Below are positions 1-64,000 of a DNA stretch of 64,000 nucleotides, piece after piece. A model generated the notes under the pieces. That model saw only the letters and a program-made list of their open reading frames with translations. It was not told the DNA's origin and searched no databases. Source of the DNA: Anatilimnocola floriformis. Its GTDB lineage: Bacteria > Planctomycetota > Planctomycetia > Pirellulales > Pirellulaceae. Both the position numbers and the translations under genes were made by a program. Positions within the stretch are counted from its first letter, which is position 1, and each line of letters opens with the position of its first letter. Location: positions 3,782,001 to 3,846,000 of the forward strand of contig NZ_JAMLFW010000001.1 of assembly GCF_024256385.1 (NCBI RefSeq), read 5' to 3'.

Positions 1-581
1 TCGATAATGTTGCCAGCTTGCTCGATGAGCGGATCGTTCGTCCGCATTTGCCGCAGGATGCTCAAAGCATTGCGAATCGGTGAGAGAGGACTTCGCAGTT
101 CGTGCGAAAGCAGCGCCATGAACTCTTCCTTGCTGCGATTGGCGGCCGCTAGGCCGTCGGCCCGTTCGCGCTGCGACACCGTGGCATCACTTTCAGTCAG
201 ATCGTGCATCACTCGCGCGAACGACCGCGTGCGCTTATACTCGTCCAGCAATGGAGTGACGGTGGAATGGCACCAGAACTTGGTGCCATCCTTCCGCAGC
301 TGCCAGCGATTGCTGACAGTGGTGCCTACCGACAAAGCCGTGTGCAGTTCAGACTCGGGCTGACCAGTCAGCACATCATCGGGAGTAAAGAATCTGGAAA
401 AGTGCTGACCGATGATCTCCGGCGACTGATACCCGAAGAAGTGCTCGGCGCCAATGTTCCAGCAGAGGATTCGTCCGTCGACCCCAATGAGAATCAGTGC
501 GTATTCGCGGGCATCGGTAGCTAACAGGTCGAATCGCTGATCGAGTTCCCGCAACGATAGGCACCCATTTTCCGGATTCAT
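1..581 (-). CDS. PAS-domain sensor histidine kinase, partial (C-terminus beyond window)
   Basis: Open frame read right to left from ATG at 579-581 to the window edge (193 residues seen), preceded by a strong Shine-Dalgarno GGAGGGG seven bases upstream. Residues about 15-125 form a PAS sensor domain ('ILIGVDGRILCWN', 'GAEHFFGY', 'RKDGTKFWCHSTVTPL'). A short coiled linker follows, then the histidine-kinase dimerisation box 'ALLSHELRSPLSPIRNAL' with the phospho-accepting His at residue 160. The catalytic ATPase domain, and any receiver, lie outside the window. No transmembrane segment is seen, so it is probably a cytosolic two-component sensor. Ligand unknown. The upstream region carries a promoter-like element also found in front of the FKBP gene at 24419-24901. 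Confidence 0.9.
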   Translation of the reverse strand, partial: MNPENGCLSLRELDQRFDLLATDAREYALILIGVDGRILCWNIGAEHFFGYQSPEIIGQHFSRFFTPDDVLTGQPESELHTALSVGTTVSNRWQLRKDGTKFWCHSTVTPLLDEYKRTRSFARVMHDLTESDATVSQRERADGLAAANRSKEEFMALLSHELRSPLSPIRNALSILRQMRTNDPLIEQAGNII

Positions 582-679
582 GACTACACCCCTCCTCATC
601 CATAAATGACCACAGACAAATGCGTCTGCGGTACGGATGGCAGTTGGTTAGGTGGTCGTGGCCCAGCAGGGGCCGACAA

Positions 680-745
680 TCAGATACGAAAGAGGGCCAT
701 CCGGCCGACTTGCAGCGCGTGATTGTACCATTGCAGTGAAAAATG
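680..745 (-). promoter_or_regulatory. promoter/leader element R1 upstream of the histidine kinase
   Basis: On the minus strand this segment holds a -10-like TACAAT (plus 722-727) followed by a leader containing GGCCGGATGGCC and ending TATCTG (plus 681-686). Essentially the same arrangement (GGTACAAT, GGCCGAATGGCC, TATCTG) occurs at 25040-25100, also on the minus strand and also 100-200 bp upstream of a minus-strand start codon. Seen: the two similar blocks. Inferred: a shared promoter or operator. Confidence 0.45.
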
Positions 746-1137
746 CAAGGTAAGTTTGTGTGGTGACGTGGTTAAAGATTAGTAGCCTAACCCCGCACCT
801 TGTACGTAAAAACGCTACATCGTTTTCCCGCCAGGCATCTTCCACTGCAAATTTTTCAGTTGTAGCAACGGCCACGACATACAGACCATCGCGCGTCCTT
901 TAGAATCGAAACATGCAACCCTGTACGCAAATCGCCGCTGATCGAGTTGAACCTCGCTCCGAATTTCTTATGGAGTCGAGTCAATAAACGACGCTAGTGG
1001 CGGAACCCCTCCAATCTCGCAGAGTGGATTGATTGACCCCGCGCTACTTATCACGTTACCGCTGAAATGGCAGCGCAAAACCAGCGAGCTGCTATACGAA
1101 ACGCTGCCAGCGGAAGGTCGTTAACGGTTGCCCGCTT

Positions 1138-1201
1138 AACCCGCCACAATCGCCCCGGCGACTCTGAACGGAGTCTCTCGCCTCCAGCCTTGTGGCGGGT
1201 T
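1138..1201 (-). repeat. REP-like palindromic element, copy E1
   Basis: A 12-bp perfect inverted repeat, AACCCGCCACAA (1138-1149) and TTGTGGCGGGTT (1190-1201), encloses an inner hairpin GACTC/GAGTC (1160-1175) extended by GGC/GCC. A T-run follows on the plus strand (1203-1207), so it may also terminate transcription. Similar sequence occurs at 11563-11620, 15473-15540 and 27197-27270, with a shortened form at 11917-11954. No gene is supported on either strand here. Confidence 0.7.
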
Positions 1202-1553
1202 GTTTTTGAGCAATTGTTGTGTGGAAGTTCCGGCAGGGGTTTCACGTGCAAGAGCCCTGGGCTTTCGAAAAATTGTGCGGGATTTTTCACGACCGAATTT
1301 CGGGCTTCGCCTGCAGGTAGGTGGGGTAGTCGATTGGCAAACGGTTGCGATTGGCGAACTACCTGCAATTTCGTTCATTTAATAAACTAAAGTGTAAGCA
1401 AGAATCGAATTGGTGAGGTCAATCGACTGGCGGAACTCCTACTTCAGGAGCGCACTGCTGGCAAGGTGGCGGGTCAGGCATCCGCCTTCTCACATTGCTG
1501 AGTAAAGCGGCGAGTGCTTCTCCGTCGCGAAAAACTATTGCAGTGTTTTCAAA

Positions 1554-1610
1554 AATTGCGGGCGGGGCGGCGGGCTCCAAACCGAGCACTCGCCATCCCC
1601 TCCCGCAATT
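1554..1610 (-). terminator. Rho-independent terminator of the beta-helix gene
   Basis: Read on the minus strand, AATTGCGGG (plus 1602-1610) pairs with CCCGCAATT (plus 1554-1562) and a T-run follows (plus 1551-1555). It lies 27 bp after the stop of the gene at 1637. A second, overlapping inverted repeat GGCGAGTGCT/AGCACTCGCC sits at 1509-1518 and 1585-1594. Confidence 0.7.
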
Positions 1611-1636
1611 AGATCTTCCAGCTTGGAGTCGTAAAT

Positions 1637-3052
1637 CTAGGCGAAGAAACGAATGAGCCCCGGACGGTTTTGCGTACGGCCGGTGTTGTTGGTGTAAGTG
1701 TTGGCCGTCAAGAGCGGATTCAACACACCCACCGAATTGTCGTGATAGTCATGCTCGCCGTTGAACAAGGCCGAGTTATTTCGAATCGTATTGCCAGTCG
1801 AGGCCAGATCAGCGAAGAAGCCGTCCGCATCGTTGTAGTACGAAACATTCGATTCGACGATGTTGTTAATCGCGCCTTCCAATGTTATGCCGGAGCCAAA
1901 GCCATCGTTCGACGTACCAAAGCCGTTGTACTGAACCACGTTGGCACGCACGATGTTGTTCAACGCGCCTTCGCGGAGACGAATGCCACCGTCGCCAAAG
2001 TTCTGCACTACGTTGCCTTGGATCAAAAGGTTTGTGTTGTTAGTGGTCACTGGATACGAATCGGGACGGTAGATCACGTTGATGCCCGTGAATGCGCCGT
2101 TCACCAGGTTGTTGCTCAGGATCTGCACATTGCTGTTGCCGCCCACCAGCGCGATGCCAGTGCCATTATTGTAGATGTTTCGCATCACATTGCCGACAAT
2201 CGACGAGTTCTGCAAATTGGCTAGAATGATCGCCGAATCTGCTTCGTTCGTCACATCGCTGCCAATCAAGTTTGAACTGACCGTTACTTGAGAGTTGAAG
2301 AGTGCCGAGTTTGAGCGAATGAGCAGAATGGAGGCATTGAGATGCCCCGTAATTCGATTACCCGTAATGTACGTGTTCGCAACACCCGCGTCCGAGTAGA
2401 TCGCATTGCCCGAAGCCGCGCCCGGAGCGTTATTGTTCCGCAGGGTGTTGCTGTTGATGAAAGTGGCCTTATCGGCAGTCGTGTTGGTTCCGCCAACCTC
2501 CGTCGTGAGCGAGATGCCGATGGTATTGCCGACGATCACGTTCGAAATGACTTTGTTGCTGTTCCCCGATGCTAGGACGATGCCCTGAGTGTTCGGTCCG
2601 TTATCACGATTGGCAATTGTGAAACCTTGAATCGTGACACCGCTGGCCGCGACCGTGAAACCGCCACCAACCGTTGGATCGACGATCGCGGCATAGGTGG
2701 GATTCAGGGACAGGTCGTTAGGGTTTGGGTTAGCGCCAACGTACGGTATTGCTGGAATGCCTGGTCCAAGGATCGTCAGCTTCTTCGTCACGCTCACCGA
2801 TTCGTTATAGGTGCCAGCCCTCACAAGGATGAAGTCGTTCGCCGGAGCAGCGGCGTTGACCGCGGCTTGAATGGTTGTGTATTGGCCGGCCGCAGGATTA
2901 TTCGCCGCGAAGCTGTCATCTACCGTGAAGACAGCAAGCAGGCGCCGCTCTTCGAGCGCATCGACCTGCGGGCGGTAACTTTTGCGGCGGCGTGGCAGCT
3001 TGGCGCTTGGGGTTACAAAGAGGCGCTTGACGATCGACAGAGGACTTGACAT
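1637..3052 (-). CDS. secreted right-handed parallel beta-helix repeat protein
   Basis: 471 residues from ATG at 3050-3052, chosen because AAGGA lies six bases upstream; an in-frame TTG 18 bases earlier lacks this. A basic N-terminus ends in 'ALEERRLLAVFTVDD' (about residues 38-52). This 'LE.R.LL' motif is typical of exported planctomycete proteins and probably marks surface targeting. After it comes the start of a pectate-lyase-type fold ('TTIQAAVNAAAPANDFILVRAG') and then many PbH1 coils rich in N-x-I/V ('NSNKVISNVIVGNTIG', 'NIVRANVVQYNG', 'NIVESNVSYYN'). Such proteins usually bind or cleave polysaccharide, but no catalytic residues can be assigned. Single transcription unit with its own terminator. 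Confidence 0.85.
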   Translation of the reverse strand: MSSPLSIVKRLFVTPSAKLPRRRKSYRPQVDALEERRLLAVFTVDDSFAANNPAAGQYTTIQAAVNAAAPANDFILVRAGTYNESVSVTKKLTILGPGIPAIPYVGANPNPNDLSLNPTYAAIVDPTVGGGFTVAASGVTIQGFTIANRDNGPNTQGIVLASGNSNKVISNVIVGNTIGISLTTEVGGTNTTADKATFINSNTLRNNNAPGAASGNAIYSDAGVANTYITGNRITGHLNASILLIRSNSALFNSQVTVSSNLIGSDVTNEADSAIILANLQNSSIVGNVMRNIYNNGTGIALVGGNSNVQILSNNLVNGAFTGINVIYRPDSYPVTTNNTNLLIQGNVVQNFGDGGIRLREGALNNIVRANVVQYNGFGTSNDGFGSGITLEGAINNIVESNVSYYNDADGFFADLASTGNTIRNNSALFNGEHDYHDNSVGVLNPLLTANTYTNNTGRTQNRPGLIRFFA

Positions 3053-4144
3053 CGAAATTCCTTGGATCAAACACAGAGGGAGAAAGTGGGAGGGGACGGA
3101 CGCGGAGTTTGGCCTTGAACTCGTTCAAGCAGGAACGAGATCCCTGAGCGGCTCAGAGGAACACACAGAATGGCCCAGGATGGACAATTGCCTGCGGGGA
3201 GCTATCAGCTGTTGAAAAACTGATGTCGCGAATCCGGCTGCATTAAGCGCGCCGACGATTTCGATTGGGTTAGGGAACGCAAGGTAAAGATCCGCTAATC
3301 CGGTCAATCAGTGGGAATGTGATCTCGCGAGAGACCATTAGCGCTCCGTGCGTGCCTAGCGCACGACTGCGAACTTCTGATCGGCATTCGATCAAGCTGG
3401 TCGATCGCGTTCCCGAATTGAGTGCACTTCGATTAAGATCTTGCCGGCGACTGTGTAGCAAGTGCCTGACACGTCGTAGCGTTTCTCGTGACCTGGAACT
3501 GCGCGTGCTCGTGAGTCACATTGCCAAACCTGCCGATCGGCACCGGCAAGCGATTAGAGTTCCCAGCAAGTTCCTAGATCCAGAGGACTTCAAAATTCCA
3601 AGCCCCATGATCGCAAGCAGCTGTCGCACCCTAACAGCTGGATGACCTGACGTGAACCTGCGCGGTCTAAGATATGATTCCAGGGTACACGAAATGATTT
3701 CAAAATTCTGCAATCGAGTATTAGCGTCGCTAAACGGATGCGAACTTCGGAACGGCAAAGTTCCAGCAGATTCACCCCTGAATACGACCGATTACTGCGA
3801 CGGCTGCTCGCTAATTTGATCGCTACGACAGTCGCGGCATAACCGTTGCATCCATTGTTCCGCCTCACGCACTTTGAGCGTTTCAGTTGCATGCGTTGAT
3901 CGGACTCAGCGTGTAGCCACAAATCTACCCAGAGCTGAACCGGTTGGATTTATCTCGTGATCCAGCGGTTTCTCACGAACGATGCCACAAATGTAGCGAT
4001 GCAAATTAGAGCTGATAGCTACTTCAGAGTGTCCGCAACCCCAAAAGCGGTCGTCAAGATGAAATGGATTTCGACCTACTACTGCTGATCGTCGTCGTGT
4101 CAACCACGAGCTCTGCTGACCTTCCGATACTCGATTCACAGACT
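3053..4144. other. intergenic region, nothing recognised
   Basis: About 1.1 kb without a convincing coding frame; the short open frames on both strands are low in complexity or arginine-rich and show no domain. It must hold the promoter of the beta-helix gene (minus) and of the YihY gene (plus), but neither is distinct enough to mark. Confidence 0.4.
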
Positions 4145-5095
4145 ATGAAGCACTTTGTCGTGATGGGTTTGTTGCTCCAGGAGGCAGCCCGTGGATGGGT
4201 AGAGCATCGAGCTCAGAGATTGGGAGCATCTTTGGCTTTCTACACCACTCTGGCCCTTGCGCCACTGTCGCTGATTACGATTGCAGTTGCGGGGTATTTC
4301 TACGGCGAAGAAGCGGCTCGGGGCGGGATCGTGCACCAGATCGAGCATTTGGTTGGCAAGGATGGCGCGATTGCGATCGAGGCCCTGATTCGGAGAGCGA
4401 GCGAGCCTCACCAGAGCCGCCTGGCCACGGTGATCAGTATCGGACTGCTATTGATCGGGGCCACCAGTGTATTTGCCGAACTAAAAGATTCGCTCGATAC
4501 CATTTGGGAAGTAAAGCGCAAACCTGGCCTGGGCATTTGGCTGATTGTGAAGACTCAGTTGTTGGCCTTTGCAGTCGTTGTGGGGACTGGCTTCTTGCTG
4601 CTGGTCTCGTTGCTCCTAACCGCGACTTTGACAGCCTTAACCAATTGGCTGGCCCAATGGCTGCCTGTGCCAGTCTGGATGGCATACATCCTGGATCTGC
4701 CGGTCTCATTTTTGGTAATCACTTTTCTGTTCGCATTGATTTTCAAATTGCTGCCTGATGTGACAGTCGGCTGGCAAGACGTGTGGATCGGCGCGATCTT
4801 CACCGCGATCCTGTTTATGATCGGAAAGTCGCTAATTGGCATGTACATTGGCAGCGCGAGTGTTGGTTCAGTTTATGGGGCGGCGGGATCGTTCGTTGTC
4901 GTGCTGGTGTGGACCTACTACTCTTCTCAAATCCTCTTCTTCGGCGCGGAGCTAATTCGGGCGTATGCCAGACGCTTCGATGTCCAAGCGATCGTTCCTA
5001 CCGAATTGGCCGTGCCGATCTCCGCCCCAGAGCTTTCGAAGCAAGGGATTTCCCGCAACGCTCCGGCTGCATTGGAAAATCAAGCTTTGGCTTAG
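4145..5095 (+). CDS. YihY/BrkB-family inner-membrane protein
   Basis: 316 residues from ATG 4145. The family signature appears near the N-terminus ('EHRAQRLGASLAFYTTLALAPL'-like segment, about residues 20-40). It is followed by 'TSVFAELKDSLDTIWEV' (about 100-120) and the paired C-terminal helices with 'VGSVYGAAGSFVVVLVWTYY' near 255-275. Six hydrophobic segments fit the usual polytopic fold. Members are often called virulence factor BrkB or 'ribonuclease BN', but the transported substrate or role is not established. An in-frame ATG at 4064 would add 27 residues without a family match, and 4163 is another option; none has a clear ribosome site. Apparently monocistronic. Confidence 0.85.
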   Translation: MKHFVVMGLLLQEAARGWVEHRAQRLGASLAFYTTLALAPLSLITIAVAGYFYGEEAARGGIVHQIEHLVGKDGAIAIEALIRRASEPHQSRLATVISIGLLLIGATSVFAELKDSLDTIWEVKRKPGLGIWLIVKTQLLAFAVVVGTGFLLLVSLLLTATLTALTNWLAQWLPVPVWMAYILDLPVSFLVITFLFALIFKLLPDVTVGWQDVWIGAIFTAILFMIGKSLIGMYIGSASVGSVYGAAGSFVVVLVWTYYSSQILFFGAELIRAYARRFDVQAIVPTELAVPISAPELSKQGISRNAPAALENQALA

Positions 5096-5190
5096 AGGCA
5101 TTTTATTGACAACATGCTCTGAGTTAGAGGACGCATTCAAGTTAACCCTTTCTCGCTGTACTTCTCATTGAGGAATTTTAGGATTCAACT

Positions 5191-6543
5191 ATGGCCAGCA
5201 AGGAAAGTGAGCTTCCAGGATGCGGCCGTAACTCCGGCAGTTGCTCTTATCCACATGAACTTGCGCAATTCGTGCGAGACCGATGGGACAGCGCTACTGC
5301 ATCGATAAGTGACGGTAGTTTGTTGCCCGACACCGCCATACTGGAGAATTTCTTTTCAGGCTGTTACCACGCCAGCATGTTGCGCGAAGAGGAACGTCCA
5401 GTCACGTTCCGTGCCATCCTTGCGTCACCAACATTATTTTTCGCAGATGACCAGCCGCCAGAAGGCCTATTGCGGCTCGACTTTTCCCGCTCCTATCGCT
5501 TTCATCCAAGTGAGTTGAGGCGTCTCTCCGTAGCTGCCGACTCCCACCGCACACTGATCGGCGTGCAACCAGACAAATCCGAAGGGGGCGGATTGCGCAT
5601 TTGGGGGTTGATCAATTCGGGGACCCGTTGGCTACGCGACGTGGAGGGCGGCAGACTCGCCGGGCCATCATTGCCACCTGTGCCAGTGGTTCGCGTTGAG
5701 GCGCCGGGTAGCATCGAGGTTTACAAGGTCCACGAGCTAGTAGGCAAACTCCTTGGAGGAAAACTTTCAGGAGCGCGACGCGATCTGTTCGACTCAGCTT
5801 GGCTACCGGTCCAGTTTGTTCAATTCCGCGAGAGACTTCTCGAGCAACACGAGGTAGCGAGGAAATGCGCGCGGGCTGCCGGAAGTGAATGGGCGCCGCT
5901 TCAGCCCTCTCTTCCTCGCCAGATTTCGGAACGCATGATGAAGCGCGTAATCTCGATGCTGCGTGAAGCTCGTCACGGCGGTACGATCGTCTTTGTCCCC
6001 ACGGAGAAAGCAAACGATCTTGCGATTCCAGACTCGTACGTTGACGTAAAGTATAGCTTTGCGAACGGTCCAGGCCGACTGTCGTTTCCTGATCTGATTG
6101 TCACAATCTTGAATCGACTTGCGCAAGTACAAGGGTCCTCAGATCAGAACCCGCATGAACCTGTCGGATGGCAACACTTTGAAGCTACTACCGACACCAA
6201 GCTGGCATTGCTGGATGAAGCGCTCTTCGAAACGGCTCATCTGATCGCCAACATGGCAGCCGCCGACGGTGCGGTGGTTCTGACGAAGCAGCATGAACTC
6301 CTGGGTTTCGGCGGCATGATTTCTGGAAAACTTCCATCCGTTAAGACTGTGGTGAAAGCGCTCGACCTTGAGGGGGAGATAGTGGTCGAAGAGGAAATCG
6401 GGAACGTGGGCGCTCGTCACCTGTCGGCGTATCGGCTTACTAGCGGTATGCCTGGTGCTGTAGCGATGGTAATTTCCCAGGATGGCGGCGTCCGATTCGT
6501 ATGTCAAAAGCAAGGACGCGTTACTTACTGGGAGCAAGAGTGA
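5191..6543 (+). CDS. diadenylate-cyclase-like (DisA_N/DAC-related) protein
   Basis: 450 residues, ATG 5191 with AGGATT seven bases upstream. The C-terminal third resembles the DAC fold: 'AADGAVVLTKQHELLGFGG' (about 353-371) matches the DGA motif, and 'GARHLSAYRLTSGMPGAVAM' (about 406-425) matches the G-T-R-H-R-x-A motif, followed by 'ISQDGGVRFV'. The canonical RHR is RHL here, so c-di-AMP synthesis is doubtful and a nucleotide-sensing role is as likely. The N-terminal two thirds carry no motif I can name. Known: DAC enzymes make c-di-AMP, and divergent relatives are predicted sensors. Inferred: soluble signalling protein. It stands alone, followed by a large palindrome. Confidence 0.7.
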   Translation: MASKESELPGCGRNSGSCSYPHELAQFVRDRWDSATASISDGSLLPDTAILENFFSGCYHASMLREEERPVTFRAILASPTLFFADDQPPEGLLRLDFSRSYRFHPSELRRLSVAADSHRTLIGVQPDKSEGGGLRIWGLINSGTRWLRDVEGGRLAGPSLPPVPVVRVEAPGSIEVYKVHELVGKLLGGKLSGARRDLFDSAWLPVQFVQFRERLLEQHEVARKCARAAGSEWAPLQPSLPRQISERMMKRVISMLREARHGGTIVFVPTEKANDLAIPDSYVDVKYSFANGPGRLSFPDLIVTILNRLAQVQGSSDQNPHEPVGWQHFEATTDTKLALLDEALFETAHLIANMAAADGAVVLTKQHELLGFGGMISGKLPSVKTVVKALDLEGEIVVEEEIGNVGARHLSAYRLTSGMPGAVAMVISQDGGVRFVCQKQGRVTYWEQE

Positions 6544-6585
6544 AGCGAATTAGCCCGGCAGTCAGGCGTAGTCACACTTGGCAAT

Positions 6586-6621
6586 CGCTTCGGTCACATC
6601 GAGGTCGATGTGACCGAAGCG
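6586..6621. terminator. 36-bp near-perfect palindrome, probable bidirectional terminator or operator
   Basis: Arms 6586-6602 and 6605-6621 are perfectly complementary over 17 bp with only GG between them (arm CGCTTCGGTCACATCGA). It lies between the 3' ends of two convergent genes, which suits a terminator, although no T-run follows. A loop this short favours a cruciform or a dimeric protein site. The core CGATGTGACCGA recurs in the hairpin at 50227-50249. Confidence 0.55.
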
Positions 6622-6703
6622 GCTGATTGTCTTCTCGCGAGCTACGGTCGGCTCCCCGCGATGTACACCAAGACTCCGTACCAATGGCAGAGACTTCCGC
6701 CGA

Positions 6704-7288
6704 TTACGGCGACGTGCCAGATGGCGGATATGGCGAATCGAAATAGCCGGGATGTTCACCTTCGTGGCTGCGAAGCCAAACATGGCCCGTACACAAAATC
6801 ACACAGTCAAATTTTCGTTCTTCGCGATCCAGAATGTGAAGAATTACGCCTAGAGCGTGCGGAGAATCCTCGACGTCGATCACCCGAGTGTTAAGGTGGC
6901 AGCTTACCGACATACCTCTTTCGTTAGCACGTGCGAATAAGCAATCAAACTGGGCCTGAAGATATTTGCCAAATAGGAGGCGAGGGACCACCTTGAATTC
7001 ACTTAGCCGATCCGGGTCAACGCCATGCATTCGTAATGTATCGCCCGACAGGGTGCGTAACCAATCGAGCAGCGAAGTCGGCAGTGACGGCAACTCGTTG
7101 CCTGAAACATTAGTGACGTGTTCATTGTTGGCACCCGCACGGCTGTAAGGCATTCCTGCGCCGATCTGATCGCCCGCCTCAAAAATCTCGAATTCATATC
7201 GCGACGACGCATCCTGAATCGCGGCTTGCAGTAAAAACAATGCACTCGGCCCGCCGCCCACGATTGCAACTCGAAAGTTTTTATCCAT
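6704..7288 (-). pseudogene. FAD/NAD(P)-binding oxidoreductase, 3'-broken
   Basis: ATG at 7286-7288. The frame encodes 194 residues: an FAD-binding Rossmann start 'FRVAIVGGGPSALFLLQAA', then 'FEIFEAGDQIGAGMPYS' and 'CVILCTGHVWLR' with 'PGYFDSPYPP'. This is the N-terminal half of the NAD_binding_9 type of monooxygenase-like flavoproteins (normally 450-600 residues). Just after 'SPYPP' the frame stops, but pieces of the expected continuation appear in the other two frames ('HLARR' and 'VAVIGGSL', near 6640-6720), so at least two frameshifts have hit the gene. All distal sequence is gone. It faces the end of a truncated catalase, which suggests a local deletion. Confidence 0.65.
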
Positions 7289-7343
7289 CACGGTCCCAAA
7301 ATACTCATTCGACGTAGCGACTGCAGCAGGCCTGACGATTCGC

Positions 7344-8687
7344 TTACTTTCGCTGCCAGAATCGCAGCTGCCTGCAGCGGGTTGCCATGTGTCCATCTTG
7401 CTGAAAGTTCCGCACGGGAACCTTCGGCGCGTTGATCGGAATATGCGTAAAGTTGGGCCCGCCGAGCCGTTTAACCTGCGTATCGAGATAGGAAAAGTTT
7501 CGCCCCTGAAGTAGTGGGTCATCACTGAAATCGATTCCGGGAACCAAGTTCTGCGTGCAGAACGCGACTTGCTCTGTCTCGGCGAAGAAGTTGTCGACGA
7601 CGCGGTCGAGCACCAGTCGTCCGACGATTTTAACGGGAACATCTTCTTCAGGGATTAGCTTCGTTGGGTCGAGAACATCGAACTGAAATTTGTCGGCAAA
7701 TGCGTCGTCAAACAGTTGCACGCCGAGTTCCCATTCGGCTGTTTGCCCTATCTGGATGGCATCCCAGAGATCACGGCGGTGGAAGTCGGGATCGGCACCA
7801 TTGATCTTTACGGCTTCGTTCCACACTACCGACTGTAGGCCCAACTTCGGCTTCCAATGAAACTTGACGAACGTGCTCTTGCCGTCGGCGGTTACGAGCC
7901 GGAAGGTGTGAACGCCAAAACCCTCCATAAACCGGAACGAACGCGGCAGGCCCCGGTCGGACATCACCCACATAACCATGTGCATTGATTCGGGCGTCAG
8001 AGTGATAAAGTCCCACGCGTTATCGTGGGCCGTCGCCGCTTGAGGAAAACCACGATCCGGCTCCTCCTTGAACGCGTGGACCATGTCCGGAAACTTGATC
8101 GGGTCCTGAATGAAGAAGACCGGCATGTTGTTGCCGACGAGATCCCAGTTACCCTCTTTCGTGTAGAACTTAGTGGCGAACCCCCGTACATCGCGGGCCA
8201 AGTCAGCAGAACCTTTGCTGCCGGCGACCGTGGAGAACCGGACGAACACCGGCGTTTTCTCACCGCTGGCAAAAACAGACGCTCGACTGTACCGAGCCAA
8301 CGCCCCATTACTTTCGAAGTGACCATGCACGCCGAAGCCGCGGGCGTGGACCGCCCGCTCGGGAATCCGCTCGTGATCGAAGTGAAACATCTTCTCACGG
8401 AAGTGGAAGTCTTCCATGAGCGCAGGACCGCGCGCGTTCACCCGCAGCGTGTTCTGGTCATCGGCGACCGGCACACCTTGTTGAGTTGTCAGTACTGATG
8501 TATCACCGTTTGTCTGGTGCGTCTCGCCGGCATCGCCGGCAGTGGTCTTAATCGGACCTGGTTTGAGATCGATCTGATGGCCGGTCGGTTGAGCGTCGAC
8601 ATTTACTGCAGTCAGTCCTGCGCCCAGCGCGCCAGCGGCGGCAATGAATTGACGGCGGGAGGGTTCAAGCGGTGGTCGATTTGCCAT
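7344..8687 (-). CDS. catalase, exported, C-terminally truncated
   Basis: ATG at 8685-8687 with AAGGA seven bases upstream; 447 residues. A twin-arginine signal ('[16 protein letters not shown]') opens the protein. The haem-catalase core follows: distal-side '[13 protein letters not shown]' with the essential His, '[20 protein letters not shown]', '[14 protein letters not shown]', '[16 protein letters not shown]', and the proximal haem-ligand region '[14 protein letters not shown]'. Catalases dismutate hydrogen peroxide; the Tat signal implies action outside the cytoplasm. The family sequence ends at 'NFQQDGHM', then 13 unrelated residues precede the stop. The last helices, and the flavodoxin-like domain of large catalases, are therefore missing. 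Activity is doubtful. Confidence 0.85.
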
Positions 8688-8994
8688 GGAATTTTCCTTA
8701 ACGTGAATGCCCCAATGCGAAGGGGGCGCGTGGTATAGGCAATGCCTGTGCCGCCGCGGTTGGCTCGCCGTTGGATTGCGACCGGATCGTAAAAGCACCT
8801 GCTGAAGGCCCAGCGAGTCACCGGTACGTCTGGGGATCGCTTCGGCCCAAAGTGTAGCTATGCGCGATAAACACTCAGTTAGAGCGATGTGCGATCAGAA
8901 AAAAGGCCGCAAACATTGGATGGGAGCTTATTACTCTGATGCTCTCAAGTGATGTCCGACTTCTGTGGATACACCACCGCAAGCCTAACTGCGA

Positions 8995-9228
8995 CTATTT
9001 ATTGGTTGGATCTGCCGCTTTGATGCCTGATTCGCTGGTACGTCGTGCGGCTTCCGCATCTCTCTTCGCTTCTTCCAGCCTAAAACATACTCCGTACACG
9101 TCCGCGGAGTGCCAGAAGAACTGAGAATGAACAGCGCCGTCTATCGTCGCGAGCACGCTGTTTTCAGCGTCCAGCAATTCATACCGAGGCGGGAACTGCT
9201 TCGTTTGCTTCCAAGTAGGGCTGCTCAT
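8995..9228 (-). CDS. small protein of unknown function, family W (copy 1)
   Basis: 77 residues. Not a named family to me, but clearly paralogous to the protein at 26907-27113: both have 'R-x-E-L-x-D-A-E', 'VLATI', 'QFFW', 'CFRL-x-EA' and 'RDAEAA' in the same order and spacing. The layout (charged strand, ATI strand, aromatic strand, C-terminal helix) resembles family X below and suggests a tiny beta-beta-beta-alpha fold. Its start is ten bases downstream of a frameshifted small frame (9238-9440), so the two may have formed an operon. No ribosome site stands out. Confidence 0.6.
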   Translation of the reverse strand: MSSPTWKQTKQFPPRYELLDAENSVLATIDGAVHSQFFWHSADVYGVCFRLEEAKRDAEAARRTSESGIKAADPTNK

Positions 9229-9237
9229 TTCAAAAGC

Positions 9238-9440
9238 TCAGTACTTTTGCGTCGTGACTTTAACTTCAGTTACCCACGTAGCCGCGTGCTGTTCAAGAAT
9301 CTTTTGGAGCGCATCCATCGTCAGTTTTGCCGTTGGCAATTCGATCAGGCGAAACAAATCGACGATATGGCTCGGCAGTGGGCTGAATATTCAGCGGTTA
9401 CGGTGCCGTCCAAACAGGTAAACTTGAATGGCGTTGGCAT
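9238..9440 (-). pseudogene. frameshifted small open frame upstream of family W
   Basis: Reading from ATG 9438-9440 gives 'MPTPFKFTCLDGTVTAEYSA'. After about 25 codons a one-base shift into the neighbouring frame gives a protein-like continuation, 'HIVDLFRLIELPTAKLTMDA' and onward through 'VTEVKVTTQKY', ending TGA at 9238-9240. Either half alone is too short to be convincing; together they make a plausible ~67-residue protein. No family recognised. The shift may be decay or an assembly indel. Confidence 0.35.
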
Positions 9441-9471
9441 GCGTTGAATTTACGATAATTGTTGCGACAGT

Positions 9472-9657
9472 TCACTGCGGCGACTGATTATCTCTTGCGG
9501 GATTTGATTCCTTCAGCACGGTCATCGCCACGATTGCCCCGCACTCGCACTTCAGAACATAACTGACGCCAGCTCTCGCCTGAAATGTGTTGGGCTCAAT
9601 CACCGTGACGTTTCGCGACGCGCAAAGTGGGCAGGCGCGAATGAAGTTCGCTGTCAT
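9472..9657 (-). CDS. small zinc-ribbon-like protein
   Basis: 61 residues with 'CPLCASRNVTVIE' at the N-terminus and 'LKCECGAIVAM' in the second half: two Cys pairs spaced as in a treble-clef or zinc-ribbon knuckle. The same plan, C-P-x-C near the start and C-x-C-G-A in the second half, is seen in the small proteins at 10103 (broken), 20520 and partly 21011. The order suggests a local family of mini zinc ribbons. Function unknown. Confidence 0.55.
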   Translation of the reverse strand: MTANFIRACPLCASRNVTVIEPNTFQARAGVSYVLKCECGAIVAMTVLKESNPARDNQSPQ

Positions 9658-10102
9658 TTGGCGGAGTGTCGGTCAAGATGCTCGGCAAGCATGCAAGAAA
9701 TGCCCCAACGCCTGCCGGAATGGAGGGCTGGTGTTTCGATAGCAGAATCAGTGCCAAGCCTAACTGTTTCGCCGATCGGGGTGGGTAAGGGACTCAAGGG
9801 GAAATACCGCAGGACGAAGCCCAATGCCCGCTGGTGCGCATTGAGTTGATCGACACCATCAGTCGGAAGGCCATCGCTGTCATGGCCGAATGGAGGCGGC
9901 CAATTTATTCCAACTCGTAATCCCGACTCAAGCTCGGCAAGTCAAAGGGAGCACATCAGCTTAACCACGCCATGAATTTCAACGCGCCGTGACGAGGCAG
10001 GTTTCGCTGGCGAGGACTGGGTGGAGTTTTTCACATCGACGGTTCATTGAACCGCGGATTGCCAAGGGGCGCAGTTGATTCGCACACGCTATACTCGGGG
10101 GT
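9658..10102. other. intergenic region, nothing recognised
   Basis: No frame on either strand has domain character. A -10-like TATACT lies just before the start of the broken zinc-ribbon gene at 10103. The rest looks like worn sequence. Confidence 0.35.
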
Positions 10103-10270
10103 ATGAATCCGCCCAACGTAATGTGCCCGAATTGCAAGTCGGAAGAAGTTCGTATCCATTCCGATGCCGAAAGATCGTTCGCTTCGGTACTGCGTGGGCC
10201 GGTGCGTACCATGTGGGGCGATATTCACGATCAGCCCAGATCAACAAGGTTCCGGCCGCCTTGTGCGTGC
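10103..10270 (+). pseudogene. small zinc-ribbon gene, frameshifted
   Basis: From ATG 10103 the frame gives 'NVMCPNCKSEEVRIHSDAE' then 'SFASVLRGPVR'. In the +1 frame the family's second half follows as 'GRCVPCGAIFTISPDQQG'. Joined, this matches the plan of the intact protein at 20520-20690 (CPKC ... CIPCGAMFT). Each frame alone runs on into arginine/proline-rich non-family sequence. A one-base indel near 10200 explains it. Confidence 0.55.
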
Positions 10271-10304
10271 TCCACCCCGCCCCCGCGAACTAATCCACCG
10301 CGTA

Positions 10305-10410
10305 ATGCCTCAACCCCCAGGCCTAATCTTCCGGTCAATTTGCTCCACGGGCCGGAAGAACCGCTCCGAAGTTATGCCGACCCAGCGGTAACACTCAATC
10401 GGTACACGTA
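10305..10410 (-). repeat. dispersed repeat F, copy 1 (coding-like 3' tail)
   Basis: On the minus strand this block reads 'ERFFRPVEQIDRKIRPGG' and a stop. The block at 12549-12640 reads 'SRFFWPLEQIDR' and a stop. At DNA level they share CCGGTC-A-TTTGCTCCA-GGGCC-GAAGAACC and a CAGCGGTAA block (plus strand). Both look like the 3' end of the same lost gene, or a small mobile repeat. Neither has a start codon in a sensible place. Confidence 0.5.
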
Positions 10411-10516
10411 AAACACATTTCGTTGACGTGAGCGATCGTGCTTGCCGAGCCGCTGCCAGCAGCTAGATTACGGCTTCACTCGGGCTGCGTTGTTTCCTCT
10501 CCAGGTGAGTCCATCC

Positions 10517-11545
10517 ATGGTTCGGCAATTTCTCTCGTTGTTGTGCATGTCAATGATCGCCTGTTCTGCTGAGCCCGAATTAATGGGTGCGGAAAGTGAG
10601 TGGCTTGCCAAGCATGTACCTCCGGCGTTTAACGGTGGCACGCCGTTCACTCTCAAAGCGGTGAATGTCAGCCGCAACCACGTCGACCAGGAGATTATCC
10701 AGGCGAATTACGAACGAACACCAGAGATCATCCGCACCTTGGCCAAGGAAATCAAGTTGGTAATTCTGCCGGTTGGCGGCGGCCACTTTGAAGCAGGGGC
10801 GAATGCGGGGATAGCGGCGTCGCCTGCACAGAGTGGCACGATCAACGGGATCACCGATTCGCTTCTCGACTATCGCGGCAAGATCCCCGGGGGTGCCCGC
10901 GCATATGTCGAAATGACGGTCGCGAATGCCGTCAAGGCACAGCCGCCTGTTCGCATTTCGAACATCTTCTGGATCGGGTCTGCCGCGGAGTTGCAGGCGG
11001 CTCAAAAGAAGGAACTGGTCGATCCCCGTAACTCCGAATTGCGAGCGGTAGTTACCAAGACAGTCGCCGAGAATGCCAACGTAGCCGCTGGAACGCCTGT
11101 GCGTTTCTCAGGTGGTACTCACTGGTTCAAGGGGACGGTCGCTGAGAAGAGCAATGAGGGTGAGCCACTGAAGTTGATCGTCTACTTCGCTAGGCCCGGT
11201 GGACTATATCTACCTTGGTATGTGACGGCGGATCGCAGCGACGTGAAAGTCGAAAATGCGGCGCTTGATGCGGCGAAAACTGACGCAACTTGGTTTGCTG
11301 ATCATCTTCGGGAGGTAAAAGGCAGGATAGGACAAGGAAACGCTCCCCATACCCTCAAATCAGCCGGGGAGAAAGTTTCGAAAGGGGATCGCGTCGTCTG
11401 GTTTGGCTTTCATGGCTTGATGGGAGGTGAGGCACTCGAAGACCCTCAGAACGGCAAGGTGAAAGTTCGCGATACTCGCTTCATGCAGGAGGCGGAACTC
11501 GAGACCAAGCAGCTTTTTGTTGATCCAGAACCTTCGCCCAAGTAG
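10517..11545 (+). CDS. secreted lipoprotein-like protein, unknown function
   Basis: 342 residues from ATG 10517; an in-frame ATG at 10442 would add 25 residues ahead of the signal peptide and is less likely. The N-terminus 'VRQFLSLLCMSMIACSAE' is a signal peptide with a lipobox-like Cys. The mature part is rich in Ala/Val/Lys with no motif I recognise. 'THWFKGTVAEK' and 'GDRVVWFGFHGLMGGE' look like beta-rich segments. Translation continues without breaks, so it appears functional. No operon partner is evident. Confidence 0.6.
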   Translation: MVRQFLSLLCMSMIACSAEPELMGAESEWLAKHVPPAFNGGTPFTLKAVNVSRNHVDQEIIQANYERTPEIIRTLAKEIKLVILPVGGGHFEAGANAGIAASPAQSGTINGITDSLLDYRGKIPGGARAYVEMTVANAVKAQPPVRISNIFWIGSAAELQAAQKKELVDPRNSELRAVVTKTVAENANVAAGTPVRFSGGTHWFKGTVAEKSNEGEPLKLIVYFARPGGLYLPWYVTADRSDVKVENAALDAAKTDATWFADHLREVKGRIGQGNAPHTLKSAGEKVSKGDRVVWFGFHGLMGGEALEDPQNGKVKVRDTRFMQEAELETKQLFVDPEPSPK

Positions 11546-11562
11546 ATTCCAATTGATACGAC

Positions 11563-11620
11563 CTAAGGAGGGTGAGAGAATCCATTCAAGGTCACCGCGC
11601 ATTTGTGGCGGAGCACAAGC
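11563..11620 (+). repeat. REP-like palindromic element, copy E2
   Basis: GGTGA-GAGAATCCATTCAAGG-TCACC (11571-11596) followed by GCGCATTTGTGGCGG, the same order as in copies E1, E3 and E4. It sits 20 bp after the stop of the gene at 10517 and may end its transcript. Confidence 0.6.
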
Positions 11621-11657
11621 GTAGAATCTTGCCGGGTTAGAATCGTCTAGCCGTACA

Positions 11658-11864
11658 CTAATTTCGCCTTCGCCGGCTAGGTCCAATTAATCCAGCATTT
11701 CCTGCAGGCGATTCTTCGTCGCGATCAACGTACCAAGATATTTTTAAGTTGCCCTCGCCGGCTACGGCTACGTCGGCGATCCGCCAGCCTTTTTGTAGGC
11801 CTGCCTGTAGCGCGCGCTCAAGCTTGTCGCGGCTGACTTCTTCAAATTCGCTTCGTGAAAACAT
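11658..11864 (-). CDS. small hypothetical protein
   Basis: 68 residues: 'SRDKLERALQAGLQKGWRIA' then 'VAVAGEGNLKISWYVDRDEE'. Helix followed by beta strands and a basic tail. The composition is protein-like, but there is no paralogue in the window and no family recognised. Ends near repeat E2. Confidence 0.4.
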   Translation of the reverse strand: MFSRSEFEEVSRDKLERALQAGLQKGWRIADVAVAGEGNLKISWYVDRDEESPAGNAGLIGPSRRRRN

Positions 11865-11916
11865 GCCCGAATAATGGCAGGTAAAGCGATATTCGACTAT
11901 CGGGAAAAACGCTACA

Positions 11917-11954
11917 AACCCACCACAAGGCTGACAGCAGGTTTTAATCTGGCA
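11917..11954 (+). repeat. REP-like element without its hairpin core (copy E5)
   Basis: ACCCACCACAAGGCTGACAGCA is followed at once by GGTTTTAATCTGGCA. In copy E4 the same two flanks are separated by the hairpin AGAGAATCCGTTCAAAGTCGCCGG. This is either the element without its core or the product of its loss. It overlaps the 3' end of the family X gene at 11944. Confidence 0.55.
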
Positions 11955-12177
11955 GTCCCTTCACAACGGCAATCTTCGCTCGCAGCAGTGTCGACTCTTC
12001 GCCGGATGCCGGTGGCGCACCATGGAGCAACTGGCTGGTTTTACGGGTCCACTGGTAATAGTGCCCTTCGCCGGTAATCACGGCGATTTGGCGGCCCATG
12101 GTGGTGTCGAACAGCTCCAGGCCAGATTTACCTGCTGCGCGCCACACGAATCGCTTGGCATTGATTGCTTCGTTCAT
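11944..12177 (-). CDS. small protein, family X (copy 1)
   Basis: 77 residues. Shares with the proteins at 12613 and 21649 the order: aromatic start 'RFVW', '(R/G)-x-E-L-(I/F)-D', 'R-x-(A/I)-AVI', a Trp-Arg pair, 'LLHGAP', '-STL-x-x-AK-x-x-VVKGLP'. This is strong paralogy across the full length. Predicted small alpha/beta fold, no catalytic motif, no signal peptide. The start codon sits eight bases after the conserved 5' leader (copy A), whose end GCGGGAG serves as ribosome-binding site. Function unknown. Confidence 0.65.
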   Translation of the reverse strand: MNEAINAKRFVWRAAGKSGLELFDTTMGRQIAVITGEGHYYQWTRKTSQLLHGAPPASGEESTLLRAKIAVVKGLPD

Positions 12178-12184
12178 CTCTCGA

Positions 12185-12240
12185 CTCCCGCAAAAGAATT
12201 CGGGCGAGGGGCCAATGGCGGTTAGCGGCCCGCAGCGAAT
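12185..12240 (-). promoter_or_regulatory. conserved 5' leader, copy A
   Basis: On the minus strand: ATTCGCTGCGGGCCGCT, then GCCATTGGCCCCTCGCCC, then GAATTCTTTTGCGGGAG, ending eight bases before the ATG of the gene at 11944. Nearly the same 55 bp is found in front of the genes at 15271, 20520 and 21649. GGGCC and GGCCC can pair as a short hairpin. Candidate promoter-proximal RNA leader or operator. Confidence 0.75.
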
Positions 12241-12548
12241 AAGTTGTGTAGGAACAGCATGATGTATTCAGTGCTATGCTGTCTGTCGCTGAAAACGCTA
12301 CCCTGAAATTTTCTGATACTAAAAAACGCTAAACGAACGGGGCAACATCCTCTAGGGGCCTGTGCGAGCGCAGTGACCAACGATGTACCCGATTGCTTAT
12401 TGGCAGTCCAGGTGTAGCGATTCATTCGATGCGGCGCAGGCAGCGAGATTATTTTGGTGGCCCCATTACGTGGATCTGAGCTGGGAACGTGGAATCAGGG
12501 GGAAGTCGTGTTACTCACGTCGCGAGGCTCTTCTTCGCCAACAATTTC

Positions 12549-12640
12549 CCATGCCCCAGGCCTCACCTACCGGTCGATCTGCTCCAGGGGCCAGAAGAAC
12601 CTCGACTCCCACTCACCGCCAGCGCGGTAATACGAGTGGT
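12549..12640 (-). repeat. dispersed repeat F, copy 2
   Basis: Related to 10305-10410; on the minus strand it encodes 'ESRFFWPLEQIDR' and a stop. It overlaps the tail of the family X gene at 12613 in another frame, so that gene's last ~30 residues, which lack family similarity, may be read-through into the repeat. Confidence 0.5.
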
Positions 12641-12927
12641 AGTCTCTTAAAGTAATGTTCGGCAACTCCGGGTGGGCGACTCGTTGAGTCTTGTTGTGGC
12701 CATTCGTTAGGTAAGCCATTTACCACTTGGTTCTTAGCCTGCTGAAGCGTACTGCAGACACCTTCAGCCGAGGGTACGCCGTGAATGAGCCAACTGGTAC
12801 TTCGCTGCCAGCACCATTCCGGGCTGACAAAGGCAATCACAGCCACACTACGATTCACCATTTTCGCGTCGATCAATTCGATTCGGTCGGGCAGGCCAGA
12901 CGGTTTGATCCAATGATATCGCTGCAT
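12613..12927 (-). CDS. small protein, family X (copy 2, extended tail)
   Basis: 104 residues, ATG at 12925-12927 after CGGAGTGAG. Residues 1-75 are family X ('RYHWIKPSGLPDRIELID', 'SVAVIAFVS', 'SWLIHGVPSAEG', 'STLQQAKNQVVNGLP'). The remaining 29 residues are unlike other copies and lie over repeat F, so the original stop was probably lost. This copy lacks the conserved leader. Confidence 0.6.
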   Translation of the reverse strand: MQRYHWIKPSGLPDRIELIDAKMVNRSVAVIAFVSPEWCWQRSTSWLIHGVPSAEGVCSTLQQAKNQVVNGLPNEWPQQDSTSRPPGVAEHYFKRLPLVLPRWR

Positions 12928-13115
12928 TTCTCACTCCGTGAAAACGACCACCGTCGGTGCGGGATATTGCCAATTCTCACCAATCCTCGTCTCGAGAGCT
13001 GGGTCAGCTGGCCGCGCTCTTGGGGCACTGGCAAGTGTTGTGCCCGATACAGGTCGTTGTCGAGCAATCAGGCAACAAAGCACATACTGGATTGCACCGC
13101 CTCCACTCTGTCTCC

Positions 13116-14426
13116 TTAGTCGTCCTCTGCCTTTCGTTTTGACTTGCTCGCGATCGGCATTTGGGAATTCCATTGATCCCACAGATCTTTGAGTGTTTTG
13201 ACCTTCTCCGGCTGTTTCGTGGCGAGATTGTTTTTCTCTCCGATATCAGTGGCCAGGTCGTACAGTTCGGGCGGATCGTTGTTGGCTTCGCCATGGACCA
13301 GCTTCATGTCGCCATGCCTAACGGCCCACATGCCATCAATGCGCCAGTGAAGCGTCTGGTGCGGGCGCTCCTCGTTCTTGCCGGAGAGGTAAGGCAACAG
13401 ATTGACACCATCAAGTTTCCACATCGGATCGACGGCACCGCCCGCTGCCGCCACGCAGGTAGGCATCACGTCAAGTTGAACGACAGGCCGATCGTCAACC
13501 TTGCCAGCAGGAAGTTTCCCTTTCCACTGGACCATCCACGGCAGGCGCGTTCCTCCTTCCCAACAGGTGTGCTTACCCCCTCGGAGCACTCCATTCCCTT
13601 CGCGATTGGCGGGCGCCCCGTTGTCGCTGATGAAAAAGATGAGCGTATTCTCTTCCAACTTCAATTCGCGCAACTTGCCGAGCACGACTCCGACGGCGTC
13701 ATCCATTGCGGAAAGCATTGCATCAAACCGCTGACGACGCGGATTTTTGATTTGCTTGAAGCGTTCCAAATACTTCTCGGAAGCCTCGTGTGGGGCGTGA
13801 ACCGCGTTGAACGGAAGGAAGAGAAACCACGGACCATCTTTGTGTTGCTCAATCCAGTTTCCTGCACGCACGGCAAAGGCATCTGTCGTGTAGAAATCCT
13901 TATCGGCTACCGGTATTGATTTTGAGGATTCGCGGGAGTCAATGAAGCCCTTCGGCGTAAAATAAGAGCCCGGGTTGCCAAACACGCCAAAGTATTCATC
14001 GAAACCACGTTTCATCGGCAAATGCTCGTCGCCTTTGCCGAGGTGCCACTTCCCAACGATTGTCGTGGCGTAACCGAGCGCCTTCATTCGCTGGCCCAAG
14101 GTCGTCTCGGCCAGCGGCATTCCGCCTTCAGAAGTCATTAGGTTGTTCTCATGACCGAAACGTTGCTGGTAGCGTCCTGCCATCAATCCGGCCCGCGAGG
14201 GTGAGCAGAGTGGAGCCGAAACGTATCCGCTGGTGAATCGAATTCCATTGGCCGCGATGGAGTTTATGTTCGGCGTCGACACTTCCTTCATGCCATAGCA
14301 ACCCAGTTCTCCATATCCGAGGTCATCCGCGCAAAAGATCAGGATGTTGGGCTTGGCTGTCGCAGCGCCTGCTGCATGGAGTGCGAACGTAAGTACCAGC
14401 ATCCAGAAGGCAATGATGAGTTTCAT
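13116..14426 (-). CDS. exported type I sulfatase
   Basis: 436 residues with a cleavable signal peptide ('LTFALHAAGAATA'). The sulfatase start 'KPNILIFCADDLGYGELGCYG' supplies the metal-binding Asp pair. The formylglycine motif 'CSPSR' has Cys at residue 74, and 'GKWHLGKG' follows near 125. 'FFISDNGAP' and 'LRGGKHTCWEGGTRLP' complete the active site. Sulfatases of this class hydrolyse sulfate esters, in planctomycetes mostly of algal polysaccharides, after Cys is oxidised to formylglycine. Length is typical. The Lys-rich tail 'SKSKRKAEDD' is unusual. AAGGA precedes the ATG by about 11 bases. Confidence 0.9.
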   Translation of the reverse strand: MKLIIAFWMLVLTFALHAAGAATAKPNILIFCADDLGYGELGCYGMKEVSTPNINSIAANGIRFTSGYVSAPLCSPSRAGLMAGRYQQRFGHENNLMTSEGGMPLAETTLGQRMKALGYATTIVGKWHLGKGDEHLPMKRGFDEYFGVFGNPGSYFTPKGFIDSRESSKSIPVADKDFYTTDAFAVRAGNWIEQHKDGPWFLFLPFNAVHAPHEASEKYLERFKQIKNPRRQRFDAMLSAMDDAVGVVLGKLRELKLEENTLIFFISDNGAPANREGNGVLRGGKHTCWEGGTRLPWMVQWKGKLPAGKVDDRPVVQLDVMPTCVAAAGGAVDPMWKLDGVNLLPYLSGKNEERPHQTLHWRIDGMWAVRHGDMKLVHGEANNDPPELYDLATDIGEKNNLATKQPEKVKTLKDLWDQWNSQMPIASKSKRKAEDD

Positions 14427-14751
14427 CGTCAGTCGATTCCTTTTGTCATCGGTTGGTTAACGGACTGGCTCGCAGAGGTCTGCACGAGGTCAACTTGACT
14501 CTATTCTCGCCCGCTTCGCTTAAAACGAAGGTTGTCATTACTGCACTAACCGGCTACGGTCAGGCAGATGATCGGAGAGCTCTCGTGAGGCAACTTTCAA
14601 TCACCATTTAGTCTAACTGGTTGCCCCCGGTGGCGCTGACCGCCATGCTCGAAGCCTCGCCGCTGAATTGAGGGTAAGAGTAAAGTTGCGGGCCGCTGCG
14701 TTGCCGGGTAAACCTGTTAACAACAGGTGGACAAGCCACTGCGACACTCAA
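14427..14751. other. intergenic region, nothing recognised
   Basis: No supported gene. It should contain the promoter of the sulfatase at 13116-14426 (minus strand). Beyond it, at 14752, begins a response-regulator fragment. Confidence 0.3.
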
Positions 14752-14962
14752 TCAAGTCGCGTTGCACGGTCGGCGAAATCCTGGAGCGGCTTGATCGATT
14801 TTGGGGAGCGTCCGCAAACTTTTTGTCACTTCGTAGCCGTTCATCCCGGGCATTCCGATGTCCAGCAGGACGATTTGCGGCTTGAACGCCTTCGCTATTT
14901 CAATCGCAGTCGGTCCATAGAGTCGCTATGTTGGGACGGCCTGAACTTCGTCCGTGGCTTCA
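14752..14962 (-). pseudogene. response-regulator receiver domain fragment
   Basis: Minus-strand translation gives '[20 protein letters not shown]', '[20 protein letters not shown]' and '[10 protein letters not shown]'. This is the middle of a CheY-like receiver, with the phospho-acceptor Asp in '[13 protein letters not shown]'. Upstream it is cut by an in-frame TAG; downstream the family sequence ends and a stop follows at 14752. The N-terminal acidic pair and the rest of the fold are missing. A relic of a two-component gene. Confidence 0.6.
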
Positions 14963-15206
14963 CTAGAGGAAGTACGGATAATCATCGCGATACGACGAAC
15001 GAAAGCACCCCGAAGCGAACGCGGCAACATCCGCTTGGGGCCGCGCAAATTTGTCCGCCGACCAATTCACAGCAGGCGGATTCTACATACAGACAGCAAA
15101 TTGCCTTGTCAGGGAAAGTGCCACAATCACTCTGAGTTCATCGTGGTAGCTTTTCCGCGACATTGCTTTTCGCTGCAACCGTCGCCACATTGACTTTACT
15201 TAACCG

Positions 15207-15263
15207 ATTCGCTGCTGGCCGCTGAATGCCATTGGCCCCTCGCCCCAAATTTCTTTGCGGGAG
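15207..15263 (+). promoter_or_regulatory. conserved 5' leader, copy B
   Basis: ATTCGCTGCTGGCCGCTGAA, GCCATTGGCCCCTCGCCCC, AAATTTCTTTGCGGGAG, ending seven bases before ATG 15271. Same element as copies A, C and D. A TTGACT hexamer lies just upstream (15190-15195). Confidence 0.75.
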
Positions 15264-15270
15264 ACGTGGA

Positions 15271-15429
15271 ATGCTGCGTTACCAATGGCTTAAGTTTTCC
15301 ACGTTGATTGAAAGCGTGGAAGTGGTCGGCAGCATAAATAAGGCCGCGATTGCTGAAATCGTGAGCGTGGCACGAGACTTTCGGCGAAATTCCGGGCTAC
15401 TGCACAATGTAACCCAGCAGGAGGCATAA
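15271..15429 (+). pseudogene. small protein, family X (copy 3, degenerate)
   Basis: From ATG 15271: 'MLRYQWLKFSTLIESVEVVG' and later 'GLLHNVTQQEA', then a stop after 52 residues. It aligns with the N-terminal two thirds of family X ('RY-x-W-x-K-x-S-x-L', 'LLH'). A piece like the missing C-terminus ('GAGGEKTLEELRG') is readable just after the stop in another frame, so a frameshift is likely. Its leader is still well preserved. Confidence 0.5.
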
Positions 15430-15472
15430 CCAAACGGCTGGCGCAGGAGGAGAGAAAACTCTTGAAGAATTG

Positions 15473-15540
15473 CGAGGTTAGCCTGTCGCTCCGGTGACTT
15501 TGGACGGACTCTCTCACCGTCAGCCGCGTGACTTGGTTTG
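15473..15540 (-). repeat. REP-like palindromic element, copy E3
   Basis: GGTGACTTTGGACGGACTCTCTCACC (15493-15518 region) flanked by CAGCC and GTGACTTGGTTTG. In minus-strand orientation it matches E1 and E4 (CAAACC..GGCTGACGGTGAGAGAGTCCG..). It lies between two converging small genes. Confidence 0.6.
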
Positions 15541-15549
15541 CTGTCGAAG

Positions 15550-15765
15550 CTAAAGCGCGTTATTGGCCGAGTCATCAACCTTTGATGTGGATGTAGCAAA
15601 GTCCCTTCGATCCGTAATCGCACGAATCATTTCATCTTCTGATTCGTTTTCCGATTGCGCTGGATCGCCATGCAAGTGCATGACATTCCGATACTCGCGA
15701 ATCAAGGAATTGCGATCACTAGTCCGTACTGACCAGAAGTCTTCTAGGCGTTTCGTATGAGTCAT
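15550..15765 (-). CDS. small protein, family Y (copy 1)
   Basis: 71 residues from ATG 15763-15765, with GAGGA four bases upstream. Paralogue of 24045-24242: both run 'MT-x-T-x-R', 'DRN-x-LI-x-x-YR', 'HLHGDPA-x-SENES', 'EM-x-RAI-x-D'. The central 'LHLHGDPAxSENES' is almost invariant and could bind a metal or a partner. The C-terminus differs between copies. Helical, no signal peptide, function unknown. Just downstream of the family Z pair. Confidence 0.65.
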   Translation of the reverse strand: MTHTKRLEDFWSVRTSDRNSLIREYRNVMHLHGDPAQSENESEDEMIRAITDRRDFATSTSKVDDSANNAL

Positions 15766-15824
15766 AGAGTCCTCAATTAATCGTTGAAAAGTTTGGCATA
15801 CACTCGCCAAGACAAATGTATTCA

Positions 15825-16097
15825 TTAAATCCAAGTGATGTGGATTGTATTTTCGCGTGCACCGAATCCGACAATCTTCGCCATTCGCTCCGAGCAGCCA
15901 GGGAATTGCATTCTGACCGGCTCACGATGGACGCGGAGGGATTTCAGTTGTTCAATGCGCTCAGGAGTCAACTCCTCACCGTTGAATTTAATCACTATTG
16001 ACGAACTACCGCCTCCATCCCAAGTAGCGAGTCCTTCGAAGTTGTCGATTCGAACTAACCCAGTGTGAGCGAGGATTCCGGATACGTGGTCTGACAT
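15825..16097 (-). CDS. small protein, family Z (copy 1)
   Basis: 90 residues from ATG 16095-16097, the start being chosen to match the 90-residue neighbour. Shared features with 16230-16502: 'GL-(V/A)-R-(I/M)-(D/N)-(N/D)-FE', '(A/S)-x-WD', '(S/L)(I/L)V(I/L)KF(N/D)G', 'L(T/S)-x-E-(R/K)', and the C-terminal 'KIVGFGARENTIHITWI' or 'ATIIGYGGRDNSFYLTWV'. Two beta strands, a helix and a beta hairpin are suggested. Unknown function. Confidence 0.6.
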   Translation of the reverse strand: MSDHVSGILAHTGLVRIDNFEGLATWDGGGSSSIVIKFNGEELTPERIEQLKSLRVHREPVRMQFPGCSERMAKIVGFGARENTIHITWI

Positions 16098-16229
16098 AGT
16101 CTTTTCCAATCCAATTTTACGCCGCTCGTTGCCAACGCAGAAAAGGAACTGCGCCGCAGAAATGTTGTTCAAAATCTTAGGAGTTGAGCACCGCTACACC
16201 CGCGGGCTTTTCGTTGTCGATGCCGACCA

Positions 16230-16502
16230 CTACACCCAGGTCAGATAGAAAGAATTGTCGCGACCGCCGTAGCCAATGATCGTCGCTTTCCGTTTCCCGC
16301 CTGCCGCAAGCTGCAAAATGACGGGGGAGTTGCCAGCCCGAAATCGATTCAGCTGGTCGCGCTTCTCAGATGATAACCTGGTGCCGTCGAACTTCAGCAC
16401 CAACAAATCGCTGCCACTTAGATCCCAGCTTGCTTGAGACTCGAAATCGTTCATTCGCGCCAAGCCCGAATTCCGGCTGCCTTGTAGGATGCTTTGAAAC
16501 AC
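16230..16502 (-). CDS. small protein, family Z (copy 2)
   Basis: 90 residues from GTG at 16500-16502 preceded by AAAGGA. Tandem paralogue of 15825-16097 (about 35-40% alike by eye), conserved most at the start ('GLARMNDFE') and at the end ('GYGGRDNSFYLTWV'). An ATG two bases upstream is out of frame. Its tandem position with families Y and FKBP on the same strand suggests one transcription unit, 17.0 to 15.5 kb. Confidence 0.6.
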   Translation of the reverse strand: MFQSILQGSRNSGLARMNDFESQASWDLSGSDLLVLKFDGTRLSSEKRDQLNRFRAGNSPVILQLAAGGKRKATIIGYGGRDNSFYLTWV

Positions 16503-16571
16503 ATCGAGATCCTTTTCAAAAAAGCTGGATTCCGAAAGCGGCGGAGTTGCCCCTATCCAGCGAACTGGGGT

Positions 16572-17009
16572 TTACGCTTCGCCACCGGTATCAAACTGCG
16601 GTTTCGACAAATTCGCCTCTGATGACGAATCGACGGACACTAGGTAGACATCCAGCTTCGCAGGGCGTCCAGCACGCGGATGGTTGCCATCTAAAACAAC
16701 CGAATGCGTGTTGAGTTGGACGATACGGGCCCGAGGGCAATGGGTGGGATCGGAAGTTCGGCGAGTTAGTAGCATTCCCATTTTTGGTGAGCACTTGATG
16801 TGTAGGCAACTTCGCGAGACTCTTCTTATCAGCTGATTCTGGACATGTCCGTAGGCTTCGGCGGGTGATAGCGTCATACATTTCTGCTCGCCAGAATGCA
16901 TACCCAACACGTAACGGCTCAAGCCAGGCAGGAGATGGTCGCTACCGACAATGAATTCCAACACCCGAGGTTTTGTCGACCGGGAATCGAGTTCCGTTGC
17001 ATCGTGCAT
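16572..17009 (-). CDS. SlyD-like FKBP peptidyl-prolyl isomerase, 5' end damaged
   Basis: 145 residues from the ATG at 17007-17009. Closely paralogous to the intact protein at 24419-24901: 'RVLEFIVGSDHLLPGLSRYV', 'GMHSGEQKCMTLSPAEAYG' and the SlyD insert-in-flap motif 'LDGNHPRAGRPAKL', ending 'DSSSEANLSKPQFD'. Known role: proline isomerisation and chaperoning. Homology to the paralogue continues upstream of this ATG ('AQLHATKTLRYTH' against 'AQIGDRVRIRYTH') to about 17048, but the equivalent start codon is lost. The present ATG lies inside the first beta strand, so the protein is probably not properly made. Confidence 0.75.
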   Translation of the reverse strand: MHDATELDSRSTKPRVLEFIVGSDHLLPGLSRYVLGMHSGEQKCMTLSPAEAYGHVQNQLIRRVSRSCLHIKCSPKMGMLLTRRTSDPTHCPRARIVQLNTHSVVLDGNHPRAGRPAKLDVYLVSVDSSSEANLSKPQFDTGGEA

Positions 17010-17632
17010 GTGTGTGTATCTCAGAGTCTTGGTTGCGTGAAGCTGAGCAATCGGTAAAGGATGCTGGAGCGGCAGAAGTAAACGTGGAGCAAGGCAACGC
17101 TACCCGGCTGTCTTACGAAGACGATTCGTTTGACATCGTCTGGTGTGCACAAAGTCTGTATAGCCTGCCGAGAATGTTCGATTGCTTGACTGAAATGCGA
17201 CGAGTTCTGAGACCCGGCGGTTATCTGTGCATTTTGGAAAATGATTCGATGCATCATGTGCTGCTCCCATGGCCGCCGTCACTGGAAGTGCGAATTATCG
17301 CGGCGGAGCTCAAAGAAGCTCGCGAGACGGCTCGTCAGCCAGAAAAGTACTACTCAGGGCGCTGGCTATCGCGGCTCATGCGAAGGGCTGGTTTGCGGCG
17401 AACGCAGGAACGAAGTTTCGCCAGCACGCGGCAACAACCCTTGAGCGCCGCTGCGACGGAGTATTTCGCTGCATACTTGGAATCGCTGCGAAAGCGTGTT
17501 CGGAAGCACTTGTCTCCCGCTGCAAGCCATCGGCTAGATCAATTACTTGACCCTGATAGCCGCCGCTGTCTTTGGAAGCAACGCGACTTCGTTGCAGTGA
17601 GCCTCGACCGCCTCGTCTGGGCCCAGAAGTAA
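16973..17632 (+). pseudogene. SAM-dependent methyltransferase lacking its N-terminal SAM motif
   Basis: From about residue 27 the frame is class I methyltransferase: 'VEQGNATRLSYEDDSFDIVW' (motif II), 'SLYSLPRMFDCLTEMRRVLR' then 'PGGYLCILE' (motif III). A C-terminal helical part runs to 'WKQRDFVAVSLDRLVWAQK'. The glycine-rich SAM-binding motif I and about 50 residues before it are absent; instead the frame enters the antisense of the neighbouring FKBP gene. The nominal ATG 16973 therefore lies in foreign sequence. A deletion or recombination joined two broken genes near 17045. Confidence 0.65.
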
Positions 17633-17637
17633 GGAAT

Positions 17638-18510
17638 TCAGCCGTTCACAATCTCCCCACCATTCGGATGCAGCACCTGGCCCGTTAGGTACGATGAAGC
17701 CTCTGTAGCGAAAAACACAAAACAACTCGCGACTTCCGCCGGTTCACCGGCTCGTGCCATCGGCACGTCAGATCCAAATTTCTGCACCTTGTCTCTCGGG
17801 AAAGTCGAAGGAATCAGCGGTGTCCAGATCGGCCCCGGCGCCACGCCGTTTACCCGAATGCCCTTATCGACCAACTGCATCGCCAGCGAACGCGTAAACG
17901 TAACTATGGCACCTTTTGTCGATGAATAGTCTAACAACTCTGGGCTGCCGCGATACGCTGTGACTGAAGTGGTGTTAATAATCCGCGCCCCCTCCTGTAG
18001 ATGCGGCAACGCGGCCTTCGTCAAAAAGAACATACCGAAGATGTTCGTGCGGAACGTTCGCTCGAGTTGTTCCGCTGTGATGTCAGCGATCGATTTTTGC
18101 GGGTGCTGCTCGGCAGCGTTGTTCACGATGATATCGATCCGCCCAAACTTTTTGATTGTCGCATTCACCGCCCGCTGACAAATACTCTCCTTTCCGATGT
18201 CGCCGGCGATCAACAGGCAGTCGCGACCAAGGTCGTTAATCAGTCGCTCAGTCTCTTGTGCATCTTCGTGCTCATCGAGATACATCACGACCACTTTCGC
18301 GCCTTCTCGCGCAAACGCGATCGCCACCGCACGACCGATGCCACTGTCGCCGCCGGTAATGATTGCAACCTGATCATGTAGCTTTCCCGTTCCAGCGTTC
18401 GCGGGCCGATCGGCTTGCGGCAACGGTTTCATCTTCGCTTCGATGCCCGGTCGACGATTCTGATGTTGAGCGGGATGAATGGCCTGCTTCTGCTGTGTTT
18501 TCGCGGGCAT
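17638..18510 (-). CDS. short-chain dehydrogenase/reductase (stress-type SDR)
   Basis: 290 residues, ATG 18508-18510 with GGAG ten bases upstream. NAD(P)-binding 'AIITGGDSGIGRAVAIAFAR', 'IVNNAAEQHP', catalytic 'YSSTKGAIVTFTRSLA' with Tyr and Lys, and C-terminal 'ASSYLTGQVLHPNGGEIVNG'. The ~40-residue basic N-terminal extension before the Rossmann fold is typical of the YdaD/YhdF-like general-stress SDR group. Substrate unknown; cytosolic. Stop codon five bases from the end of the convergent methyltransferase remnant. Confidence 0.85.
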   Translation of the reverse strand: MPAKTQQKQAIHPAQHQNRRPGIEAKMKPLPQADRPANAGTGKLHDQVAIITGGDSGIGRAVAIAFAREGAKVVVMYLDEHEDAQETERLINDLGRDCLLIAGDIGKESICQRAVNATIKKFGRIDIIVNNAAEQHPQKSIADITAEQLERTFRTNIFGMFFLTKAALPHLQEGARIINTTSVTAYRGSPELLDYSSTKGAIVTFTRSLAMQLVDKGIRVNGVAPGPIWTPLIPSTFPRDKVQKFGSDVPMARAGEPAEVASCFVFFATEASSYLTGQVLHPNGGEIVNG

Positions 18511-18766
18511 TGCTGCTTGTCTCCAATGCAAGTAGGGGGCGAAGTCACAGGTGTAGCGGCAAAATGCGTGCCGCTATCCGTTCGTCAAATTGGAGAAACC
18601 TCTTCGTTCAACGGAGCTACTAGCGCGCTCAACTGCCGCCCACCCAGCAACGTTAATTCTGAACAATTCTTTCCCTGATTCTCAAAACAGCGATTGATGT
18701 TCTTCCGAACTCATTGCTCATGTGTGTATGTCCGCAGGACGGATTACCAAACACGGAGCACGAACC

Positions 18767-19009
18767 ATGAGCAGCGAACGAAAGAGCGGGGCGGTCAATC
18801 AGAAGGCATTTGACAAGGTCATTCGCGACAATCTTTCGCCGGAGGGCACAGCCGCATTGGTGATGGCGTTGCAACCAGCCGGATCGGTTCCGACTACGAC
18901 GCGTGAAGGTGAACGGGCGATCGATGAGGTTCTTTGGTTCCGCGACACGCTGCTCGACATGATCGGCGTGGAGACCTTCAACCGAACCATGGATGAACTC
19001 GGGTTCTAA
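18767..19009 (+). CDS. small conserved-looking hypothetical protein
   Basis: 80 residues from ATG 18767 with ACGGAG eight bases ahead. 'VNQKAFDKVIRDNLSPEGTA' and 'AIDEVLWFRDTLLDMIGVET' are amphipathic helices. Clean protein-like composition with unbroken frame. No family named. Followed after 87 bp by the HARE-HTH gene on the same strand, possibly co-transcribed. Confidence 0.55.
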   Translation: MSSERKSGAVNQKAFDKVIRDNLSPEGTAALVMALQPAGSVPTTTREGERAIDEVLWFRDTLLDMIGVETFNRTMDELGF

Positions 19010-19096
19010 GCCGAAACGCCCACGTGGGCGTCGCTCGGCGGTGGTTCGCCGGGCCTGATGATGGCAGCCGATCCATCCCGAACCAAGGAACGAACG

Positions 19097-19558
19097 ATGT
19101 CCAAGAAAACCAGCTCGAAGACCGCTACCAAGAAGAGCACGAAGAAGGCCGCGCCGAAGAAGACCGCGCCGCCTGTGGCAACGCCCAAGCCCGGCGAATG
19201 CCCCAAGGGTGGCTCGCACGAATGGACTGAGGAAGGCACCGAGACTTACTGCTCGAAGTGCAAGGAACCAAAGGTGGCGAAGTCCAAGCGAGCCGCCAAG
19301 GAAAGGTCCGCGAAGCCGGCGAAGAAGGTAAAGCTATCCGCCCTCGACGCCGCGGCCCAGGTTCTCGAATCCAGCGAGCAGCCCATGAACGCGAAGGCGA
19401 TGATCGAAGCCTTGGCGACGAAGGGCCTCTGGTCGAGTCCCCGCGGCAAGACGCCCCACGCTACGCTTTACAGCGCGATTATTCGCGAGATCTCGGTGAA
19501 GGGGAAGGAATCCCGGTTCAAGAAGAAGGACCGGGGGAGCTTCGCATTCAACGGGTAA
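19097..19558 (+). CDS. HARE-HTH domain protein with Lys/Ala tail and Cys knuckle
   Basis: 153 residues from ATG 19097 (AAGGA ten bases upstream). Residues 1-35 are a Lys/Ala/Thr-rich histone-like tail. Then comes a Cys/His knuckle ('ECPKGGSHEW', 'YCSKCKEPK') and a second basic stretch. The C-terminal ~75 residues form a winged helix: 'ALDAAAQVLESSEQPMNAKA', 'HATLYSAIIREISVKGKESR', 'FKKKDRGSFAFNG'. This matches the HARE-HTH (HB1/ASXL) fold, a DNA-associated domain found in RNA polymerase delta and chromatin proteins. Likely a nucleoid or transcription-associated protein. Its 3' end is duplicated at 25.4 kb. Confidence 0.75.
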   Translation: MSKKTSSKTATKKSTKKAAPKKTAPPVATPKPGECPKGGSHEWTEEGTETYCSKCKEPKVAKSKRAAKERSAKPAKKVKLSALDAAAQVLESSEQPMNAKAMIEALATKGLWSSPRGKTPHATLYSAIIREISVKGKESRFKKKDRGSFAFNG

Positions 19559-19570
19559 AACGTTGGCCAC

Positions 19571-19605
19571 ACGACGCCGCACGTTTGCCGCGTGCGGACG
19601 TTTTG
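19571..19605 (+). terminator. Rho-independent terminator of the HARE-HTH gene
   Basis: CCGCACG (19577-19583) pairs with CGTGCGG (19591-19597), extended by ACG/CGT, with TTTT at 19601-19604. Its counterpart after the remnant at 25.4 kb keeps the pairing despite base changes. Confidence 0.8.
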
Positions 19606-19953
19606 TCGTTGGTGGGCCGAGTTCCCGCGCTCCGGGGTCGTCGCAATCGCGGGCCACTAGCGCAAAGACACGGGCGGCGCTGGTGTTTGCCCGAGAGAAT
19701 GTGCAGCGATCCGCTGACTTACTTTCCCAAGTCTCTGAAGCGTTCATACGACTGATTCAGTGGGTGCGTTTCCTTCCTACCTTCGATCATTGTCGCGCAC
19801 CACTCTGCTAAGCGCAAACCGAGTCTGCGAGATGCATTCAGCTCCCGATCCTCATTCGGTTGCCCGTCGACAACTGCGGTGTAATGAGCGGAGAACTTAA
19901 CGCCCGTGTAGTCGGTCGGGTGCGCGGGATTCGCGGGTCATAGCCCGATTATA
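19606..19953. other. intergenic region, nothing recognised
   Basis: The first ~80 bp (to about 19680) belong to the segment duplicated at 25.5 kb (TTGGTGGGCC, GGGCCACT, GCGCAAAG). The rest has no supported feature. Confidence 0.4.
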
Positions 19954-20172
19954 TCAGGCCCGCTTGTGCGTCGCATTGTGCTGGGCGATTGCCGCCAAAA
20001 CCCCAACCCGCGCGGTGTGCTCGTCGGAGTGCGGAATGGAATTGCGAAATGCTTCGCAGACTGGACACCACCACTCGCCCCAGAAGCCTGGCCGGCCAAC
20101 CATCAAACGAACAACGTATGCCAGATCGCCTACCTCTGCCGTGTAGGTGTCCTTCCTGTGCTCGAGAGTCAT
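19954..20172 (-). CDS. small Cys/His protein
   Basis: 72 residues: 'VGRPGFWGEWWCPVCEAFRN' and 'DEHTARVGVLAAIAQHNATH'. A CPVC pair plus a His-containing helix could make a mononuclear zinc site. No paralogue seen in the window. Weak ribosome site. Plausible but unproven gene. Confidence 0.45.
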   Translation of the reverse strand: MTLEHRKDTYTAEVGDLAYVVRLMVGRPGFWGEWWCPVCEAFRNSIPHSDEHTARVGVLAAIAQHNATHKRA

Positions 20173-20353
20173 CGCGCCAACCCGTTCAAGTTATAGAACT
20201 GCCGCAATTCAGCGGCGTATCGGGATGGAACGGATCGTAGATCGCCGGAAGGTTTCGATCAGTACGATTACAGACAATACCGACAAAAAATATGCCGGTG
20301 CCAAAACATGACCCATACTTCGGCGTGGAAAGACATCTGCCCCTGCTCTCCGC

Positions 20354-20380
20354 CCCCAGCATTTGCCCTGCTGGGGTTTT
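20354..20380 (+). terminator. Rho-independent terminator-like hairpin
   Basis: CCCCAGCA (20354-20361) pairs perfectly with TGCTGGGG (20369-20376) and is followed by TTTT. No intact plus-strand gene lies directly upstream, so it may belong to a lost gene or insulate the downstream leader C. Confidence 0.65.
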
Positions 20381-20454
20381 CTATGCGCAACCCGCATGTG
20401 TCAGGCAATTACCTTGCGTTCCCGTCGTTTCGTGGGACGATGCAGCCACAACCT

Positions 20455-20511
20455 ATTCGCTGCGGGCCGCTGATTCGTGTTTGGCCCCTCGCCCCGAATT
20501 CTTTGCCGGGG
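20455..20511 (+). promoter_or_regulatory. conserved 5' leader, copy C
   Basis: ATTCGCTGCGGGCCGCTGAT, TTTGGCCCCTCGCCCC, GAATTCTTTGCCGGGG, ending eight bases before ATG 20520. Here the leader precedes a zinc-ribbon gene, not family X, so the element is not tied to one protein family. Confidence 0.75.
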
Positions 20512-20519
20512 ATCGAGTA

Positions 20520-20690
20520 ATGCAGGATGCGCCAGTTTGCCCGAAGTGCGGCTCCCACGAAATCGCTGTGTTTGAGCGGGACAGGCTCAAAGCCGAAGCT
20601 GCTGGCGAAAAGCTGCCGGAAGGGGCTTCTAGTGTTTGCCAGTGCATTCCCTGCGGTGCGATGTTCACTCGCCGCGCCGCCGAAGATTAG
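20520..20690 (+). CDS. small zinc-ribbon protein
   Basis: 56 residues from ATG 20520, directly after leader copy C. 'DAPVCPKCGSHEIAVFERDR' and 'VCQCIPCGAMFTRRA' form a two-knuckle zinc ribbon (C-x2-C ... C-x-C-x2-C). Intact relative of the frameshifted copy at 10103. Probably cytosolic; binding partner unknown. The 3' end overlaps the convergent PAS fragment by 26 bp. Confidence 0.65.
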   Translation: MQDAPVCPKCGSHEIAVFERDRLKAEAAGEKLPEGASSVCQCIPCGAMFTRRAAED

Positions 20691-20874
20691 CGGTTTGGCC
20701 GGTGAGGAATTTGGGGGCATGCTGCGAAAAGACAAACTCGACATACGGTTGGGCGAAGAATTCAGACTTGCGGTAGCCCAGAACGCGGGTGAAGCTGGGG
20801 TTCACTTGCTTAAAACACCCATCAAGGCCGGCCAAGCTGTGTAGATCTCGTGAAACTTCGAAGAAGGTTGGCAT
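20665..20874 (-). pseudogene. PAS-domain fragment of a sensor protein
   Basis: 69 residues: 'FFEVSRDLHSLAGLDGCFKQ', 'VNPSFTRVLGYRKSEFFAQP', 'YVEFVFSQHAPKF'. This is the N-terminal two thirds of a PAS domain as found at the start of planctomycete hybrid kinases. It is then lost into unrelated sequence and a stop. No kinase part nearby. A relic. Confidence 0.55.
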
Positions 20875-21010
20875 TAGTCACTTCCGTGAGACGTCGCAAT
20901 GAATTCAGATCCTACCCAATCCGCCGAGGTAACTATTGCAACGAGGAGATAATCGTCTTTCGAATGACTCGGAATGGCGGACCGAGTGCTGGCATAGCCG
21001 CCGTTTTCGA

Positions 21011-21208
21011 TTAGACGTTCAATCCCGTGGCGTCTCTGCCGGCAAATACTGCGTGAACACCGCACCGCATTTTTTTGCACTGCTGCAAGGTGTTGACTTT
21101 CGTAGTCCGAAACGGTTCTCCTTCCGGCTGTAGCCAAGGGACGGTAGCGATTTGGCTCAGGTTAATGTCGCAACAGACAGGACATTGGAGAATGTCGGAT
21201 ATTGGCAT
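21011..21208 (-). CDS. small zinc-ribbon-like protein
   Basis: 65 residues. 'SDILQCPVCCDINLSQIATV' at the N-terminus and 'TLQQCKKMRCGVHAVFAGRD' later, so two Cys pairs as in the neighbouring mini zinc ribbons. The C-terminus may be frameshifted. Unknown function. Confidence 0.4.
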   Translation of the reverse strand: MPISDILQCPVCCDINLSQIATVPWLQPEGEPFRTTKVNTLQQCKKMRCGVHAVFAGRDATGLNV

Positions 21209-21310
21209 ACGTTCAGCTTAATGGTTTAACAACTCGCGGCGGCGATAAATGCCCGAAGTGCGTTGCGAATACGCTGATTCACCAGAATTTTTGTAGCTAG
21301 CGCTGGCAGA

Positions 21311-21627
21311 CTATGGTGACGATAGAGCATTGACGAGTGTGCAACACTCTTCGGTATGCAAACACGCTCCGTCAGCGCTCACTCGCATCGATTTGCTTGC
21401 GCGTGCTCCACAGCTAGTGCATTGGCGCATTTCAGGTCGCTTCGATAATGCGCAGCACTTCCCACACCGCCCCCAGATATTCGGCCAAGCCAAGTAACGA
21501 ATGGCCACGCAAAGTAACGGCCTAGCGAGAAATACGTGGGTGGACCCGGTACCATTGCTAGATTGTACTCCGGCTTGAACTTGCATTGCGCCGCGTATGT
21601 ACTAAATCGCTCGGCGCAAACTTTCAT
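21311..21627 (-). pseudogene. possible frameshifted Cys-rich small gene
   Basis: From ATG 21625-21627 one frame gives 'AQCKFKPEYNLAMVPGPPTY' and 'FAWPFVTWLG'. A neighbouring frame then gives 'RCGKCCALSKRPEMRQCTSC' and 'CLHTEECC', a zinc-binding pattern. A single indel near 21470 would join them. Weak evidence; no paralogue in the window. Confidence 0.25.
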
Positions 21628-21648
21628 CTCCTTGTGGCCTCCGCCGAG

Positions 21649-21915
21649 CTACATTTCGTTCTTCAGGCCGGTCAAGATACCGGCTTTGGCGTCCGTTAGT
21701 GAATCCGCAATACCCTCTGGCGGTGATGTGATGTGCATCATCGCAGTTTTTTCGCGTCTCCAGAGAAAGCGATGGTTGAGGGTGAGAATGACTGCAGCGC
21801 GCCGCGACGTAACTCGATCGATCAACTCCACTCGCTCGGGAAGATCGGAAGGCGTTATCCAGATAAAACGAACCTCAGGGTCACAAATTCTCGGTTCTAT
21901 TTTGTTTCGCCGCAT
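21649..21915 (-). CDS. small protein, family X (copy 4)
   Basis: 88 residues from ATG 21913-21915, chosen because leader copy D ends ten bases upstream. 'VRFIWITPSDLPERVELIDR', 'RRAAVILTLN', 'FLWRREKTAMMHITSPPEGI', 'SLTDAKAGILTGL' follow the family X order along the whole length. An earlier in-frame ATG (21954) would start inside the leader. Unknown function. Confidence 0.65.
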   Translation of the reverse strand: MRRNKIEPRICDPEVRFIWITPSDLPERVELIDRVTSRRAAVILTLNHRFLWRREKTAMMHITSPPEGIADSLTDAKAGILTGLKNEM

Positions 21916-21924
21916 GAATTGAAG

Positions 21925-21978
21925 CCCCGTAGAAAATTCGGAGCGAGGGGCCAAAGAGTTCAGCGGCCCGCGGCGAAT
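21925..21978 (-). promoter_or_regulatory. conserved 5' leader, copy D
   Basis: Minus strand: ATTCGCCGCGGGCCGCTGAA, TTTGGCCCCTCGC, CCGAATTTTCTACGGGG, ending nine bases before ATG 21915. The most diverged of the four copies, yet GGGCC/GGCCC and the closing purine-rich box remain. Confidence 0.7.
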
Positions 21979-22310
21979 AGATAATCCCCGAACATGGAAG
22001 CAGGGGGTGTACCTGGAAGTTTAGCAGATGCTGTGCCGTTTTTCGTGACCGGCTTCGCCAGCGTATGATCTCGCTTCGGCGCAACAGCGGGCGGCGGAAA
22101 ACTTCCAAGGACCATAACTCACAACGCAGCTCTTCGCCCGCGGCTTTTTCATTCGCTGAACCAGCCGGTTTGTGCCATGATCGCGCCTGAGCTAGACTGC
22201 CGAGGCATCCAGCTTCTCTCTGCAACGGTCAGGTTCCGCTTCTCTCTTCGGCGCTTACTTTTCGCGTCGATCCATTGACCGCAGTGACGACAACTCAGAA
22301 AGGTCACCGT

Positions 22311-23927
22311 ATGTCTCGCTCGTTGCCATTTGTGCTTCTGCTGCTCACTTCGATGGCTGGCTATGCGAGCGCGCAGAACCAACTGACCGCCAAAAAGCCC
22401 AACATCGTCGTCATCATGGCGGACGACGTCGGTATCTGGAATCTCAGCGCCTATCACCGGGGGATGATGGGCGGACGAACTCCCAACATCGATCGAATCG
22501 CGAAAGAAGGCGCACTGTTCACTGACTATTACGGGCAACAATCCTGCACGGCGGGACGGGCTGCTTTCATCCTTGGTCAGACACCATTCCGCACCGGACT
22601 TCTCAACGTCGGAATGCCTGCCGCCAAGCAGGGGCTGCAGGACAAAGACCCGACGATTGCTGATCTGCTGAAACCGCTGGGATATGCCACGGCGCAAATT
22701 GGCAAGAATCATCTTGGTGACCGCAACGAATACTTGCCGACCGTCCACGGGTTCGACGAGTTCTACGGCATCCTCTATCACCTAAACGCGATGGAAGAGC
22801 CGTACCAGGAGGACTACCCGAAGAGTGCCGGGTTCCGCGAACGCTTTGGGCCGCGCAACATTGTCGATACCAAAGCCATGGATGTTGACGACGCTACGAC
22901 AGACCCGCGTTGGGGGAAGGTCGGCAAGCAAAAGATCACTGACGGCGGGCCGCTACCGCCACATCCGAACCTGGATCCAGCTGCAAAAGTAAACATGGAA
23001 GAGATTGAACCCGAATTGGTTCGCCGTTCGCTCGATTTCATTGATCGCTCAGTAAAGGCAAACAAGCCATTCTTTCTCTGGCACAACGCAACGCGGTGCC
23101 ATGTGTGGACCCACCTATCGAAGAAGTGGAAGGACAAGAGCGGCTTCGGACTTTTTGCCGATGCGATGCTGGAGTTAGATTGGGAAGTCGGAGAGCTTCT
23201 CAAGAAGCTGGACGATCTCGGAATTGCCGATAACACCATCGTGCTGTTCACAAGCGACAACGGCGCGGAAATTTTCAGTTGGCCAGACGGCGGCAATCAC
23301 CCGTTCCGTGGTGAGAAGGGCACGACCTTTGAAGGCGGCTTCCGCGTGCCAATGCTGGCGAAGTGGCCCGGCACGATCAAGCCGGGCACGATTGTCAACG
23401 ACATCATGTCAGCGGAAGACTGGATGCCCACGCTAGTGGCCGCAGCGGGCGAACCAGATGTGAAGAGCAAGCTGCTGAAGGGTTACAAGGCTGGCGAGAA
23501 GACGTTCAAGAATCATCTGGACGGTTACAACTTCATGCCGTTCTTCAAAGGCGACGTAGCAGAAGGGCCACGCAAAGAGTTCTTCTACTTTAGCGACAAT
23601 GCCGACCTGATGGCCGTGCGCTACGAGGCGTGGAAGCTGAGTTTCAAAACCATCAAAGGCAACCTGTTCACCGGCAAAGAGGATTCCACGAACGTGCCGC
23701 TAGTAACTAACCTTCGGCAAGACCCGTGGGAGCGGTATCAAGACGAAGGCATGTTGTACGGTCGCTGGTGGGGCGAGAAGCTGTGGACGATGGTGCCCGC
23801 AGTGCAAATCGTGGGCGGGTATCTCAAGACGTTTGAAGAGTATCCACCCAGCCAAAAATCTGGCTCACTAAGCGTGACGCGTTTTCTGGAAGCCATACAG
23901 TCCGGAACCGCTGGCGGCGGAAAATAG
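22311..23927 (+). CDS. exported arylsulfatase
   Basis: 538 residues from ATG 22311 (AAAGG seven bases upstream), opening with a signal peptide ('FVLLLLTSMAGYASAQ'). 'KPNIVVIMADDVGIWNLSAY' supplies metal ligands. 'CTAGRAAFILGQTPFRTG' is the formylglycine site with Cys 79 in the C-x-A-x-R form. 'GKNHLGDRNEYLPTVHGFDE', 'FTSDNGAEIFSWPDGGNHPF' and 'RGEKGTTFEGGFRVPMLAKW' complete the site. Periplasmic or secreted hydrolase of sulfate esters. The size and the C-terminal 'KSGSLSVTRFLEAI' suggest the arylsulfatase A-like subgroup. Followed by a terminator. Confidence 0.92.
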   Translation: MSRSLPFVLLLLTSMAGYASAQNQLTAKKPNIVVIMADDVGIWNLSAYHRGMMGGRTPNIDRIAKEGALFTDYYGQQSCTAGRAAFILGQTPFRTGLLNVGMPAAKQGLQDKDPTIADLLKPLGYATAQIGKNHLGDRNEYLPTVHGFDEFYGILYHLNAMEEPYQEDYPKSAGFRERFGPRNIVDTKAMDVDDATTDPRWGKVGKQKITDGGPLPPHPNLDPAAKVNMEEIEPELVRRSLDFIDRSVKANKPFFLWHNATRCHVWTHLSKKWKDKSGFGLFADAMLELDWEVGELLKKLDDLGIADNTIVLFTSDNGAEIFSWPDGGNHPFRGEKGTTFEGGFRVPMLAKWPGTIKPGTIVNDIMSAEDWMPTLVAAAGEPDVKSKLLKGYKAGEKTFKNHLDGYNFMPFFKGDVAEGPRKEFFYFSDNADLMAVRYEAWKLSFKTIKGNLFTGKEDSTNVPLVTNLRQDPWERYQDEGMLYGRWWGEKLWTMVPAVQIVGGYLKTFEEYPPSQKSGSLSVTRFLEAIQSGTAGGGK

Positions 23928-24002
23928 AATTAGGGAATCAGAGCCTTACTGACGATAGTTGTCAGTGGGCACCCTGCCGGTCTTAATCGGCCAATGTGCC
24001 CA

Positions 24003-24034
24003 GCCCAACGCACTGCCCCGCGTTGGGCTTTTTT
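24003..24034 (+). terminator. Rho-independent terminator of the arylsulfatase gene
   Basis: GCCCAACGC (24003-24011) pairs with GCGTTGGGC (24020-24028), followed by TTTTTT. Confidence 0.9.
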
Positions 24035-24044
24035 ATGCACTTAA

Positions 24045-24242
24045 CTATCTCAAAATCACACCGGCGGAGGTTCCGGCTTTAACCTGATCCGCGATCGCTC
24101 GTAGCATTTCCTCCCGAGATTCGTTTTCAGAATCAGCTGGGTCACCGTGAAGGTGCAATGCAGCGCGATAATCGTGAATCAACGCATTGCGGTCATAAAG
24201 CAGCGATAGCTGCACGTCATGCTCGCGTTCTGTTCTGGTCAT
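24045..24242 (-). CDS. small protein, family Y (copy 2)
   Basis: 65 residues, ATG with GAGAGG five bases upstream. 'DRNALIHDYRAALHLHGDPA' and 'DSENESREEMLRAIAD' are the conserved core shared with 15550-15765. As in the first cluster it lies downstream of a SlyD-like gene on the same strand, so the FKBP-family Y pairing is repeated at both loci. Function unknown. Confidence 0.7.
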   Translation of the reverse strand: MTRTEREHDVQLSLLYDRNALIHDYRAALHLHGDPADSENESREEMLRAIADQVKAGTSAGVILR

Positions 24243-24418
24243 AGAGACCTCTCTTTCATTTATCTAAACCTTACGCACCGAGTGAGCGAAAGGACGGAAC
24301 CTAGCCAAGATCGCGGCAAGTACCACTGTCCCACCAGCCCAACGGCCAGAGGGTTTCCCCAATTTTGGAGCGTCAGGGGGTGGGACAGTCAGTCACTTGG
24401 CGGCACACCGGCACTACG

Positions 24419-24901
24419 TCAGGCTTCCCCACCTAAATCGAATTGCGGCTTCGACGAATTTGTCTCAGAGGATGAATCGACGGAGACAATGTATACCGCA
24501 AGATTCGCCTGACGGCCGGCACGTGGATGGTTACCATCCACGAGAACGGACCGTGCATTTAGTTTGACGATGCGGACCTTATGGCCGCGCATGAAGTCAG
24601 AACTCTTCGGAGTCAGCAACATTCCCATTCTTGGTGATCGCTTCGTGTGGAGGCTGCGTCGAGATATTTTTCGAATTAGCCGAGACTGCACCTCGCCGTA
24701 TGCTTGAGCGGGCGGCAGGGCCACGCATTTTTGCTCGCCTGGTTGCATACCGATGACAAACTGACTTAGTCCAGGCAGGACATGATCGCTGCCGATGATG
24801 AATTCCAGTACTCGAGGCTGCGACGATCGTGGATCGTGTTCACGGGCATCGTGCATGTGTGTGTATCGAATACGGACTCGGTCACCAATCTGCGCACTCA
24901 T
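24419..24901 (-). CDS. SlyD-like FKBP peptidyl-prolyl cis-trans isomerase
   Basis: 160 residues, ATG 24899-24901 after GGGAG. FKBP strand 'IGDRVRIRYTHMHDA', 'VLEFIIGSDHVLPGLSQFVI', 'GMQPGEQKCVALPPAQAYGE', then the insert-in-flap chaperone domain ending 'LVDGNHPRAGRQANLAVYIV'. Longer basic loops ('SRRSLHTKRSP') differ from SlyD of enterobacteria, and no His-rich tail is present. Likely cytosolic folding catalyst. Upstream element R2 resembles the region in front of the histidine kinase at 1-581. Intact relative of 16572-17009. Confidence 0.85.
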   Translation of the reverse strand: MSAQIGDRVRIRYTHMHDAREHDPRSSQPRVLEFIIGSDHVLPGLSQFVIGMQPGEQKCVALPPAQAYGEVQSRLIRKISRRSLHTKRSPRMGMLLTPKSSDFMRGHKVRIVKLNARSVLVDGNHPRAGRQANLAVYIVSVDSSSETNSSKPQFDLGGEA

Positions 24902-25354
24902 GTTTCCACTCCCTTAGATTGCATCTAACCCGAGGTATCACGCCTCAAAAGGGCTTGGTGACTCGAGATGCACAAAAAGCACCGCCGACAGCGGACCGGC
25001 TGAAAAATAAGAGCCCTCGGAAAAGCGATGATTCCGATGGCAGATAAGAGAGGCCATTCGGCCTGTTCGCATGTGAATTGTACCGCGTTGTGGTGCAAGA
25101 AGTGGTTTAAACTTGCGAGTTGGTGTGAAATGACCTTTTCTGAATAGCGTGCCCCATTTCTGCTAACTTGCTGCTCGCTTCAGCGAAGCAATCACAATAG
25201 AGATCCTTCCGGCGAAATCCTCGTGTTGCGACAACCCCAGCAGAATGATCAGCGCCACGATCCCGTCGTTTCGCTCCCGGTTCGACTTTACCCATCTGGC
25301 CACTGTTCGTTTCCATACTCAAACACGAACAGCCCCCCAGTGCATTCGACGTGC
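24902..25354. other. intergenic region with element R2
   Basis: Contains promoter-like element R2 (25040-25100). A 71-residue minus-strand frame (25107-25322) is open but has no paralogue or motif, and I do not call it a gene. Confidence 0.35.
25040..25100 (-). promoter_or_regulatory. promoter/leader element R2 upstream of the FKBP gene
   Basis: Minus strand: GGTACAAT with -10-like TACAAT (plus 25077-25082), then GGCCGAATGGCC and TATCTG (plus 25041-25046). Same order as R1 at 680-745. Confidence 0.45.
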
Positions 25355-25447
25355 TGCTACAGTGCGATCATCCGCGAGATCTCGGTGAAGGAGAAAGAAT
25401 CTCGTTTCAAAATGACCGAACGAGGCAACTTCGCGTTCAACGGATAG
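25355..25447 (+). pseudogene. 3' remnant of a HARE-HTH gene
   Basis: Encodes 'CYSAIIREISVKEKESRFKM' then 'TERGNFAFNG' and a stop, almost identical to the last 30 residues of the HARE-HTH protein at 19097-19558 ('LYSAIIREISVKGKESRFKK'). Nothing upstream matches the rest of that gene. The downstream ~110 bp, including the terminator, is duplicated too. Confidence 0.75.
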
Positions 25448-25465
25448 ACCGGAGGCAACCGGTTT

Positions 25466-25505
25466 GCCCACGAACGCCCCACGTTTGCCGCGTGTGGGCG
25501 TTTTG
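25466..25505 (+). terminator. terminator copied with the HARE-HTH remnant
   Basis: CCCCACG/CGTGTGGG stem with a one-base bulge, extended by ACG/CGT and followed by TTTT (25501-25504). Same position after the stop as at 19571-19605. Confidence 0.7.
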
Positions 25506-25634
25506 TCGTTGGTGGGCCACCTTCCCGCGTTCCGGGTTCGTCGCGGACCTGGGCCACTGGCGCAAAGCCCTGTGCTAACTGCCAGAAGACTTGTCGCGGA
25601 AAATTCTTCCGCACGATATGTTGGCGGCGCAGTG

Positions 25635-26753
25635 CTACTTCGCTCGATTCAATAGCTCCGCCATCGACTGGCCCATCGCTTCGCCGACATCCATGTAAAC
25701 CTGGGCCTTGCCTCCGTAGTGGCCATTGCCGCTACCGCCCTGCGCCATCTGGTTGGTATAGATCGTCGCGACGTTCCCCTTGAACTCCGGATATTTGCCA
25801 GTCGCTCCATCCACTGCCAAATGCCCCTGAAGTACCTGAGCACCGAGCCCAGTGCTGCCTTTAACTGATTCACCCATCGTGGCTAGGACGAACTTCGCAT
25901 TCGGAGTGTCAAACTCCTTCCGCACTGCCCTGATGAAACGCACGAGGTTTTCTTCATATTTGGCAGCAAGTGCAGGGTCACCGGCGTCCTTTTCCCCTTG
26001 CCAGAAAAAGAAGCCGGCGACTTCGTAGCCGTTCGCTCCCGGATAGTGATTTTCGAGATCCGCCAAGGCTTTCTTCGCGTCGCCGATGTCGGAATCCCAC
26101 TGTTTGCCGGCATACCAATCGATCGGCTTATCATTCTTGTCCAGCCATGGGGCTGGTTCGGTTTTAAGACCCTTGGTCGGATCCATCTCCCACGAGTTGG
26201 GTTTATCTTTGTAGCCGGCGTAGACCATTTTCTTTTCGACGCCTGCTTTGTCCTTGATGGCAAACTCAAAGCGCTCGCTACCTGGAGGTGCGAGATCCCA
26301 GCCAAGGCTGCGGTTCCCGATGCAGCACTTGAGAAGCAGCACGGGTGCGTCAATCGCATTGCCCAGCTGGTGCCCGATTCCCAGCTCGGGGCCGAGGGTG
26401 CCACCGCTGACGGTCAACCATTCATTATTCAGCGGCCCCTTGCCGGACATGTATCGCACAAAGCGGACGTCCTTCCGAACCGTCCAACTCCCTGCTTCAT
26501 CCACAAGATACGGGTACTTCTTCTGCTCCTTTACCGCGTGCTCTAGGGAAATGTCTCCCCCTTTGATTTTGCCGAGGCCGACCATGTTGGACTGGCCGAG
26601 CAGTATGAAGACTTGGACCGGCTTGGTCATGTCTGCGGGTTTGCCGTCGGGCTGCGGAAGTGTCTTCGTGCTATCCTGCGCCAAGCCAGGAATTGCCACC
26701 GAAGCGAGCGCCACAGCGACTACGACTGCAAATCGACTGAAAAGCGACTTCAT
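25635..26753 (-). CDS. secreted SASA-type carbohydrate esterase
   Basis: 372 residues with signal peptide ('AVVVAVALASVAIPGLAQ') and AGGAG before the ATG. 'QVFILLGQSNMVGLGKI' is the SGNH block I of the sialate O-acetylesterase family with catalytic Ser at about residue 55. 'LLLKCCIGNRSLGWDLAPPG' follows, then 'VAGFFFWQGEKDAGD' (the W-Q-G-E motif) and a His-containing 'GSGNGHYGGKAQVYMDVGEA' near the end. Such enzymes remove acetyl groups from glycans. With the sulfatases it fits breakdown of decorated polysaccharides outside the cytoplasm. Confidence 0.88.
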   Translation of the reverse strand: MKSLFSRFAVVVAVALASVAIPGLAQDSTKTLPQPDGKPADMTKPVQVFILLGQSNMVGLGKIKGGDISLEHAVKEQKKYPYLVDEAGSWTVRKDVRFVRYMSGKGPLNNEWLTVSGGTLGPELGIGHQLGNAIDAPVLLLKCCIGNRSLGWDLAPPGSERFEFAIKDKAGVEKKMVYAGYKDKPNSWEMDPTKGLKTEPAPWLDKNDKPIDWYAGKQWDSDIGDAKKALADLENHYPGANGYEVAGFFFWQGEKDAGDPALAAKYEENLVRFIRAVRKEFDTPNAKFVLATMGESVKGSTGLGAQVLQGHLAVDGATGKYPEFKGNVATIYTNQMAQGGSGNGHYGGKAQVYMDVGEAMGQSMAELLNRAK

Positions 26754-26906
26754 GGTTTCTCCTGCGGTTTTTAGTCTGCCGGTGCTAGGCGAGGTAGCCC
26801 CACCCGGTCAAGTCCACATCGGCCGGCGCTCACTCATACGCACACCGCGATTAGCCGTTCGGTGAAATCTTGCAGCCAGCAAGGAGGGCAGTTACCATTT
26901 TAGTGC

Positions 26907-27113
26907 ATGACCGGCAAGCCAACATGGACAGAGACGAAAGACCCGCTTCGGCGTGAGCTACGTGATGCGGAAGGGAATGTGCTTGCGACAATTAATCGTG
27001 ACGGGCACCGCCACCAGTTTTTCTGGGAGTCTGGTGGCACGTGCGGAACATGCTTCAGGCTGATCGAAGCGATGCGCGATGCGGAAGCGGCGCTAAGCCA
27101 GTCTGAAAATTGA
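26907..27113 (+). CDS. small protein of unknown function, family W (copy 2)
   Basis: 68 residues: 'LRRELRDAEGNVLATINRDG', 'HQFFWESGGTCGTCFRLIEA', 'MRDAEAALSQ'. Full-length paralogue of 8995-9228. The central 'GGTCGTCF' gives this copy a Cys pair that copy 1 lacks. No ribosome site is obvious. Unknown function. Confidence 0.6.
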   Translation: MTGKPTWTETKDPLRRELRDAEGNVLATINRDGHRHQFFWESGGTCGTCFRLIEAMRDAEAALSQSEN

Positions 27114-27196
27114 AAAAAACCGGCACATGCTTCGACATATACTGGGGCTGTCCGTGTGAGCAAACCCTGCCGGAATGCCCACAACGGCCAATCGAA

Positions 27197-27270
27197 AACA
27201 CCCACCACAAGCGGACAGCAAGAGAATCCGTTCAAAGTCGCCGGGCGCTTCCAGCGGGTTTAATCTGGCA
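27197..27270 (+). repeat. REP-like palindromic element, copy E4
   Basis: ACACCCACCACAAG, GACAGCAAGAGAATCCG, TTCAAAGTCGCCGGGCG, CAGCGGGTTTAATCTGGCA. Same order as E1 (minus strand), and its flanks match the coreless copy E5. Confidence 0.65.
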
Positions 27271-27491
27271 CCTGCGGCAACTCGATTCCCAGCGCCCGCA
27301 TGGTTTACCTTCCCAGTTTCCTTTCAAGCGCAAGTACCTATTTTTCAAGTTTGTCGATTTTGCGAAGTCCGAACAGGGGCGTCGTCGCTCGTCATTGAAT
27401 CAATTCGGCGGCGCAACGCCTGCTTCTGGAAGGTATTTAACGGCAGCATTTTTGCGAACCTTTCCCGCGCATCGCGCGACGTTGTTATTGG

Positions 27492-28100
27492 CTACTGCTG
27501 GCCGAACCCGTGTGAGCGGACGCTGAGCAAGGCTGGCAGCGCGATCAATTGCATAGCCGGACAAATCAACACGCCAATCGCCGAGAAGACGCCAAACAGG
27601 CGGATCGGCGCGAGGTCGCTATACCAGAGTGATACAAGGCGATCGCCGTGGTTGTTGTCGCCAATCCCAGCGGGAGCACCGCGTGCCGCACGGCATTCCT
27701 TATTGCGTGCGCGTCAGGCCGAAGCAATTGGAGGTTAACTCGTCCAGCATTTCGCTACCGATGATCACGCGGCTAAACAGCCGTGGGTTTCCATGTGATT
27801 GAGTTTCCAAGGATTGGTTTGTCAACGAAGTAGACAGTTGTGCGAGCCGAGGATCATCTAGATCGCAACCGGGCCAGCTAATGACGACGAGCTCCTCGCC
27901 GCCTAACTTATCGCGAAACCAGCGGTACTGCCAAGTCTCCGTGAAATGCGCAGGGAGCCAATCGTGGACATCGCTGACGTTGCTACGAATCGCGGCACGA
28001 GCGCCACTCCCATTAGCGGGAAGAGGCAAGCCAAAAGGCAAAGCACGAAGAGCGCCCAGCGTGGAGGCGAATTTGTGGTAAGATTCTATGGAAGCGGTCC
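27492..28100 (-). pseudogene. RND/MMPL-family transporter, frameshifted with large internal deletion
   Basis: Reading leftward, three frames give in order: TM1 'WALFVLCLLACLFPLMGVAL' (about 28050); the periplasmic start 'AIRSNVSDVHDWLPAHFTET', 'QYRWFRDKLGGEELVVISWP', 'GCDLDDPRLAQL'; then 'AIRNAVRHAVLPLGLATTTT' and 'LWYSDLAPIRLFGVFSAIGV', the last transmembrane block, ending TAG at 27492. Intact planctomycete MMPL exporters exceed 800 residues, so roughly 550 are missing and at least three shifts are present. It sits beside an alpha/beta hydrolase and near acyltransferase remnants, as in lipid-related clusters of this phylum. Confidence 0.7.
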
Positions 28101-28155
28101 GGCTGGGGGGGCGATGCGGCGAGTTTCATTGCTTCCGAGCGGACGAGCCTGAGAA

Positions 28156-29025
28156 CTAACCACCTTGCAACCCGATTTGCAGAGAATCCGCCGTCGAGCG
28201 TTTTGGGGCGATAGGCTCGGCGAGGTTCAAAAACTCGCTGACCAGGCGATTGATCAACCGCGAACATTCGAGCTGCGGCGCGTGGCCGCAATTGGGAATC
28301 ATCAAGAACCGATGATTCGGAATCTCTTTGACCGCTTCTTTCACCGCCAGCGGATCGACGATCCGGTCTTCACGGCCGCAAACCACCAGCGTCGGTCGCT
28401 CAATCAGCTTCAATTTGTCGCGCACCGAATGACTCTTGGTGCCCCGCACCGTTTCAAAAAAGGCCTTACGCCAACGTTTGCAGGCAAACTTCTTCGCGTA
28501 GTATTGAACAATTCGCGGACTGGCAAAACGTCGGTCGTGAAAGGTGCTTTCCACTAGGCCTTGATAGTTCTTGTGCCGGGCTCCTTCCGTGATCGGCAAG
28601 CGTTCTTCGGTACCTAAGCCAGAAGGGCACAGCAAAACAATCTTGCCGACCTTATCTGGATATCGCGCCGCATATTCAACGGAGATTTGTCCGCCCAGAC
28701 TGCTCGCCACCAAATGGTAGGGGGGAGACTGAACGTACTGATCCAGATAATCCGCCAGGCGGTCGGTCAAGAACGCAATGTTGATTGGCTTGCGGGCGGC
28801 CAACCGCTCCTGCATGACGTCGCCGCCGTACACAATCACGCCCGGAGTGTGCACGTCAAATTGCTGCTGCCATACGCGGCGATTGGGGTACCAACTTTCG
28901 CCCTGTTCCGCCAAGCCGTTGACGAGAACCAACGACTTGGTGGGACGGTACGCGTCAGGTTTGGACCAACCCAGGTAGCTGAGGAGCTGTTGATACATAG
29001 TGAAGTACAGGACGCGAGGCGCCAT
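28156..29025 (-). CDS. alpha/beta hydrolase
   Basis: 289 residues from ATG 29023-29025 (TTG 29034 and ATG 28998 are alternatives). 'SLVLVNGLAEQGESW' is the oxyanion loop, 'HLVASSLGGQISVEYAARYP' the nucleophile elbow (Ser in S-S-L-G-G), 'LVVCGREDRIVDPLAVKEAV' the acid and 'IPNCGHAPQLECSRLINRLV' the catalytic His. The triad is complete, so an active serine hydrolase is likely. Substrate unknown; an ester of fatty acyl type would fit the neighbouring remnants. The frame is intact although its neighbours are broken. Confidence 0.85.
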   Translation of the reverse strand: MAPRVLYFTMYQQLLSYLGWSKPDAYRPTKSLVLVNGLAEQGESWYPNRRVWQQQFDVHTPGVIVYGGDVMQERLAARKPINIAFLTDRLADYLDQYVQSPPYHLVASSLGGQISVEYAARYPDKVGKIVLLCPSGLGTEERLPITEGARHKNYQGLVESTFHDRRFASPRIVQYYAKKFACKRWRKAFFETVRGTKSHSVRDKLKLIERPTLVVCGREDRIVDPLAVKEAVKEIPNHRFLMIPNCGHAPQLECSRLINRLVSEFLNLAEPIAPKRSTADSLQIGLQGG

Positions 29026-29482
29026 TTTCGTCAAAGGTTGTGGCTCTGCATCCTACTCCGTGTACAGGATGAGCAACGTAATTGTTGCGCACTGGATCGC
29101 GGCGTCAAATCACCGCTGCGCCGGTTGGCGCGAACCAGCCCATCAGTTGCAAGAAGCGGACCAGGGCGGAAATAATACCGCATCTTAAATGTTCTGAGAG
29201 GAGAGCTGCGGCCGCAGAGAGCCGCTCGCGGTTAATGGTGGCGAATCTGCGGTTGCAATAGCGATAGGGATTTCGGCAACTCTTGAGGCGGCGCGCACAG
29301 TTCGAAGACCGGGCGTTTAACGAAGATTTCGGCTTAAAAAAAATTCAGCCGGTAACACTCTTGCTTGACTTGCGCTTGCGAAATAACCTGCTGACGTTAT
29401 TCGTCTTCCCTGCCATCGATTAGTCCCGAGCGTACCGTGAATCCTCCCCACATGTTCTCACTGACGTCGATACTCCGCTCTG
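29026..29482. other. intergenic region, nothing recognised
   Basis: No open frame with domain character. Contains AT-richer stretches near 29330-29410. Promoter of the hydrolase should lie at its left edge. Confidence 0.35.
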
Positions 29483-29632
29483 ATGGCCGACCCTAACACT
29501 CGTGAATATGCCCGGCAGTATCTTTCGATTTACAACAGCACCGAGCCCTATGTGCATGGATGCAATTATCCCGCAGCCGACGTTCGGCAGCAGCAAGAGT
29601 TAGACAAATCACCCGGCCACATGAACTCGTGA
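29483..29632 (+). CDS. possible 49-residue small protein
   Basis: ATG 29483 to TGA 29630-29632: 'MADPNTREYARQYLSIYNST' then 'PAADVRQQQELDKSPGHMNS'. Polar, helix-like, no motif. The 3' part lies antisense to the tail of the frameshifted gene at 29566-30193. It could be the 5' remnant of a longer gene. Weakly supported. Confidence 0.3.
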   Translation: MADPNTREYARQYLSIYNSTEPYVHGCNYPAADVRQQQELDKSPGHMNS

Positions 29633-30193
29633 GTAGCACCTTGTGCCAGAAGCGCGGCGTGATCGAGGCGACAAGCACGCTGGAGAAGTTCGAACGAGTA
29701 TTCATATTGCTCGCGATCAATGATCCGCTCGGACTCGCCGATGTTGTCACCGCGCGTGGGAATGGAAGGAGCCACGGCCGATTGGCAAACGACCTTCGCT
29801 TTGCGCAACGGCCTCGCTGCCGTACTTGCGGTCGAGGCAGCGATCAATAAACGCCAACTCGCGGATCCGCACGGCAGGTTCACTGCCGCTGACGTTGTGA
29901 AAGCAGATCGCCTTCAGATCTAGTTGCTTCTTCGCAGCCAGCGTTTCATCAGCCACGCGACAAACTGCATCGAGTGACGCCTTGTTATCACCCAGTTCGT
30001 TGTAGGCGAGGGCCAATCGAATCGAGTCGTCGGCGCTCAGATCACCAACGTCGCGTCGAGACAATTCAACCACTACACGTTCCGCAGCACGCTTGGCCAA
30101 GTACTCTTTGCGAGCAAGTTCGTCTGGGCCTACTTGAGCGAAGGCGACCTGTGACATCAGGCAGGCGTAAACAGCGATCAGCAGCACGCGCAT
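29566..30193 (-). pseudogene. exported helical-repeat-like protein, frameshifted
   Basis: ATG 30191-30193, signal peptide 'VLLIAVYACLMSQVAFAQ', then helical sequence 'SIRLALAYNELGDNKASLDA' and 'RELAFIDRCLDRKYGSEAV' (TPR- or SEL1-like). The first frame ends at 29747 in arginine-rich residues. From about 29830 a second frame gives 'APSIPTRGDNIGESERIIDR' and 'YSFELLQRACRLDHAALLAQ', which looks like the true C-terminus, ending at 29566. One indel near 29830 explains both. Unknown function. Confidence 0.5.
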
Positions 30194-30435
30194 CTTAAAC
30201 TCCTAGGAAATTAGCTCAGAAGTAAGACGGAGGGGCGTGAGAATCGTTTCGCCAGCCCAAAGACATCGCCAAACAGCCTGGCACAAGTTCATGCAAAGTG
30301 ACTGCTCGAGCGACAAAGTTATCGCGGGCAGATTTCAAACATCCGTGGAATCCGCCGCACCAAACGAGCGGCATCCCTAGGCATGAGCTTTGCCCCAGCC
30401 TTGGTAGTTCAATTTACCCAAGGAGACTCGAGACA

Positions 30436-30726
30436 ATGTCAACGACTCATTCGATCAATCAAGCTGTGGCAGAGCAGAGGCACGCTAGCGAGTTATCGCA
30501 GTCATCCGAACGAGAGGGAGGCGAGCAGCTGTTCGAAGTGAATGTAGGTCCGTCGGAACGGACGCTTTCGCTCGTTGGTGGCACAGTTTTACTCGGCTTG
30601 GGACTCAGCCGTGGTAGCATGAGTGGCTTAGCCATGCTCGCCATGGGCGGAGCTCTGGCGTTCCGGGGTGCCACAGGCCATTGCTCGGTATACCAATCCC
30701 TCGGTAAATCTACTGCGGAGACCTAG
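30436..30726 (+). CDS. DUF2892 (YgaP-like) membrane protein
   Basis: 96 residues from ATG 30436 with AAGGAGA nine bases upstream. After a polar N-terminus, 'VNVGPSERTLSLVGGTVLLG' and 'GLAMLAMGGALAFRGATGHC' form the two-helix DUF2892 membrane module ending in the typical 'G-x-T-G-x-C'. Usually found alone or fused to rhodanese; function unclear, possibly sulfur-related. Complete gene. Confidence 0.8.
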   Translation: MSTTHSINQAVAEQRHASELSQSSEREGGEQLFEVNVGPSERTLSLVGGTVLLGLGLSRGSMSGLAMLAMGGALAFRGATGHCSVYQSLGKSTAET

Positions 30727-30950
30727 CTCAAGATCTGTGCCAGCGCACTCACGGCTGCTTTCGCCTTCTCCAACCCGCCGATCTGATCCACGAACTTCTT
30801 CACTTGGATCAGTTGCTGTATGTTGTCCATGGGAACTGCCATCGGCTTGCGACCACGCTTCCCAACCTTGCCGCCCTTCTTCTTGGCGTGCAGCAATTCG
30901 CGTAAGGGCGAGCCTTGGTTTGTGATGACACTAACCGGCAGCGAGGACAC
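30723..30950 (-). CDS. small basic hypothetical protein
   Basis: 75 residues, GTG start likely. 'ELLHAKKKGGKVGKRGRKPM' is a basic stretch; 'NIQQLIQVKKFVDQIGGLEK' and 'AKAAVSALAQIL' form a helical C-terminus. Looks like a DNA- or RNA-associated small protein; not identified. Stop codon overlaps the end of the convergent DUF2892 gene by four bases. Confidence 0.5.
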   Translation of the reverse strand: MSSLPVSVITNQGSPLRELLHAKKKGGKVGKRGRKPMAVPMDNIQQLIQVKKFVDQIGGLEKAKAAVSALAQILS

Positions 30951-31239
30951 CAGAAAGCTTTCTGGAGCCCTAAGAGAAAACTAAATAAGAGGCTGCTAGC
31001 GGTCACGCCGTGAGCTGCACAACGCCTTCTCTACCAATCCAGTCGCGAACCGCCGACAGAACCGGGCGGACAATCTGAAAATTTGTTTCAGCACCAGCTC
31101 AGAGAACTCAGTGCGCGACCCGTAACGATTTGCTGCCACTGAACTGCGTGCCCGCCTAGCGCTCAGCTCGCTGCACAGCAAGCCCACAATCTGTAAGGCA
31201 TGCTGTTTGCATTCGCTGGCCGGTTTTCAGGCACTTGCG

Positions 31240-31715
31240 AGAACTACTTTGTCACCTGATCCACCGATCGTTGTGGCCGGAGCGAATGGCGACCTAGGGC
31301 GCCGGATCAGCCCATGGACTTCACCACGAAAGATGACACGGCTGCTTTCACCGCCGCCGCGGCGCTCGATTCTTCAGCGCCGCGCTTCCTCCGCATTTCC
31401 GGTCAGCGGTTGAGCGCCCGTGAGCTCGCTGAGGCCGCAAGTCGAGCAACGGGGCGAAAGTACGGACTTCTCTGGGGTGGAACCTTGGGAATGCTTTCTG
31501 CCATGGCAACAATCGCCCGCTTGTTGCGGCCCGCCAGCCAAGAGGTTTATCCCGCGTGGCAAGGGATGCAATACATGCGCGCCATGCTCGACGGACTCGG
31601 CTTGCTAGAGCCGCTCGATAATAAACGCTATCCGGAACTTGGCTGGACCAGCATCGAGTCGTTGCTGGCGAAGTTGAAAGAGAACGTGGAGCCAGCTACT
31701 AGCTCGCGACCGTAA
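31240..31715 (+). pseudogene. NmrA-like NAD(P)-binding protein with internal deletion
   Basis: An N-terminal Rossmann start 'PPIVVAGANGDLGRRI' (about 31259-31306) is followed, in another frame, by the C-terminal half: 'DFTTKDDTAAFTAAAALDSS', 'RFLRISGQRLSARELAEAAS', 'YPELGWTSIESLLAKLKENV'. The ~150 residues between are missing. The C-terminal frame from ATG 31314 is open over 133 codons but lacks the cofactor site, so it is unlikely to work. Confidence 0.6.
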
Positions 31716-31740
31716 AGTTAGGCCGATACTGCGCAATCAT

Positions 31741-32448
31741 TTACTCGCTGGCGTACACCGGCTTGTCCGTTTGTGTCCACTGTGCGACTGGACGGCCTGC
31801 GCTCCGCCACCATGATCCGGCTTGGTCGAGTTGGATGAGGCCAGGCGAGTCCTCCCACGTCTCCTGCCGGCCGTACGGCGTGAGATCCAACATTTGCAGT
31901 GTTGGGAGCATGGTCTCGATTCCGCGCCACTTGGTTTCATAGGTCTGAAACACCTGTTCTTGCGTCCGCAGATAACAGCGGAGGTCGCCGCCGTCGCGAG
32001 TGGCTAGCGCTGGGCGGAGTCTGCAGTCGAGAACCAGGGTGCGGTCCAACCCATAAAATTCCGATAGGCTAGAATCTCTTCTAGCGGTCCGCTGCTAAAC
32101 ACGGCGTAGGTCACATCGCGCGCGGCGAGGTACGCACCTACGGCAGCGGTCATGGCCGCTTGGCTGTGTGTGCAACCTTCGCAATGCTGGTGGTGAGGAG
32201 CCCCCCGGCTTCCACATGAAATGGTAGACGAGCAGCATGCGGCGGCCTTCGAACACGTCCTGCAACGTGACCGGACCGTTTGCGCCAAGGACCTTGAGCG
32301 GTGCCATCAGTGTCATCGGCAACCGGCGGCGGGCCGCGGACAATGCGTCGCCGGCATGCGTATGCTCTTTCTCGCGTACGAGCAATTCAGCCCGTGCTTG
32401 CTCCCACTGCGGGCGGCTGACAATACTCGGTGTCGAGGCTTCTTTCAT
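31741..32448 (-). pseudogene. DUF899 thioredoxin-like protein, frameshifted twice
   Basis: ATG 32446-32448 with GAGGA seven bases upstream. Three frames in order give 'LPMTLMAPLKVLGANGPVTL' with 'MLLVYHFMWKPG', then 'CEGCTHSQAAMTAAVGAYLA' with 'EILAYRNFMGWTAPWFST', then 'ETKWRGIETMLPTLQMLDLT' through 'QTDKPVYASE'. Together they cover a whole DUF899 protein (about 235 residues), so only two small indels separate it from an intact gene. Either recent decay or assembly error. Confidence 0.7.
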
Positions 32449-32758
32449 GATTCGTCCTCAGGGTAAGGTTTCACGCAACCAGATATGAGCGATCACGCTC
32501 GCGCCGCAATTGGCTCGGACGAAGCTCGCTGCTATGTCTGAATATGGTCGAACGGTGCTGTCTCTATTCGACATTCCGCCAAAAGCTTCTCGGCAGCCGT
32601 GTCGGCAACTTGTGCGAGTTTGGAACGTGGAGGAATTTTTGACGAGTATGTCGATTCGCAAGACGGGCGTTCGACCAGATAATAGCATGTAGGCCCGAAA
32701 GTTAACTCTGACTGCGGTGCAGGCTCGTAGCAGTCGAATTCTCTTAGGACAGCGCAAG
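32449..32758. other. intergenic region, nothing recognised
   Basis: Divergent promoter region between the DUF899 remnant and the DHFR-like gene. The last bases hold the ribosome site of the latter (AGGA). No other feature seen. Confidence 0.35.
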
Positions 32759-33403
32759 ATGACACGTCTCCTCGTTCGCGGCTTTACGATTTCCCTGGAC
32801 GGATATGGCGCTGGTCCCGAACAGTCGCGTGAGAATCCGCTCGGTGTGGGCGGCGAAGAACTACACAACTGGTTGGTAAGTAGTCGCACGTTCCAGCAAA
32901 TACTGGGCAAGGAGGGTGGTGACAGTGGCATCGACAATGACTTCGCGGCGAGAAGTATGTCAGGGATTGGAGCGTGGATCCTGGGCCGCAATATGTTCGG
33001 TCCTATTCGAGGCGAGTGGCCCGACGAGTCGTGGCGTGGCTGGTGGGGAAACAATCCGCCCTATCACGCGCCGGTTTTTGTGCTGACGCATCACCAGAGG
33101 CCTCCACTAGAAATGGAAGGCGGGACAGTCTTTCACTTCGTGACGGAGGGAATCGAGGCCGCACTGGAGCAGGCGCGGGCTGCGGCAGGCGCTCAGGACA
33201 TTCGGCTCTTGGGCGGTGCCGCCACCATTCGGCAGTATCTGCAGGCTCGTTTCGTCGATGAAATGCACTTGGCGGTTTCGCCGCGGCTTCTGGGCTCAGG
33301 AGAACATCTGCTTACAGGACTCGACTTACCCGCCCTGGGATACAAAATCGCAGAGTGTATTCCAAGTGATAAGGCTGTGCATTACACGTTGATCAAGAGC
33401 TAA
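32759..33403 (+). CDS. dihydrofolate-reductase-like (RibD C-terminal family) protein
   Basis: 214 residues from ATG 32759 (AGGA nine bases upstream). 'VRGFTISLDGYGAGPEQ', 'GAWILGRNMFGPIRGEWPDE', 'APVFVLTHHQRPPLEMEGGT', 'DIRLLGGAATIRQYLQARFV' and 'DEMHLAVSPRLLGSGEHLL' follow the RibD_C/DHFR fold from start to end. Known relatives reduce pteridine or pyrimidine substrates with NADPH; the substrate here is unknown. Intact among broken neighbours. Confidence 0.85.
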   Translation: MTRLLVRGFTISLDGYGAGPEQSRENPLGVGGEELHNWLVSSRTFQQILGKEGGDSGIDNDFAARSMSGIGAWILGRNMFGPIRGEWPDESWRGWWGNNPPYHAPVFVLTHHQRPPLEMEGGTVFHFVTEGIEAALEQARAAAGAQDIRLLGGAATIRQYLQARFVDEMHLAVSPRLLGSGEHLLTGLDLPALGYKIAECIPSDKAVHYTLIKS

Positions 33404-33434
33404 CGCGTTGGCGCAGAAATCTATCGACGCTCGT

Positions 33435-34127
33435 TTAAAGCAGGCGGCATATTTCGGCGGTCATTGTCGGATAAGCGAGGCTGGACGCAGCACCGCGGGC
33501 GACGTCCACCGGCACGACGTGCGTGAAGCGCCTCAGCAGGCGAAACAGCGGCCCAAACGCCACTCCCGTGAAAGCCGCCCAGTAGCTGTGCTTCATCACC
33601 CGAAACGGCAGCACCGCTCCCAACACGAGTGCATCCAGGTAACTCGTGTGGTGCGGCGCGAGCACAAATTGTGAGTTCTCGGGGAGGTTCTCCAAGCCTT
33701 GGACACGAATGCGAAACAAGAGCCGCATCAGCGCCCAATTGAGAGCGAAGAGACACCACCCTGCGGCAAGTTCCACCGGCCCTAGCGGCAACAGCCAATA
33801 CCGGCGATCCTCGCCGAGTGCGATTTCGGGCGAGTCAAGCGACAGCTGCAGCGTGACGTGCTGGGGATCGAAAGGCCCTGCCTCGCGCGCGAGCTGCAGC
33901 AGATCGCCAATCGTTTCGGTCCGATACAGTGCATCGTCGGGCAACTCGATGCCGCAGTGCCGGCCGATCTCCAGCGTCACTTCCATCCAGCCGAGTGAAT
34001 CGATTTGCAAATCGGCCTGCAGCTGGGTTTGCAAGGTTAGCGTTTGATCGGGAAATCGTGACCGCAACCATTGCCAGACCTGTTGGCTGCGCGCGTCCTC
34101 GGGTACCGCCGAATCCTGTTGCAACAT
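33435..34127 (-). pseudogene. acyl-carrier + PlsC acyltransferase protein, C-terminus lost
   Basis: 230 residues from ATG 34125-34127, twelve bases after the stop of the upstream FAD gene. Residues 15-75 are an acyl carrier domain ('LQTQLQADLQIDSLGWMEVT', the Ser in DSLGW carrying phosphopantetheine). Residues 130-215 are the start of a PlsC-like acyltransferase ('QFVLAPHHTSYLDALVLGAV' with the H-x4-D motif, 'FGPLFRLLRRFTHVVPVDVA'). The sequence then turns random and stops before the conserved E-G-x-R-S block. In this phylum these domains usually follow an AMP-ligase in one large protein, so this is a fragment. Confidence 0.65.
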
Positions 34128-34139
34128 AACGCCGATCGC

Positions 34140-35105
34140 TTAGCGAAATACCGCCGCATATTGACGGTACCATTCGCTTTGAAAACGCTCGCTCGGATCG
34201 TATTTCCGCTTGAGCCGGAAGAAGTCACGAATATTGGGATAGCAAGCGCTGACCTGCTCAGGCGTAGCCCAGCGGTGGTAGGTCAGAAAGAACGAACCCT
34301 TGAACTCAATGACGCGATCCAGGATTTTGCGGAAGTCGGCTTTCGCCTTGGCGATTCCTTCTTCGGTGTGCCGCACATGCAAGTTACAGACGACGCACAC
34401 CGACTTCTGTCGGGCCCAGGGTAAAAACGTCTCCTCATCCGCCTCAATGAAGCGAATCGTGCCGTAAGTGATGTCGGCCTTGCGGTCGGCCAGGTCCTGG
34501 CGAATGGCGGTGAAAAACGGCATCAGCGCGTCGTGCTTGAGATACACTTCCGTGATCATCTCCGTCCCCTTTTCAGCCTCGACCGCCGTGCGGTGCACGA
34601 CGAAGTCGCCCGCCAATTGGTGCGTGTCGGACCAGTACACCTGACCATCGGTCTTACCGTAGTGCGCGGCGTAGACCTCGAAAGCTTTTTGTTTGTCTAT
34701 CCGCATCAGGCGATACAGTTCCGCCCAATCGTCGGCGGAAAGTTTGGCTGGCTTTTCGCTGACCGGCACATCAGCCGCCACCGGTTCGTAGCATGGAAAC
34801 ACACCAGGATGTTTTTCGGCAGCACCCGAAAGTTCAGCCGAGTACTGACAGTCGCCGAGGACGAACCCTTGGTCTACCCGCCGCTGATATCCGTCGAGCA
34901 GATCTTTGACGGCGATTACTTCGACCCGGCGGCGGACCTTAAAGCGTCGCGTCAGCCTTAGCTGCACTTGCGTGATGATGCCGAACAGGCCGTAGCCGCC
35001 GATCGCCAGTGAGAACAGCTCCGAATTCTCCTTGCGACTGCATTGGTGCTGTTCTCCGGCCTCGTCCAGCAGTTGAAACGACTCAATATCGTGAACCCGA
35101 CTTCA
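34140..35105 (-). pseudogene. FAD-dependent oxidase (aldonolactone-oxidase-like), N-terminus lost
   Basis: Open frame from 35105, just after a TGA, to the stop at 34140. It begins inside the FAD-binding domain: 'VHDIESFQLLDEAGEQHQCS', 'RKENSELFSLAIGGYGLFGI', 'ITQVQLRLTRRFKVRRRVEV'. The substrate domain follows ('TYGTIRFIEADEETFLPWAR', 'HRWATPEQVSACYPNIRDFF') to a complete C-terminus 'YDPSERFQSEWYRQY'. The first ~130 residues, with the FAD-pyrophosphate loop, are missing. The ATG at 34967 would give 275 residues without a working FAD site. Upstream partner of the ACP-acyltransferase fragment. Confidence 0.65.
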
Positions 35106-35772
35106 GAAATGTAGGGCCAGAGCGCCTCGATCGACGCAAACTCCTTGCCCTCCAACAAGAGAACGTCAGTGTCATAAACTCGATCCTGAAGTTGATTCGT
35201 GTGGGCGTCGTCCATCCCCTCGCCCCGCGATTTAAAGAAAAACGCTGCCAGCTTTATATTCGGCCAATCCCGTTACACAGGTCTCGGATTTTTCTAAAGT
35301 CCTTCCTGAATCGTGATGAAATTGCTTCCAGCGCTTCGCCAATAACGTGCCATCAGCGTGCGGTGCGTGGCACCAATCAGTGAGATTGTGATGTCGCGAC
35401 GAAGGCACGAAGCGCGGTCGATAATTAGAAATCGCCAAACCGATTTTGATTGCTCACAATTGACATCGCATGGGACCACGTTAAAATGCCGACATCGCAA
35501 GAGGACAACTCAGCACCGTGGCGGTTGTCTCTTCCTTCTATACACGTTGCCTTTGCAACGTACTTCTGGACGACAAACCACTACTTCCTTCGTCCCGATC
35601 GTCACTTCTGCTTGGCCTTAACTTGTTCCTGTTGGCATTCGCGGTACTTTTGCCGCGCCAACCTTCGACAAGCTCAAACTGCATGCCCAGCTGCATTTGC
35701 AGTCTCGACCGCCCCGGTCACGAAAGTGCAACGGCGGCGGCTACAGGATTCGTGAAGAAGGTTAGAAGAATT
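35106..35772. other. junction region between gene remnants and the mobile element
   Basis: A minus-strand stretch near 35110-35200 reads 'DTDVLLLEGKEFASIEALWP' and 'YISEVGF' in a frame other than that of the FAD remnant; origin unclear. The rest has no recognisable content. If the element to the right has a left end in the window, it should lie here, but no tRNA-derived repeat is visible. Confidence 0.35.
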
Positions 35773-36339
35773 ATGAGGCACGATAACCGCAAGCAGCTGA
35801 GCAAGCTGGAAAACCTCTATAACGCGGGAATGGAGATGCGTAAACTCGGCCGCAACCGCAAGCGGTGGGTCGAACTGGCGAAGCGGGTTGGGATTCGTCA
35901 CACGCAGCTGCGGGTGGCCGAGGAGTTTGCCATTCAATACTCGCCCGAGGAGTTCGCCGAACTCACCAGGCAGCGACGGTTTGACGGCACGCCGCTCGAC
36001 ATTGAGTACGTTCCATTATTACTTACGTTGCCGTGGCTGAAGGAACACCAGCGTTTGCTTCGCAGTTTGTTTCAACAGGAAATCGTGATCCAAGGCTGGA
36101 GCGTGAATGAGGTTCGGTCTGAGATCGAACGCCGCGGTCTGAACGTAAATCCGAACAAGGTCGTATGGGAGATTCTGATCGAGTTGTATGGTTTACTTGA
36201 CCGCGCGGAAGAGGCTGGGATGTACTCTCCCTATTCCGCCGAGGTCTTGGTCGCCGCGAACCACCTGGTCAACTGTTTGCGTCAAGACATGGCTCGGATC
36301 CATAGTCCGCGGCTTGTTGGCGCAAACTGGCGCAAATAA
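35773..36339 (+). CDS. unknown protein, helix-turn-helix-like N-terminus
   Basis: 188 residues from ATG 35773; the frame is open upstream to 35518 but that part is unlike protein. 'SKLENLYNAGMEMRKLGRNR' and 'KRWVELAKRVGIRHTQLRVA' look like a small helical DNA-binding region; 'FQQEIVIQGWSVNEVRSEIE' and 'EILIELYGLLDRAEEAGMYS' are further helices. Resembles plasmid or phage regulatory proteins in style, but no family can be named. First gene of the mobile-element region. Confidence 0.5.
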   Translation: MRHDNRKQLSKLENLYNAGMEMRKLGRNRKRWVELAKRVGIRHTQLRVAEEFAIQYSPEEFAELTRQRRFDGTPLDIEYVPLLLTLPWLKEHQRLLRSLFQQEIVIQGWSVNEVRSEIERRGLNVNPNKVVWEILIELYGLLDRAEEAGMYSPYSAEVLVAANHLVNCLRQDMARIHSPRLVGANWRK

Positions 36340-36431
36340 AGTCCCCGCCGATGTGGTGGGGATTGCCCTCGCGTTGCTGAAAAATCCGCAATCGACGGCT
36401 GCTTAGACGTCATTCCACCACGAACGTCACT

Positions 36432-36455
36432 GCGGGCAGTCACCCGACTGCCCGC
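36432..36455 (+). terminator. hairpin after the gene at 35773
   Basis: GCGGGCAGTC (36432-36441) and GACTGCCCGC (36446-36455) form a perfect 10-bp stem with loop ACCC. No T-run follows, so termination is likely but not certain. Confidence 0.5.
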
Positions 36456-36581
36456 CACGTCAGATTGTTCTCGATGAAATGCTGGGGCGAAGAGTCGAAT
36501 CCGATCACCTGGCAATTCGACAATTAGAAATCCACGGTACGGACAGCGCTTCGCGGTATGGTCCGGGCCCATCAAATCTTG

Positions 36582-37372
36582 CTAATCGACGGTTACGACA
36601 ATCCTCAAACGCGCTATCAGCGACTCGCGGAGCGCGTCTTGATCTTGAAGGCGAGCTTCCAGCATTTGTTGGGCTAGGGCAACGGGCAGGCATTCTGAAA
36701 ACTTCAGACCGTCGATTGCCTTTTCATCCACCCCTGGCCTCAACGTCTCAAGGGCTCTGGCTCGAAGTTCAGTAATGGCAATTTGCAACTCCGCAGGTCG
36801 GCTGTTTGCAAACATCAGCGAAAGGCTGTCGTGTTCAACAGTGGTGCCAAGCAACTGCCCAAGTTCATTGGTGATCGCAGCATTGGCTCGAACGCCGCCA
36901 AACGTCCACCAAGTCGACTGGCCGGCGGCGCCGCTCAGCAGCACCGTGCTGTCCCGGTCGCAGGGATAGTCTTTTCGCAGCGAGTTGATCTGATCCTGGG
37001 CGCGACGTGACCAGCATGCACGCACGCTATCGCTTGCCAAAACTCGTTTGATCGCCTGGGCCAGGCGGAAACCCAAACCGTCCGGTGCGCCTTTCCAGCG
37101 GCTTCGGCCCTTGTCGTCGGTCGCCTCGACATAGGCAATACGCCGCTGAGCCGACCCGGCTTGCTCTTGATCTCGATGAGGAAGAAGCCCTGAGGCGTGA
37201 AGACCAACAGGTCGACTTCGTTGACGCTGCCATCGTCGGCGATGAACTCGAAGTTACTCCAGGCCCGGTATGGTTCGTGCGTCGGGAACTGTGCGCGCAC
37301 GAAATCAAGTGCTTCTCGTTCCCACGGGAAGCTGGATTCTGCGACGCTTGTCCAGTTCTTCGTGACTGCCAT
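36582..37372 (-). pseudogene. NERD-domain protein joined to an unrelated C-terminus, frameshifted
   Basis: From ATG 37370-37372: 'FPWEREALDFVRAQFPTHEP', 'YRAWSNFEFIADDGSVNEVD', 'LLVFTPQGFFLIEIKSKPGR'. This is a NERD nuclease-related domain with D and E-x-K as at the start of BREX PglW kinases and NERD helicases. After 'GRLSG' the frame shifts and 'RIAYVEATDDKGRSRWKGAP' leads into a C-terminal region ('STVLLSGAAGQSTWWTFGGV', 'LALAQQM'-like helices) that recalls the tail of large DEAD/DEAH helicases. The several hundred residues expected between are absent. Defence function, if any, is lost. Confidence 0.55.
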
Positions 37373-37406
37373 CTGAAGGTATCTGGTCCTGGTTTGGGAG
37401 ACTGCT

Positions 37407-37619
37407 TTATCGGGGTTTTTGCATTTGACCTGGCTCGGCGGCGTCACCGGCACGAACCCAGGCGTCGACCTCGTCACGCTTGAATTTCCACAGACTTCCG
37501 AACTTGTGTGCGGGCATCTTCTTGCGTTCGATCCACTTGTAAACCGTGTCCTTTTTGATTCCCAAATAGGTCGCGATCTCTTCGACAGACAACCAGCGGT
37601 CAGCAGCTACATCGCTCAT
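37407..37619 (-). CDS. excisionase/AlpA-type helix-turn-helix protein
   Basis: 70 residues from ATG 37617-37619 with GAGG six bases upstream. 'RWLSVEEIATYLGIKKDTVY' then 'KWIERKKMPAHKFGSLWKFK' and 'RDEVDAWVRAG' is the complete MerR-like winged helix of excisionase-family proteins (HTH_17). Such proteins bend DNA at attachment sites or activate excision and toxin genes. Upstream partner of the NERD remnant; divergent from the Ycf35 cassette. Confidence 0.85.
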   Translation of the reverse strand: MSDVAADRWLSVEEIATYLGIKKDTVYKWIERKKMPAHKFGSLWKFKRDEVDAWVRAGDAAEPGQMQKPR

Positions 37620-37895
37620 CTTTGACCTCAAGACACGCTACCTGAACGGCGGTCTTGAATCCCTACGAGCTGGGATGTCTTGTCCAGACCATCCGGTAAC
37701 AGGCGGGAGCATCATAACGGATGTGCTAGCGGACCGAAACCATCGAAATTCAAAGGCAGTTTTGAAGTGTTGCATTTGGGGTGAGGTGAGGAGAGTTGTA
37801 CCCGCTTAATAAGTACGCGATTTCGGGCATATCAGATTGAGCTGGCTGGCTAACTGTTGGCCACACGAACTCAGTCAATTCAACGGAGGTGAGAC

Positions 37896-38267
37896 TTGTC
37901 ACACATTGTTCAAATTCAAACCCAGGTGCGCGATGCGACCGCCGTCGATGCGGCGTGTAGCCGGCTTGGATTGCCGCCGCCCGTGCAACGGACGGCGAAG
38001 TTGTTTTCGAGCACGGCGACGGGATTGACCGTGCAGCTGCCGGAGTGGACCTACCCCGTGGTGTTCGATGTCGCCACCGGCGACGTGAAGTTTGACAACT
38101 ACAACGGCCGGTGGGGGCAGCAGCAGGAACTGGATCGGTTCCTGCAGGCGTATGCTTGCGAGAAGGCTAAGATCGAGGCCCGGAAGAAGGGGCACACGGT
38201 CAGCGAGCAAACGCTTGCCGATGGTTCGATCAAGCTCACCATCCAGGTCGCTGGAGGTGCTGCATGA
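37896..38267 (+). CDS. DUF1257 protein (Ycf35-like)
   Basis: 123 residues from TTG 37896 with GGAGG six bases upstream. 'SHIVQIQTQVRDATAVDAAC', 'RLGLPPPVQRTAKLFSSTAT', 'VQLPEWTYPVVFDVATGDVK' and 'GRWGQQQELDRFLQAYACEK' follow DUF1257/Ycf35 across its length. Known from plastids and cyanobacteria, where it sits near Ycf46; biochemical role unknown. Overlaps the DUF2997 start by four bases (ATGA), so the two are translationally coupled. Confidence 0.85.
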   Translation: MSHIVQIQTQVRDATAVDAACSRLGLPPPVQRTAKLFSSTATGLTVQLPEWTYPVVFDVATGDVKFDNYNGRWGQQQELDRFLQAYACEKAKIEARKKGHTVSEQTLADGSIKLTIQVAGGAA

Positions 38268-38458
38268 AGATCATCGAAGTTACCGTCTCGCCCAAGGGCG
38301 AAACCAGGATCGAAACGAAGGGCTTTGCGGGCGGCGAGTGCCGGCGGGCGAGCCGGTCAATGGAAGCGGCCCTCGGCGTTCGAGCAAGCGAGCAGCTCAC
38401 CACTGAGTTCTACCAGCAGTCGTCTGTGAGGCAGTCGCTAAAGGAGGGCCAGGCATGA
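38264..38458 (+). CDS. DUF2997 protein
   Basis: 64 residues: 'MKIIEVTVSPKGETRIETKG', 'FAGGECRRASRSMEAALGVR', ending 'QQSSVRQSLKEGQA'. Matches DUF2997, a small beta-alpha protein regularly placed between Ycf35 and Ycf46 genes. Starts in the stop of the gene before it and its own stop overlaps the next start by four bases. Confidence 0.8.
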   Translation: MKIIEVTVSPKGETRIETKGFAGGECRRASRSMEAALGVRASEQLTTEFYQQSSVRQSLKEGQA

Positions 38459-38607
38459 ACCAGGTTCGTCGTCGTGTGCTTCGCCCCGCACCGGAAGTGT
38501 CTCCGGATCCGGCCTTAGCTCGGCGTTACGATCGGCAGCGGCAACAACTCGCGGACCGATCGCCTATCCCTTCGCCGCTGGATAACCAGGCTCAAACGAG
38601 CCTTTAA
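38455..38607 (+). CDS. 50-residue hypothetical protein in the Ycf cassette
   Basis: ATG 38455 overlaps the stop of the DUF2997 gene (ATGA). 'MNQVRRRVLRPAPEVSPDPA', 'RRYDRQRQQLADRSPIPSPL', ending 'NQAQTSL'. Arg/Pro-rich and probably unstructured. Coupled translation supports it being real. A small hairpin AGGCTC/GAGCCT with TTT overlaps its stop codon. Confidence 0.55.
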   Translation: MNQVRRRVLRPAPEVSPDPALARRYDRQRQQLADRSPIPSPLDNQAQTSL

Positions 38608-38715
38608 TACCGTTGACCGGTTGCATGCTCGGCTGGAGCGACAACTGGCGGGCTAAGCCCCTGGGCACTGCGGTTTCGCAGTCATCTTTTCCCTACATTC
38701 TCCAAGGAGATTTCT

Positions 38716-40206
38716 ATGTCGCTCACTGAGCGATTGTCGGAGATGGTCCGCGCTTGTTTCACCGGGCTGTGGATCGAATCACATGAACATGACGATGCAC
38801 TCGCCGAGATTGCGCAACTATGCCGGCGCGAAGAGTGGCGGTTGGCGACATGGAATATCGAAGAGGGGCTCAAAATTCTCGGTCACGAAGCCGCCGTCGA
38901 TACCGGCACCAATGACCCACTGACTGCCATTCGAGCCCTCGCGGCATTCCCGGCATCCGAACAGCCAGCGATTCTGGTGCTGACCAATTTCCACCGATTC
39001 CTGCAGAGCGTCGAGATCGTTCAGGCCCTCGCGAAGCAGCTCACGCAAGGCAAGCAAAACCGCACGTTCGTCGTAATCCTATCGCCGGTGGTGCAGGTGC
39101 CGACTGAACTCGACAAGCAATTCATAGTGATCGAGCACGCGTTGCCAGGTCGCGAACAACTGGCGGAGATCGCGAGAGGGATCGCTACCGAGCGCGAAGA
39201 GCTGCCTACCGGTGTCGAGTTCGAGCGTATGTTAGACGCCAGCGCTGGTCTGACCCGGTATGAGGCCGAAGGAGCCTTCAGCCTTTCCCTAGTTCGCCAC
39301 GGCAGATTGCGAGCGGACGTGCTCTGGGAACAGAAGACTCAGATGCTCAAGAAAAGCGGTCTGCTGTCGCTTCACCGCGGCGGCGAGACCTTTTCCGATC
39401 TGGGCGGACTGGAGGCAGTGAAGGCTTTCTGCCAGCGGTCGCTGCGGCACCGGGCGAATCGTGCGTCAGCAGTCAGGCCACGAGGGATCCTGCTGCTGTC
39501 GCCACCAGGCTGTGGCAAGTCGCAATTCTGCAAGGCCCTCGGGAATGAGACCGGCCGCCCCACACTCGTCTTGGACATTGGCAACTTGCTCGGCTCACTG
39601 GTCGGGCAATCGGAGGCGAACATTCGGCAAGCACTCCGCATCATCGACGCCATGGCGCCGGCAGTGCTGTTTCTCGATGAGTGCGAGAAGGCATTTAGCG
39701 GTGTGTCCGGGCAGGGCGACAGTGGCGTATCCGCTCGGCTCTTCGGGTCGTTTCTCTCTTGGCTCAACGACCACGATTCGGATGTGTTCGTCGTCGCGAC
39801 CGCCAATGACATTTCAAAACTGCCGCCGGAGTTTTCCCGGGCGGAGAGGTTCGACGGTGTCTTCTTTCTCGACTTGCCAGATGCAAGTCAGCGGCAACAG
39901 ATCTGGCAAATTTACATAGCCAAGTACGCACTCGATGCAGCTCAGGCCTTACCCAAGGACGAAGGCTGGACCGGGGCGGAGGTCAAAGCCTGTTGCCGTC
40001 TGGCAGCATTGCTCGATGTGCCGCTCGTCGCAGCGGCGCAGAACATCGTGCCGGTTTCGAGAACTTCGGCAGAGTCGGTGGAGAAACTGCGAACCTGGGC
40101 CAGTGGGCGGTGCCTGAGCGCTGACAGACCGGGGATCTACCAAGGGGCAACCGTCACGACGACTGGCGCCCGGCGCAAAGTGACTCGCGATCCGTCGCAG
40201 AATTAG
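38716..40206 (+). CDS. Ycf46-like AAA+ ATPase
   Basis: 496 residues, ATG 38716 after AAGGAG. N-terminal ~225 residues form a degenerate AAA-like domain ('AILVLTNFHRFLQSVEIVQA', 'LPGREQLAEIARGIATEREE'). Then 'FSDLGGLEAVKAFC' and a full AAA+ module: Walker A 'LSPPGCGKSQFCKALGNE' (about 258-275), Walker B 'VLFLDECEKAFSG' (about 315-327), sensor 'FVVATANDISKLPPEFSRAE' and arginine-finger 'RFDG'. This double-domain plan is that of cyanobacterial Ycf46. The partner genes DUF1257 and DUF2997 support it. Likely a remodelling ATPase; substrate unknown. Confidence 0.88.
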   Translation: MSLTERLSEMVRACFTGLWIESHEHDDALAEIAQLCRREEWRLATWNIEEGLKILGHEAAVDTGTNDPLTAIRALAAFPASEQPAILVLTNFHRFLQSVEIVQALAKQLTQGKQNRTFVVILSPVVQVPTELDKQFIVIEHALPGREQLAEIARGIATEREELPTGVEFERMLDASAGLTRYEAEGAFSLSLVRHGRLRADVLWEQKTQMLKKSGLLSLHRGGETFSDLGGLEAVKAFCQRSLRHRANRASAVRPRGILLLSPPGCGKSQFCKALGNETGRPTLVLDIGNLLGSLVGQSEANIRQALRIIDAMAPAVLFLDECEKAFSGVSGQGDSGVSARLFGSFLSWLNDHDSDVFVVATANDISKLPPEFSRAERFDGVFFLDLPDASQRQQIWQIYIAKYALDAAQALPKDEGWTGAEVKACCRLAALLDVPLVAAAQNIVPVSRTSAESVEKLRTWASGRCLSADRPGIYQGATVTTTGARRKVTRDPSQN

Positions 40207-40542
40207 ATTTCGCCAGGCTTCTTCAAAAGCTCAACTAACTCGGTTGCATGCGATTCAAACCAGGACTGGAATCGCGTGGCTTCGTCGATCCATCGGTCAA
40301 TCATCTGGATTGTCGCCGTGGCACCAACGTCACTCGCATCGATGATAGCGCGCAGGCCGGTGATTTCAAGGTCCAAGCTCTTTCCATTGCTCGTTGTGGA
40401 AAGACGCACACCTGGTTCGAGTCTGGAAATCCACCAGTCCTTCAGTACCGGTACCCAGGAAACCCAGTGGTGAAACCGGATCCGCTGGACTCCGGCCGCC
40501 AATAGCCAATTGAAGTCGATCTCGAAGCTACCTGGGCCACTA

Positions 40543-41575
40543 GAGCGTTTTCCTGATTTTTAGTTGCCAGTATATTCTGCTGGCAGCAGTGGATTTGGTA
40601 GAGGTATAGGCAGTCACTGTCAGGAGACTGTCATGAAACCTTACTCGATGGATTTGCGGACGCGCGTGTTAGCCGATTACGACTCGGGCCTGGCGACGCA
40701 AGCGATTGCAGAGAAGTATCGAATCTCGACGAAGTGCGTGCGAGATTTGCGGCAACTGCGCGAGGAGACGGGGCAACTCACTCCACGCCAGAGCAAGACT
40801 GGGCCAAAGCCGAAACTCGCTGAACACACCGAGCAGTTGGCGACGTTAGTTCAAGAACAGCCGGACGCGACACTGGAGGAATTGCAGCAGCGACTGCCGG
40901 TGCGTGTTGGTTTGTCGACGATCTGGCGGGCGTTGGTTGCGCTCGGCGTCACGCTTAAAAAAAGTCCTGCATGCAGCTGAGCAGCAGCGGCCCGATGTCG
41001 TCGATCGCCGAACGTGTTGGTACTTCTGGCGAGCCTCGCTCGATTACCGGCGGCTGGTGTTTCTCGATGAAACGGGAGCCGACACCAAGATGACGCGACG
41101 CTACGGGCGTGCGTGGCGCGGCGTACGCCTGGTCGATCACGTGCCTCATGGTCATTGGAAGACGACGACGTTCGTCGCTGGCCTGCGTGCGACGGGCCTC
41201 ACTGCTCCGCTGGTGGTCGACGGCCCGATGAACGGACAACTCTTCCTCGCGTATGTGCAGCAGCAACTCTCGCCGGCACTCAAGCCTGGCGACATTCTGA
41301 TTCTCGACAACCTGCCCGCTCACAAAGTCGCTGGCATCCGCGAAGCCATCGAAGCTGTCGGCGCTCAACTCCAATAACTGCCGCCCTACAGCCCCGATCT
41401 GAATCCGATCGAAATGGCATTCTCCAAATTGAAGAGCTTGCTGCGTAAAGCAGCCGCTCGCACCATCAACCAACTGGAAGCCACCATCGCCTCACTGCTC
41501 AACTGCTTCACCCCAAACGAATGTTGCCATTATCTGGAACACGCCGGTTACCTACTACGAACTTGAAAAACGCTC
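40543..41575 (+). mobile_element. IS630-family insertion sequence
   Basis: 1033 bp bounded by inverted ends GAGCGTTTTC (left) and GAAAAACGCTC (right), with the dinucleotide TA on both sides (40541-40542 and 41576-41577). This is the TA duplication expected of IS630/Tc1 elements. Carries one transposase gene in two frames. Confidence 0.9.
40633..41566 (+). pseudogene. IS630 transposase, frameshifted and with an in-frame stop
   Basis: ORF A from ATG 40633: helix-turn-helix 'DLRTRVLADYDSGLATQAIA', 'HTEQLATLVQEQPDATLEEL'. At a run of seven A (40957-40963) the frame changes (+1) into ORF B: 'FLDETGADTKMTRRYGRAWR', 'GDILILDNLPAHKVAGIREA', then after a TAA at 41375 'SPDLNPIEMAFSKLKSLLRK' to 'HAGYLLRT'. 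The D, D and E of the DDE triad are all present but spread over the broken frame. The A-run could allow ribosomal slippage; the TAA cannot be bypassed that way, so this copy is dead. Confidence 0.85.
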
Positions 41576-41704
41576 TAGATTCTCCTGATGAACGTGCTGC
41601 CTCACGTAACTTCGGTTTGCTCGGAAGATCAAAACCGGGACCATAGCTGTTGGCACCGCGTACGCCTCGGCGTTTGACAAACAGGACAGTACCGCACCGT
41701 AACG

Positions 41705-42127
41705 ATGCAAGTCGTGGCAAACTTTTTCGAGCAAGTGGATTCTGTGTTGGATGCGCCGGTTGAGTTCGCCGCTCGTCGATTGGCTGAGCAGGCATTCACC
41801 GACGAACTGTCGAAGCTCGTTTCGCATCTCACCGAGCGGCTCAGCGGCGCAGAGGATGGCAAGCCGAAGATCTTCCGGGATTCCGCTGTCGAGAATCTGC
41901 GTGAGTTCTTCGATCGCTTCCGCCATTTGAACATCCGGTCCTGTGAGCAGCTCGACGAGCTCGTGACCCAGGCCCAGCGCGTTGTGCGCGGCGTCGAACC
42001 GCAGCAACTGCGGGAGAATCAGAATCTGCGCCAGCAAGTGGCTGCCCAGCTTTCGAGCGTTCAGTCGGTGCTCGATGGCATGCTCGTGGATCGGCCACGG
42101 CGAAACATCCTGCGCCGCGGGAAATGA
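41705..42127 (+). CDS. unknown helical protein of the element
   Basis: 140 residues. 'VANFFEQVDSVLDAPVEFAA', 'RLAEQAFTDELSKLVSHLTE' and 'LREFFDRFRHLNIRSCEQLD' suggest a long alpha-helical or coiled-coil protein; the end 'DRPRRNILRRGK' is basic. The frame is open 30 bases further upstream and no ribosome site precedes the ATG, so the true N-terminus may be longer. Next in line after the IS insertion; same strand as the clamp-like gene. Confidence 0.55.
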   Translation: MQVVANFFEQVDSVLDAPVEFAARRLAEQAFTDELSKLVSHLTERLSGAEDGKPKIFRDSAVENLREFFDRFRHLNIRSCEQLDELVTQAQRVVRGVEPQQLRENQNLRQQVAAQLSSVQSVLDGMLVDRPRRNILRRGK

Positions 42128-42142
42128 GGGCTGACATTATAT

Positions 42143-42388
42143 ATGCAGCTCATCATCACCCCTGGCGGCGAGGCCCGTTGCATCTACGGCGAGGAAATTG
42201 ACCTGGCCCAACTGGGCGAGCTGACCATTCGCCGCGGTTCGCATGTGGAACCGGATCCCGCGGGCAGTTGGTTCTGTGATTTGTCGCCGGTTTCTGGGCC
42301 CCAGCTTGGCCCCTATCCCTCTCGCAGCTTGGCGCTGGCCGCCGAAGTTGCCTGGCTCGCTGACAACTGGCTCACACCCGACTGCTGA
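42143..42388 (+). CDS. small hypothetical protein
   Basis: 81 residues: 'MQLIITPGGEARCIYGEEID', 'LAQLGELTIRRGSHVEPDPA', 'SRSLALAAEVAWLADNWLT'. A beta-rich start and a C-terminal helix; complete and protein-like. Lies 15 bp after the gene before it in the same direction. Function unknown, presumably part of the element's core. Confidence 0.65.
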   Translation: MQLIITPGGEARCIYGEEIDLAQLGELTIRRGSHVEPDPAGSWFCDLSPVSGPQLGPYPSRSLALAAEVAWLADNWLTPDC

Positions 42389-42481
42389 GCCGTTTCGTTT
42401 CGATTCCAACGCCATTGTCCGGCCCGAGCTGCGCGCGTGCGCAGGCGGGCCGTTTTCATTTTCCCATCAGGAGTAAGACCG

Positions 42482-42673
42482 ATGACTCAATCCGAACTCA
42501 ATCAAGCCGTTGCCGATGCTACCGGCGAATCCGTGAGCACCATTCGCCGGCGAGGCTTCAGCGTCGTCACCCCGCTCACCGTGTTTCAGCCGGACGATGC
42601 CGAGGACTATGCGCTGCCGAGCGTCGTTGATTGGGATGCGCTGGAGCGGCAGCAGCGTCGCAGCGCTGCTTAG
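42482..42673 (+). CDS. small HTH-like protein
   Basis: 63 residues from ATG 42482 with AGGAG nine bases ahead. 'SELNQAVADATGESVSTIRR' followed by 'RGFSVVTPL' reads as a helix-turn-helix of the excisionase or terminase small-subunit style. Acidic middle and basic tail. Possible element-encoded regulator. Confidence 0.55.
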   Translation: MTQSELNQAVADATGESVSTIRRRGFSVVTPLTVFQPDDAEDYALPSVVDWDALERQQRRSAA

Positions 42674-42757
42674 CGATGCCGACCAGTGAAAAGCACGGGC
42701 GGTAGTGTCACTGCCGCCCATTTTGGATTTTCAACCATTCACCGATTGGAGGCTCCC

Positions 42758-44206
42758 TTGATTCAAATCACTCGTCAACTTGCCAAAGCGCTGCGCTTGG
42801 TCATCAGGCGGACATTTAGTCGCCAAGTGAACTCGCTCAATGTCCGCACCAGCGACCAGGGCCTATTCGTGGAAGTGCTGGGCCCAAACCACGCTGTGCG
42901 CTACCACGATCCATTTCCACAGGATTCCGAACAGCTCGTGTTGCCAATGCAGGTACTGGATGATGTCCAGGGCGCAAAGGCAGAGCCGGTATTCCTAAAC
43001 ACTCGCCGCGATGGCGTCGTCGGCGCCAGTTGGCAGGAAAACGACGTTTTCCGAGATCTCGAATACGATGCGCCGGATCTCGCTTCACCAGGAGCGACAT
43101 TTCCCGACCTCCCGGCGAAATTCACCGACAATCCGCCCGAGCTGCTCACTGCGATTCGAGACGCCTACAACACAACGGACATGGAAAGCAAGCGGTACGC
43201 GCTGGGCTGCATTCAGCTCCGGCGCACCGGCGTCATCGCCGCGACCGACGGCCGGCAGATGCTCAAGCAAACAGGCTTCACGTTTGGACTCGATGAAGAT
43301 GTGCTGGTTCAGGCCACCAGGTTTTTCGCGAGTAAGGAATTGCCGGGCGGCGAGCGATTCCGCATTGGCGAGTTGCGCGATGACAAGGGAATCTCGCGAG
43401 TTGTGTTCGAGGTCGGTCCCTGGACATACTGGATCGCCACCGAACGTGAAGGCCGGTTCCCTGACATCGACCATGTCATTCCGTCGACGGACCACTGCAA
43501 AGCAACTCTGCAGTTATCGCTGGCCGACAGCAAGTTCATGCTCGACAACTTGCACCGGCTTCCCAACGGCGACACGCACCGTGAAGTGACGCTTGACTTG
43601 AACGGCAGCGTGGTCTTGCGCGCCAGCGCCGCCGGCGTACCGCGGCCGGCAGAAATGATTCTGCGGAACTCAGCCAAGCAGGGTACAGACATCAGGCTCT
43701 GCACCGACCGCGTGTTCTTAACGCGGGCCGCTCGGCTCGGCTTTAGCGAGATCCACTTCCCCGATAGCCAATCGCCGGCGATCGCCCGCGATGCGTCCCG
43801 CACGTTTGTCTGGATGCTCCTCGATCCAAAAGAAGCGATCAAACCAACCGAATCGTGCGTGCGAATCGAATCACCGCTCGACATCGGTCACCGTAACAGT
43901 TCCATCCCGATACGCCGACAGGAGATTCCCGTGAATCGAATCACCAGTGCTTCTACACCTGGCGATACCTCCCGCCAGCCCGATGCGGTAACAACCCCGG
44001 CAGCGGCCGAGGCCGCGCCGCGTCGCAAACGAACCGGAAGCAAACCCGCCAGCTCGCTCGACCAGGCCGTCGCTCTTCGCGAACAATTGCGCACGGCGCT
44101 CGGAAACAGCAAGGAACTGATCCGCTGCCTGAAAGCTGAGAAGCGAGGCCAGAAGTCATTGAAGCTCGCGCTCGCGTCGCTCAAGCAACTGCAAACCGTC
44201 GCGTAG
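42758..44206 (+). CDS. DNA polymerase III beta (sliding-clamp)-like protein
   Basis: 482 residues from TTG 42758, chosen for GGAGG six bases upstream. The middle resembles DnaN: 'SKRYALGCIQLRRTGVIAAT' with 'DGRQMLKQ' (the A-T-D-G-R strand, about residue 160) and 'GRFPDIDHVIPSTDHCKATL' (the F-P-D-Y-x-x-V-I-P motif, about 233). 'DIRLCTDRVFLTRAARLGFS' comes later. The Ala/Pro/Arg-rich C-terminal ~100 residues have no clamp counterpart and end in helices. A clamp-like ring protein on a mobile element could serve its own replication or recruit host polymerase. No replicase gene recognised beside it. Confidence 0.65.
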   Translation: MIQITRQLAKALRLVIRRTFSRQVNSLNVRTSDQGLFVEVLGPNHAVRYHDPFPQDSEQLVLPMQVLDDVQGAKAEPVFLNTRRDGVVGASWQENDVFRDLEYDAPDLASPGATFPDLPAKFTDNPPELLTAIRDAYNTTDMESKRYALGCIQLRRTGVIAATDGRQMLKQTGFTFGLDEDVLVQATRFFASKELPGGERFRIGELRDDKGISRVVFEVGPWTYWIATEREGRFPDIDHVIPSTDHCKATLQLSLADSKFMLDNLHRLPNGDTHREVTLDLNGSVVLRASAAGVPRPAEMILRNSAKQGTDIRLCTDRVFLTRAARLGFSEIHFPDSQSPAIARDASRTFVWMLLDPKEAIKPTESCVRIESPLDIGHRNSSIPIRRQEIPVNRITSASTPGDTSRQPDAVTTPAAAEAAPRRKRTGSKPASSLDQAVALREQLRTALGNSKELIRCLKAEKRGQKSLKLALASLKQLQTVA

Positions 44207-44262
44207 CTGGCAGTGCCCAGCCGAGTCATCGAACACCATTCCATCACCAACCGGAGCGTTAC

Positions 44263-44682
44263 ATGCCACTCAAAGTAAACGTCGGCCTCAGCAAAAAGAT
44301 CGGGCTGCCCGACTACGGCAGCCTCGGTGCATCCTGCCACGTCGAGTACGAGGCCGATGCGTCGCTGCTGAACACCGACATCGAAGGCTTCCATCGGCAG
44401 GTCAAAAACGCGTTCATCGCCTGTAAGCAGGCTGTCCAGGACGAACTGCACCGCCACCAAGTCGCAGACCAAGCACCGAAACCGACCGGCGAGGTTACCA
44501 ATTGCAATGGCAATCCCGCCGGGGCAAATGACAGTGGCCACAATCGCGGCAACGGCAGCGCCACTAATCCCGCCGCCAATGGTCACTCTTCGAACGGCCG
44601 CAACAACGGCCATCGCCGTACTAGCGGCCGCAAGGCGACCGCCAGCCAGGTGCGGGCGCTCGAAGCATTCGGTAAACCGTAG
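44263..44682 (+). CDS. unknown element protein with low-complexity Asn/Gly linker
   Basis: 139 residues, GGAG seven bases before ATG. The N-terminal domain 'MPLKVNVGLSKKIGLPDYGS', 'LGASCHVEYEADASLLNTDI', 'EGFHRQVKNAFIACKQAVQD' looks well conserved and folded. Then comes a Asn/Gly/Ser/His-rich linker and 'KATASQVRALEAFGKP'. The end looks cut short: its last codons face, base for base, the 3' end of the truncated reverse transcriptase on the other strand. Function unknown. Confidence 0.6.
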   Translation: MPLKVNVGLSKKIGLPDYGSLGASCHVEYEADASLLNTDIEGFHRQVKNAFIACKQAVQDELHRHQVADQAPKPTGEVTNCNGNPAGANDSGHNRGNGSATNPAANGHSSNGRNNGHRRTSGRKATASQVRALEAFGKP

Positions 44683-45155
44683 CAGGTCTGCAGAAGCAGT
44701 CGGTCCAAGGCCACCGAGAGAGGGGAGTTGATGGCCGTCGCGATGATGTGATCCGCCGCGCCGGGCAAGCAGATCTGCCGAAACTCGTCGCGGCCGGGCT
44801 TGGGGATTCGCACGAGACGTGGCAGTTGGGGTATGTACCGGCCGTAACGAACCCGGTCAGCGAGTCCGCGCGTGATCTCGCCAACTTCGGATCTGCCGAG
44901 CGAGCGTAAGCGAACGCCGTCACGCCCCGGAGCCGGGTCCCGAGTGCTCTGCATTCCCAAGCACACGCGATAGAGTGACTCAGCACCCATTCGATGGTCA
45001 AACGAGATCATCTCGAATCGAGAATTGAGACGATCAAGTCGAAAGTCGCCAGGCTCACGTTGCTGGCGCCGCAGCCAGTTACGGTACGTGAAATCGAACC
45101 GGAATTTCACGGGACGACGGTACTGAAATCGCCCGCTGCTTACATTAAGTCGCAT
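44583..45155 (-). pseudogene. reverse transcriptase, C-terminal half lost
   Basis: Start ATG 45153-45155 lies inside the end of the upstream gene (overlap 11 bp). After a basic N-terminus, 'YRVCLGMQSTRDPAPGRDGV', 'RYIPQLPRLVRIPKPGRDEF', 'RQICLPGAADHIIATAINSP' and 'LQTCYGLP' are RT blocks 1-3 as in group II-intron-like or UG reverse transcriptases. The catalytic palm motif Y-A-D-D and everything after are gone; the frame ends antisense to the gene at 44263. Probably truncated by recombination near 44640-44690. Confidence 0.65.
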
Positions 45156-46074
45156 ATCTCGTCCCTGGCCGAGTAGCCAAAAACTGACGCAAAGCTCGGC
45201 CGATGTCAGCGATCGATGGCGAAGAGTTAGCACCGATCTGGCTGTGTTTGGTTAGCGTAAGGCGAGCACCTCCAAACAGAGCAAATAGCCAATCGCGCTC
45301 CCACGGGGAGAACCAATCATCCTGGCGGCAGATGCCAATCAAGCGTGCATTGGGAGCGTGCTCGATGAGAAGGCGTCCTCGGTCGCTAAACCCATGGCGG
45401 GCGTCGGTGAAGATGACGAAGTCGCGTTGCTCAATGTCCTGGGACGCGTGCCCCGACGCGCAGGTGCCGACTACACGTTGAAGTACATCCGGCAAGAGTC
45501 CGCCGCGGAGGTAGCAAGACGCGTATGCTTGCTTGCGGAGTGAGCTATCGATCGCCGAACATTCCGCCTGATTCTCGGACACTATGGCGATGCTCGACTT
45601 CGGAAACGACCGAACCACCCATTCGACGATCTGGCAAGGTGATGGGGCACCGGGGCCGCGGTTCAGCATGAACTGCCAGTTCCCCTGAATGCACTTGATT
45701 ACTCCTGGAAGCCAGGTTGGCGCTCGATTCGTCGGAACCTGGACAGGTTGAGGCAGCGGTGGAAGCCGAATGAGCGAACGGCAAACCGTAGCTGGAACAC
45801 GTGCGTTGGCCAGTAGCACCACCGCAGCCGCGATTAGTGCTCTCGGGATGGCGCAAACCTGGAGTGCTCCGTCTTTCTCCGAGTCGAAAGACAGCAATTG
45901 CCTTTCTGTTCGGATTGTCGTTGCAGAACCTTCATTGCCGCTAAGTGAGCGTCGAAGGGTACGGAGTGGATCAAGCTCCCGGGGCCAAGGGCGTACGAAG
46001 AACGCTCGAAGCTCTGTGCGGTTTGTAAATAATTCGACCGGTGGCGACTTACGTCGTCGAGAGGGATTGGGCAT
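45145..46074 (-). CDS. unknown P-loop/helicase-like protein coupled to the RT gene
   Basis: 309 residues, ATG 46072-46074. 'LPGVIKCIQGNWQFMLNRGP', 'IVEWVVRSFPKSSIAIVSEN', 'FVIFTDARHGFSDRGRLLIE' and 'NARLIGICRQDDWFSPWERD' have the strand-helix rhythm of a helicase second domain or P-loop-like fold. No Walker A is evident, so I do not name it. Its stop overlaps the RT start, which argues for joint function with the reverse transcriptase. Intact frame. Confidence 0.5.
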   Translation of the reverse strand: MPNPSRRRKSPPVELFTNRTELRAFFVRPWPRELDPLRTLRRSLSGNEGSATTIRTERQLLSFDSEKDGALQVCAIPRALIAAAVVLLANARVPATVCRSLIRLPPLPQPVQVPTNRAPTWLPGVIKCIQGNWQFMLNRGPGAPSPCQIVEWVVRSFPKSSIAIVSENQAECSAIDSSLRKQAYASCYLRGGLLPDVLQRVVGTCASGHASQDIEQRDFVIFTDARHGFSDRGRLLIEHAPNARLIGICRQDDWFSPWERDWLFALFGGARLTLTKHSQIGANSSPSIADIGRALRQFLATRPGTRYAT

Positions 46075-46109
46075 TTTCGATTTCTAATTATTCGAGGATG
46101 GACGGTCTG

Positions 46110-46448
46110 CTACAGGTTCGCGCCGCGACCAGCACCGATTAGTCGGTGCAGTTCCTCACGATGGATCAGCAACCGGCCACGTTCGCCGGTGTCGACTATG
46201 CGTGATGCTTTGAGTCGTCCGTCGCTGATCCAACGACGAACGGTATACGCCGACCGACCGGTCATTTCGGCCACTTCGGCAACAGTGAGGTGCTCTTTGC
46301 TATGGCCTGTGACGAGTTCATGGATTTCGTCGAGGCGCGTGGCCAACTTCGTCATGTTGGTTTGAAAATGTGCGAACAACTGCTCGATGGTTAGGTTGCT
46401 AGGGGCTGCTGTCGTGGCTGGCGAGCGAAATGGGGAACTACGGGACAT
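46110..46448 (-). CDS. excisionase-type helix-turn-helix protein
   Basis: 112 residues from ATG 46446-46448 (upstream in-frame sequence is not protein-like). 'TIEQLFAHFQTNMTKLATRL' with 'DEIHELVTGHSKE' is a helical N-terminus. 'LTVAEVAEMTGRSAYTVRRW' then 'ISDGRLKASRIVDTGERGRL' and 'LIHREELHRLIG' is the HTH_17 fold with recognition helix and wing. Lies 35 bp upstream of the P-loop-like gene on the same strand, so it may regulate or form part of that unit. Confidence 0.75.
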   Translation of the reverse strand: MSRSSPFRSPATTAAPSNLTIEQLFAHFQTNMTKLATRLDEIHELVTGHSKEHLTVAEVAEMTGRSAYTVRRWISDGRLKASRIVDTGERGRLLIHREELHRLIGAGRGANL

Positions 46449-46722
46449 TGGGGCGAATACTCCAGAGTTGGGAATGAATACGCAACTCGAAGCGACCGAA
46501 GCGGTCGAGAACAGCAGGCCGGTTGCTAAGCGCAGAACCGTTGCGGGCGACGTAGAGTCGCTCCGATGAAGATGAGGCCAATTGCGATTTAGATATGGCG
46601 AGTAGGCAGTAATTAGAAATGCCAAAGTGCCAGAGATCAAGCTGCGACCATTAGCCTCCGCGGTCACCGTTCTCAACGAGCGGCTCCAACTTGAACTGCC
46701 GGCATCTTACAAACGTGTCGTG

Positions 46723-48513
46723 CTATGTCAAGCACTTATGTTGGTAGTTCGTGATGCTTACCAGGACCGGAGTGCAAAGGAGTTCCTCAATCGCTCGTTG
46801 CGCGATTTCTTGTACTTCTTCCTCACCGGCACACGCAGGGGGCAATGCAATTAGCGACTGGCTTGGCGACGCGGCTAATAGCTCAATGCCATTGAGGCCC
46901 AGTTTGGTCCAGACAGCTTTGCGGACATCATCCGCAAGGTCCAAATGACCGACGGTTTCTGGCGACCAGAATGCAGTAGCTCGCTTCCGAAGATTCGAAG
47001 CGACCGATCGTGACTGCGCTTGTTTGAGCTCCGGAGCGACCTCGCAGACAATTTGAATCAGTTCTGTAACCTTTTGTGCGTTAAGTCCGTTGATCCCCAA
47101 CGTGTTGCAGCGCCGAATGATGTCGGGCTCCTTTACTCCGAGAGTCAGACAATCCAGCAACGCCTCGGAAAATCGATTCAGATCTGTTCCTTGACGCAAA
47201 CGAGCGGGAAAGCGGCATCCTGATGTTTCGATCGCTTCACTGATTACATCCGTAGGCTGGCGACCATTCAGGTACCAATCTCGAAGTCGGCTCTGCCCAT
47301 GCTGTAAGAACCGGCATTCAGCGAAGCAACGCCACGCCAATTCAGGAAATTCGAGAATAAATGCTGTTCGTTCAGGAATACGAAGCAGTCCTCGCGAGAT
47401 CAATTCGTCCCACACGAGCCAGTTTCGGAGCGGATTGACCCGCGGCAACTGTGTCGCGGAAAAGTGCGTTCCGGAATTGCGACTTGATGAGTTGTTCCTT
47501 TCGTCCTTTCTCGCGAGACGTAGTAATTCGGCGACAGTCTCCAGTTCGATCCAGGCGGCTACGTCATCGTCGTACGGTTTCAAGTCAAGCCAAAATCTGC
47601 AGTCATCAGGAACCTGGCGGTGGTCGTCGCTCAAAGTCTCGATCTTCCAGCCACCCCTACCGGCGAAATTGCGTTTCCTCATCAACTTTGAGAACTGGTC
47701 CTGGTTCACCTTCACATATCCGTTAGAGTTGAGCGCGACTCGGTTATCATCGATGGTAAAGGCCGATGAAAAGCTCTTCGCGGACGCCAGCCGGCAGCGT
47801 AATCCTTCGAGCTCGAATTCCCAGCGCTCTGTATGCTGGGCAATCCGTTCCTGATCCAGCGACAGGGCGCGCGAACAGCAATTTACCGCCAGACAGCTCC
47901 CCACCTGAAGCGAAATGCCCAACATCGCGGCGTGGCGTTTTATGCTTCGGCCGGGCCACGTTGGAACTGATTCTGCCCGGACTTCCAAAGCAGCAAATTG
48001 GCTGAGCATACTCTCCAGCACATCGCGAGCGTCATTTACAGCCGTGCCAATGGGACACGAGCTTTCGGCGGCGGCTACGATGCAATCGTTGATTTGCTGA
48101 AGTGAATCGAAGCCGAGAATTTTATCGGCCGTTGGCGGTTCATGTTGAAAGGATACTTCGGTCGCCAATTGCACAAGTGTGTTCAAAAGCCTGAGGTCGA
48201 TGAGCCGGCATTCCGCGGCGATCTGAAAGAAATTCTGGCGAATGGCGTGCTGCAGCAATTCCCCGGCCGTCGCTGCCGTAACGAGACTGCAGAGTTGGGC
48301 TGCATCGGTTGATACAATCCTTCGCGATCCTAAGGAGTGAAAAAAATGAAAAACATTCGCCGCATCAACAAAGCAGAAGGCCTGTTGACTCGCCACCGCC
48401 AATAACTTCAACGACAACTTGTGCTCGGCGGTTTCTGACGTGATCGGCAACACGGCGATCGTTTCGCCGCGCAATTGGCAATTAGGCCAAAACAGGCTGC
48501 TGTTATCCATCAT
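46723..48513 (-). CDS. large unknown protein next to the integrase
   Basis: 596 residues, ATG 48511-48513, 26 bp after the integrase stop, so one operon with it. 'KLSLKLLAVASQQAFCFVDA' and 'NVFHFFHSLGSRRIVSTDAA' near the start recall a DnaQ-like exonuclease strand order but lack clear catalytic acids. 'EVRAESVPTWPGRSIKRHAA' and 'ADDVRKAVWTKLGLNGIELL' come later. Many Cys and Trp. The overall length and place fit a replication or processing enzyme of the element; family not recognised. Confidence 0.6.
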   Translation of the reverse strand: MMDNSSLFWPNCQLRGETIAVLPITSETAEHKLSLKLLAVASQQAFCFVDAANVFHFFHSLGSRRIVSTDAAQLCSLVTAATAGELLQHAIRQNFFQIAAECRLIDLRLLNTLVQLATEVSFQHEPPTADKILGFDSLQQINDCIVAAAESSCPIGTAVNDARDVLESMLSQFAALEVRAESVPTWPGRSIKRHAAMLGISLQVGSCLAVNCCSRALSLDQERIAQHTERWEFELEGLRCRLASAKSFSSAFTIDDNRVALNSNGYVKVNQDQFSKLMRKRNFAGRGGWKIETLSDDHRQVPDDCRFWLDLKPYDDDVAAWIELETVAELLRLARKDERNNSSSRNSGTHFSATQLPRVNPLRNWLVWDELISRGLLRIPERTAFILEFPELAWRCFAECRFLQHGQSRLRDWYLNGRQPTDVISEAIETSGCRFPARLRQGTDLNRFSEALLDCLTLGVKEPDIIRRCNTLGINGLNAQKVTELIQIVCEVAPELKQAQSRSVASNLRKRATAFWSPETVGHLDLADDVRKAVWTKLGLNGIELLAASPSQSLIALPPACAGEEEVQEIAQRAIEELLCTPVLVSITNYQHKCLT

Positions 48514-48539
48514 CGTCGAATGCCTTTTAGTAGAATTGC

Positions 48540-49793
48540 TCAGCTCTCAGGGGAGATAGCATACGAAATCGCGCGAATCGCCTCCGCCTTGCGGGACGGG
48601 AAAAGGTGGCGATACCGCTTCCGCATTTCTTCCGTCGTGTGACCCATGAACTCGTCGATGATACGCTGGTCTACGCCAAGCGAAGCCAGGTTGGACGCGA
48701 AGCTATGACGATACGAGTGAAATCCAATCTTGAACCAGCTCTTCTTAACGTCGAGGCACCATTCGGTGCGACGCATGGGTTGCCAAAAGCGGTTGTTGGC
48801 TTTGTCCGAAGAGAGTGGCTCTGTCGTGCCCTCTGTGCACAGCACATATTGCCCAAGCGGGTGAGCGGCGCGCCAGTTCTCCAAAAGTTCCTTCAACTCT
48901 GGGTGAATGTCGATCCGTCGCGTCACTTCCCGCCGGGACCGGCTTTGTTTGCGACTATGAGCAGTCAGGACGCCTGCCTCCAGGTCGACATCAACCCACT
49001 TCAGACGCAAGATTTCGCCGCGGCGGATGCCGGTGTAGGCGGGAATCGCGTGCAGCATTAATGAGGTCTCGAACTCTGCGCGCCGGCGCACAAGATCCAG
49101 CAAGCCTGCGATTTCAGTTGGATTGAGATAGAGGCACTCCCAGAGGTCCAATTTGCCCGCTTCGTCGAGGCCGCCGCGGGTGAGAATGCCTTCGATCTCG
49201 GCCTTGGTGCGGAAGGGGAATCGGTCGTAGCCGAAGGAAATCTTGTCGATGTTCAACATCGGCGAAAGTAGCAAGAGTTTCCGCTTCTTCACGACGTACT
49301 TGTAGAACTGGACGAGGGTGATTCGCTGCTTATTGACCGTATTCGGGTCGAGATTTGCCAGTTGTCGGTTAATGAACCTCTGGATGTCCTGGTCGGCGAT
49401 CGAGGTGATCGGTTCTTTCGCCCGAGACTTCAGGAACTCCGAGAAGTGCTTTAGATGGGTTCGCTGCGAACCGGAGTAGGACGGAGCTGCGACGTGCTCG
49501 ATGTGGGCTAGGTAGTCGTCCTTCAGTTCAGTAAACGAAGGAACCGCCAGCTGCTCGGCGGCCGCGGGCGCCCGCGGCAACAGAGTGCCGCCGCTAACGA
49601 TGAAGTCGCCCAGGTCGACGTCGGGGCGAATCGGCAGCTGGCCGGTCCGGATCCGGTAGATCGTCTGCTCGACAATCGCCCGTGCACAGTCGGCATCGGA
49701 CTGATTCTGCGTCTTGAGCGTACGCTTGAACTCGAAGCCCTGGAATCGAAAGCGGATATGAATGGAATCTGCGCGGCGAAACAAACTGGCCAT
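48540..49793 (-). CDS. tyrosine recombinase (integrase)
   Basis: 417 residues from ATG 49791-49793; the frame is open to 49922 but the added part crosses the likely promoter. N-terminal arm-binding part ('RFQGFEFKRTLKTQNQSDAD'), SAM-like core-binding domain ('PSFTELKDDYLAHIEH', 'QDIQRFINRQLANLDPNTVN'). Catalytic domain: Arg I in 'PAYTGIRRGEILRLKWVDVD', Arg II box 'GFHSYRHSFASNLASLGVDQ', 'FMGHTTEEMRKRYRHLFPS' with the nucleophile Tyr. All five key residues are visible. It lies next to a tRNA-Leu 3' fragment, as integrases of tRNA-targeting islands do. Confidence 0.92.
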   Translation of the reverse strand: MASLFRRADSIHIRFRFQGFEFKRTLKTQNQSDADCARAIVEQTIYRIRTGQLPIRPDVDLGDFIVSGGTLLPRAPAAAEQLAVPSFTELKDDYLAHIEHVAAPSYSGSQRTHLKHFSEFLKSRAKEPITSIADQDIQRFINRQLANLDPNTVNKQRITLVQFYKYVVKKRKLLLLSPMLNIDKISFGYDRFPFRTKAEIEGILTRGGLDEAGKLDLWECLYLNPTEIAGLLDLVRRRAEFETSLMLHAIPAYTGIRRGEILRLKWVDVDLEAGVLTAHSRKQSRSRREVTRRIDIHPELKELLENWRAAHPLGQYVLCTEGTTEPLSSDKANNRFWQPMRRTEWCLDVKKSWFKIGFHSYRHSFASNLASLGVDQRIIDEFMGHTTEEMRKRYRHLFPSRKAEAIRAISYAISPES

Positions 49794-49979
49794 GGTCGCG
49801 GTCCGTGTGGCAATGACACTTGGTTGATGCGACTCACCAGGAACCATTCCTGGCGAGTGCCACACGATGCGATACGTTTGCCCGGTGCGCCCATATTGCG
49901 CCCACCAGACTATCGGCGACATATTATAGAAGGCTTTGGTCAGTCAAGCCGTCGCCGCAAGTCATTGTCGAGAAAGAAG

Positions 49980-50036
49980 TACCAGAGGCCGGACTTGAAC
50001 CGGCACGCCCTTGCGGGCACAGGATTTTGAATCCAG
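49980..50036 (-). other. 3' half of a tRNA-Leu(CAA) gene, probable attachment site
   Basis: Minus strand: anticodon loop TTCAAAA in GGATTCAAAATCC, variable arm GTGCCCGCAAGGGCG, T-arm GCCGGTTCAAGTCCGGC, acceptor strand CTCTGGT plus A (plus 49980). Upstream sequence has no D-ar m or 5' acceptor strand, so it is not a working tRNA. Such a fragment is the crossover copy left by an integrase that targets a tRNA 3' end. The integrase gene starts ~190 bp to its left. Confidence 0.75.
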
Positions 50037-50226
50037 CTGCTCTGACACTTCAAATACCAGTCATTTTCCCAAAAATACCCTGTTTTTGCAGCGATTTCGG
50101 CTGTTTCTGTCCGATGTGACGTTGTGCTCACATTGTACTAGAATTGGGCTTGCAGGGCCAATATTGCCCCCGATTTGCCCCCGATTTTGCTCCGGGTCTG
50201 CTGACCACCAATGCCCAATCGATCAT

Positions 50227-50249
50227 GCCTCGGCCGATGTGACCGAGGC
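50227..50249 (-). terminator. hairpin at the end of the gene at 50279
   Basis: GCCTCGG (50227-50233) pairs with CCGAGGC (50243-50249). The loop contains CGATGTGA, giving the same core CGATGTGACCGA as the palindrome at 6586. Probable terminator for the minus-strand gene cluster 53.5-50.3 kb. Confidence 0.5.
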
Positions 50250-50278
50250 AGATTCAGTTGTTAAACGCTGCCGTCAGT

Positions 50279-51181
50279 TCATTTGCTGCGAAGGCGGGAC
50301 AAAAAATGCGCCTTGGTGACGGTGGCTGTCGTTCTGATAATCGCATCGCTGGCGCTAAGGTCAATGGGAACGTACAAAGTTGCTTCTTCGCGGCGCACGA
50401 GAATGTCTCCTACGGCGACTGCACGTAAAAGCCAGACGGCGGTCTCTTCGTCGCTGCAGTTCATGCCAACCCAACCGGGCGATTCGGCAATCCGAGTTAC
50501 CATTCCGGTTGATTCTTCGATACACCGTTGAAGCGAGGCCGCTGCTTGCTGGTATTGCTCGCATTTGGCTAAGATCTCGTGCGGAAGCGGTGGGCCGACG
50601 AGCGCTGGTGCCGCACCCATCGGCTGTTGCTCGGGCTCTAAGTGATCGAAAAGATAGTGGCAGGTCTTGGCGACGGAAACTACAACGTTCTTGATTTCCT
50701 TTTCGACGCGGAAATTCGGCCCGGCGGGCACGTACAGGATTGCACCGTCGTGCCTCGCAATGACATTCTCCGCGACGATAGCGCGCACCAACCAAGCCGC
50801 TGTCGCTTCCAACTTGCATTGCAGCGTGATCCAGCCTGGCTGCTTCGCCGGAATCAGCGGCAGGTTGACACACAGTTTGAGGGCTCGGCTAAGTTCAGCA
50901 ACGACTTGCTCATATTGCTGCGGAGAAGCCTCTATTTCCTCAGCAGTGACTGGCCCCAGCAATCGACCTCGGTGTGGCGGGCCACCGGCGAGCGCCAGGT
51001 GGCAAAACGTCGTCCAGATTTCGCCCCATACGACCTTTCCGTCATTATCGTACCGCAGCGTTGCTGACCCCATCGAAGTTGGAGACACATCCTCAAAGCA
51101 ACCGCTGTACCGCGGCGGCAAGAGGGCGTTGATGCGATCTTCGAGGCTTCTGAGTTCATCGGCGGGAGAAATGTTGTCCAT
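50279..51181 (-). CDS. conserved-looking hypothetical protein, duplicated domain
   Basis: 300 residues from ATG 51179-51181. An in-frame ATG at 51254-51256 overlapping the DUF4198 stop is possible through coupling, but the extra 25 residues look unlike the rest. 'INALLPPRYSGCFEDVSPTS', 'TFCHLALAGGPPHRGRLLGP', then two similar halves each with '(W)-(I/V)-x-(L/M)-x-C-(K/S)-x-E-x-TA-x-WL-(V/L)-RA' and '(A/R)-x-E-(G/A)-x-LYVP'. This is an internal repeat. Function unknown; operon with DUF4198. Confidence 0.65.
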   Translation of the reverse strand: MDNISPADELRSLEDRINALLPPRYSGCFEDVSPTSMGSATLRYDNDGKVVWGEIWTTFCHLALAGGPPHRGRLLGPVTAEEIEASPQQYEQVVAELSRALKLCVNLPLIPAKQPGWITLQCKLEATAAWLVRAIVAENVIARHDGAILYVPAGPNFRVEKEIKNVVVSVAKTCHYLFDHLEPEQQPMGAAPALVGPPLPHEILAKCEQYQQAAASLQRCIEESTGMVTRIAESPGWVGMNCSDEETAVWLLRAVAVGDILVRREEATLYVPIDLSASDAIIRTTATVTKAHFLSRLRSK

Positions 51182-51248
51182 TGGAAAGAGCAAGCCATTC
51201 TGCAGCAAAAAGATCCACTGGACTGACACGAACGATGAGTGAAAGGAA

Positions 51249-52049
51249 TCATTCATCGCAACAGGGGCAGATCTGCGGCACGCGAATGGTCAGCGTTGCC
51301 GTGTACTTCGTTCCCTCATAGCCAGCCCCTTTCTCGTCATCCGTGACTTGGTGCGAGACGATCAGATAGGTGTTGCCTTCCTTGGGCGTGAACGAGGTCT
51401 TGCCTTCTTTATCAGTCCGGCGTTCGTAGGTTGGATCGAACTCAGCGCTCAACTCGACGCCGCGTGGAATGAAGCTGACCACTTGATCGGCCGCAGGTTT
51501 GCCAGAGCGAACCAATTGCACGTCGATTGCTTTGCCTGGCCCGGCGAACAACACCGGGTCCGAGAGCAGCACTAACTCGAAGGGCAGATTCAGCGGCTTG
51601 CGATTGGCATCCCACTTTGCCCCTGGCTTGTCGAGCGACTTGTCTGCCAGCCACCAGACCTTTGCCGAACGAATACTCCGCAGCGGCTTGCCATGATTCA
51701 CAATTTTGTCACTGGTGGAAAGTGCCAGGTAATGCCCCGGCTCCGCGGTGATGAACGGCGCAGACCAATAGCCCTCTTTGGGCGTGTAACCGAGATCCGT
51801 CAGCGAAGGACGGAGGTCATACTTCTTGCCCGCCGGGCTGATGACTTCCAGCGCGAGTCCATCCGGCGCAGTTTTGCTCGCCAACTTGAAATCGCGATGT
51901 TCGTTGCCGTGATTGCCGAGCTTGAAGTCGATGTCGACTCTGTCACCCACACGAACCAGCTCAGTGTTTGTTTCTAGCCAAATATCGTGGGCCGAAGCAG
52001 CGTTCAGACCGCAAACGGTTAGAACTGCAGCGAAGAGCAATTGACGCAT
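51249..52049 (-). CDS. DUF4198 exported protein
   Basis: 266 residues from ATG 52047-52049 (AAAGG upstream). Signal peptide 'LLFAAVLTVCGLNAASAHDI' with His-Asp directly after the cleavage site, then 'GDRVDIDFKLGNHGNEHRDF', 'EGYWSAPFITAEPGHYLALS' and 'GKTSFTPKEGNTYLIVSH'. This is the DUF4198 beta-sandwich often placed with TonB receptors or metal transport. The C-terminal 'PQICPCCDE' adds a possible metal-binding Cys cluster. Periplasmic. First gene of a unit with 50279. Confidence 0.85.
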   Translation of the reverse strand: MRQLLFAAVLTVCGLNAASAHDIWLETNTELVRVGDRVDIDFKLGNHGNEHRDFKLASKTAPDGLALEVISPAGKKYDLRPSLTDLGYTPKEGYWSAPFITAEPGHYLALSTSDKIVNHGKPLRSIRSAKVWWLADKSLDKPGAKWDANRKPLNLPFELVLLSDPVLFAGPGKAIDVQLVRSGKPAADQVVSFIPRGVELSAEFDPTYERRTDKEGKTSFTPKEGNTYLIVSHQVTDDEKGAGYEGTKYTATLTIRVPQICPCCDE

Positions 52050-52125
52050 GGGATTCACCTTTCCAAAAGTTGCACGGCAGCAGTGTGCTGCGAACGATTA
52101 ACGACGAGAGACGTTGGGACTTCCA

Positions 52126-53469
52126 TTATTGAACCGGACCATTTGCCGGCGACTGCGGCAACCGTTTGACAACGACCGCGCGTTCCTGATCGCTGGCTTG
52201 GTTCCAGGCGACAAAAATGCCGCCCTTTCCGTTACTTGCCAGCACGGGATGCGTTTGATTTCCGTGTGTAGCATCGTCTACGTGCACGGCTGGGGAAAAC
52301 CCTCTGTCGCCAACCTTGCGCGTCGAATACTTGATTGCATGCCCCGCTTTTTCAGAGTGATCGTGGCCGCCAACAGTGATGAATTGTTCTGCGGGTGAAG
52401 CCTCTTCCCAAACGGCATGCAGAACGCCGCCGGCAATCAGCAACTTGCAATTGCTTTCGGCGTTTCCCGATCGAGGATTTATCGCCTCGGATTCAAACGC
52501 CAAGTTAGCAAGTTTCGCGGTGGCGCATTGCACACGCGGCGCGCCTTCGCTCGCATCAGTCCAGCTGATGCAGATACGTTCGGCGTCAACCGCCAACGAT
52601 GGGCAATCATGGCCGCAATTGTGCCCCGGCGAAACCACCTTCGCAACTTCTATGACCGATTCAAATCCTGACGAGCGGCTCTTACTTCGCGCCAACAAAA
52701 TCTGGTCTGCCTCACGAAATGCGACAAAGAGTTGGCCCTCTGGTGAGAATGCTACTGCGGTTGGGCAACACTTACAGGCCCGATCGCTTGGAGCGGTCTT
52801 GAAAACTGGGTGCTCCGAAGGCGTGGCTGATTCACCGGCTAGAGCGGTGAACACCTGGCGTTGTTGATCGCGGAGGTCAAGCCAGCAATAGACCTGGCGA
52901 TCGGCGTGGGCGGCCAGCGACGTGAAGTTTGGGTGCGCCTTCAAAGACTGGTTCACACTGATCGGACTCGAAAACGACTGACCGCCATCGGTTGATTCAA
53001 TCGAAACCAGGCAGACGGTGGAGTTTTCGGCCACCGACTGAATCCATGCCGCGGTGATTTTTTCGCCGTCGGCGGCAAGGCGAGGTGACATCCCCATTTC
53101 GTGATGCGATTCGCCGGCAGCATGTAACTCTGTTTCATGTATCGCGGTACGGCTGACAACGCGAGGCTCCGAGAACGACTCGCCGCCATCACTGGATACC
53201 GAGAGGAACATTGTTTTTTGCGCCTCTTTCTCACGCGATGCCCAAACTAGGTAGATTCGGCCCAGTGAGTCGACGGCAATGTCTGGGGATTCCAACTCAT
53301 GTTCCAGATTAGCCGGCGCAAGCTCGAATGCGTGTTTGTGCATGAGCGTTGGCTGCTCTGCATTGCTGGCAAGCGGAGCTGGGCCTGGTGGCAAACGGAG
53401 CCAGACACCGATTCCGACCACAATCAACACCGAGCAAATCGTGGCAGCGATGCAGGTGCGTCGAAGCAT
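52126..53469 (-). CDS. membrane-anchored sialidase-like beta-propeller protein
   Basis: 447 residues from ATG 53467-53469 (AAGGA eight bases upstream). One N-terminal membrane anchor ('AATICSVLIVVGIGVWL'), then BNR/Asp-box type repeats: 'MFLSVSSDGGESFSEPRVVS', 'SIESTDGGQSFSSPISVN', 'LFVAFREADQILLARSKS'. Cys-rich inserts 'DRACKCCPTA' and 'GHNCGHDCPS' are not typical of sialidases. 'GHDHSEKAGH' supplies His. The fold is clear; enzymatic sialidase activity is not, since the Arg triad cannot be placed. A scaffold or metal-linked role fits the neighbours equally. Confidence 0.7.
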   Translation of the reverse strand: MLRRTCIAATICSVLIVVGIGVWLRLPPGPAPLASNAEQPTLMHKHAFELAPANLEHELESPDIAVDSLGRIYLVWASREKEAQKTMFLSVSSDGGESFSEPRVVSRTAIHETELHAAGESHHEMGMSPRLAADGEKITAAWIQSVAENSTVCLVSIESTDGGQSFSSPISVNQSLKAHPNFTSLAAHADRQVYCWLDLRDQQRQVFTALAGESATPSEHPVFKTAPSDRACKCCPTAVAFSPEGQLFVAFREADQILLARSKSRSSGFESVIEVAKVVSPGHNCGHDCPSLAVDAERICISWTDASEGAPRVQCATAKLANLAFESEAINPRSGNAESNCKLLIAGGVLHAVWEEASPAEQFITVGGHDHSEKAGHAIKYSTRKVGDRGFSPAVHVDDATHGNQTHPVLASNGKGGIFVAWNQASDQERAVVVKRLPQSPANGPVQ

Positions 53470-53719
53470 TTGCATTATCCTTCTGGATTCGTTTTCGACT
53501 ACAGATAATTGGGAGTAACCGTGAGCGCCATTGCAGCAGACGAAATGGCAGTTTTAAAAAAAGAGTTCCGAGTCACTCGTGGACCAAGTGACTCTCAAGG
53601 CATCCGCTTGACTTAGCAACGCCGATGCGAGCGCGCACAAGCAAGAAATGCTGTTCGAGCGCACGAACGGCCGCGTTGGTGATAAAGAAAGCGAAATTCG
53701 AGCGAGGACATCCCGCGAA

Positions 53720-54340
53720 TTAGGCAGGCCGCAGCAAATGCCCAGAAGTGGGCGACTGATAAAAAGGAACGACGGATTCCGAGAGGGGAACCTGCGGTAT
53801 CGAGATGACGAGCAGGACGGGCATTGGGGGAGCAGCAACGAATCCGGCCTGGATCCACTCGACTCCGGTTCCCGTACATTTCTGGGCGTTGATCGCCAGA
53901 ACAATTGTCAGACGTCCTGGTTGTTCGCCTTCGCTGCAGCACGCTGGCTTAGCTGACTTGGAGCAACAGCAACTCTTCGCTGAAGCCTTTGTGGAGCAGA
54001 GGTTCACCGACTTCACTGACCTGGAACGCAGAGAATATTGCAGCTTTTCGCCTGCCGTCAGCACGGCAACGCGATCCGGATCAATCCCTCGCTCCATGGC
54101 CCAAGCGATTTTTTCCTGCTTACTATGGCAGCAACAACTCGTGCGACACTGTTCCAACGTGCGGCAGCCGCAACGACCAAATTGGCACGGGAAAGCCTCG
54201 CCGCTTGTCGAGGTCGCCGGCTCCCAAACGGGGTAGCCAACGTGTGCCAGGGCCAGGCTCGCGATCATAAGCACGCCCATGACCGGCCGCATTCCGTGGC
54301 GGCAAGCAGAGCAGATATTTTTAGGGGACGCGCCGAGCAT
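53720..54340 (-). CDS. Cys-rich membrane-anchored protein (divergent pair, member 1)
   Basis: 206 residues, AAGGTGA upstream. Hydrophobic anchor 'PVMGVLMIASLALAHVGYPV', then 'FPCQFGRCGCRTLEQCRTSC' and 'CCHSKQEKIAWAMERGIDPD', further 'SAKSCCCSKSAKPACC', and a second hydrophobic part 'FVAAPPMPVLLVISIPQVPL'. Shares its Cys blocks and the order 'CCCHS-x-QEKIAWA' with the protein encoded divergently at 54489. Probably binds soft metals such as copper on the outer face of the membrane; inferred from composition only. Confidence 0.65.
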   Translation of the reverse strand: MLGASPKNICSACRHGMRPVMGVLMIASLALAHVGYPVWEPATSTSGEAFPCQFGRCGCRTLEQCRTSCCCHSKQEKIAWAMERGIDPDRVAVLTAGEKLQYSLRSRSVKSVNLCSTKASAKSCCCSKSAKPACCSEGEQPGRLTIVLAINAQKCTGTGVEWIQAGFVAAPPMPVLLVISIPQVPLSESVVPFYQSPTSGHLLRPA

Positions 54341-54488
54341 GGTTCACCTTGCAAGCCATTCGCAGCTGTTACTCTACACTCGGCGTTGTTTTTAACAATG
54401 GTCTGCGACGGTATCACCAGGCGAGCAGGGGCTTGAGAGATTCGCTCTGAGGTCGATTCGTATCTCGGCGCGAAGCGATTTTTTTCTC

Positions 54489-55217
54489 GTGAACGCTCCC
54501 CTTCCAACAGGTCGCGGAAAAGCTATAGTTGGAAGCGTGAGGAGCGAGCCCAACCTTCCGCCATGCGCAGGTCAGGGTTCTATCTTGTTCTTTTCGCGAC
54601 AATTGCGACGCTTCAGCCGCCTGTGGATTCGATCCATCCTGGTAGGTTGTTCTCTGTGCGCGATCGCGATTTCCTCCGTTGGGATTCCTGTTCCCCCACT
54701 CTCTGACAAAGACCGTTCGCAGCCGTTTCCGTGTCAGAACCGTCCGTGCGGTTGTCGAGACGCGGCCAGTTGCTGGCGTAGCTGTTGCTGCCATAACAAC
54801 CAGCAAAAGCTGGAATGGGCTCGGAAGATGGGAGTAACACCTCCTGACTTCGTTGTGCAGGCCGCGCACAACGAAGAAGCGGCGCGATCGAGCTGTTGCA
54901 AAGTGGAATCGAAATCGAGTTGCTCCTCGTCTGCCAGTTGTTGCACGAAACCACAAAAGTCGTGCTGCTCGAAACCCAAGCCGCGACAGCCAGAAGCTAC
55001 CGAGAACGCCGGCGAGGGCAGCATGTTCGGCATTGTGTTGATGCAGGACTATCGTAAATGCCGCGGTATGGTGGAGCAGTTCCTTGATCTACTCTCCGCG
55101 GTCGCAATTGCGCCGCGAGTGACGTTTGAGATCGGGATCATTGTCAGCCAAGTGGAGTTGTCTACACCTTCCTTGGAATCTACTGAGGCCGTCGAGCCAG
55201 CTGTGCCGCCGCCGTGA
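54489..55217 (+). CDS. Cys-rich membrane-anchored protein (divergent pair, member 2)
   Basis: 242 residues from GTG 54489; later in-frame starts are possible. Anchor 'LWIRSILVGCSLCAIAISSV', then 'FPCQNRPCGCRDAASCWRSC' and 'CCHNNQQKLEWARKMGVTPP', 'SSCCKVESKSSCSSSASCCT', 'KSCCSKPKP', then a C-terminal part with 'QDYRKCRGMVEQFLDLLSAV'. Paralogue of the divergent neighbour; both keep the FPCQ-x3-CGCR and SCCCH blocks. The short shared promoter region (54341-54488) suggests joint control. Function unknown. Confidence 0.65.
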   Translation: MNAPLPTGRGKAIVGSVRSEPNLPPCAGQGSILFFSRQLRRFSRLWIRSILVGCSLCAIAISSVGIPVPPLSDKDRSQPFPCQNRPCGCRDAASCWRSCCCHNNQQKLEWARKMGVTPPDFVVQAAHNEEAARSSCCKVESKSSCSSSASCCTKPQKSCCSKPKPRQPEATENAGEGSMFGIVLMQDYRKCRGMVEQFLDLLSAVAIAPRVTFEIGIIVSQVELSTPSLESTEAVEPAVPPP

Positions 55218-55482
55218 TATTGGCTGCTGCCTTCTATTGAAACGCTGCGCTCTGATTCACTTTGCGCGGCTACGTGCGCTTCATCCGCATGGCCTGGGCC
55301 TCGTTCCGGTCAGCGGCAGTTCACGCTTCCCCATGCCCCTGCGCTGCGGCAGCGCTCGCTCCTCACATGGTGAGTTTGCCCACGTGGGGGCTCCCGGGAA
55401 GGTGTGTTTTCAATCGCACTCAGCCGTTCCGCGCCCACGTTGCGCGCCCACCCTTAATCTCACCTTACGAGTTTCCAATTCA

Positions 55483-56571
55483 ATGTTCTCATATCCCCGC
55501 AGATCCGCGTTTACACTCGTCGAACTCCTCGTTGTGATTGCCATTATCGGCGTTCTGGTTGCGCTGCTGCTCCCTGCCGTGCAAGCGGCTCGCGAGGCGG
55601 CACGACGAGCGCAATGTAGCAACCACATCAAACAGTGGGCACTTGCGGCCCACAACTATCACGACGCTTTTCTCGCGTTCCCTATGACGAACGCGCAGAA
55701 CTACCTCCCGAACGTGCAAGGCTTTTCGCCGCAAGCCCGGATATTGCCCTTCATCGAGCAGTCCAACCTGCAGGCTCAGTTCGATTTTTCGCAGCCAGCA
55801 TTCACCGGCCCCTTCAATGCGTTGGTGGCCAATCCCCAGTTTGCGGCAGCGTTCGCGACTCCAATCAAAGTAGCCCTCTGTCCCAGTGATCCTGCCAAAG
55901 TGCTGAATGTGGGAGCCGGCGGAACGAACTATTCCGGCATCAATTACATGGTCAGTTTTGGGAGCGGCACCAAGCAGAATTACGATCTGCGTTGGAAAAC
56001 CGATGGTTTTGTGTACGAAAACTCCGGCATTCGTTTCAGTGATATTACGGATGGGACCTCCAACACCGTCTTTATGAGCGAAGCAGTTCGCAGCGTAGGG
56101 CCCGATTTCACGTTGCCCGCAGGTACTCTGCCGAAGGCTCCCTATCAGGCCACGCTCAATGGCTCGACAGGGGTTAATTCGACATTGCAGTCCACCCAAG
56201 GAATGCCCGGAACCGGCAGCGGCTGGACGAACGGGGCCAACGGCATGATTGATGCCCCGGATCTCGCTGCCATCTGGCCCAATATGACCAGTTGGCGTGG
56301 GTCGGCTAGTGCTGCGCTGCGGGGGCGAGGGACTTCATGGGCTCATTCCGGAGCCATGAGCACGCTAACGAACGGGTACACGACGCCAAACAGCAAAATT
56401 CCCGATGTCGTGACGCACTTCACCGGCTATTTCGCGCCGCGCAGTTATCATCCCGGCGGAGCAATGGCGGCAATGGGCGACGGTTCCGTCCGCCTGTTGC
56501 CGGATAGCATTGATCAAACCGTGCATCGCGGTTTGCACAGTCGCGACGGCGGCGAGGCTACGCAGTTCTAA
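55483..56571 (+). CDS. DUF1559 protein with prepilin N-terminus
   Basis: 362 residues from ATG 55483. 'RRSAFTLVELLVVIAIIGVL' then 'VALLLPAVQAAREAARRAQC' is the type IV-prepilin or pseudopilin signal (cleavage before F, Glu five residues later). The DUF1559 body follows ('GINYMVSFGSGTKQ', 'GTSNTVFMSEAV') and the C-terminal 'RSYHPGGAMAAMGDGSVRLL'. A family hugely expanded in planctomycetes and thought to form pilin-like surface parts. The frame extends further upstream but not as protein. Next genes are in the same direction. Confidence 0.9.
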   Translation: MFSYPRRSAFTLVELLVVIAIIGVLVALLLPAVQAAREAARRAQCSNHIKQWALAAHNYHDAFLAFPMTNAQNYLPNVQGFSPQARILPFIEQSNLQAQFDFSQPAFTGPFNALVANPQFAAAFATPIKVALCPSDPAKVLNVGAGGTNYSGINYMVSFGSGTKQNYDLRWKTDGFVYENSGIRFSDITDGTSNTVFMSEAVRSVGPDFTLPAGTLPKAPYQATLNGSTGVNSTLQSTQGMPGTGSGWTNGANGMIDAPDLAAIWPNMTSWRGSASAALRGRGTSWAHSGAMSTLTNGYTTPNSKIPDVVTHFTGYFAPRSYHPGGAMAAMGDGSVRLLPDSIDQTVHRGLHSRDGGEATQF

Positions 56572-56723
56572 ACAACTTCGTTGCTGAGTTCGCAATGCCA
56601 CTTCCACGCGTCCTTCCTGAACCAGCGGACGGACATCGCACTCGCTGCACATTGACGTGGGTGCTGATATGACTACCAGCGCTAATGATGAACACCTGGC
56701 TACCAAGAATGAGTGACATTTGC

Positions 56724-56900
56724 ATGAGTGATCCTGATCGCTTTTCCTCAGAACCGACGCCGACGAACCAACCAGTCGCCAGGAAGTCCTGGCCTGATTA
56801 CCGTGCTGTTTGGCGGTGGCATTGTTATGCGAGCTTGTTCTGCATTCCGATTGCGATTGTCATGTCCATCACCGGCGGCATCCACCGTCGGATTCGCCCC
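56724..56900 (+). pseudogene. N-terminal remnant of a PepSY-TM membrane protein
   Basis: From ATG 56724: 'SWPDYRAVWRWHCYASLFCI' and 'PIAIVMSITGGI' is the first transmembrane unit of a PepSY_TM protein (W-R-W-H-x-Y-A-x-L-F). The remaining ~350 residues are missing. The frame stays open and runs in frame into the next gene, so a fused protein from 56724 to 57341 is possible. Confidence 0.6.
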
Positions 56901-56939
56901 ATTCGCGACTGGCTAGGTCTGCAGCAGCCGCGAGTACAC

Positions 56940-57341
56940 ATGACGGGAACTGCCACCGGCCTGCTGCTCATCGCATTATTTCTTAGCGCTGGCTGCGGTG
57001 GACCAAGACCGATCACCGGAGGCACACCCGGCGTATTGCGCGCGGGCGGCGATCTGCTCGCGGACATGCAGATCACGGTGCATCAGGCAGACGGCGGTTC
57101 GTTCCGGCCTCTCGGATTCGCCGTGACGGGCGCGGACGGTTCGTTTCAACTTGTGACGAACGAAGCTCGCGGGGCCTTGGTGCTGCAACCTGGTCTCTAC
57201 CACTGCACTCTCGAATCGGCTGGCTCACCAGCAAGGATTCCGCCGGTATTGACAAAGCCCGAGACAACGCCGCTCCGCGCAACTTGGGCGGCAAGCGACA
57301 GTATTTTGCTTCTGGAGGTGCCGTACCGCTTGCTGCCGTAG
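56940..57341 (+). CDS. lipoprotein with carboxypeptidase-regulatory-like domain
   Basis: 133 residues from ATG 56940. 'MTGTATGLLLIALFLSAGCG' is a lipoprotein signal with lipobox L-S-A-G-C. Then 'GDLLADMQITVHQADGGSFR', 'FAVTGADGSFQLVTNEARGA' and 'ALVLQPGLYHCTLES' form the small beta-sandwich typical of planctomycete lipoproteins placed after DUF1559 genes. Anchored in a membrane. No ribosome site precedes this ATG, and the open frame begins in the PepSY remnant, so translation might start there. Confidence 0.7.
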   Translation: MTGTATGLLLIALFLSAGCGGPRPITGGTPGVLRAGGDLLADMQITVHQADGGSFRPLGFAVTGADGSFQLVTNEARGALVLQPGLYHCTLESAGSPARIPPVLTKPETTPLRATWAASDSILLLEVPYRLLP

Positions 57342-57371
57342 TTCTGCACCTTTGCCGCTTGGAAATTCAAA

Positions 57372-58178
57372 ATGAAACAAACTCCGACAACGTCTTGCCC
57401 TAGAGCAGTCCGTCCAGATTCGCATCGTCAGTTCCTCTCACCGAAGCGAATCTTTCTCGTGCTGCTTGTCAGTGTGGGAGCAACGCTGGCACTCGCCCTC
57501 GCGTTGAAACCATATTGGACGGGCATGTTGCAGAGGAATGTCGCAGCAGAAGCTCGCGCATTTCTGCAAGAGAAGAAAGTGCGACCGATTTCTAACGATC
57601 TTCAAGCGATCCTCACGAACTCCTCGCAGGACTCACTGCCCAGCCAAGAGCATCCGTTGCTAGGAACGATTGCTCCCGACTTCAATCTGAGAGATGACCG
57701 TGGTGAATCAACGACGTTGGCGAACTGTCTGCAAAATGGTCCCGTGGTTTTGGTTTTTTACTACGGTTACCACTGCAATCACTGTGTCGGGCAACTTTTT
57801 GCTGTGAACGATGATCTCGCGAAGTTTCGGGAGTTAGATGCCACGGTGATTGCAATCAGCGCTGATCCGATCACAGAAACCCAGGCTCGTTATGCCGAAT
57901 ACGGCCGGTTTGGCTTCTCCGTGCTTTCGGACCCGGGTAACCAGATTGCAGCACGCTACGGCGTCTTCACGCCGGCCGCCGGAAACAAGCCCGAAGAACT
58001 CATTCATGGCACATTTGTCATCGCGGCCAACGGCGAAATTACCTGGTGCAATTTTGGCGATGAGCCGTTTACGGATAATCGCTCGCTTCTGATCGAAATC
58101 GCGAAAACATCAGGACGCGCGCTAGCGCACGATGTCAGATTTCAAACGCCTTTGAGACAGGATCGCGTCCATGAATAG
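57372..58178 (+). CDS. membrane-anchored redoxin (AhpC/TSA-type thioredoxin fold)
   Basis: 268 residues. Anchor 'RIFLVLLVSVGATLALALAL', then 'LLGTIAPDFNLRDDRGESTT', active site 'VFYYGYHCNHCVGQLFAVND' with a C-x2-C pair, 'VIAISADPITETQARYAEYG', 'FSVLSDPGNQIAARYGVFTP' and 'IHGTFVIAANGEITWCNFGD'. The fold is peroxiredoxin/TlpA-like; the CNHC pair points to disulfide exchange rather than plain peroxidase action. Acts outside the cytoplasm. Overlaps the next gene by eight bases. Confidence 0.85.
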   Translation: MKQTPTTSCPRAVRPDSHRQFLSPKRIFLVLLVSVGATLALALALKPYWTGMLQRNVAAEARAFLQEKKVRPISNDLQAILTNSSQDSLPSQEHPLLGTIAPDFNLRDDRGESTTLANCLQNGPVVLVFYYGYHCNHCVGQLFAVNDDLAKFRELDATVIAISADPITETQARYAEYGRFGFSVLSDPGNQIAARYGVFTPAAGNKPEELIHGTFVIAANGEITWCNFGDEPFTDNRSLLIEIAKTSGRALAHDVRFQTPLRQDRVHE

Positions 58179-59412
58179 TGCTCTTCTGATTGTCGCGGCC
58201 TTGGTAGTAGCCGGTCCCGCCGAAGTGTGGCCGGGCTTCAATGGCGTTGGCTGCGATACCGCCAAAATCAGGTCACTGCCACTTCATTGGTCGGAAGCGA
58301 GCGGCATCGCTTGGCGATCGTCGCAGGCGGGAGCGGGAACGTCTTCCCCTGTGATTTGGAAGGAAGCGATCTATGCCTCCGGTGTTGATGTTTCTGGCCG
58401 CTGGCAAGTGACTGCGTTGAGGCTGGGCGATGGACAACGGCTATGGGCGAAGTATGGAGCCGATCACTCAACCAAAAATCAACTCGGGAAGTGGGCTGCG
58501 GTCTCCAGCCCGGTTGTGGACACCAGTGGAGTCTATGCGCTCGGAGGACACCATGAGATCCTGGCATTGAAGCACGGCGGTGAAGTCCGTTGGCGACGCG
58601 GCTTGACCAGGAGCGAAGGGACATCGGGAGCAACGGCATCGTTGGCGCAAGACGAAGCCCATGTCTTCGCTTTGTTCAAGCACCAGGCTGGCTCCAGCTT
58701 GGTGGCGCTGAACAAGCTCTCTGGAGAGACGACTTGGAGTGCCGCACGCGATTCGTCGGCGAGTGGCACGTCACCGATTTTGGCCTGTATCGACGGCACC
58801 CCTCAGGTAATCGTTAGCTCGGCTGGAATGGTCGAATCCTACGACTCGGAGACAGGCCGCCGACTCTGGTGGATTGGTAATCTGGCCGGCAATACTGCGC
58901 CCGTGCCATTCGTATCGGGCAATATGGTGCTCATCGGTGCTATGCCTCCGTCGTCGCCCCATGAGCTTTTTCAATCGCTGCAATCGAATCTCGCACTTCA
59001 AGTCGAACTGCGCGACCGTAACTGGCGGTTGCAAGTCGCATGGGGCAGCAATGGTCGGCTTAGTGGGTTGGCCTCACCAGTTGCTCACGCGAGCTATGCC
59101 TATTGGACAGATCGTCACGCGCAGCTTTCCTGTCTCGCGATGCGCGATGGCGAAGAAGCGTTCAGTGTTGAACTTGATGAACCATGCGAAATTGCGCCGT
59201 TAGCGGCTGCCGGGCGGATCTACTTGTTCGGCAAGCACGGAACCACCACGGTTATCGAACCTGGGCCGAAGTTCGCCGTGCTGGCCAAGAACAAGCTCGA
59301 TTTTCTGCCAGAAGGCGCGGAACAGCAAACCATGCAACAAGCGGTCGCTGCAGTCGAAAATCACCTCGTGATTCGGACCGGTCGAGAAATCATTTGCATT
59401 CGCCAGCCATGA
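58171..59412 (+). CDS. exported PQQ-type beta-propeller protein
   Basis: 413 residues, translationally coupled to the redoxin. Signal-like start 'LLIVAALVVAGPAEVWPGF', then repeats of the outer-membrane assembly/PQQ kind: 'VTALRLGDGQRLWAKYGADH', 'EILALKHGGEVRWRRGLTRS', 'LVALNKLSGETTWSAARDSS' and 'VESYDSETGRRLWWIGNLAG'. Each blade ends in x-G-x-x-x-W. No dehydrogenase active-site residues are visible, so a binding or scaffold role is likelier than alcohol dehydrogenase activity. Periplasmic. Confidence 0.8.
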   Translation: MNSALLIVAALVVAGPAEVWPGFNGVGCDTAKIRSLPLHWSEASGIAWRSSQAGAGTSSPVIWKEAIYASGVDVSGRWQVTALRLGDGQRLWAKYGADHSTKNQLGKWAAVSSPVVDTSGVYALGGHHEILALKHGGEVRWRRGLTRSEGTSGATASLAQDEAHVFALFKHQAGSSLVALNKLSGETTWSAARDSSASGTSPILACIDGTPQVIVSSAGMVESYDSETGRRLWWIGNLAGNTAPVPFVSGNMVLIGAMPPSSPHELFQSLQSNLALQVELRDRNWRLQVAWGSNGRLSGLASPVAHASYAYWTDRHAQLSCLAMRDGEEAFSVELDEPCEIAPLAAAGRIYLFGKHGTTTVIEPGPKFAVLAKNKLDFLPEGAEQQTMQQAVAAVENHLVIRTGREIICIRQP

Positions 59413-59544
59413 AGTGACTCTATAAAACTTCAGACCAGGGGAAAGTTTCCACTTTTGCGTTCGACTGTAGCGTCGCATAGAATCTCAGCGGCCGTTGTTG
59501 CCGCAGGTAGCCATGTTTAGCCCCCTTTGTATGCGGAGATGAAG

Positions 59545-59919
59545 ATGAAAAGGTCTGTATTGCCGGTCGGTGTCTCGATGTTGGCTGGCGCGTTATTGTT
59601 CGGCGGATTGCTTCTTTGTGAAAGACAAGAGGCAAGCGGTCGCCCCCAGTACAACAAAGCCTTCTTTGAAGGCTATCCCGACAATAAGGAAGCCGCCGCC
59701 CTAGCCGCAAACGCCAAGTGCACGGTGTGCCACGGCGCAACCGATAAGAAAGTCCGTAATGACTACGCGGCCGCACTCGGCAAGTTGGTCGGGGCCAAAA
59801 ACGAAAAAGATGAGACCAAGATCAAAGAGGCCCTGAAGAAAGTCGAAGGCGAAAAGAGCGGTACTGAGGGCAAGACCTTCGGCGACCTACTGAAGGACGG
59901 CAAACTGCCGGGCAAATAG
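59545..59919 (+). CDS. small c-type cytochrome-like protein
   Basis: 124 residues from ATG 59545 (GGAG seven bases upstream; ATG 59539 also possible). N-terminal hydrophobic segment 'VGVSMLAGALLFGGLLL', then 'NAKCTVCHGATDKK' with the haem-binding C-x2-C-H, then a Lys/Glu-rich helical tail to 'LLKDGKLPGK'. No clear axial Met, so the second haem ligand is uncertain. Exported electron carrier or haem-binding subunit. Followed by a strong terminator. Confidence 0.8.
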   Translation: MKRSVLPVGVSMLAGALLFGGLLLCERQEASGRPQYNKAFFEGYPDNKEAAALAANAKCTVCHGATDKKVRNDYAAALGKLVGAKNEKDETKIKEALKKVEGEKSGTEGKTFGDLLKDGKLPGK

Positions 59920-59939
59920 TCTGAACAGTGTTAACCAAG

Positions 59940-59975
59940 CCGCGCACTCCTCTGAGCGGAGTGCGCGGTCGTTGT
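59940..59975 (+). terminator. strong hairpin terminator after the cytochrome gene
   Basis: CCGCGCACTCC (59940-59950) pairs perfectly with GGAGTGCGCGG (59958-59968); T-rich TCGTTGTTGT follows. As the DUF3500 gene ends just to the right on the other strand, it may act both ways. Confidence 0.8.
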
Positions 59976-60020
59976 TGTCACTTCTTTTTCAAAGGCCTCA
60001 CGAAGCAACCGTCGTACACG

Positions 60021-61064
60021 TTATTTGTTGCTTGCGATTGGAATCGCAAAATCACCTTTCAAGCTGCGCCAAACCGAGTGGATGTGGTTGGCTTTGCTAC
60101 CCCCCACGCCATCTTGGTGGTTCACAAACTCAAGCACAAACGACGGGCCTTGCACGCGATAGTAGTGGCCCACTTCCGGCTTGGTTGCGCCCCACCAGCC
60201 GAAATAGATGCGATCGAGATTATCGGCTTTGATCTCGTCAAGATTGGCGGCCGCCACATCTTCGGTGAGATGGCTGTTATAGGTTTCGATCAATGACCAG
60301 AGAATCTTCTTCTGGGCATCGGTCAGTTTGCTGACAGCAATTCCTTCCGGCGCTCCTTGCGGCGGCTGAGGTTTTCCAGCCGCGCGATATTCGGTCGGAG
60401 CTTTGTCCGAGAGGATCGCAACTTTTTTCTGCTCGTCGTCAAGTGCGTTGATGAGATCAAAGCCCAGTTGCTCTTCGCCAGCCAACGTGCGCGTGCCGAC
60501 TGCCGGTCCGCCGCTGATGAAGTCCTTGACGATCGAAGGGTTTGCACCCCAAAAGCTGGGCGTATCAGCAACGACAGCGCCGTCTTTCACCACGAAGTTC
60601 AGCGACAAGTGATGCCCTTCGAAGCTGTAACCCCAAGTGCCGGTGGCGGCGGGAGTGCCGAAGATGCTGAGAAAGTAGCGCTGTGGATCGCGCAGAGGCG
60701 CCGTCTTTGCCTTCTTCTCATCTTCGAACAGGTTGTTTTCGAGCGACATGATGCGCGTGGCTTTTTCGTAGCCCGAGGAACTCAAGCTCGCCTTGAGCAA
60801 CTCGTGCGTCAAGTCCTTTAGTTCACTCTTCATGTCGCGCAGCGGCAGTCCTTTGCGTTCCGGCTTCGGAATGTTGTGCCAATCGGTGCGGCGCGGATCG
60901 TCGTACTTGAGCATGATCTTGGCGGCATCGGCTTCCGACAGCGAAGTGGCCAGCGTAGCCGCCGCTTTCGTCATGGCAGCGCCGGTTTTCGTTTGCTCTG
61001 TCTCGGCGGCGGGGAGCGCGAAACAGGAGATCAATAGGAGAGCAAGGGTGAGAAGTCGATTCAT
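60021..61064 (-). CDS. DUF3500 exported protein
   Basis: 347 residues with signal peptide 'TLALLLISCFALPAAE'. 'KIMLKYDDPRRTDWHNIPKP', 'KGLPLRDMKSELKDLTHELL', 'YFLSIFGTPAATGTWGYSFE', 'GHHLSLNFVVKDG', 'FWGANPSIV', and near the end 'IYFGWWGATKPEVGHYYRVQ' with 'DGVGGSKANHIHSVWR'. These are the signature blocks of DUF3500. The conserved His residues (GHH, NHIH) suggest metal binding. Divergent from the TonB receptor gene, with 250 bp between. Confidence 0.88.
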   Translation of the reverse strand: MNRLLTLALLLISCFALPAAETEQTKTGAAMTKAAATLATSLSEADAAKIMLKYDDPRRTDWHNIPKPERKGLPLRDMKSELKDLTHELLKASLSSSGYEKATRIMSLENNLFEDEKKAKTAPLRDPQRYFLSIFGTPAATGTWGYSFEGHHLSLNFVVKDGAVVADTPSFWGANPSIVKDFISGGPAVGTRTLAGEEQLGFDLINALDDEQKKVAILSDKAPTEYRAAGKPQPPQGAPEGIAVSKLTDAQKKILWSLIETYNSHLTEDVAAANLDEIKADNLDRIYFGWWGATKPEVGHYYRVQGPSFVLEFVNHQDGVGGSKANHIHSVWRSLKGDFAIPIASNK

Positions 61065-61312
61065 AGTGGAACTCGAATGCGGAGGGAGAGGAATACAGCG
61101 GGTTTCATACGCGGCTCATTCTAGCGAGCATCAGAATGAGCAGCTAGTTTGGGCAAGCTCAGCAAAAAGGAATGCGATCGAGTGCGGTCGCTTTAGTTCC
61201 CTCCACCTGGGAGTTGACAGCAACATATTCAGACTTTGATCGAAATGACCGATATCATCGTTACAAGTGGCTCAGTTTACTTTCGGAACGCTAGCGATGC
61301 AGGCAGGACAAG

Positions 61313-63424
61313 GTGCGGCGCTCTTACTATTTATCCCATCTCTTGAGCTGCGCTTTGAGCCTGAGTGCTTTTGTTGCCACGTTGGCGCAAGAAGCGAACG
61401 AGCCTCCTCTGCTGCCTGAGACAACCGTTGAGGGGGGCGCGCCCCGAGCTCCTGAACCATTTCCAGAGTCACCAATTCCTGCGGAGTTCCCGTTCGAGCA
61501 AACACTGCAGACCTTTGAAGCGCAGCGCAGTGACAACCTCTTGGGCGAAGTGCGCTCGGCGTCAGAGGGAATCATCGGGCAGCCCGATCTGGAGTTTCGC
61601 CCCTTGCTCCGTCCTGCGGCAGTTCTAGAACTGATCCCCGGCATGATTGCTACGCAGCACAGCGGCTCAGGCAAAGCCAACCAATACTTTCTCCGCGGTT
61701 TCAATCTCGACCACGGCACCGACTTCAACGTGCGCGTGAACGATGTGCCGATCAACTTGCCGACTAACGGCCACGGTCAGGGCTATCTCGATCTCAACTG
61801 GTTAATTCCCGAACTGATCGACACGATTCAGTTCAAGAAGGGGCCGTATTACGCCGAGGTCGGCGATTTCTCCTCGGCTGGCGCAGCAGACATTCGTTAT
61901 GCGCGAACATTGCCCTATGGAATCGCCACGGCCACCGCGGGTGGCTTTGACTACTATCGGGCGCTCGTGGCCAAGTCAGTGCGAGTTGGTCCCGGTGATC
62001 TGACGTTCGCCTATGAGCAGGTTTTCAACAACGGACCTTGGGAAGTACCCGAGGGGTTCAACAAGTTCAACGGCGTGCTGAGCTATTCGATTGGGGATAA
62101 CGATCATGGCGCTTCAGTGACCGCGATGGGTTACCGCAGCTATTGGACGGCAACCAACCAGATTCCAATCATGGCCATTCAGGCTGGCCAGGTCGGCCGC
62201 TTCGGTTCTCTTGATCCCACAGACGGCGGCGAAACCGATCGAGTTACGCTGAATGGTCAGTATTGGCTGCGGACCGACGAGGGGGTGACGCGGGCCAACA
62301 TTTACAGCAGCTACTACGATTTGAACCTGTTCTCGAATTTCACGTTCTTCCTGAACGACCAGGTCAACGGCGACCAGATTCAGCAGATCGACAACCGCGT
62401 GTACAGCGGCGCCAACGTCTCTCATCAGTGGTTGAATGAGATCGGCTCCAACACAGTGGGTTTTCAGTTCCGCAACGACCACATTGCGAATGTGCAGATC
62501 AACCACACCGACGGTCGGCAACTGATCGACGTCACCAGCAAGGACAAGGTCGATCAGCAGTCGTATTCCCTCTATGTGAATAACGAAACGCAGATCACAC
62601 AGCAACTGCGCTCGGTGATTGGGCTGCGTGGCGATTGGTATTCGTTCACTGCGGAGGATCGCTTAACTCCAGCGGACTCAGGTTCAGTGCAAGCCGCCAT
62701 CTTCAGTCCGAAAATCGGCCTGGCCTGGGCCGCGTTAGAGAACAGCGAACTCTTCATCAACTGGGGCCTCGGCTTCCATAGCAACGATGCCCGCGGCGTC
62801 ACGACACAAGTCAATCCGGCTAACCCATTGGTGCGGTCAAACGGCTTTGAGGTGGGTGGACGGAGCTACGTGAACGAGCGGTGGCAAACCACGCTGACAG
62901 GCTGGTACTTGGAGCTCGATTCTGAACTCGTCTTCGTAGGCGATGAAGGCACGACAGAGCCAGCCGGAGCCAGCCATCGCGGCGGCATTGAATGGACGAA
63001 TCTTTACAAGCTGAATGACTACATGGTGCTCGATTTCGATTATGCCTATGTTCGTCCGAGGCTGGAAGGCGGTCAGTTCATCCCTAATGCAGTCGAAAAC
63101 GTCCTGAGCACCGGCTTCACGATTCACGATCCCGAAGGTGGCGCGTTCCTGTCGCTTCGAGTACAGAGTTACGGTCCGGCAGCGCTCATTGAAGACAACA
63201 GCGCACGATCGAGCGTTACCACGGTCGTGAATCTGCAAACTGGTTACGTTTGGGAAGACTGGCGGCTCACCGTCGATATTTTCAACCTGCTGAATTCGAA
63301 GGCCAACGACATCACGTACTTCTATGAATCTCGCCGTCTGCCTGGTCTACCTGCCGTCGAGGATTACCACATTCATCCAGTAGCTCCCGCGATGGGACGG
63401 GTCACGTTGACTCGTTCGTTCTAA
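61313..63424 (+). CDS. TonB-dependent outer-membrane receptor
   Basis: 703 residues from GTG 61313 (AGGA close upstream). Signal peptide 'SHLLSCALSLSAFVATLAQ', a possible TonB box near 'PETTVEGG', plug domain 'ELIPGMIATQHSGSGKANQY', 'FLRGFNLDHGTDFNVRVNDV', 'PELIDTIQFKKGPYYAEVGD'. A 22-strand barrel ends in 'MGRVTLTRSF' with the terminal aromatic residue needed for outer-membrane insertion. It imports a scarce ligand with energy from TonB; which one cannot be read, but metal-type neighbours (DUF4198, Cys-rich proteins) suggest a metal complex. Confidence 0.9.
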   Translation: MRRSYYLSHLLSCALSLSAFVATLAQEANEPPLLPETTVEGGAPRAPEPFPESPIPAEFPFEQTLQTFEAQRSDNLLGEVRSASEGIIGQPDLEFRPLLRPAAVLELIPGMIATQHSGSGKANQYFLRGFNLDHGTDFNVRVNDVPINLPTNGHGQGYLDLNWLIPELIDTIQFKKGPYYAEVGDFSSAGAADIRYARTLPYGIATATAGGFDYYRALVAKSVRVGPGDLTFAYEQVFNNGPWEVPEGFNKFNGVLSYSIGDNDHGASVTAMGYRSYWTATNQIPIMAIQAGQVGRFGSLDPTDGGETDRVTLNGQYWLRTDEGVTRANIYSSYYDLNLFSNFTFFLNDQVNGDQIQQIDNRVYSGANVSHQWLNEIGSNTVGFQFRNDHIANVQINHTDGRQLIDVTSKDKVDQQSYSLYVNNETQITQQLRSVIGLRGDWYSFTAEDRLTPADSGSVQAAIFSPKIGLAWAALENSELFINWGLGFHSNDARGVTTQVNPANPLVRSNGFEVGGRSYVNERWQTTLTGWYLELDSELVFVGDEGTTEPAGASHRGGIEWTNLYKLNDYMVLDFDYAYVRPRLEGGQFIPNAVENVLSTGFTIHDPEGGAFLSLRVQSYGPAALIEDNSARSSVTTVVNLQTGYVWEDWRLTVDIFNLLNSKANDITYFYESRRLPGLPAVEDYHIHPVAPAMGRVTLTRSF

Positions 63425-63452
63425 TCGCAGTGCTCGGCATCACGGAGGCACG

Positions 63453-63740
63453 ATGGTAAGCATCAAGTCACTGGATGGCGAAGATGAACTCTTCGAGTTC
63501 TGCATGCCTGAACTTACGGAGGCCGCCGATCTGCAGGATTACGTGCAACGCACAATCGCCTGGCACGGCCAAGCAAATTTCCGCCGGCTCTACGTTGAGG
63601 GTCAAGGTGGCGATCCAAGCCTGGGCGAAGAAGTCGTTTCACTGCGGACAAAATATCCGTTCTGGCAAGGCCGATGGGTCGTGTTTGACTTCGGCGGTCG
63701 TTACCTGCGACGCGAAATCGTACGCACGGAAGTCGGTTGA
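63453..63740 (+). CDS. small hypothetical protein
   Basis: 95 residues, ATG 63453 preceded by GGAGG. 'IKSLDGEDELFEFCMPELTE', 'AADLQDYVQRTIAWHGQANF', 'LGEEVVSLRTKYPFWQGRWV', ending 'FGGRYLRREIVRTEVG'. Acidic start, helical middle, beta end. Downstream of the receptor and possibly co-transcribed. Not identified. Confidence 0.6.
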   Translation: MVSIKSLDGEDELFEFCMPELTEAADLQDYVQRTIAWHGQANFRRLYVEGQGGDPSLGEEVVSLRTKYPFWQGRWVVFDFGGRYLRREIVRTEVG

Positions 63741-63786
63741 CATATTGACCTTTGCTTGATCGAAAGTCCTTTCTGAAAGATTCCCG

Positions 63787-64000
63787 ATGGCGACTTACGA
63801 AGGGCGAAAACTGCATCCGAACTACTGGTTCAACAAGTCCTCGGACCTGCATGGTGCAGCTGCCGTCTTGTGGACAGCGATGAACAACGACGACACGACA
63901 CTACGCGCCGAGTGTGCCCTGGACCCCAGTTATCGGTTCAAGGTTGCACTTCCATTGCCGTTTCGAATGCTGTGCGGGATGTCGATCGAGCTTTTGCTCA
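63787..64000 (+). CDS. hypothetical protein, partial (runs off the window)
   Basis: ATG 63787; 71 residues seen: 'MATYEGRKLHPNYWFNKSSD', 'LHGAAAVLWTAMNNDDTTLR', 'AECALDPSYRFKVALPLPFR', 'MLCGMSIELLL'. Open to the right edge. Reads like a folded soluble protein; the style is that of a planctomycete family of unknown function. Same direction as the two genes before it. Confidence 0.6.
   Translation, partial: MATYEGRKLHPNYWFNKSSDLHGAAAVLWTAMNNDDTTLRAECALDPSYRFKVALPLPFRMLCGMSIELLL

Follow-up and report, generated by a model that had tools for sequence, protein, structure and literature searches.

The genome of Anatilimnocola floriformis (8.93 Mb) carries 11 full copies of a short leader, one decayed copy and one 5'-half copy. 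Small genes of three unrelated families lie behind the full copies. The leader is conserved independently of the gene that follows it, and the other genomes searched yielded no convincing copy. We favour, with slightly less than even confidence, the explanation that the leader is a lineage-specific expression module that is transcribed and folds into two hairpins, the second of which would pair the ribosome site.

Leader copies and the genes behind them

Four copies lie in the window, the 64-kb stretch of DNA that was analysed (Table 1), within a few bases of where the first-pass annotation had placed them. As it had claimed, they precede small genes of two families, three of family X and one zinc ribbon. 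The four window leaders each match GCGGGCCGCTGA with at most one mismatch; for TTGGCCCCTCGCCC the mismatches number 0, 0, 0 and 1. Across the window, GCGGGCCGCTGA with up to two mismatches is found at 24 places versus 12.2 expected; TTGGCCCCTCGCCC with up to three is found at 10 versus 8.65, which is not above chance. By eye, the spacing from purine box to ATG is 7-8 bases in each of the four copies. A consensus scan detected no sigma-70-like promoter at these leaders. Behind the decayed leader we observe, also by eye, decayed X-like sequence. Terminator-like sites number 19 in the stretch versus 11.1 expected, and the one upstream of leader C may be chance.

Table 1. Positions of leader copies, genes and predicted structures in the window
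Feature	Position	Strand	Details
Decayed leader	929..985	+	22.7 bits
Family X gene, 77 aa	11944..12177	-	start 63 bases after ATTCG of wA
Leader copy A (wA)	12178..12240	-	92.4 bits; ATTCG starts at 12240; precedes family X gene
Upstream block common to wA and L011	12241..12301	-	with leader, 83.6% over 128 bp
Family X gene without leader	12613..12927	-	frame continues to 104 aa
Leader copy B (wB)	15207..15270	+	84.1 bits; ATTCG starts at 15207
Family X gene, shortened to 52 aa	15271..15429	+	behind wB
Third-family gene without leader	19954..20172	-	
Terminator-like hairpin	20354..20376	+	79 bases upstream of leader C
Leader copy C (wC)	20455..20519	+	84.7 bits; ATTCG starts at 20455; zinc-ribbon gene behind
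Predicted hairpin 1, copy C	20464..20487	+	GGGCC (20464-20468) with GGCCC (20483-20487)
Predicted hairpin 2, copy C	20488..20517	+	CUCGCCCCG (20488-20496) with CGGGGAUCGAG (20507-20517); contains ribosome site
Zinc-ribbon gene, 56 aa (CPKC...CIPC)	20520..20690	+	behind wC; zinc-ribbon models below cut-offs
Family X gene, 88 aa	21649..21915	-	behind wD
Leader copy D (wD)	21916..21978	-	43.8 bits; ATTCG starts at 21978

Genome-wide, the leader is beyond chance, because a model built from five leader copies finds all 11 full copies with E values of 1.3e-9 to 3.0e-26. The 19-base 5' box with at most one mismatch is found at 12 places in the genome, which are the 11 leaders and the 5'-half. Two further places have two mismatches and 33 have three, giving 47 in total versus 11 for a reversed control. 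The 22-base 3' box with up to three mismatches is found at nine places, each one in a leader (9 of 11), and its control at none. The first nine bases, ATTCGCYGC, are identical in every full copy and lie outside the modelled stems.

We checked whether copies lie at random positions relative to genes, a finding that would speak against a leader. In 10 of 11 full copies the distance from ATTCG to an ATG is 62-65 bases; from TTGGCYCC to the ATG it is 29-31 bases in the nine copies examined for that spacing. The eleventh full copy adjoins ATT at the expected ATG position. The idea of a leader therefore stands, because 10 of 11 copies adjoin an ATG and the 5'-half is the sole copy with no gene behind it.

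The four copies and two families first described have been outgrown. Eight of the 11 full copies precede family X genes, two precede zinc ribbons and one precedes a gene of a third family, so that at least three unrelated families are involved. Family X and the third family gave weak sub-cut-off Pfam matches or none, and no PHROG match below E 0.1 among the four proteins run. The zinc ribbons matched Pfam zinc-ribbon models below cut-off, and one of them matches an uncharacterised PHROG at 2.6e-4. Two predicted folds, one of them of family X, have mean pLDDT values of 84.8 and 91.2; neither has a PDB match at E up to 0.001. For the family X fold, no viral model matched at E up to 0.001, the best being uncharacterised phage proteins at E 0.019 and TM ~0.6.

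Conservation of the leader relative to its genes

We compared the leader and its flanks in all 55 pairs of full copies. The 48-bp leader has a mean identity of 83% within gene families (29 pairs) and 86% between them (26 pairs), and is at least 76% identical in every pair. The 220-bp coding side averages 59% within and 54% between families, and the upstream 60 bp 55% and 56%, where random stretches give 53%; most pairs of flanks are near this baseline. Since both flanks are near random identity, the leader is the conserved part. Because leader identity is as high across families as within them while the flanks are near random, these data support the earlier proposal that the leader has been preserved or propagated separately from its genes. 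Two further observations support that proposal: a 128-bp block of upstream DNA and leader, common to one X gene and one zinc-ribbon gene, halts at the ATG, and the leader label changes five times on a poorly resolved family X tree, with at least two changes forced.

Under plain inheritance, the leader would be an ancient 5' region of family X, duplicated along with its gene, brought in front of other genes by chance deletions and without any special role. Both the predominance of X genes behind the full copies and the 83% resemblance between the units of wA and L012, gene plus leader, favour this account. It is nonetheless very doubtful, given the contrast between leader and flanks, the 11 of 19 X matches that have no leader, and the label changes on the X tree. 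The leader is too short, at 48 bp, for a good comparison of its tree with the X tree.

The leader could instead be a mobile promoter or MITE-like repeat whose ribosome site is incidental and whose fold is non-regulatory. A copying mechanism would spread it, and copies would be retained since a site in front of a frame gives expression. Closeness of leaders across families fits this account: that of the zinc-ribbon copy L011 is 96-98% identical to those of the X copies wA and L012, and that of wC is 94% identical to the X copy L013. So does clustering, in that C1:3.62-3.81 Mb, or ~2% of the genome, contains eight of the 13 copies when the decayed and half copies are counted. The geneless 5'-half copy and the intact leaders before two broken X genes, behind L013 (apparently frameshifted) and L014 (start lost), point the same way. 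On the other side, we noticed neither a transposase nor any terminal repeat or target duplication, without a systematic search; the 5' box with at most one mismatch is confined to leaders and the half copy; and upstream DNA averages only ~55% alike. We regard a mobile promoter or MITE-like repeat as rather unlikely. Intact leaders in front of broken genes are what a copying element might leave, and they count against the expression module that we favour.

Under that favoured explanation, the module would be a ~63-nt transcribed 5' leader with its own ribosome site and a start codon at its end, and some copies would also take along ~60 bp of upstream DNA. Transcription would begin just upstream of the leader, and we infer a promoter role for the block upstream of copy A. 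Segmental duplication and recombination, breaking at the start codon or close to it, may have spread the module.

Predicted folding of the leader RNA

In the RNA, GGGCC and GGCCC would form hairpin 1, and CUCGCYCCG would pair with CGGGAGnCGAG, which bears the ribosome site, to form hairpin 2. Hairpin 2 would have to open for translation to start, and candidate openers are breathing, a bound factor, RNA pairing and heat. The leader would thus exert translational control. Pairing of the ribosome site by hairpin 2 was absent from the earlier claim.

Single-sequence best folds contain both hairpins in 7 of 11 copies and differ from this scheme in wA, wB, L009 and L015. Compared with dinucleotide shuffles, these folds show no excess stability (z -1.08 to +0.52). 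With the first codons added to the 11 full copies, wD reaches z -4.1 and the others range from -1.44 to +1.08 (mean -0.75). In computed fold ensembles of the same 11 copies, ribosome-site bases are mostly paired. A long hairpin joining ATTCG with CGAAT is the best fold in wA only.

Across an alignment of 12 copies, which was fitted to the model and hence leans towards the pairing scheme, the two-hairpin pairing forms in 94.4% of cells, versus 37-54% when slid. In hairpin 2, 92.5% of cells keep the varying ribosome-site arm paired with CUCGCYCCG. The covariation score was matched by 17 of 500 shuffles. Changes on both sides occur in 1 of 14 pairs, in three cells, one of which comes from the decayed copy. 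Four pair controls of the covariation test were not above shuffles; shuffles were as high in percentage paired (71/500), pairs changed on both sides (443/500), both-side-changed cells (50/500) and pair types (426/500). For the 11 full copies, with the decayed copy left out, the consensus energy was -15.2; column shuffles averaged -9.4 (sd 2.9), and 13 of 300 were as low. Taken as predictions, the two hairpins are modestly supported. The leader RNA proposed in the first-pass annotation likewise has modest support, its GGGCC/GGCCC pair forming in the predicted fold.

A DNA operator or special promoter with protein-recognised boxes, whose hairpins are incidental to GC-richness, would account for the constancy of ATTCGCYGC outside the stems and for the ordinary fold stability. 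An operator would not need an element that runs unbroken into the ribosome site or a near-fixed distance to the ATG, and the retained pairing of hairpin 2 also argues against it. We consider an operator improbable.

The 5' box can also be read as ...LFAAGR-stop, and ribosome stalling there could open hairpin 2, as in a leader-peptide attenuator. Changes in this frame such as GCT/GCC, GCG/GCT and CTA/TTA are synonymous, and a stop (TGA, TAA or TAG) is present in 10 of 11 copies, as such a peptide would have it. However, when the 11 full copies and the half copy were analysed, only 4 of 11 had an ATG, GTG or TTG in frame within eight codons, and L009, L012 and L013 had an in-frame stop no more than four codons upstream of the box; the gene behind L012 is intact. 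With no consistent in-frame start across copies, we ruled out the peptide, and an attenuator of this kind is hardly credible.

We also considered a three-way junction between the leader 5' end and the first codons. Such pairing is seen in folds and is striking in wD (8 bp), with at least four pairs in 8 of 11 real copies versus 17-48% of trials (100 random starts each). Two unleadered X starts likewise pair with the leader 5' end. A duplex-energy test of leader and start in the 11 full copies gave P = 0.00065 versus 218 control starts, treating X starts as independent although X genes share first codons, and with the L013 start one base off. Random gene starts pair too, and we treat the junction as a possibility only.

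Distribution and comparison with known elements

The regulon across planctomycetes envisaged earlier is not supported, as no other genome searched has a convincing copy. Among 39 relatives, the model gave weak matches in 16 (17.7-25.6 bits, E up to 0.1) and no convincing copy; a genome of the same genus gave nothing at this threshold. Among 391 other genomes of the phylum, a sample that overlaps with the relatives and was scanned with stricter filters that lose weak matches, four had matches of 24.7-25.7 bits with an E cut-off of 0.001, and no convincing copy was seen. None of the 8 places inspected among 25 foreign match places looks like a whole leader. One (L043) is similar to the 5' box and to part of the box after it, and reads as protein-coding DNA, another (L097) resembles the middle part of the leader with the ATG absent, and the match at L042 ends at a contig end.

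An exact leader pattern, strict enough to fit 8 of 11 known copies by eye, was absent from 84,980 species genomes. Seven stretches of viral contigs matched, none continuing as a leader, and one leader-plus-gene query had no DNA match among plasmids. When genome contigs were scanned at the protein level with four X queries, the 53 candidate stretches included no relative. Rfam 15 gave three matches at E up to 5 in window positions 11900-22300, none on the four leaders. The literature searched, mostly at the level of listings and abstracts and with PMC8049555 included, contained no description of the leader.

Mobile promoters are similar short non-coding copies before unrelated genes in one genome, and such copies are what we find here. 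The leader differs in that conservation is on the ribosome-site side and extends to the start codon, with upstream DNA common to only part of the copies. Mobile promoters, or promoter propagation in prokaryotes, were reportedly described by Matus-Garcia et al. in 2012, a study cited in PMC8049555. REP/REPIN and MITE elements are likewise short non-coding repeats that can form hairpins, and REP/REPIN copies are intergenic with no fixed position relative to start codons. In contrast, the leader has only about a dozen copies, near-fixed in position and direction to start codons. REPINs are named in the abstract of PMC8049555.

Leader copies are dispersed and on both strands. In integrons, attC sites lie between same-direction cassettes beside an integron integrase. 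RNA thermometers and riboswitch expression platforms mask the ribosome site, and hairpin 2 would similarly pair the site before the ATG. The leader differs from them in its lack of an Rfam match in the window, of a wide distribution across the genomes searched and of unusual stability. Translational attenuators of the erm/cat type also have a leader that masks the ribosome site, as this one may; unlike them, it has no consistently translatable leader peptide.

The sequences suggest a ready-made gene-start module reused before tiny genes, possibly one that captures them. It is less likely that a start-donating module, combining upstream DNA and a folded leader with a ribosome site and an ATG, moves within the genome. 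Such a module would turn any small frame behind it into a gene under common translational control, and would supply the lineage with its own pool of small orphan proteins. If our explanation is true, an independently inherited gene-start module stands before at least three unrelated orphan families in one genome, a concrete and testable case of young small genes gaining expression and shared control. Should the leader act as a switch, it would be an RNA element known from one genome, of a kind that cross-species comparative searches would miss.

Leader copies and the genes behind them

The first-pass annotation had described a shared leader in front of four small genes in the window, and all four leaders are present as described. 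This element of about 63 nt, running from ATTCG to the start codon, is real and has more copies than first reported (11 full copies genome-wide versus four). A nucleotide search with one window leader matched 11 places in the 8.93-Mb genome (99.49% complete; the window is C1:3782001-3846000), which looks planctomycete by its sulfatases and prepilin-like protein starts. R1, a covariance model made from five leader copies, detected 11 copies across the genome at 43.8-96.8 bits, then a decayed copy and a next-best score of 20.1 bits. A pattern scan allowing at most one mismatch yielded a 5'-half copy with no gene seen behind it. When the decayed and half copies are counted, 8 of 13 lie inside C1:3.62-3.81 Mb. 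The 5'-half copy, at L078, keeps its upstream block and lies just downstream of a leaderless X gene.

Genes behind the 11 full leaders belong to family X (eight), the zinc ribbons (two) or a third family, which carries the motif WGEWYCPLC (one). An ATG stands 62-65 bases past ATTCG in 10 of 11; copy L014 has ATT there, and its gene has lost its start. Reading frames of 52-88 aa follow nine of the 11, and the gene at L013 carries an apparent frameshift. Leaderless members make up 11 of the 19 family X matches, seven of the eight third-family matches and one of the three zinc ribbons.

Several other features were noticed (table). The window hammerhead is flanked by a 95-aa gene on one side and a lysine-rich HARE-HTH gene on the other, and the unit is duplicated at C1:4.625 Mb. 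The repeated 3' module spans up to ~155 bp, is up to 94% identical, has two terminator-like hairpins by eye, and lies immediately 3' of family X genes or remnants at four of its five places. Further small gene or segment families have two or more diverged copies in the window, one encoding an FKBP-like protein. Similar segments occur at three places, each no more than a few kb away from leader or family X genes; the window segment is a short-chain dehydrogenase gene. Judged by eye only, the two small proteins listed may be distant family X relatives.

Coordinates of partial leaders and other features (L-numbers are other genome places; C1 is the contig carrying the window)
Feature	Location	Strand	Detail
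Decayed leader	window 929-985		22.7 bits (R1)
5'-half leader	C1:3659994-3660012		
The same 5'-half with its upstream block	L078:1335-1404	-	
Type II hammerhead ribozyme	window 19009-19073	+	58.8 bits, gathering 37
Second hammerhead copy (L129)	C1:4625145-4625209		
Repeated 3' module	window 1129-1287	+	
Repeated 3' module	window 27113-27270	-	
Repeated 3' module	L012:2826-2979; L076:1351-1508; L014:3809-3887		
Diverged segment pair	window 16576-17020 and 24423-24867		
Diverged segment pair	window 15609-15774 and 24086-24251		
Diverged segment pair	window 19469-19667 and 25358-25567		
Small protein ELLDAENSVLATI...	window 8995-9228	-	
Small protein ELRDAEGNVLATI...	window 26910-27113	+	
Similar segments	window 17671-18387; L009:6295-6974; L081:2300-3022		58-62% identity

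Leader similarity within and between gene families

We compared all 55 pairs of full copies, 29 within and 26 between families. Mean identity over the 48-bp leader was 83% within families and 86% between (minimum 76%). On the coding side it was 59% and 54%, and the 60-bp upstream stretch averaged 55% and 56%, against a baseline of 53% for random 220-bp stretches. The leader of zinc-ribbon copy L011 is 96-98% identical to those of X copies A (window) and L012, and L011 and copy A have 128 bp in common, ending at the ATG. For zinc-ribbon copy C in the window, the nearest leader is that of X copy L013 (94%). On the poorly resolved X tree, the leader label takes five changes, at least two forced by well-supported branches, and does not cluster significantly (78 of 500 shuffles as low). 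By these sequence comparisons the leader is independent of the genes behind it, as the first-pass annotation had proposed, cross-family identity being as high as within-family identity.

Predicted fold and possible role

In the predicted fold, GGGCC pairs with GGCCC in hairpin 1, and in hairpin 2 CUCGCYCCG pairs with CGGGAGnCGAG, the arm in which the ribosome site lies. This is the best single fold in seven of 11 copies; window copies A and B, L009 and L015 differ. Across 12 rows aligned to R1, 94.4% of cells are paired, versus 37-54% with partners slid 1-3 columns, and the covariation score was matched by 17 of 500 shuffles. Over the same rows, the percentage paired (71/500 shuffles), pairs changed on both sides (one; 443/500), cells changed on both sides (three; 50/500) and pair types (426/500) were unexceptional. 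For the 11 full copies, 13 of 300 column shuffles gave a consensus fold as low as the real one. Single leader folds were no more stable than shuffles, and with first codons added only window copy D beat them (z = -4.1; mean of all, -0.75). As modelled, the two hairpins are plausible.

Four features would fit a leader that controls translation: the ATG follows at a nearly constant distance, the ribosome site is part of the element, conservation exceeds that of either flank, and the ribosome site is predicted to pair. The first nine bases, ATTCGCYGC, are identical in all full copies and unpaired in R1; a binding site, or a part in another fold, could be their role.

Several copies have in common, by eye, an upstream block of about CGACAG...CGTCANNCTG, some 25-50 bases 5' of ATTCG, which could represent promoter elements. 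A search with the block of copy A matched only L011 besides itself, and scanning for consensus sigma-70-like promoters gave no site at the window leaders. A terminator-like hairpin, possibly due to chance, lies 79 bases upstream of copy C.

Distribution and probable spread

No convincing leader was found in 39 relatives, one of the same genus (16 of the 39 had weak matches), and a sample of 391 other genomes from the phylum gave none either (weak matches in four). The exact pattern had no match in 84,980 species genomes, a set that may not include this genome. Family X has 19 matches in its own genome; the same-genus genome has two weaker matches, at 51 and 31.6 bits, and none was found in the other 38 relatives or the 391 genomes of the phylum. 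The third family has eight matches here and none in 39 other genomes; the zinc ribbon has three in this genome, plus a single weak match in another genus.

Clustering, cross-family likeness and the half copy suggest that the leader spread by duplication and recombination within the genome. Incidental inspection of the leader brought neither a transposase nor terminal repeats or target duplications to notice. From this single genome, either selection or recent copying may explain why the leader persists. Mobile promoters are the nearest kind of element; here, though, conservation lies in the leader itself, as far as the start codon. The leader is best read as a lineage-specific, reusable gene-start module.
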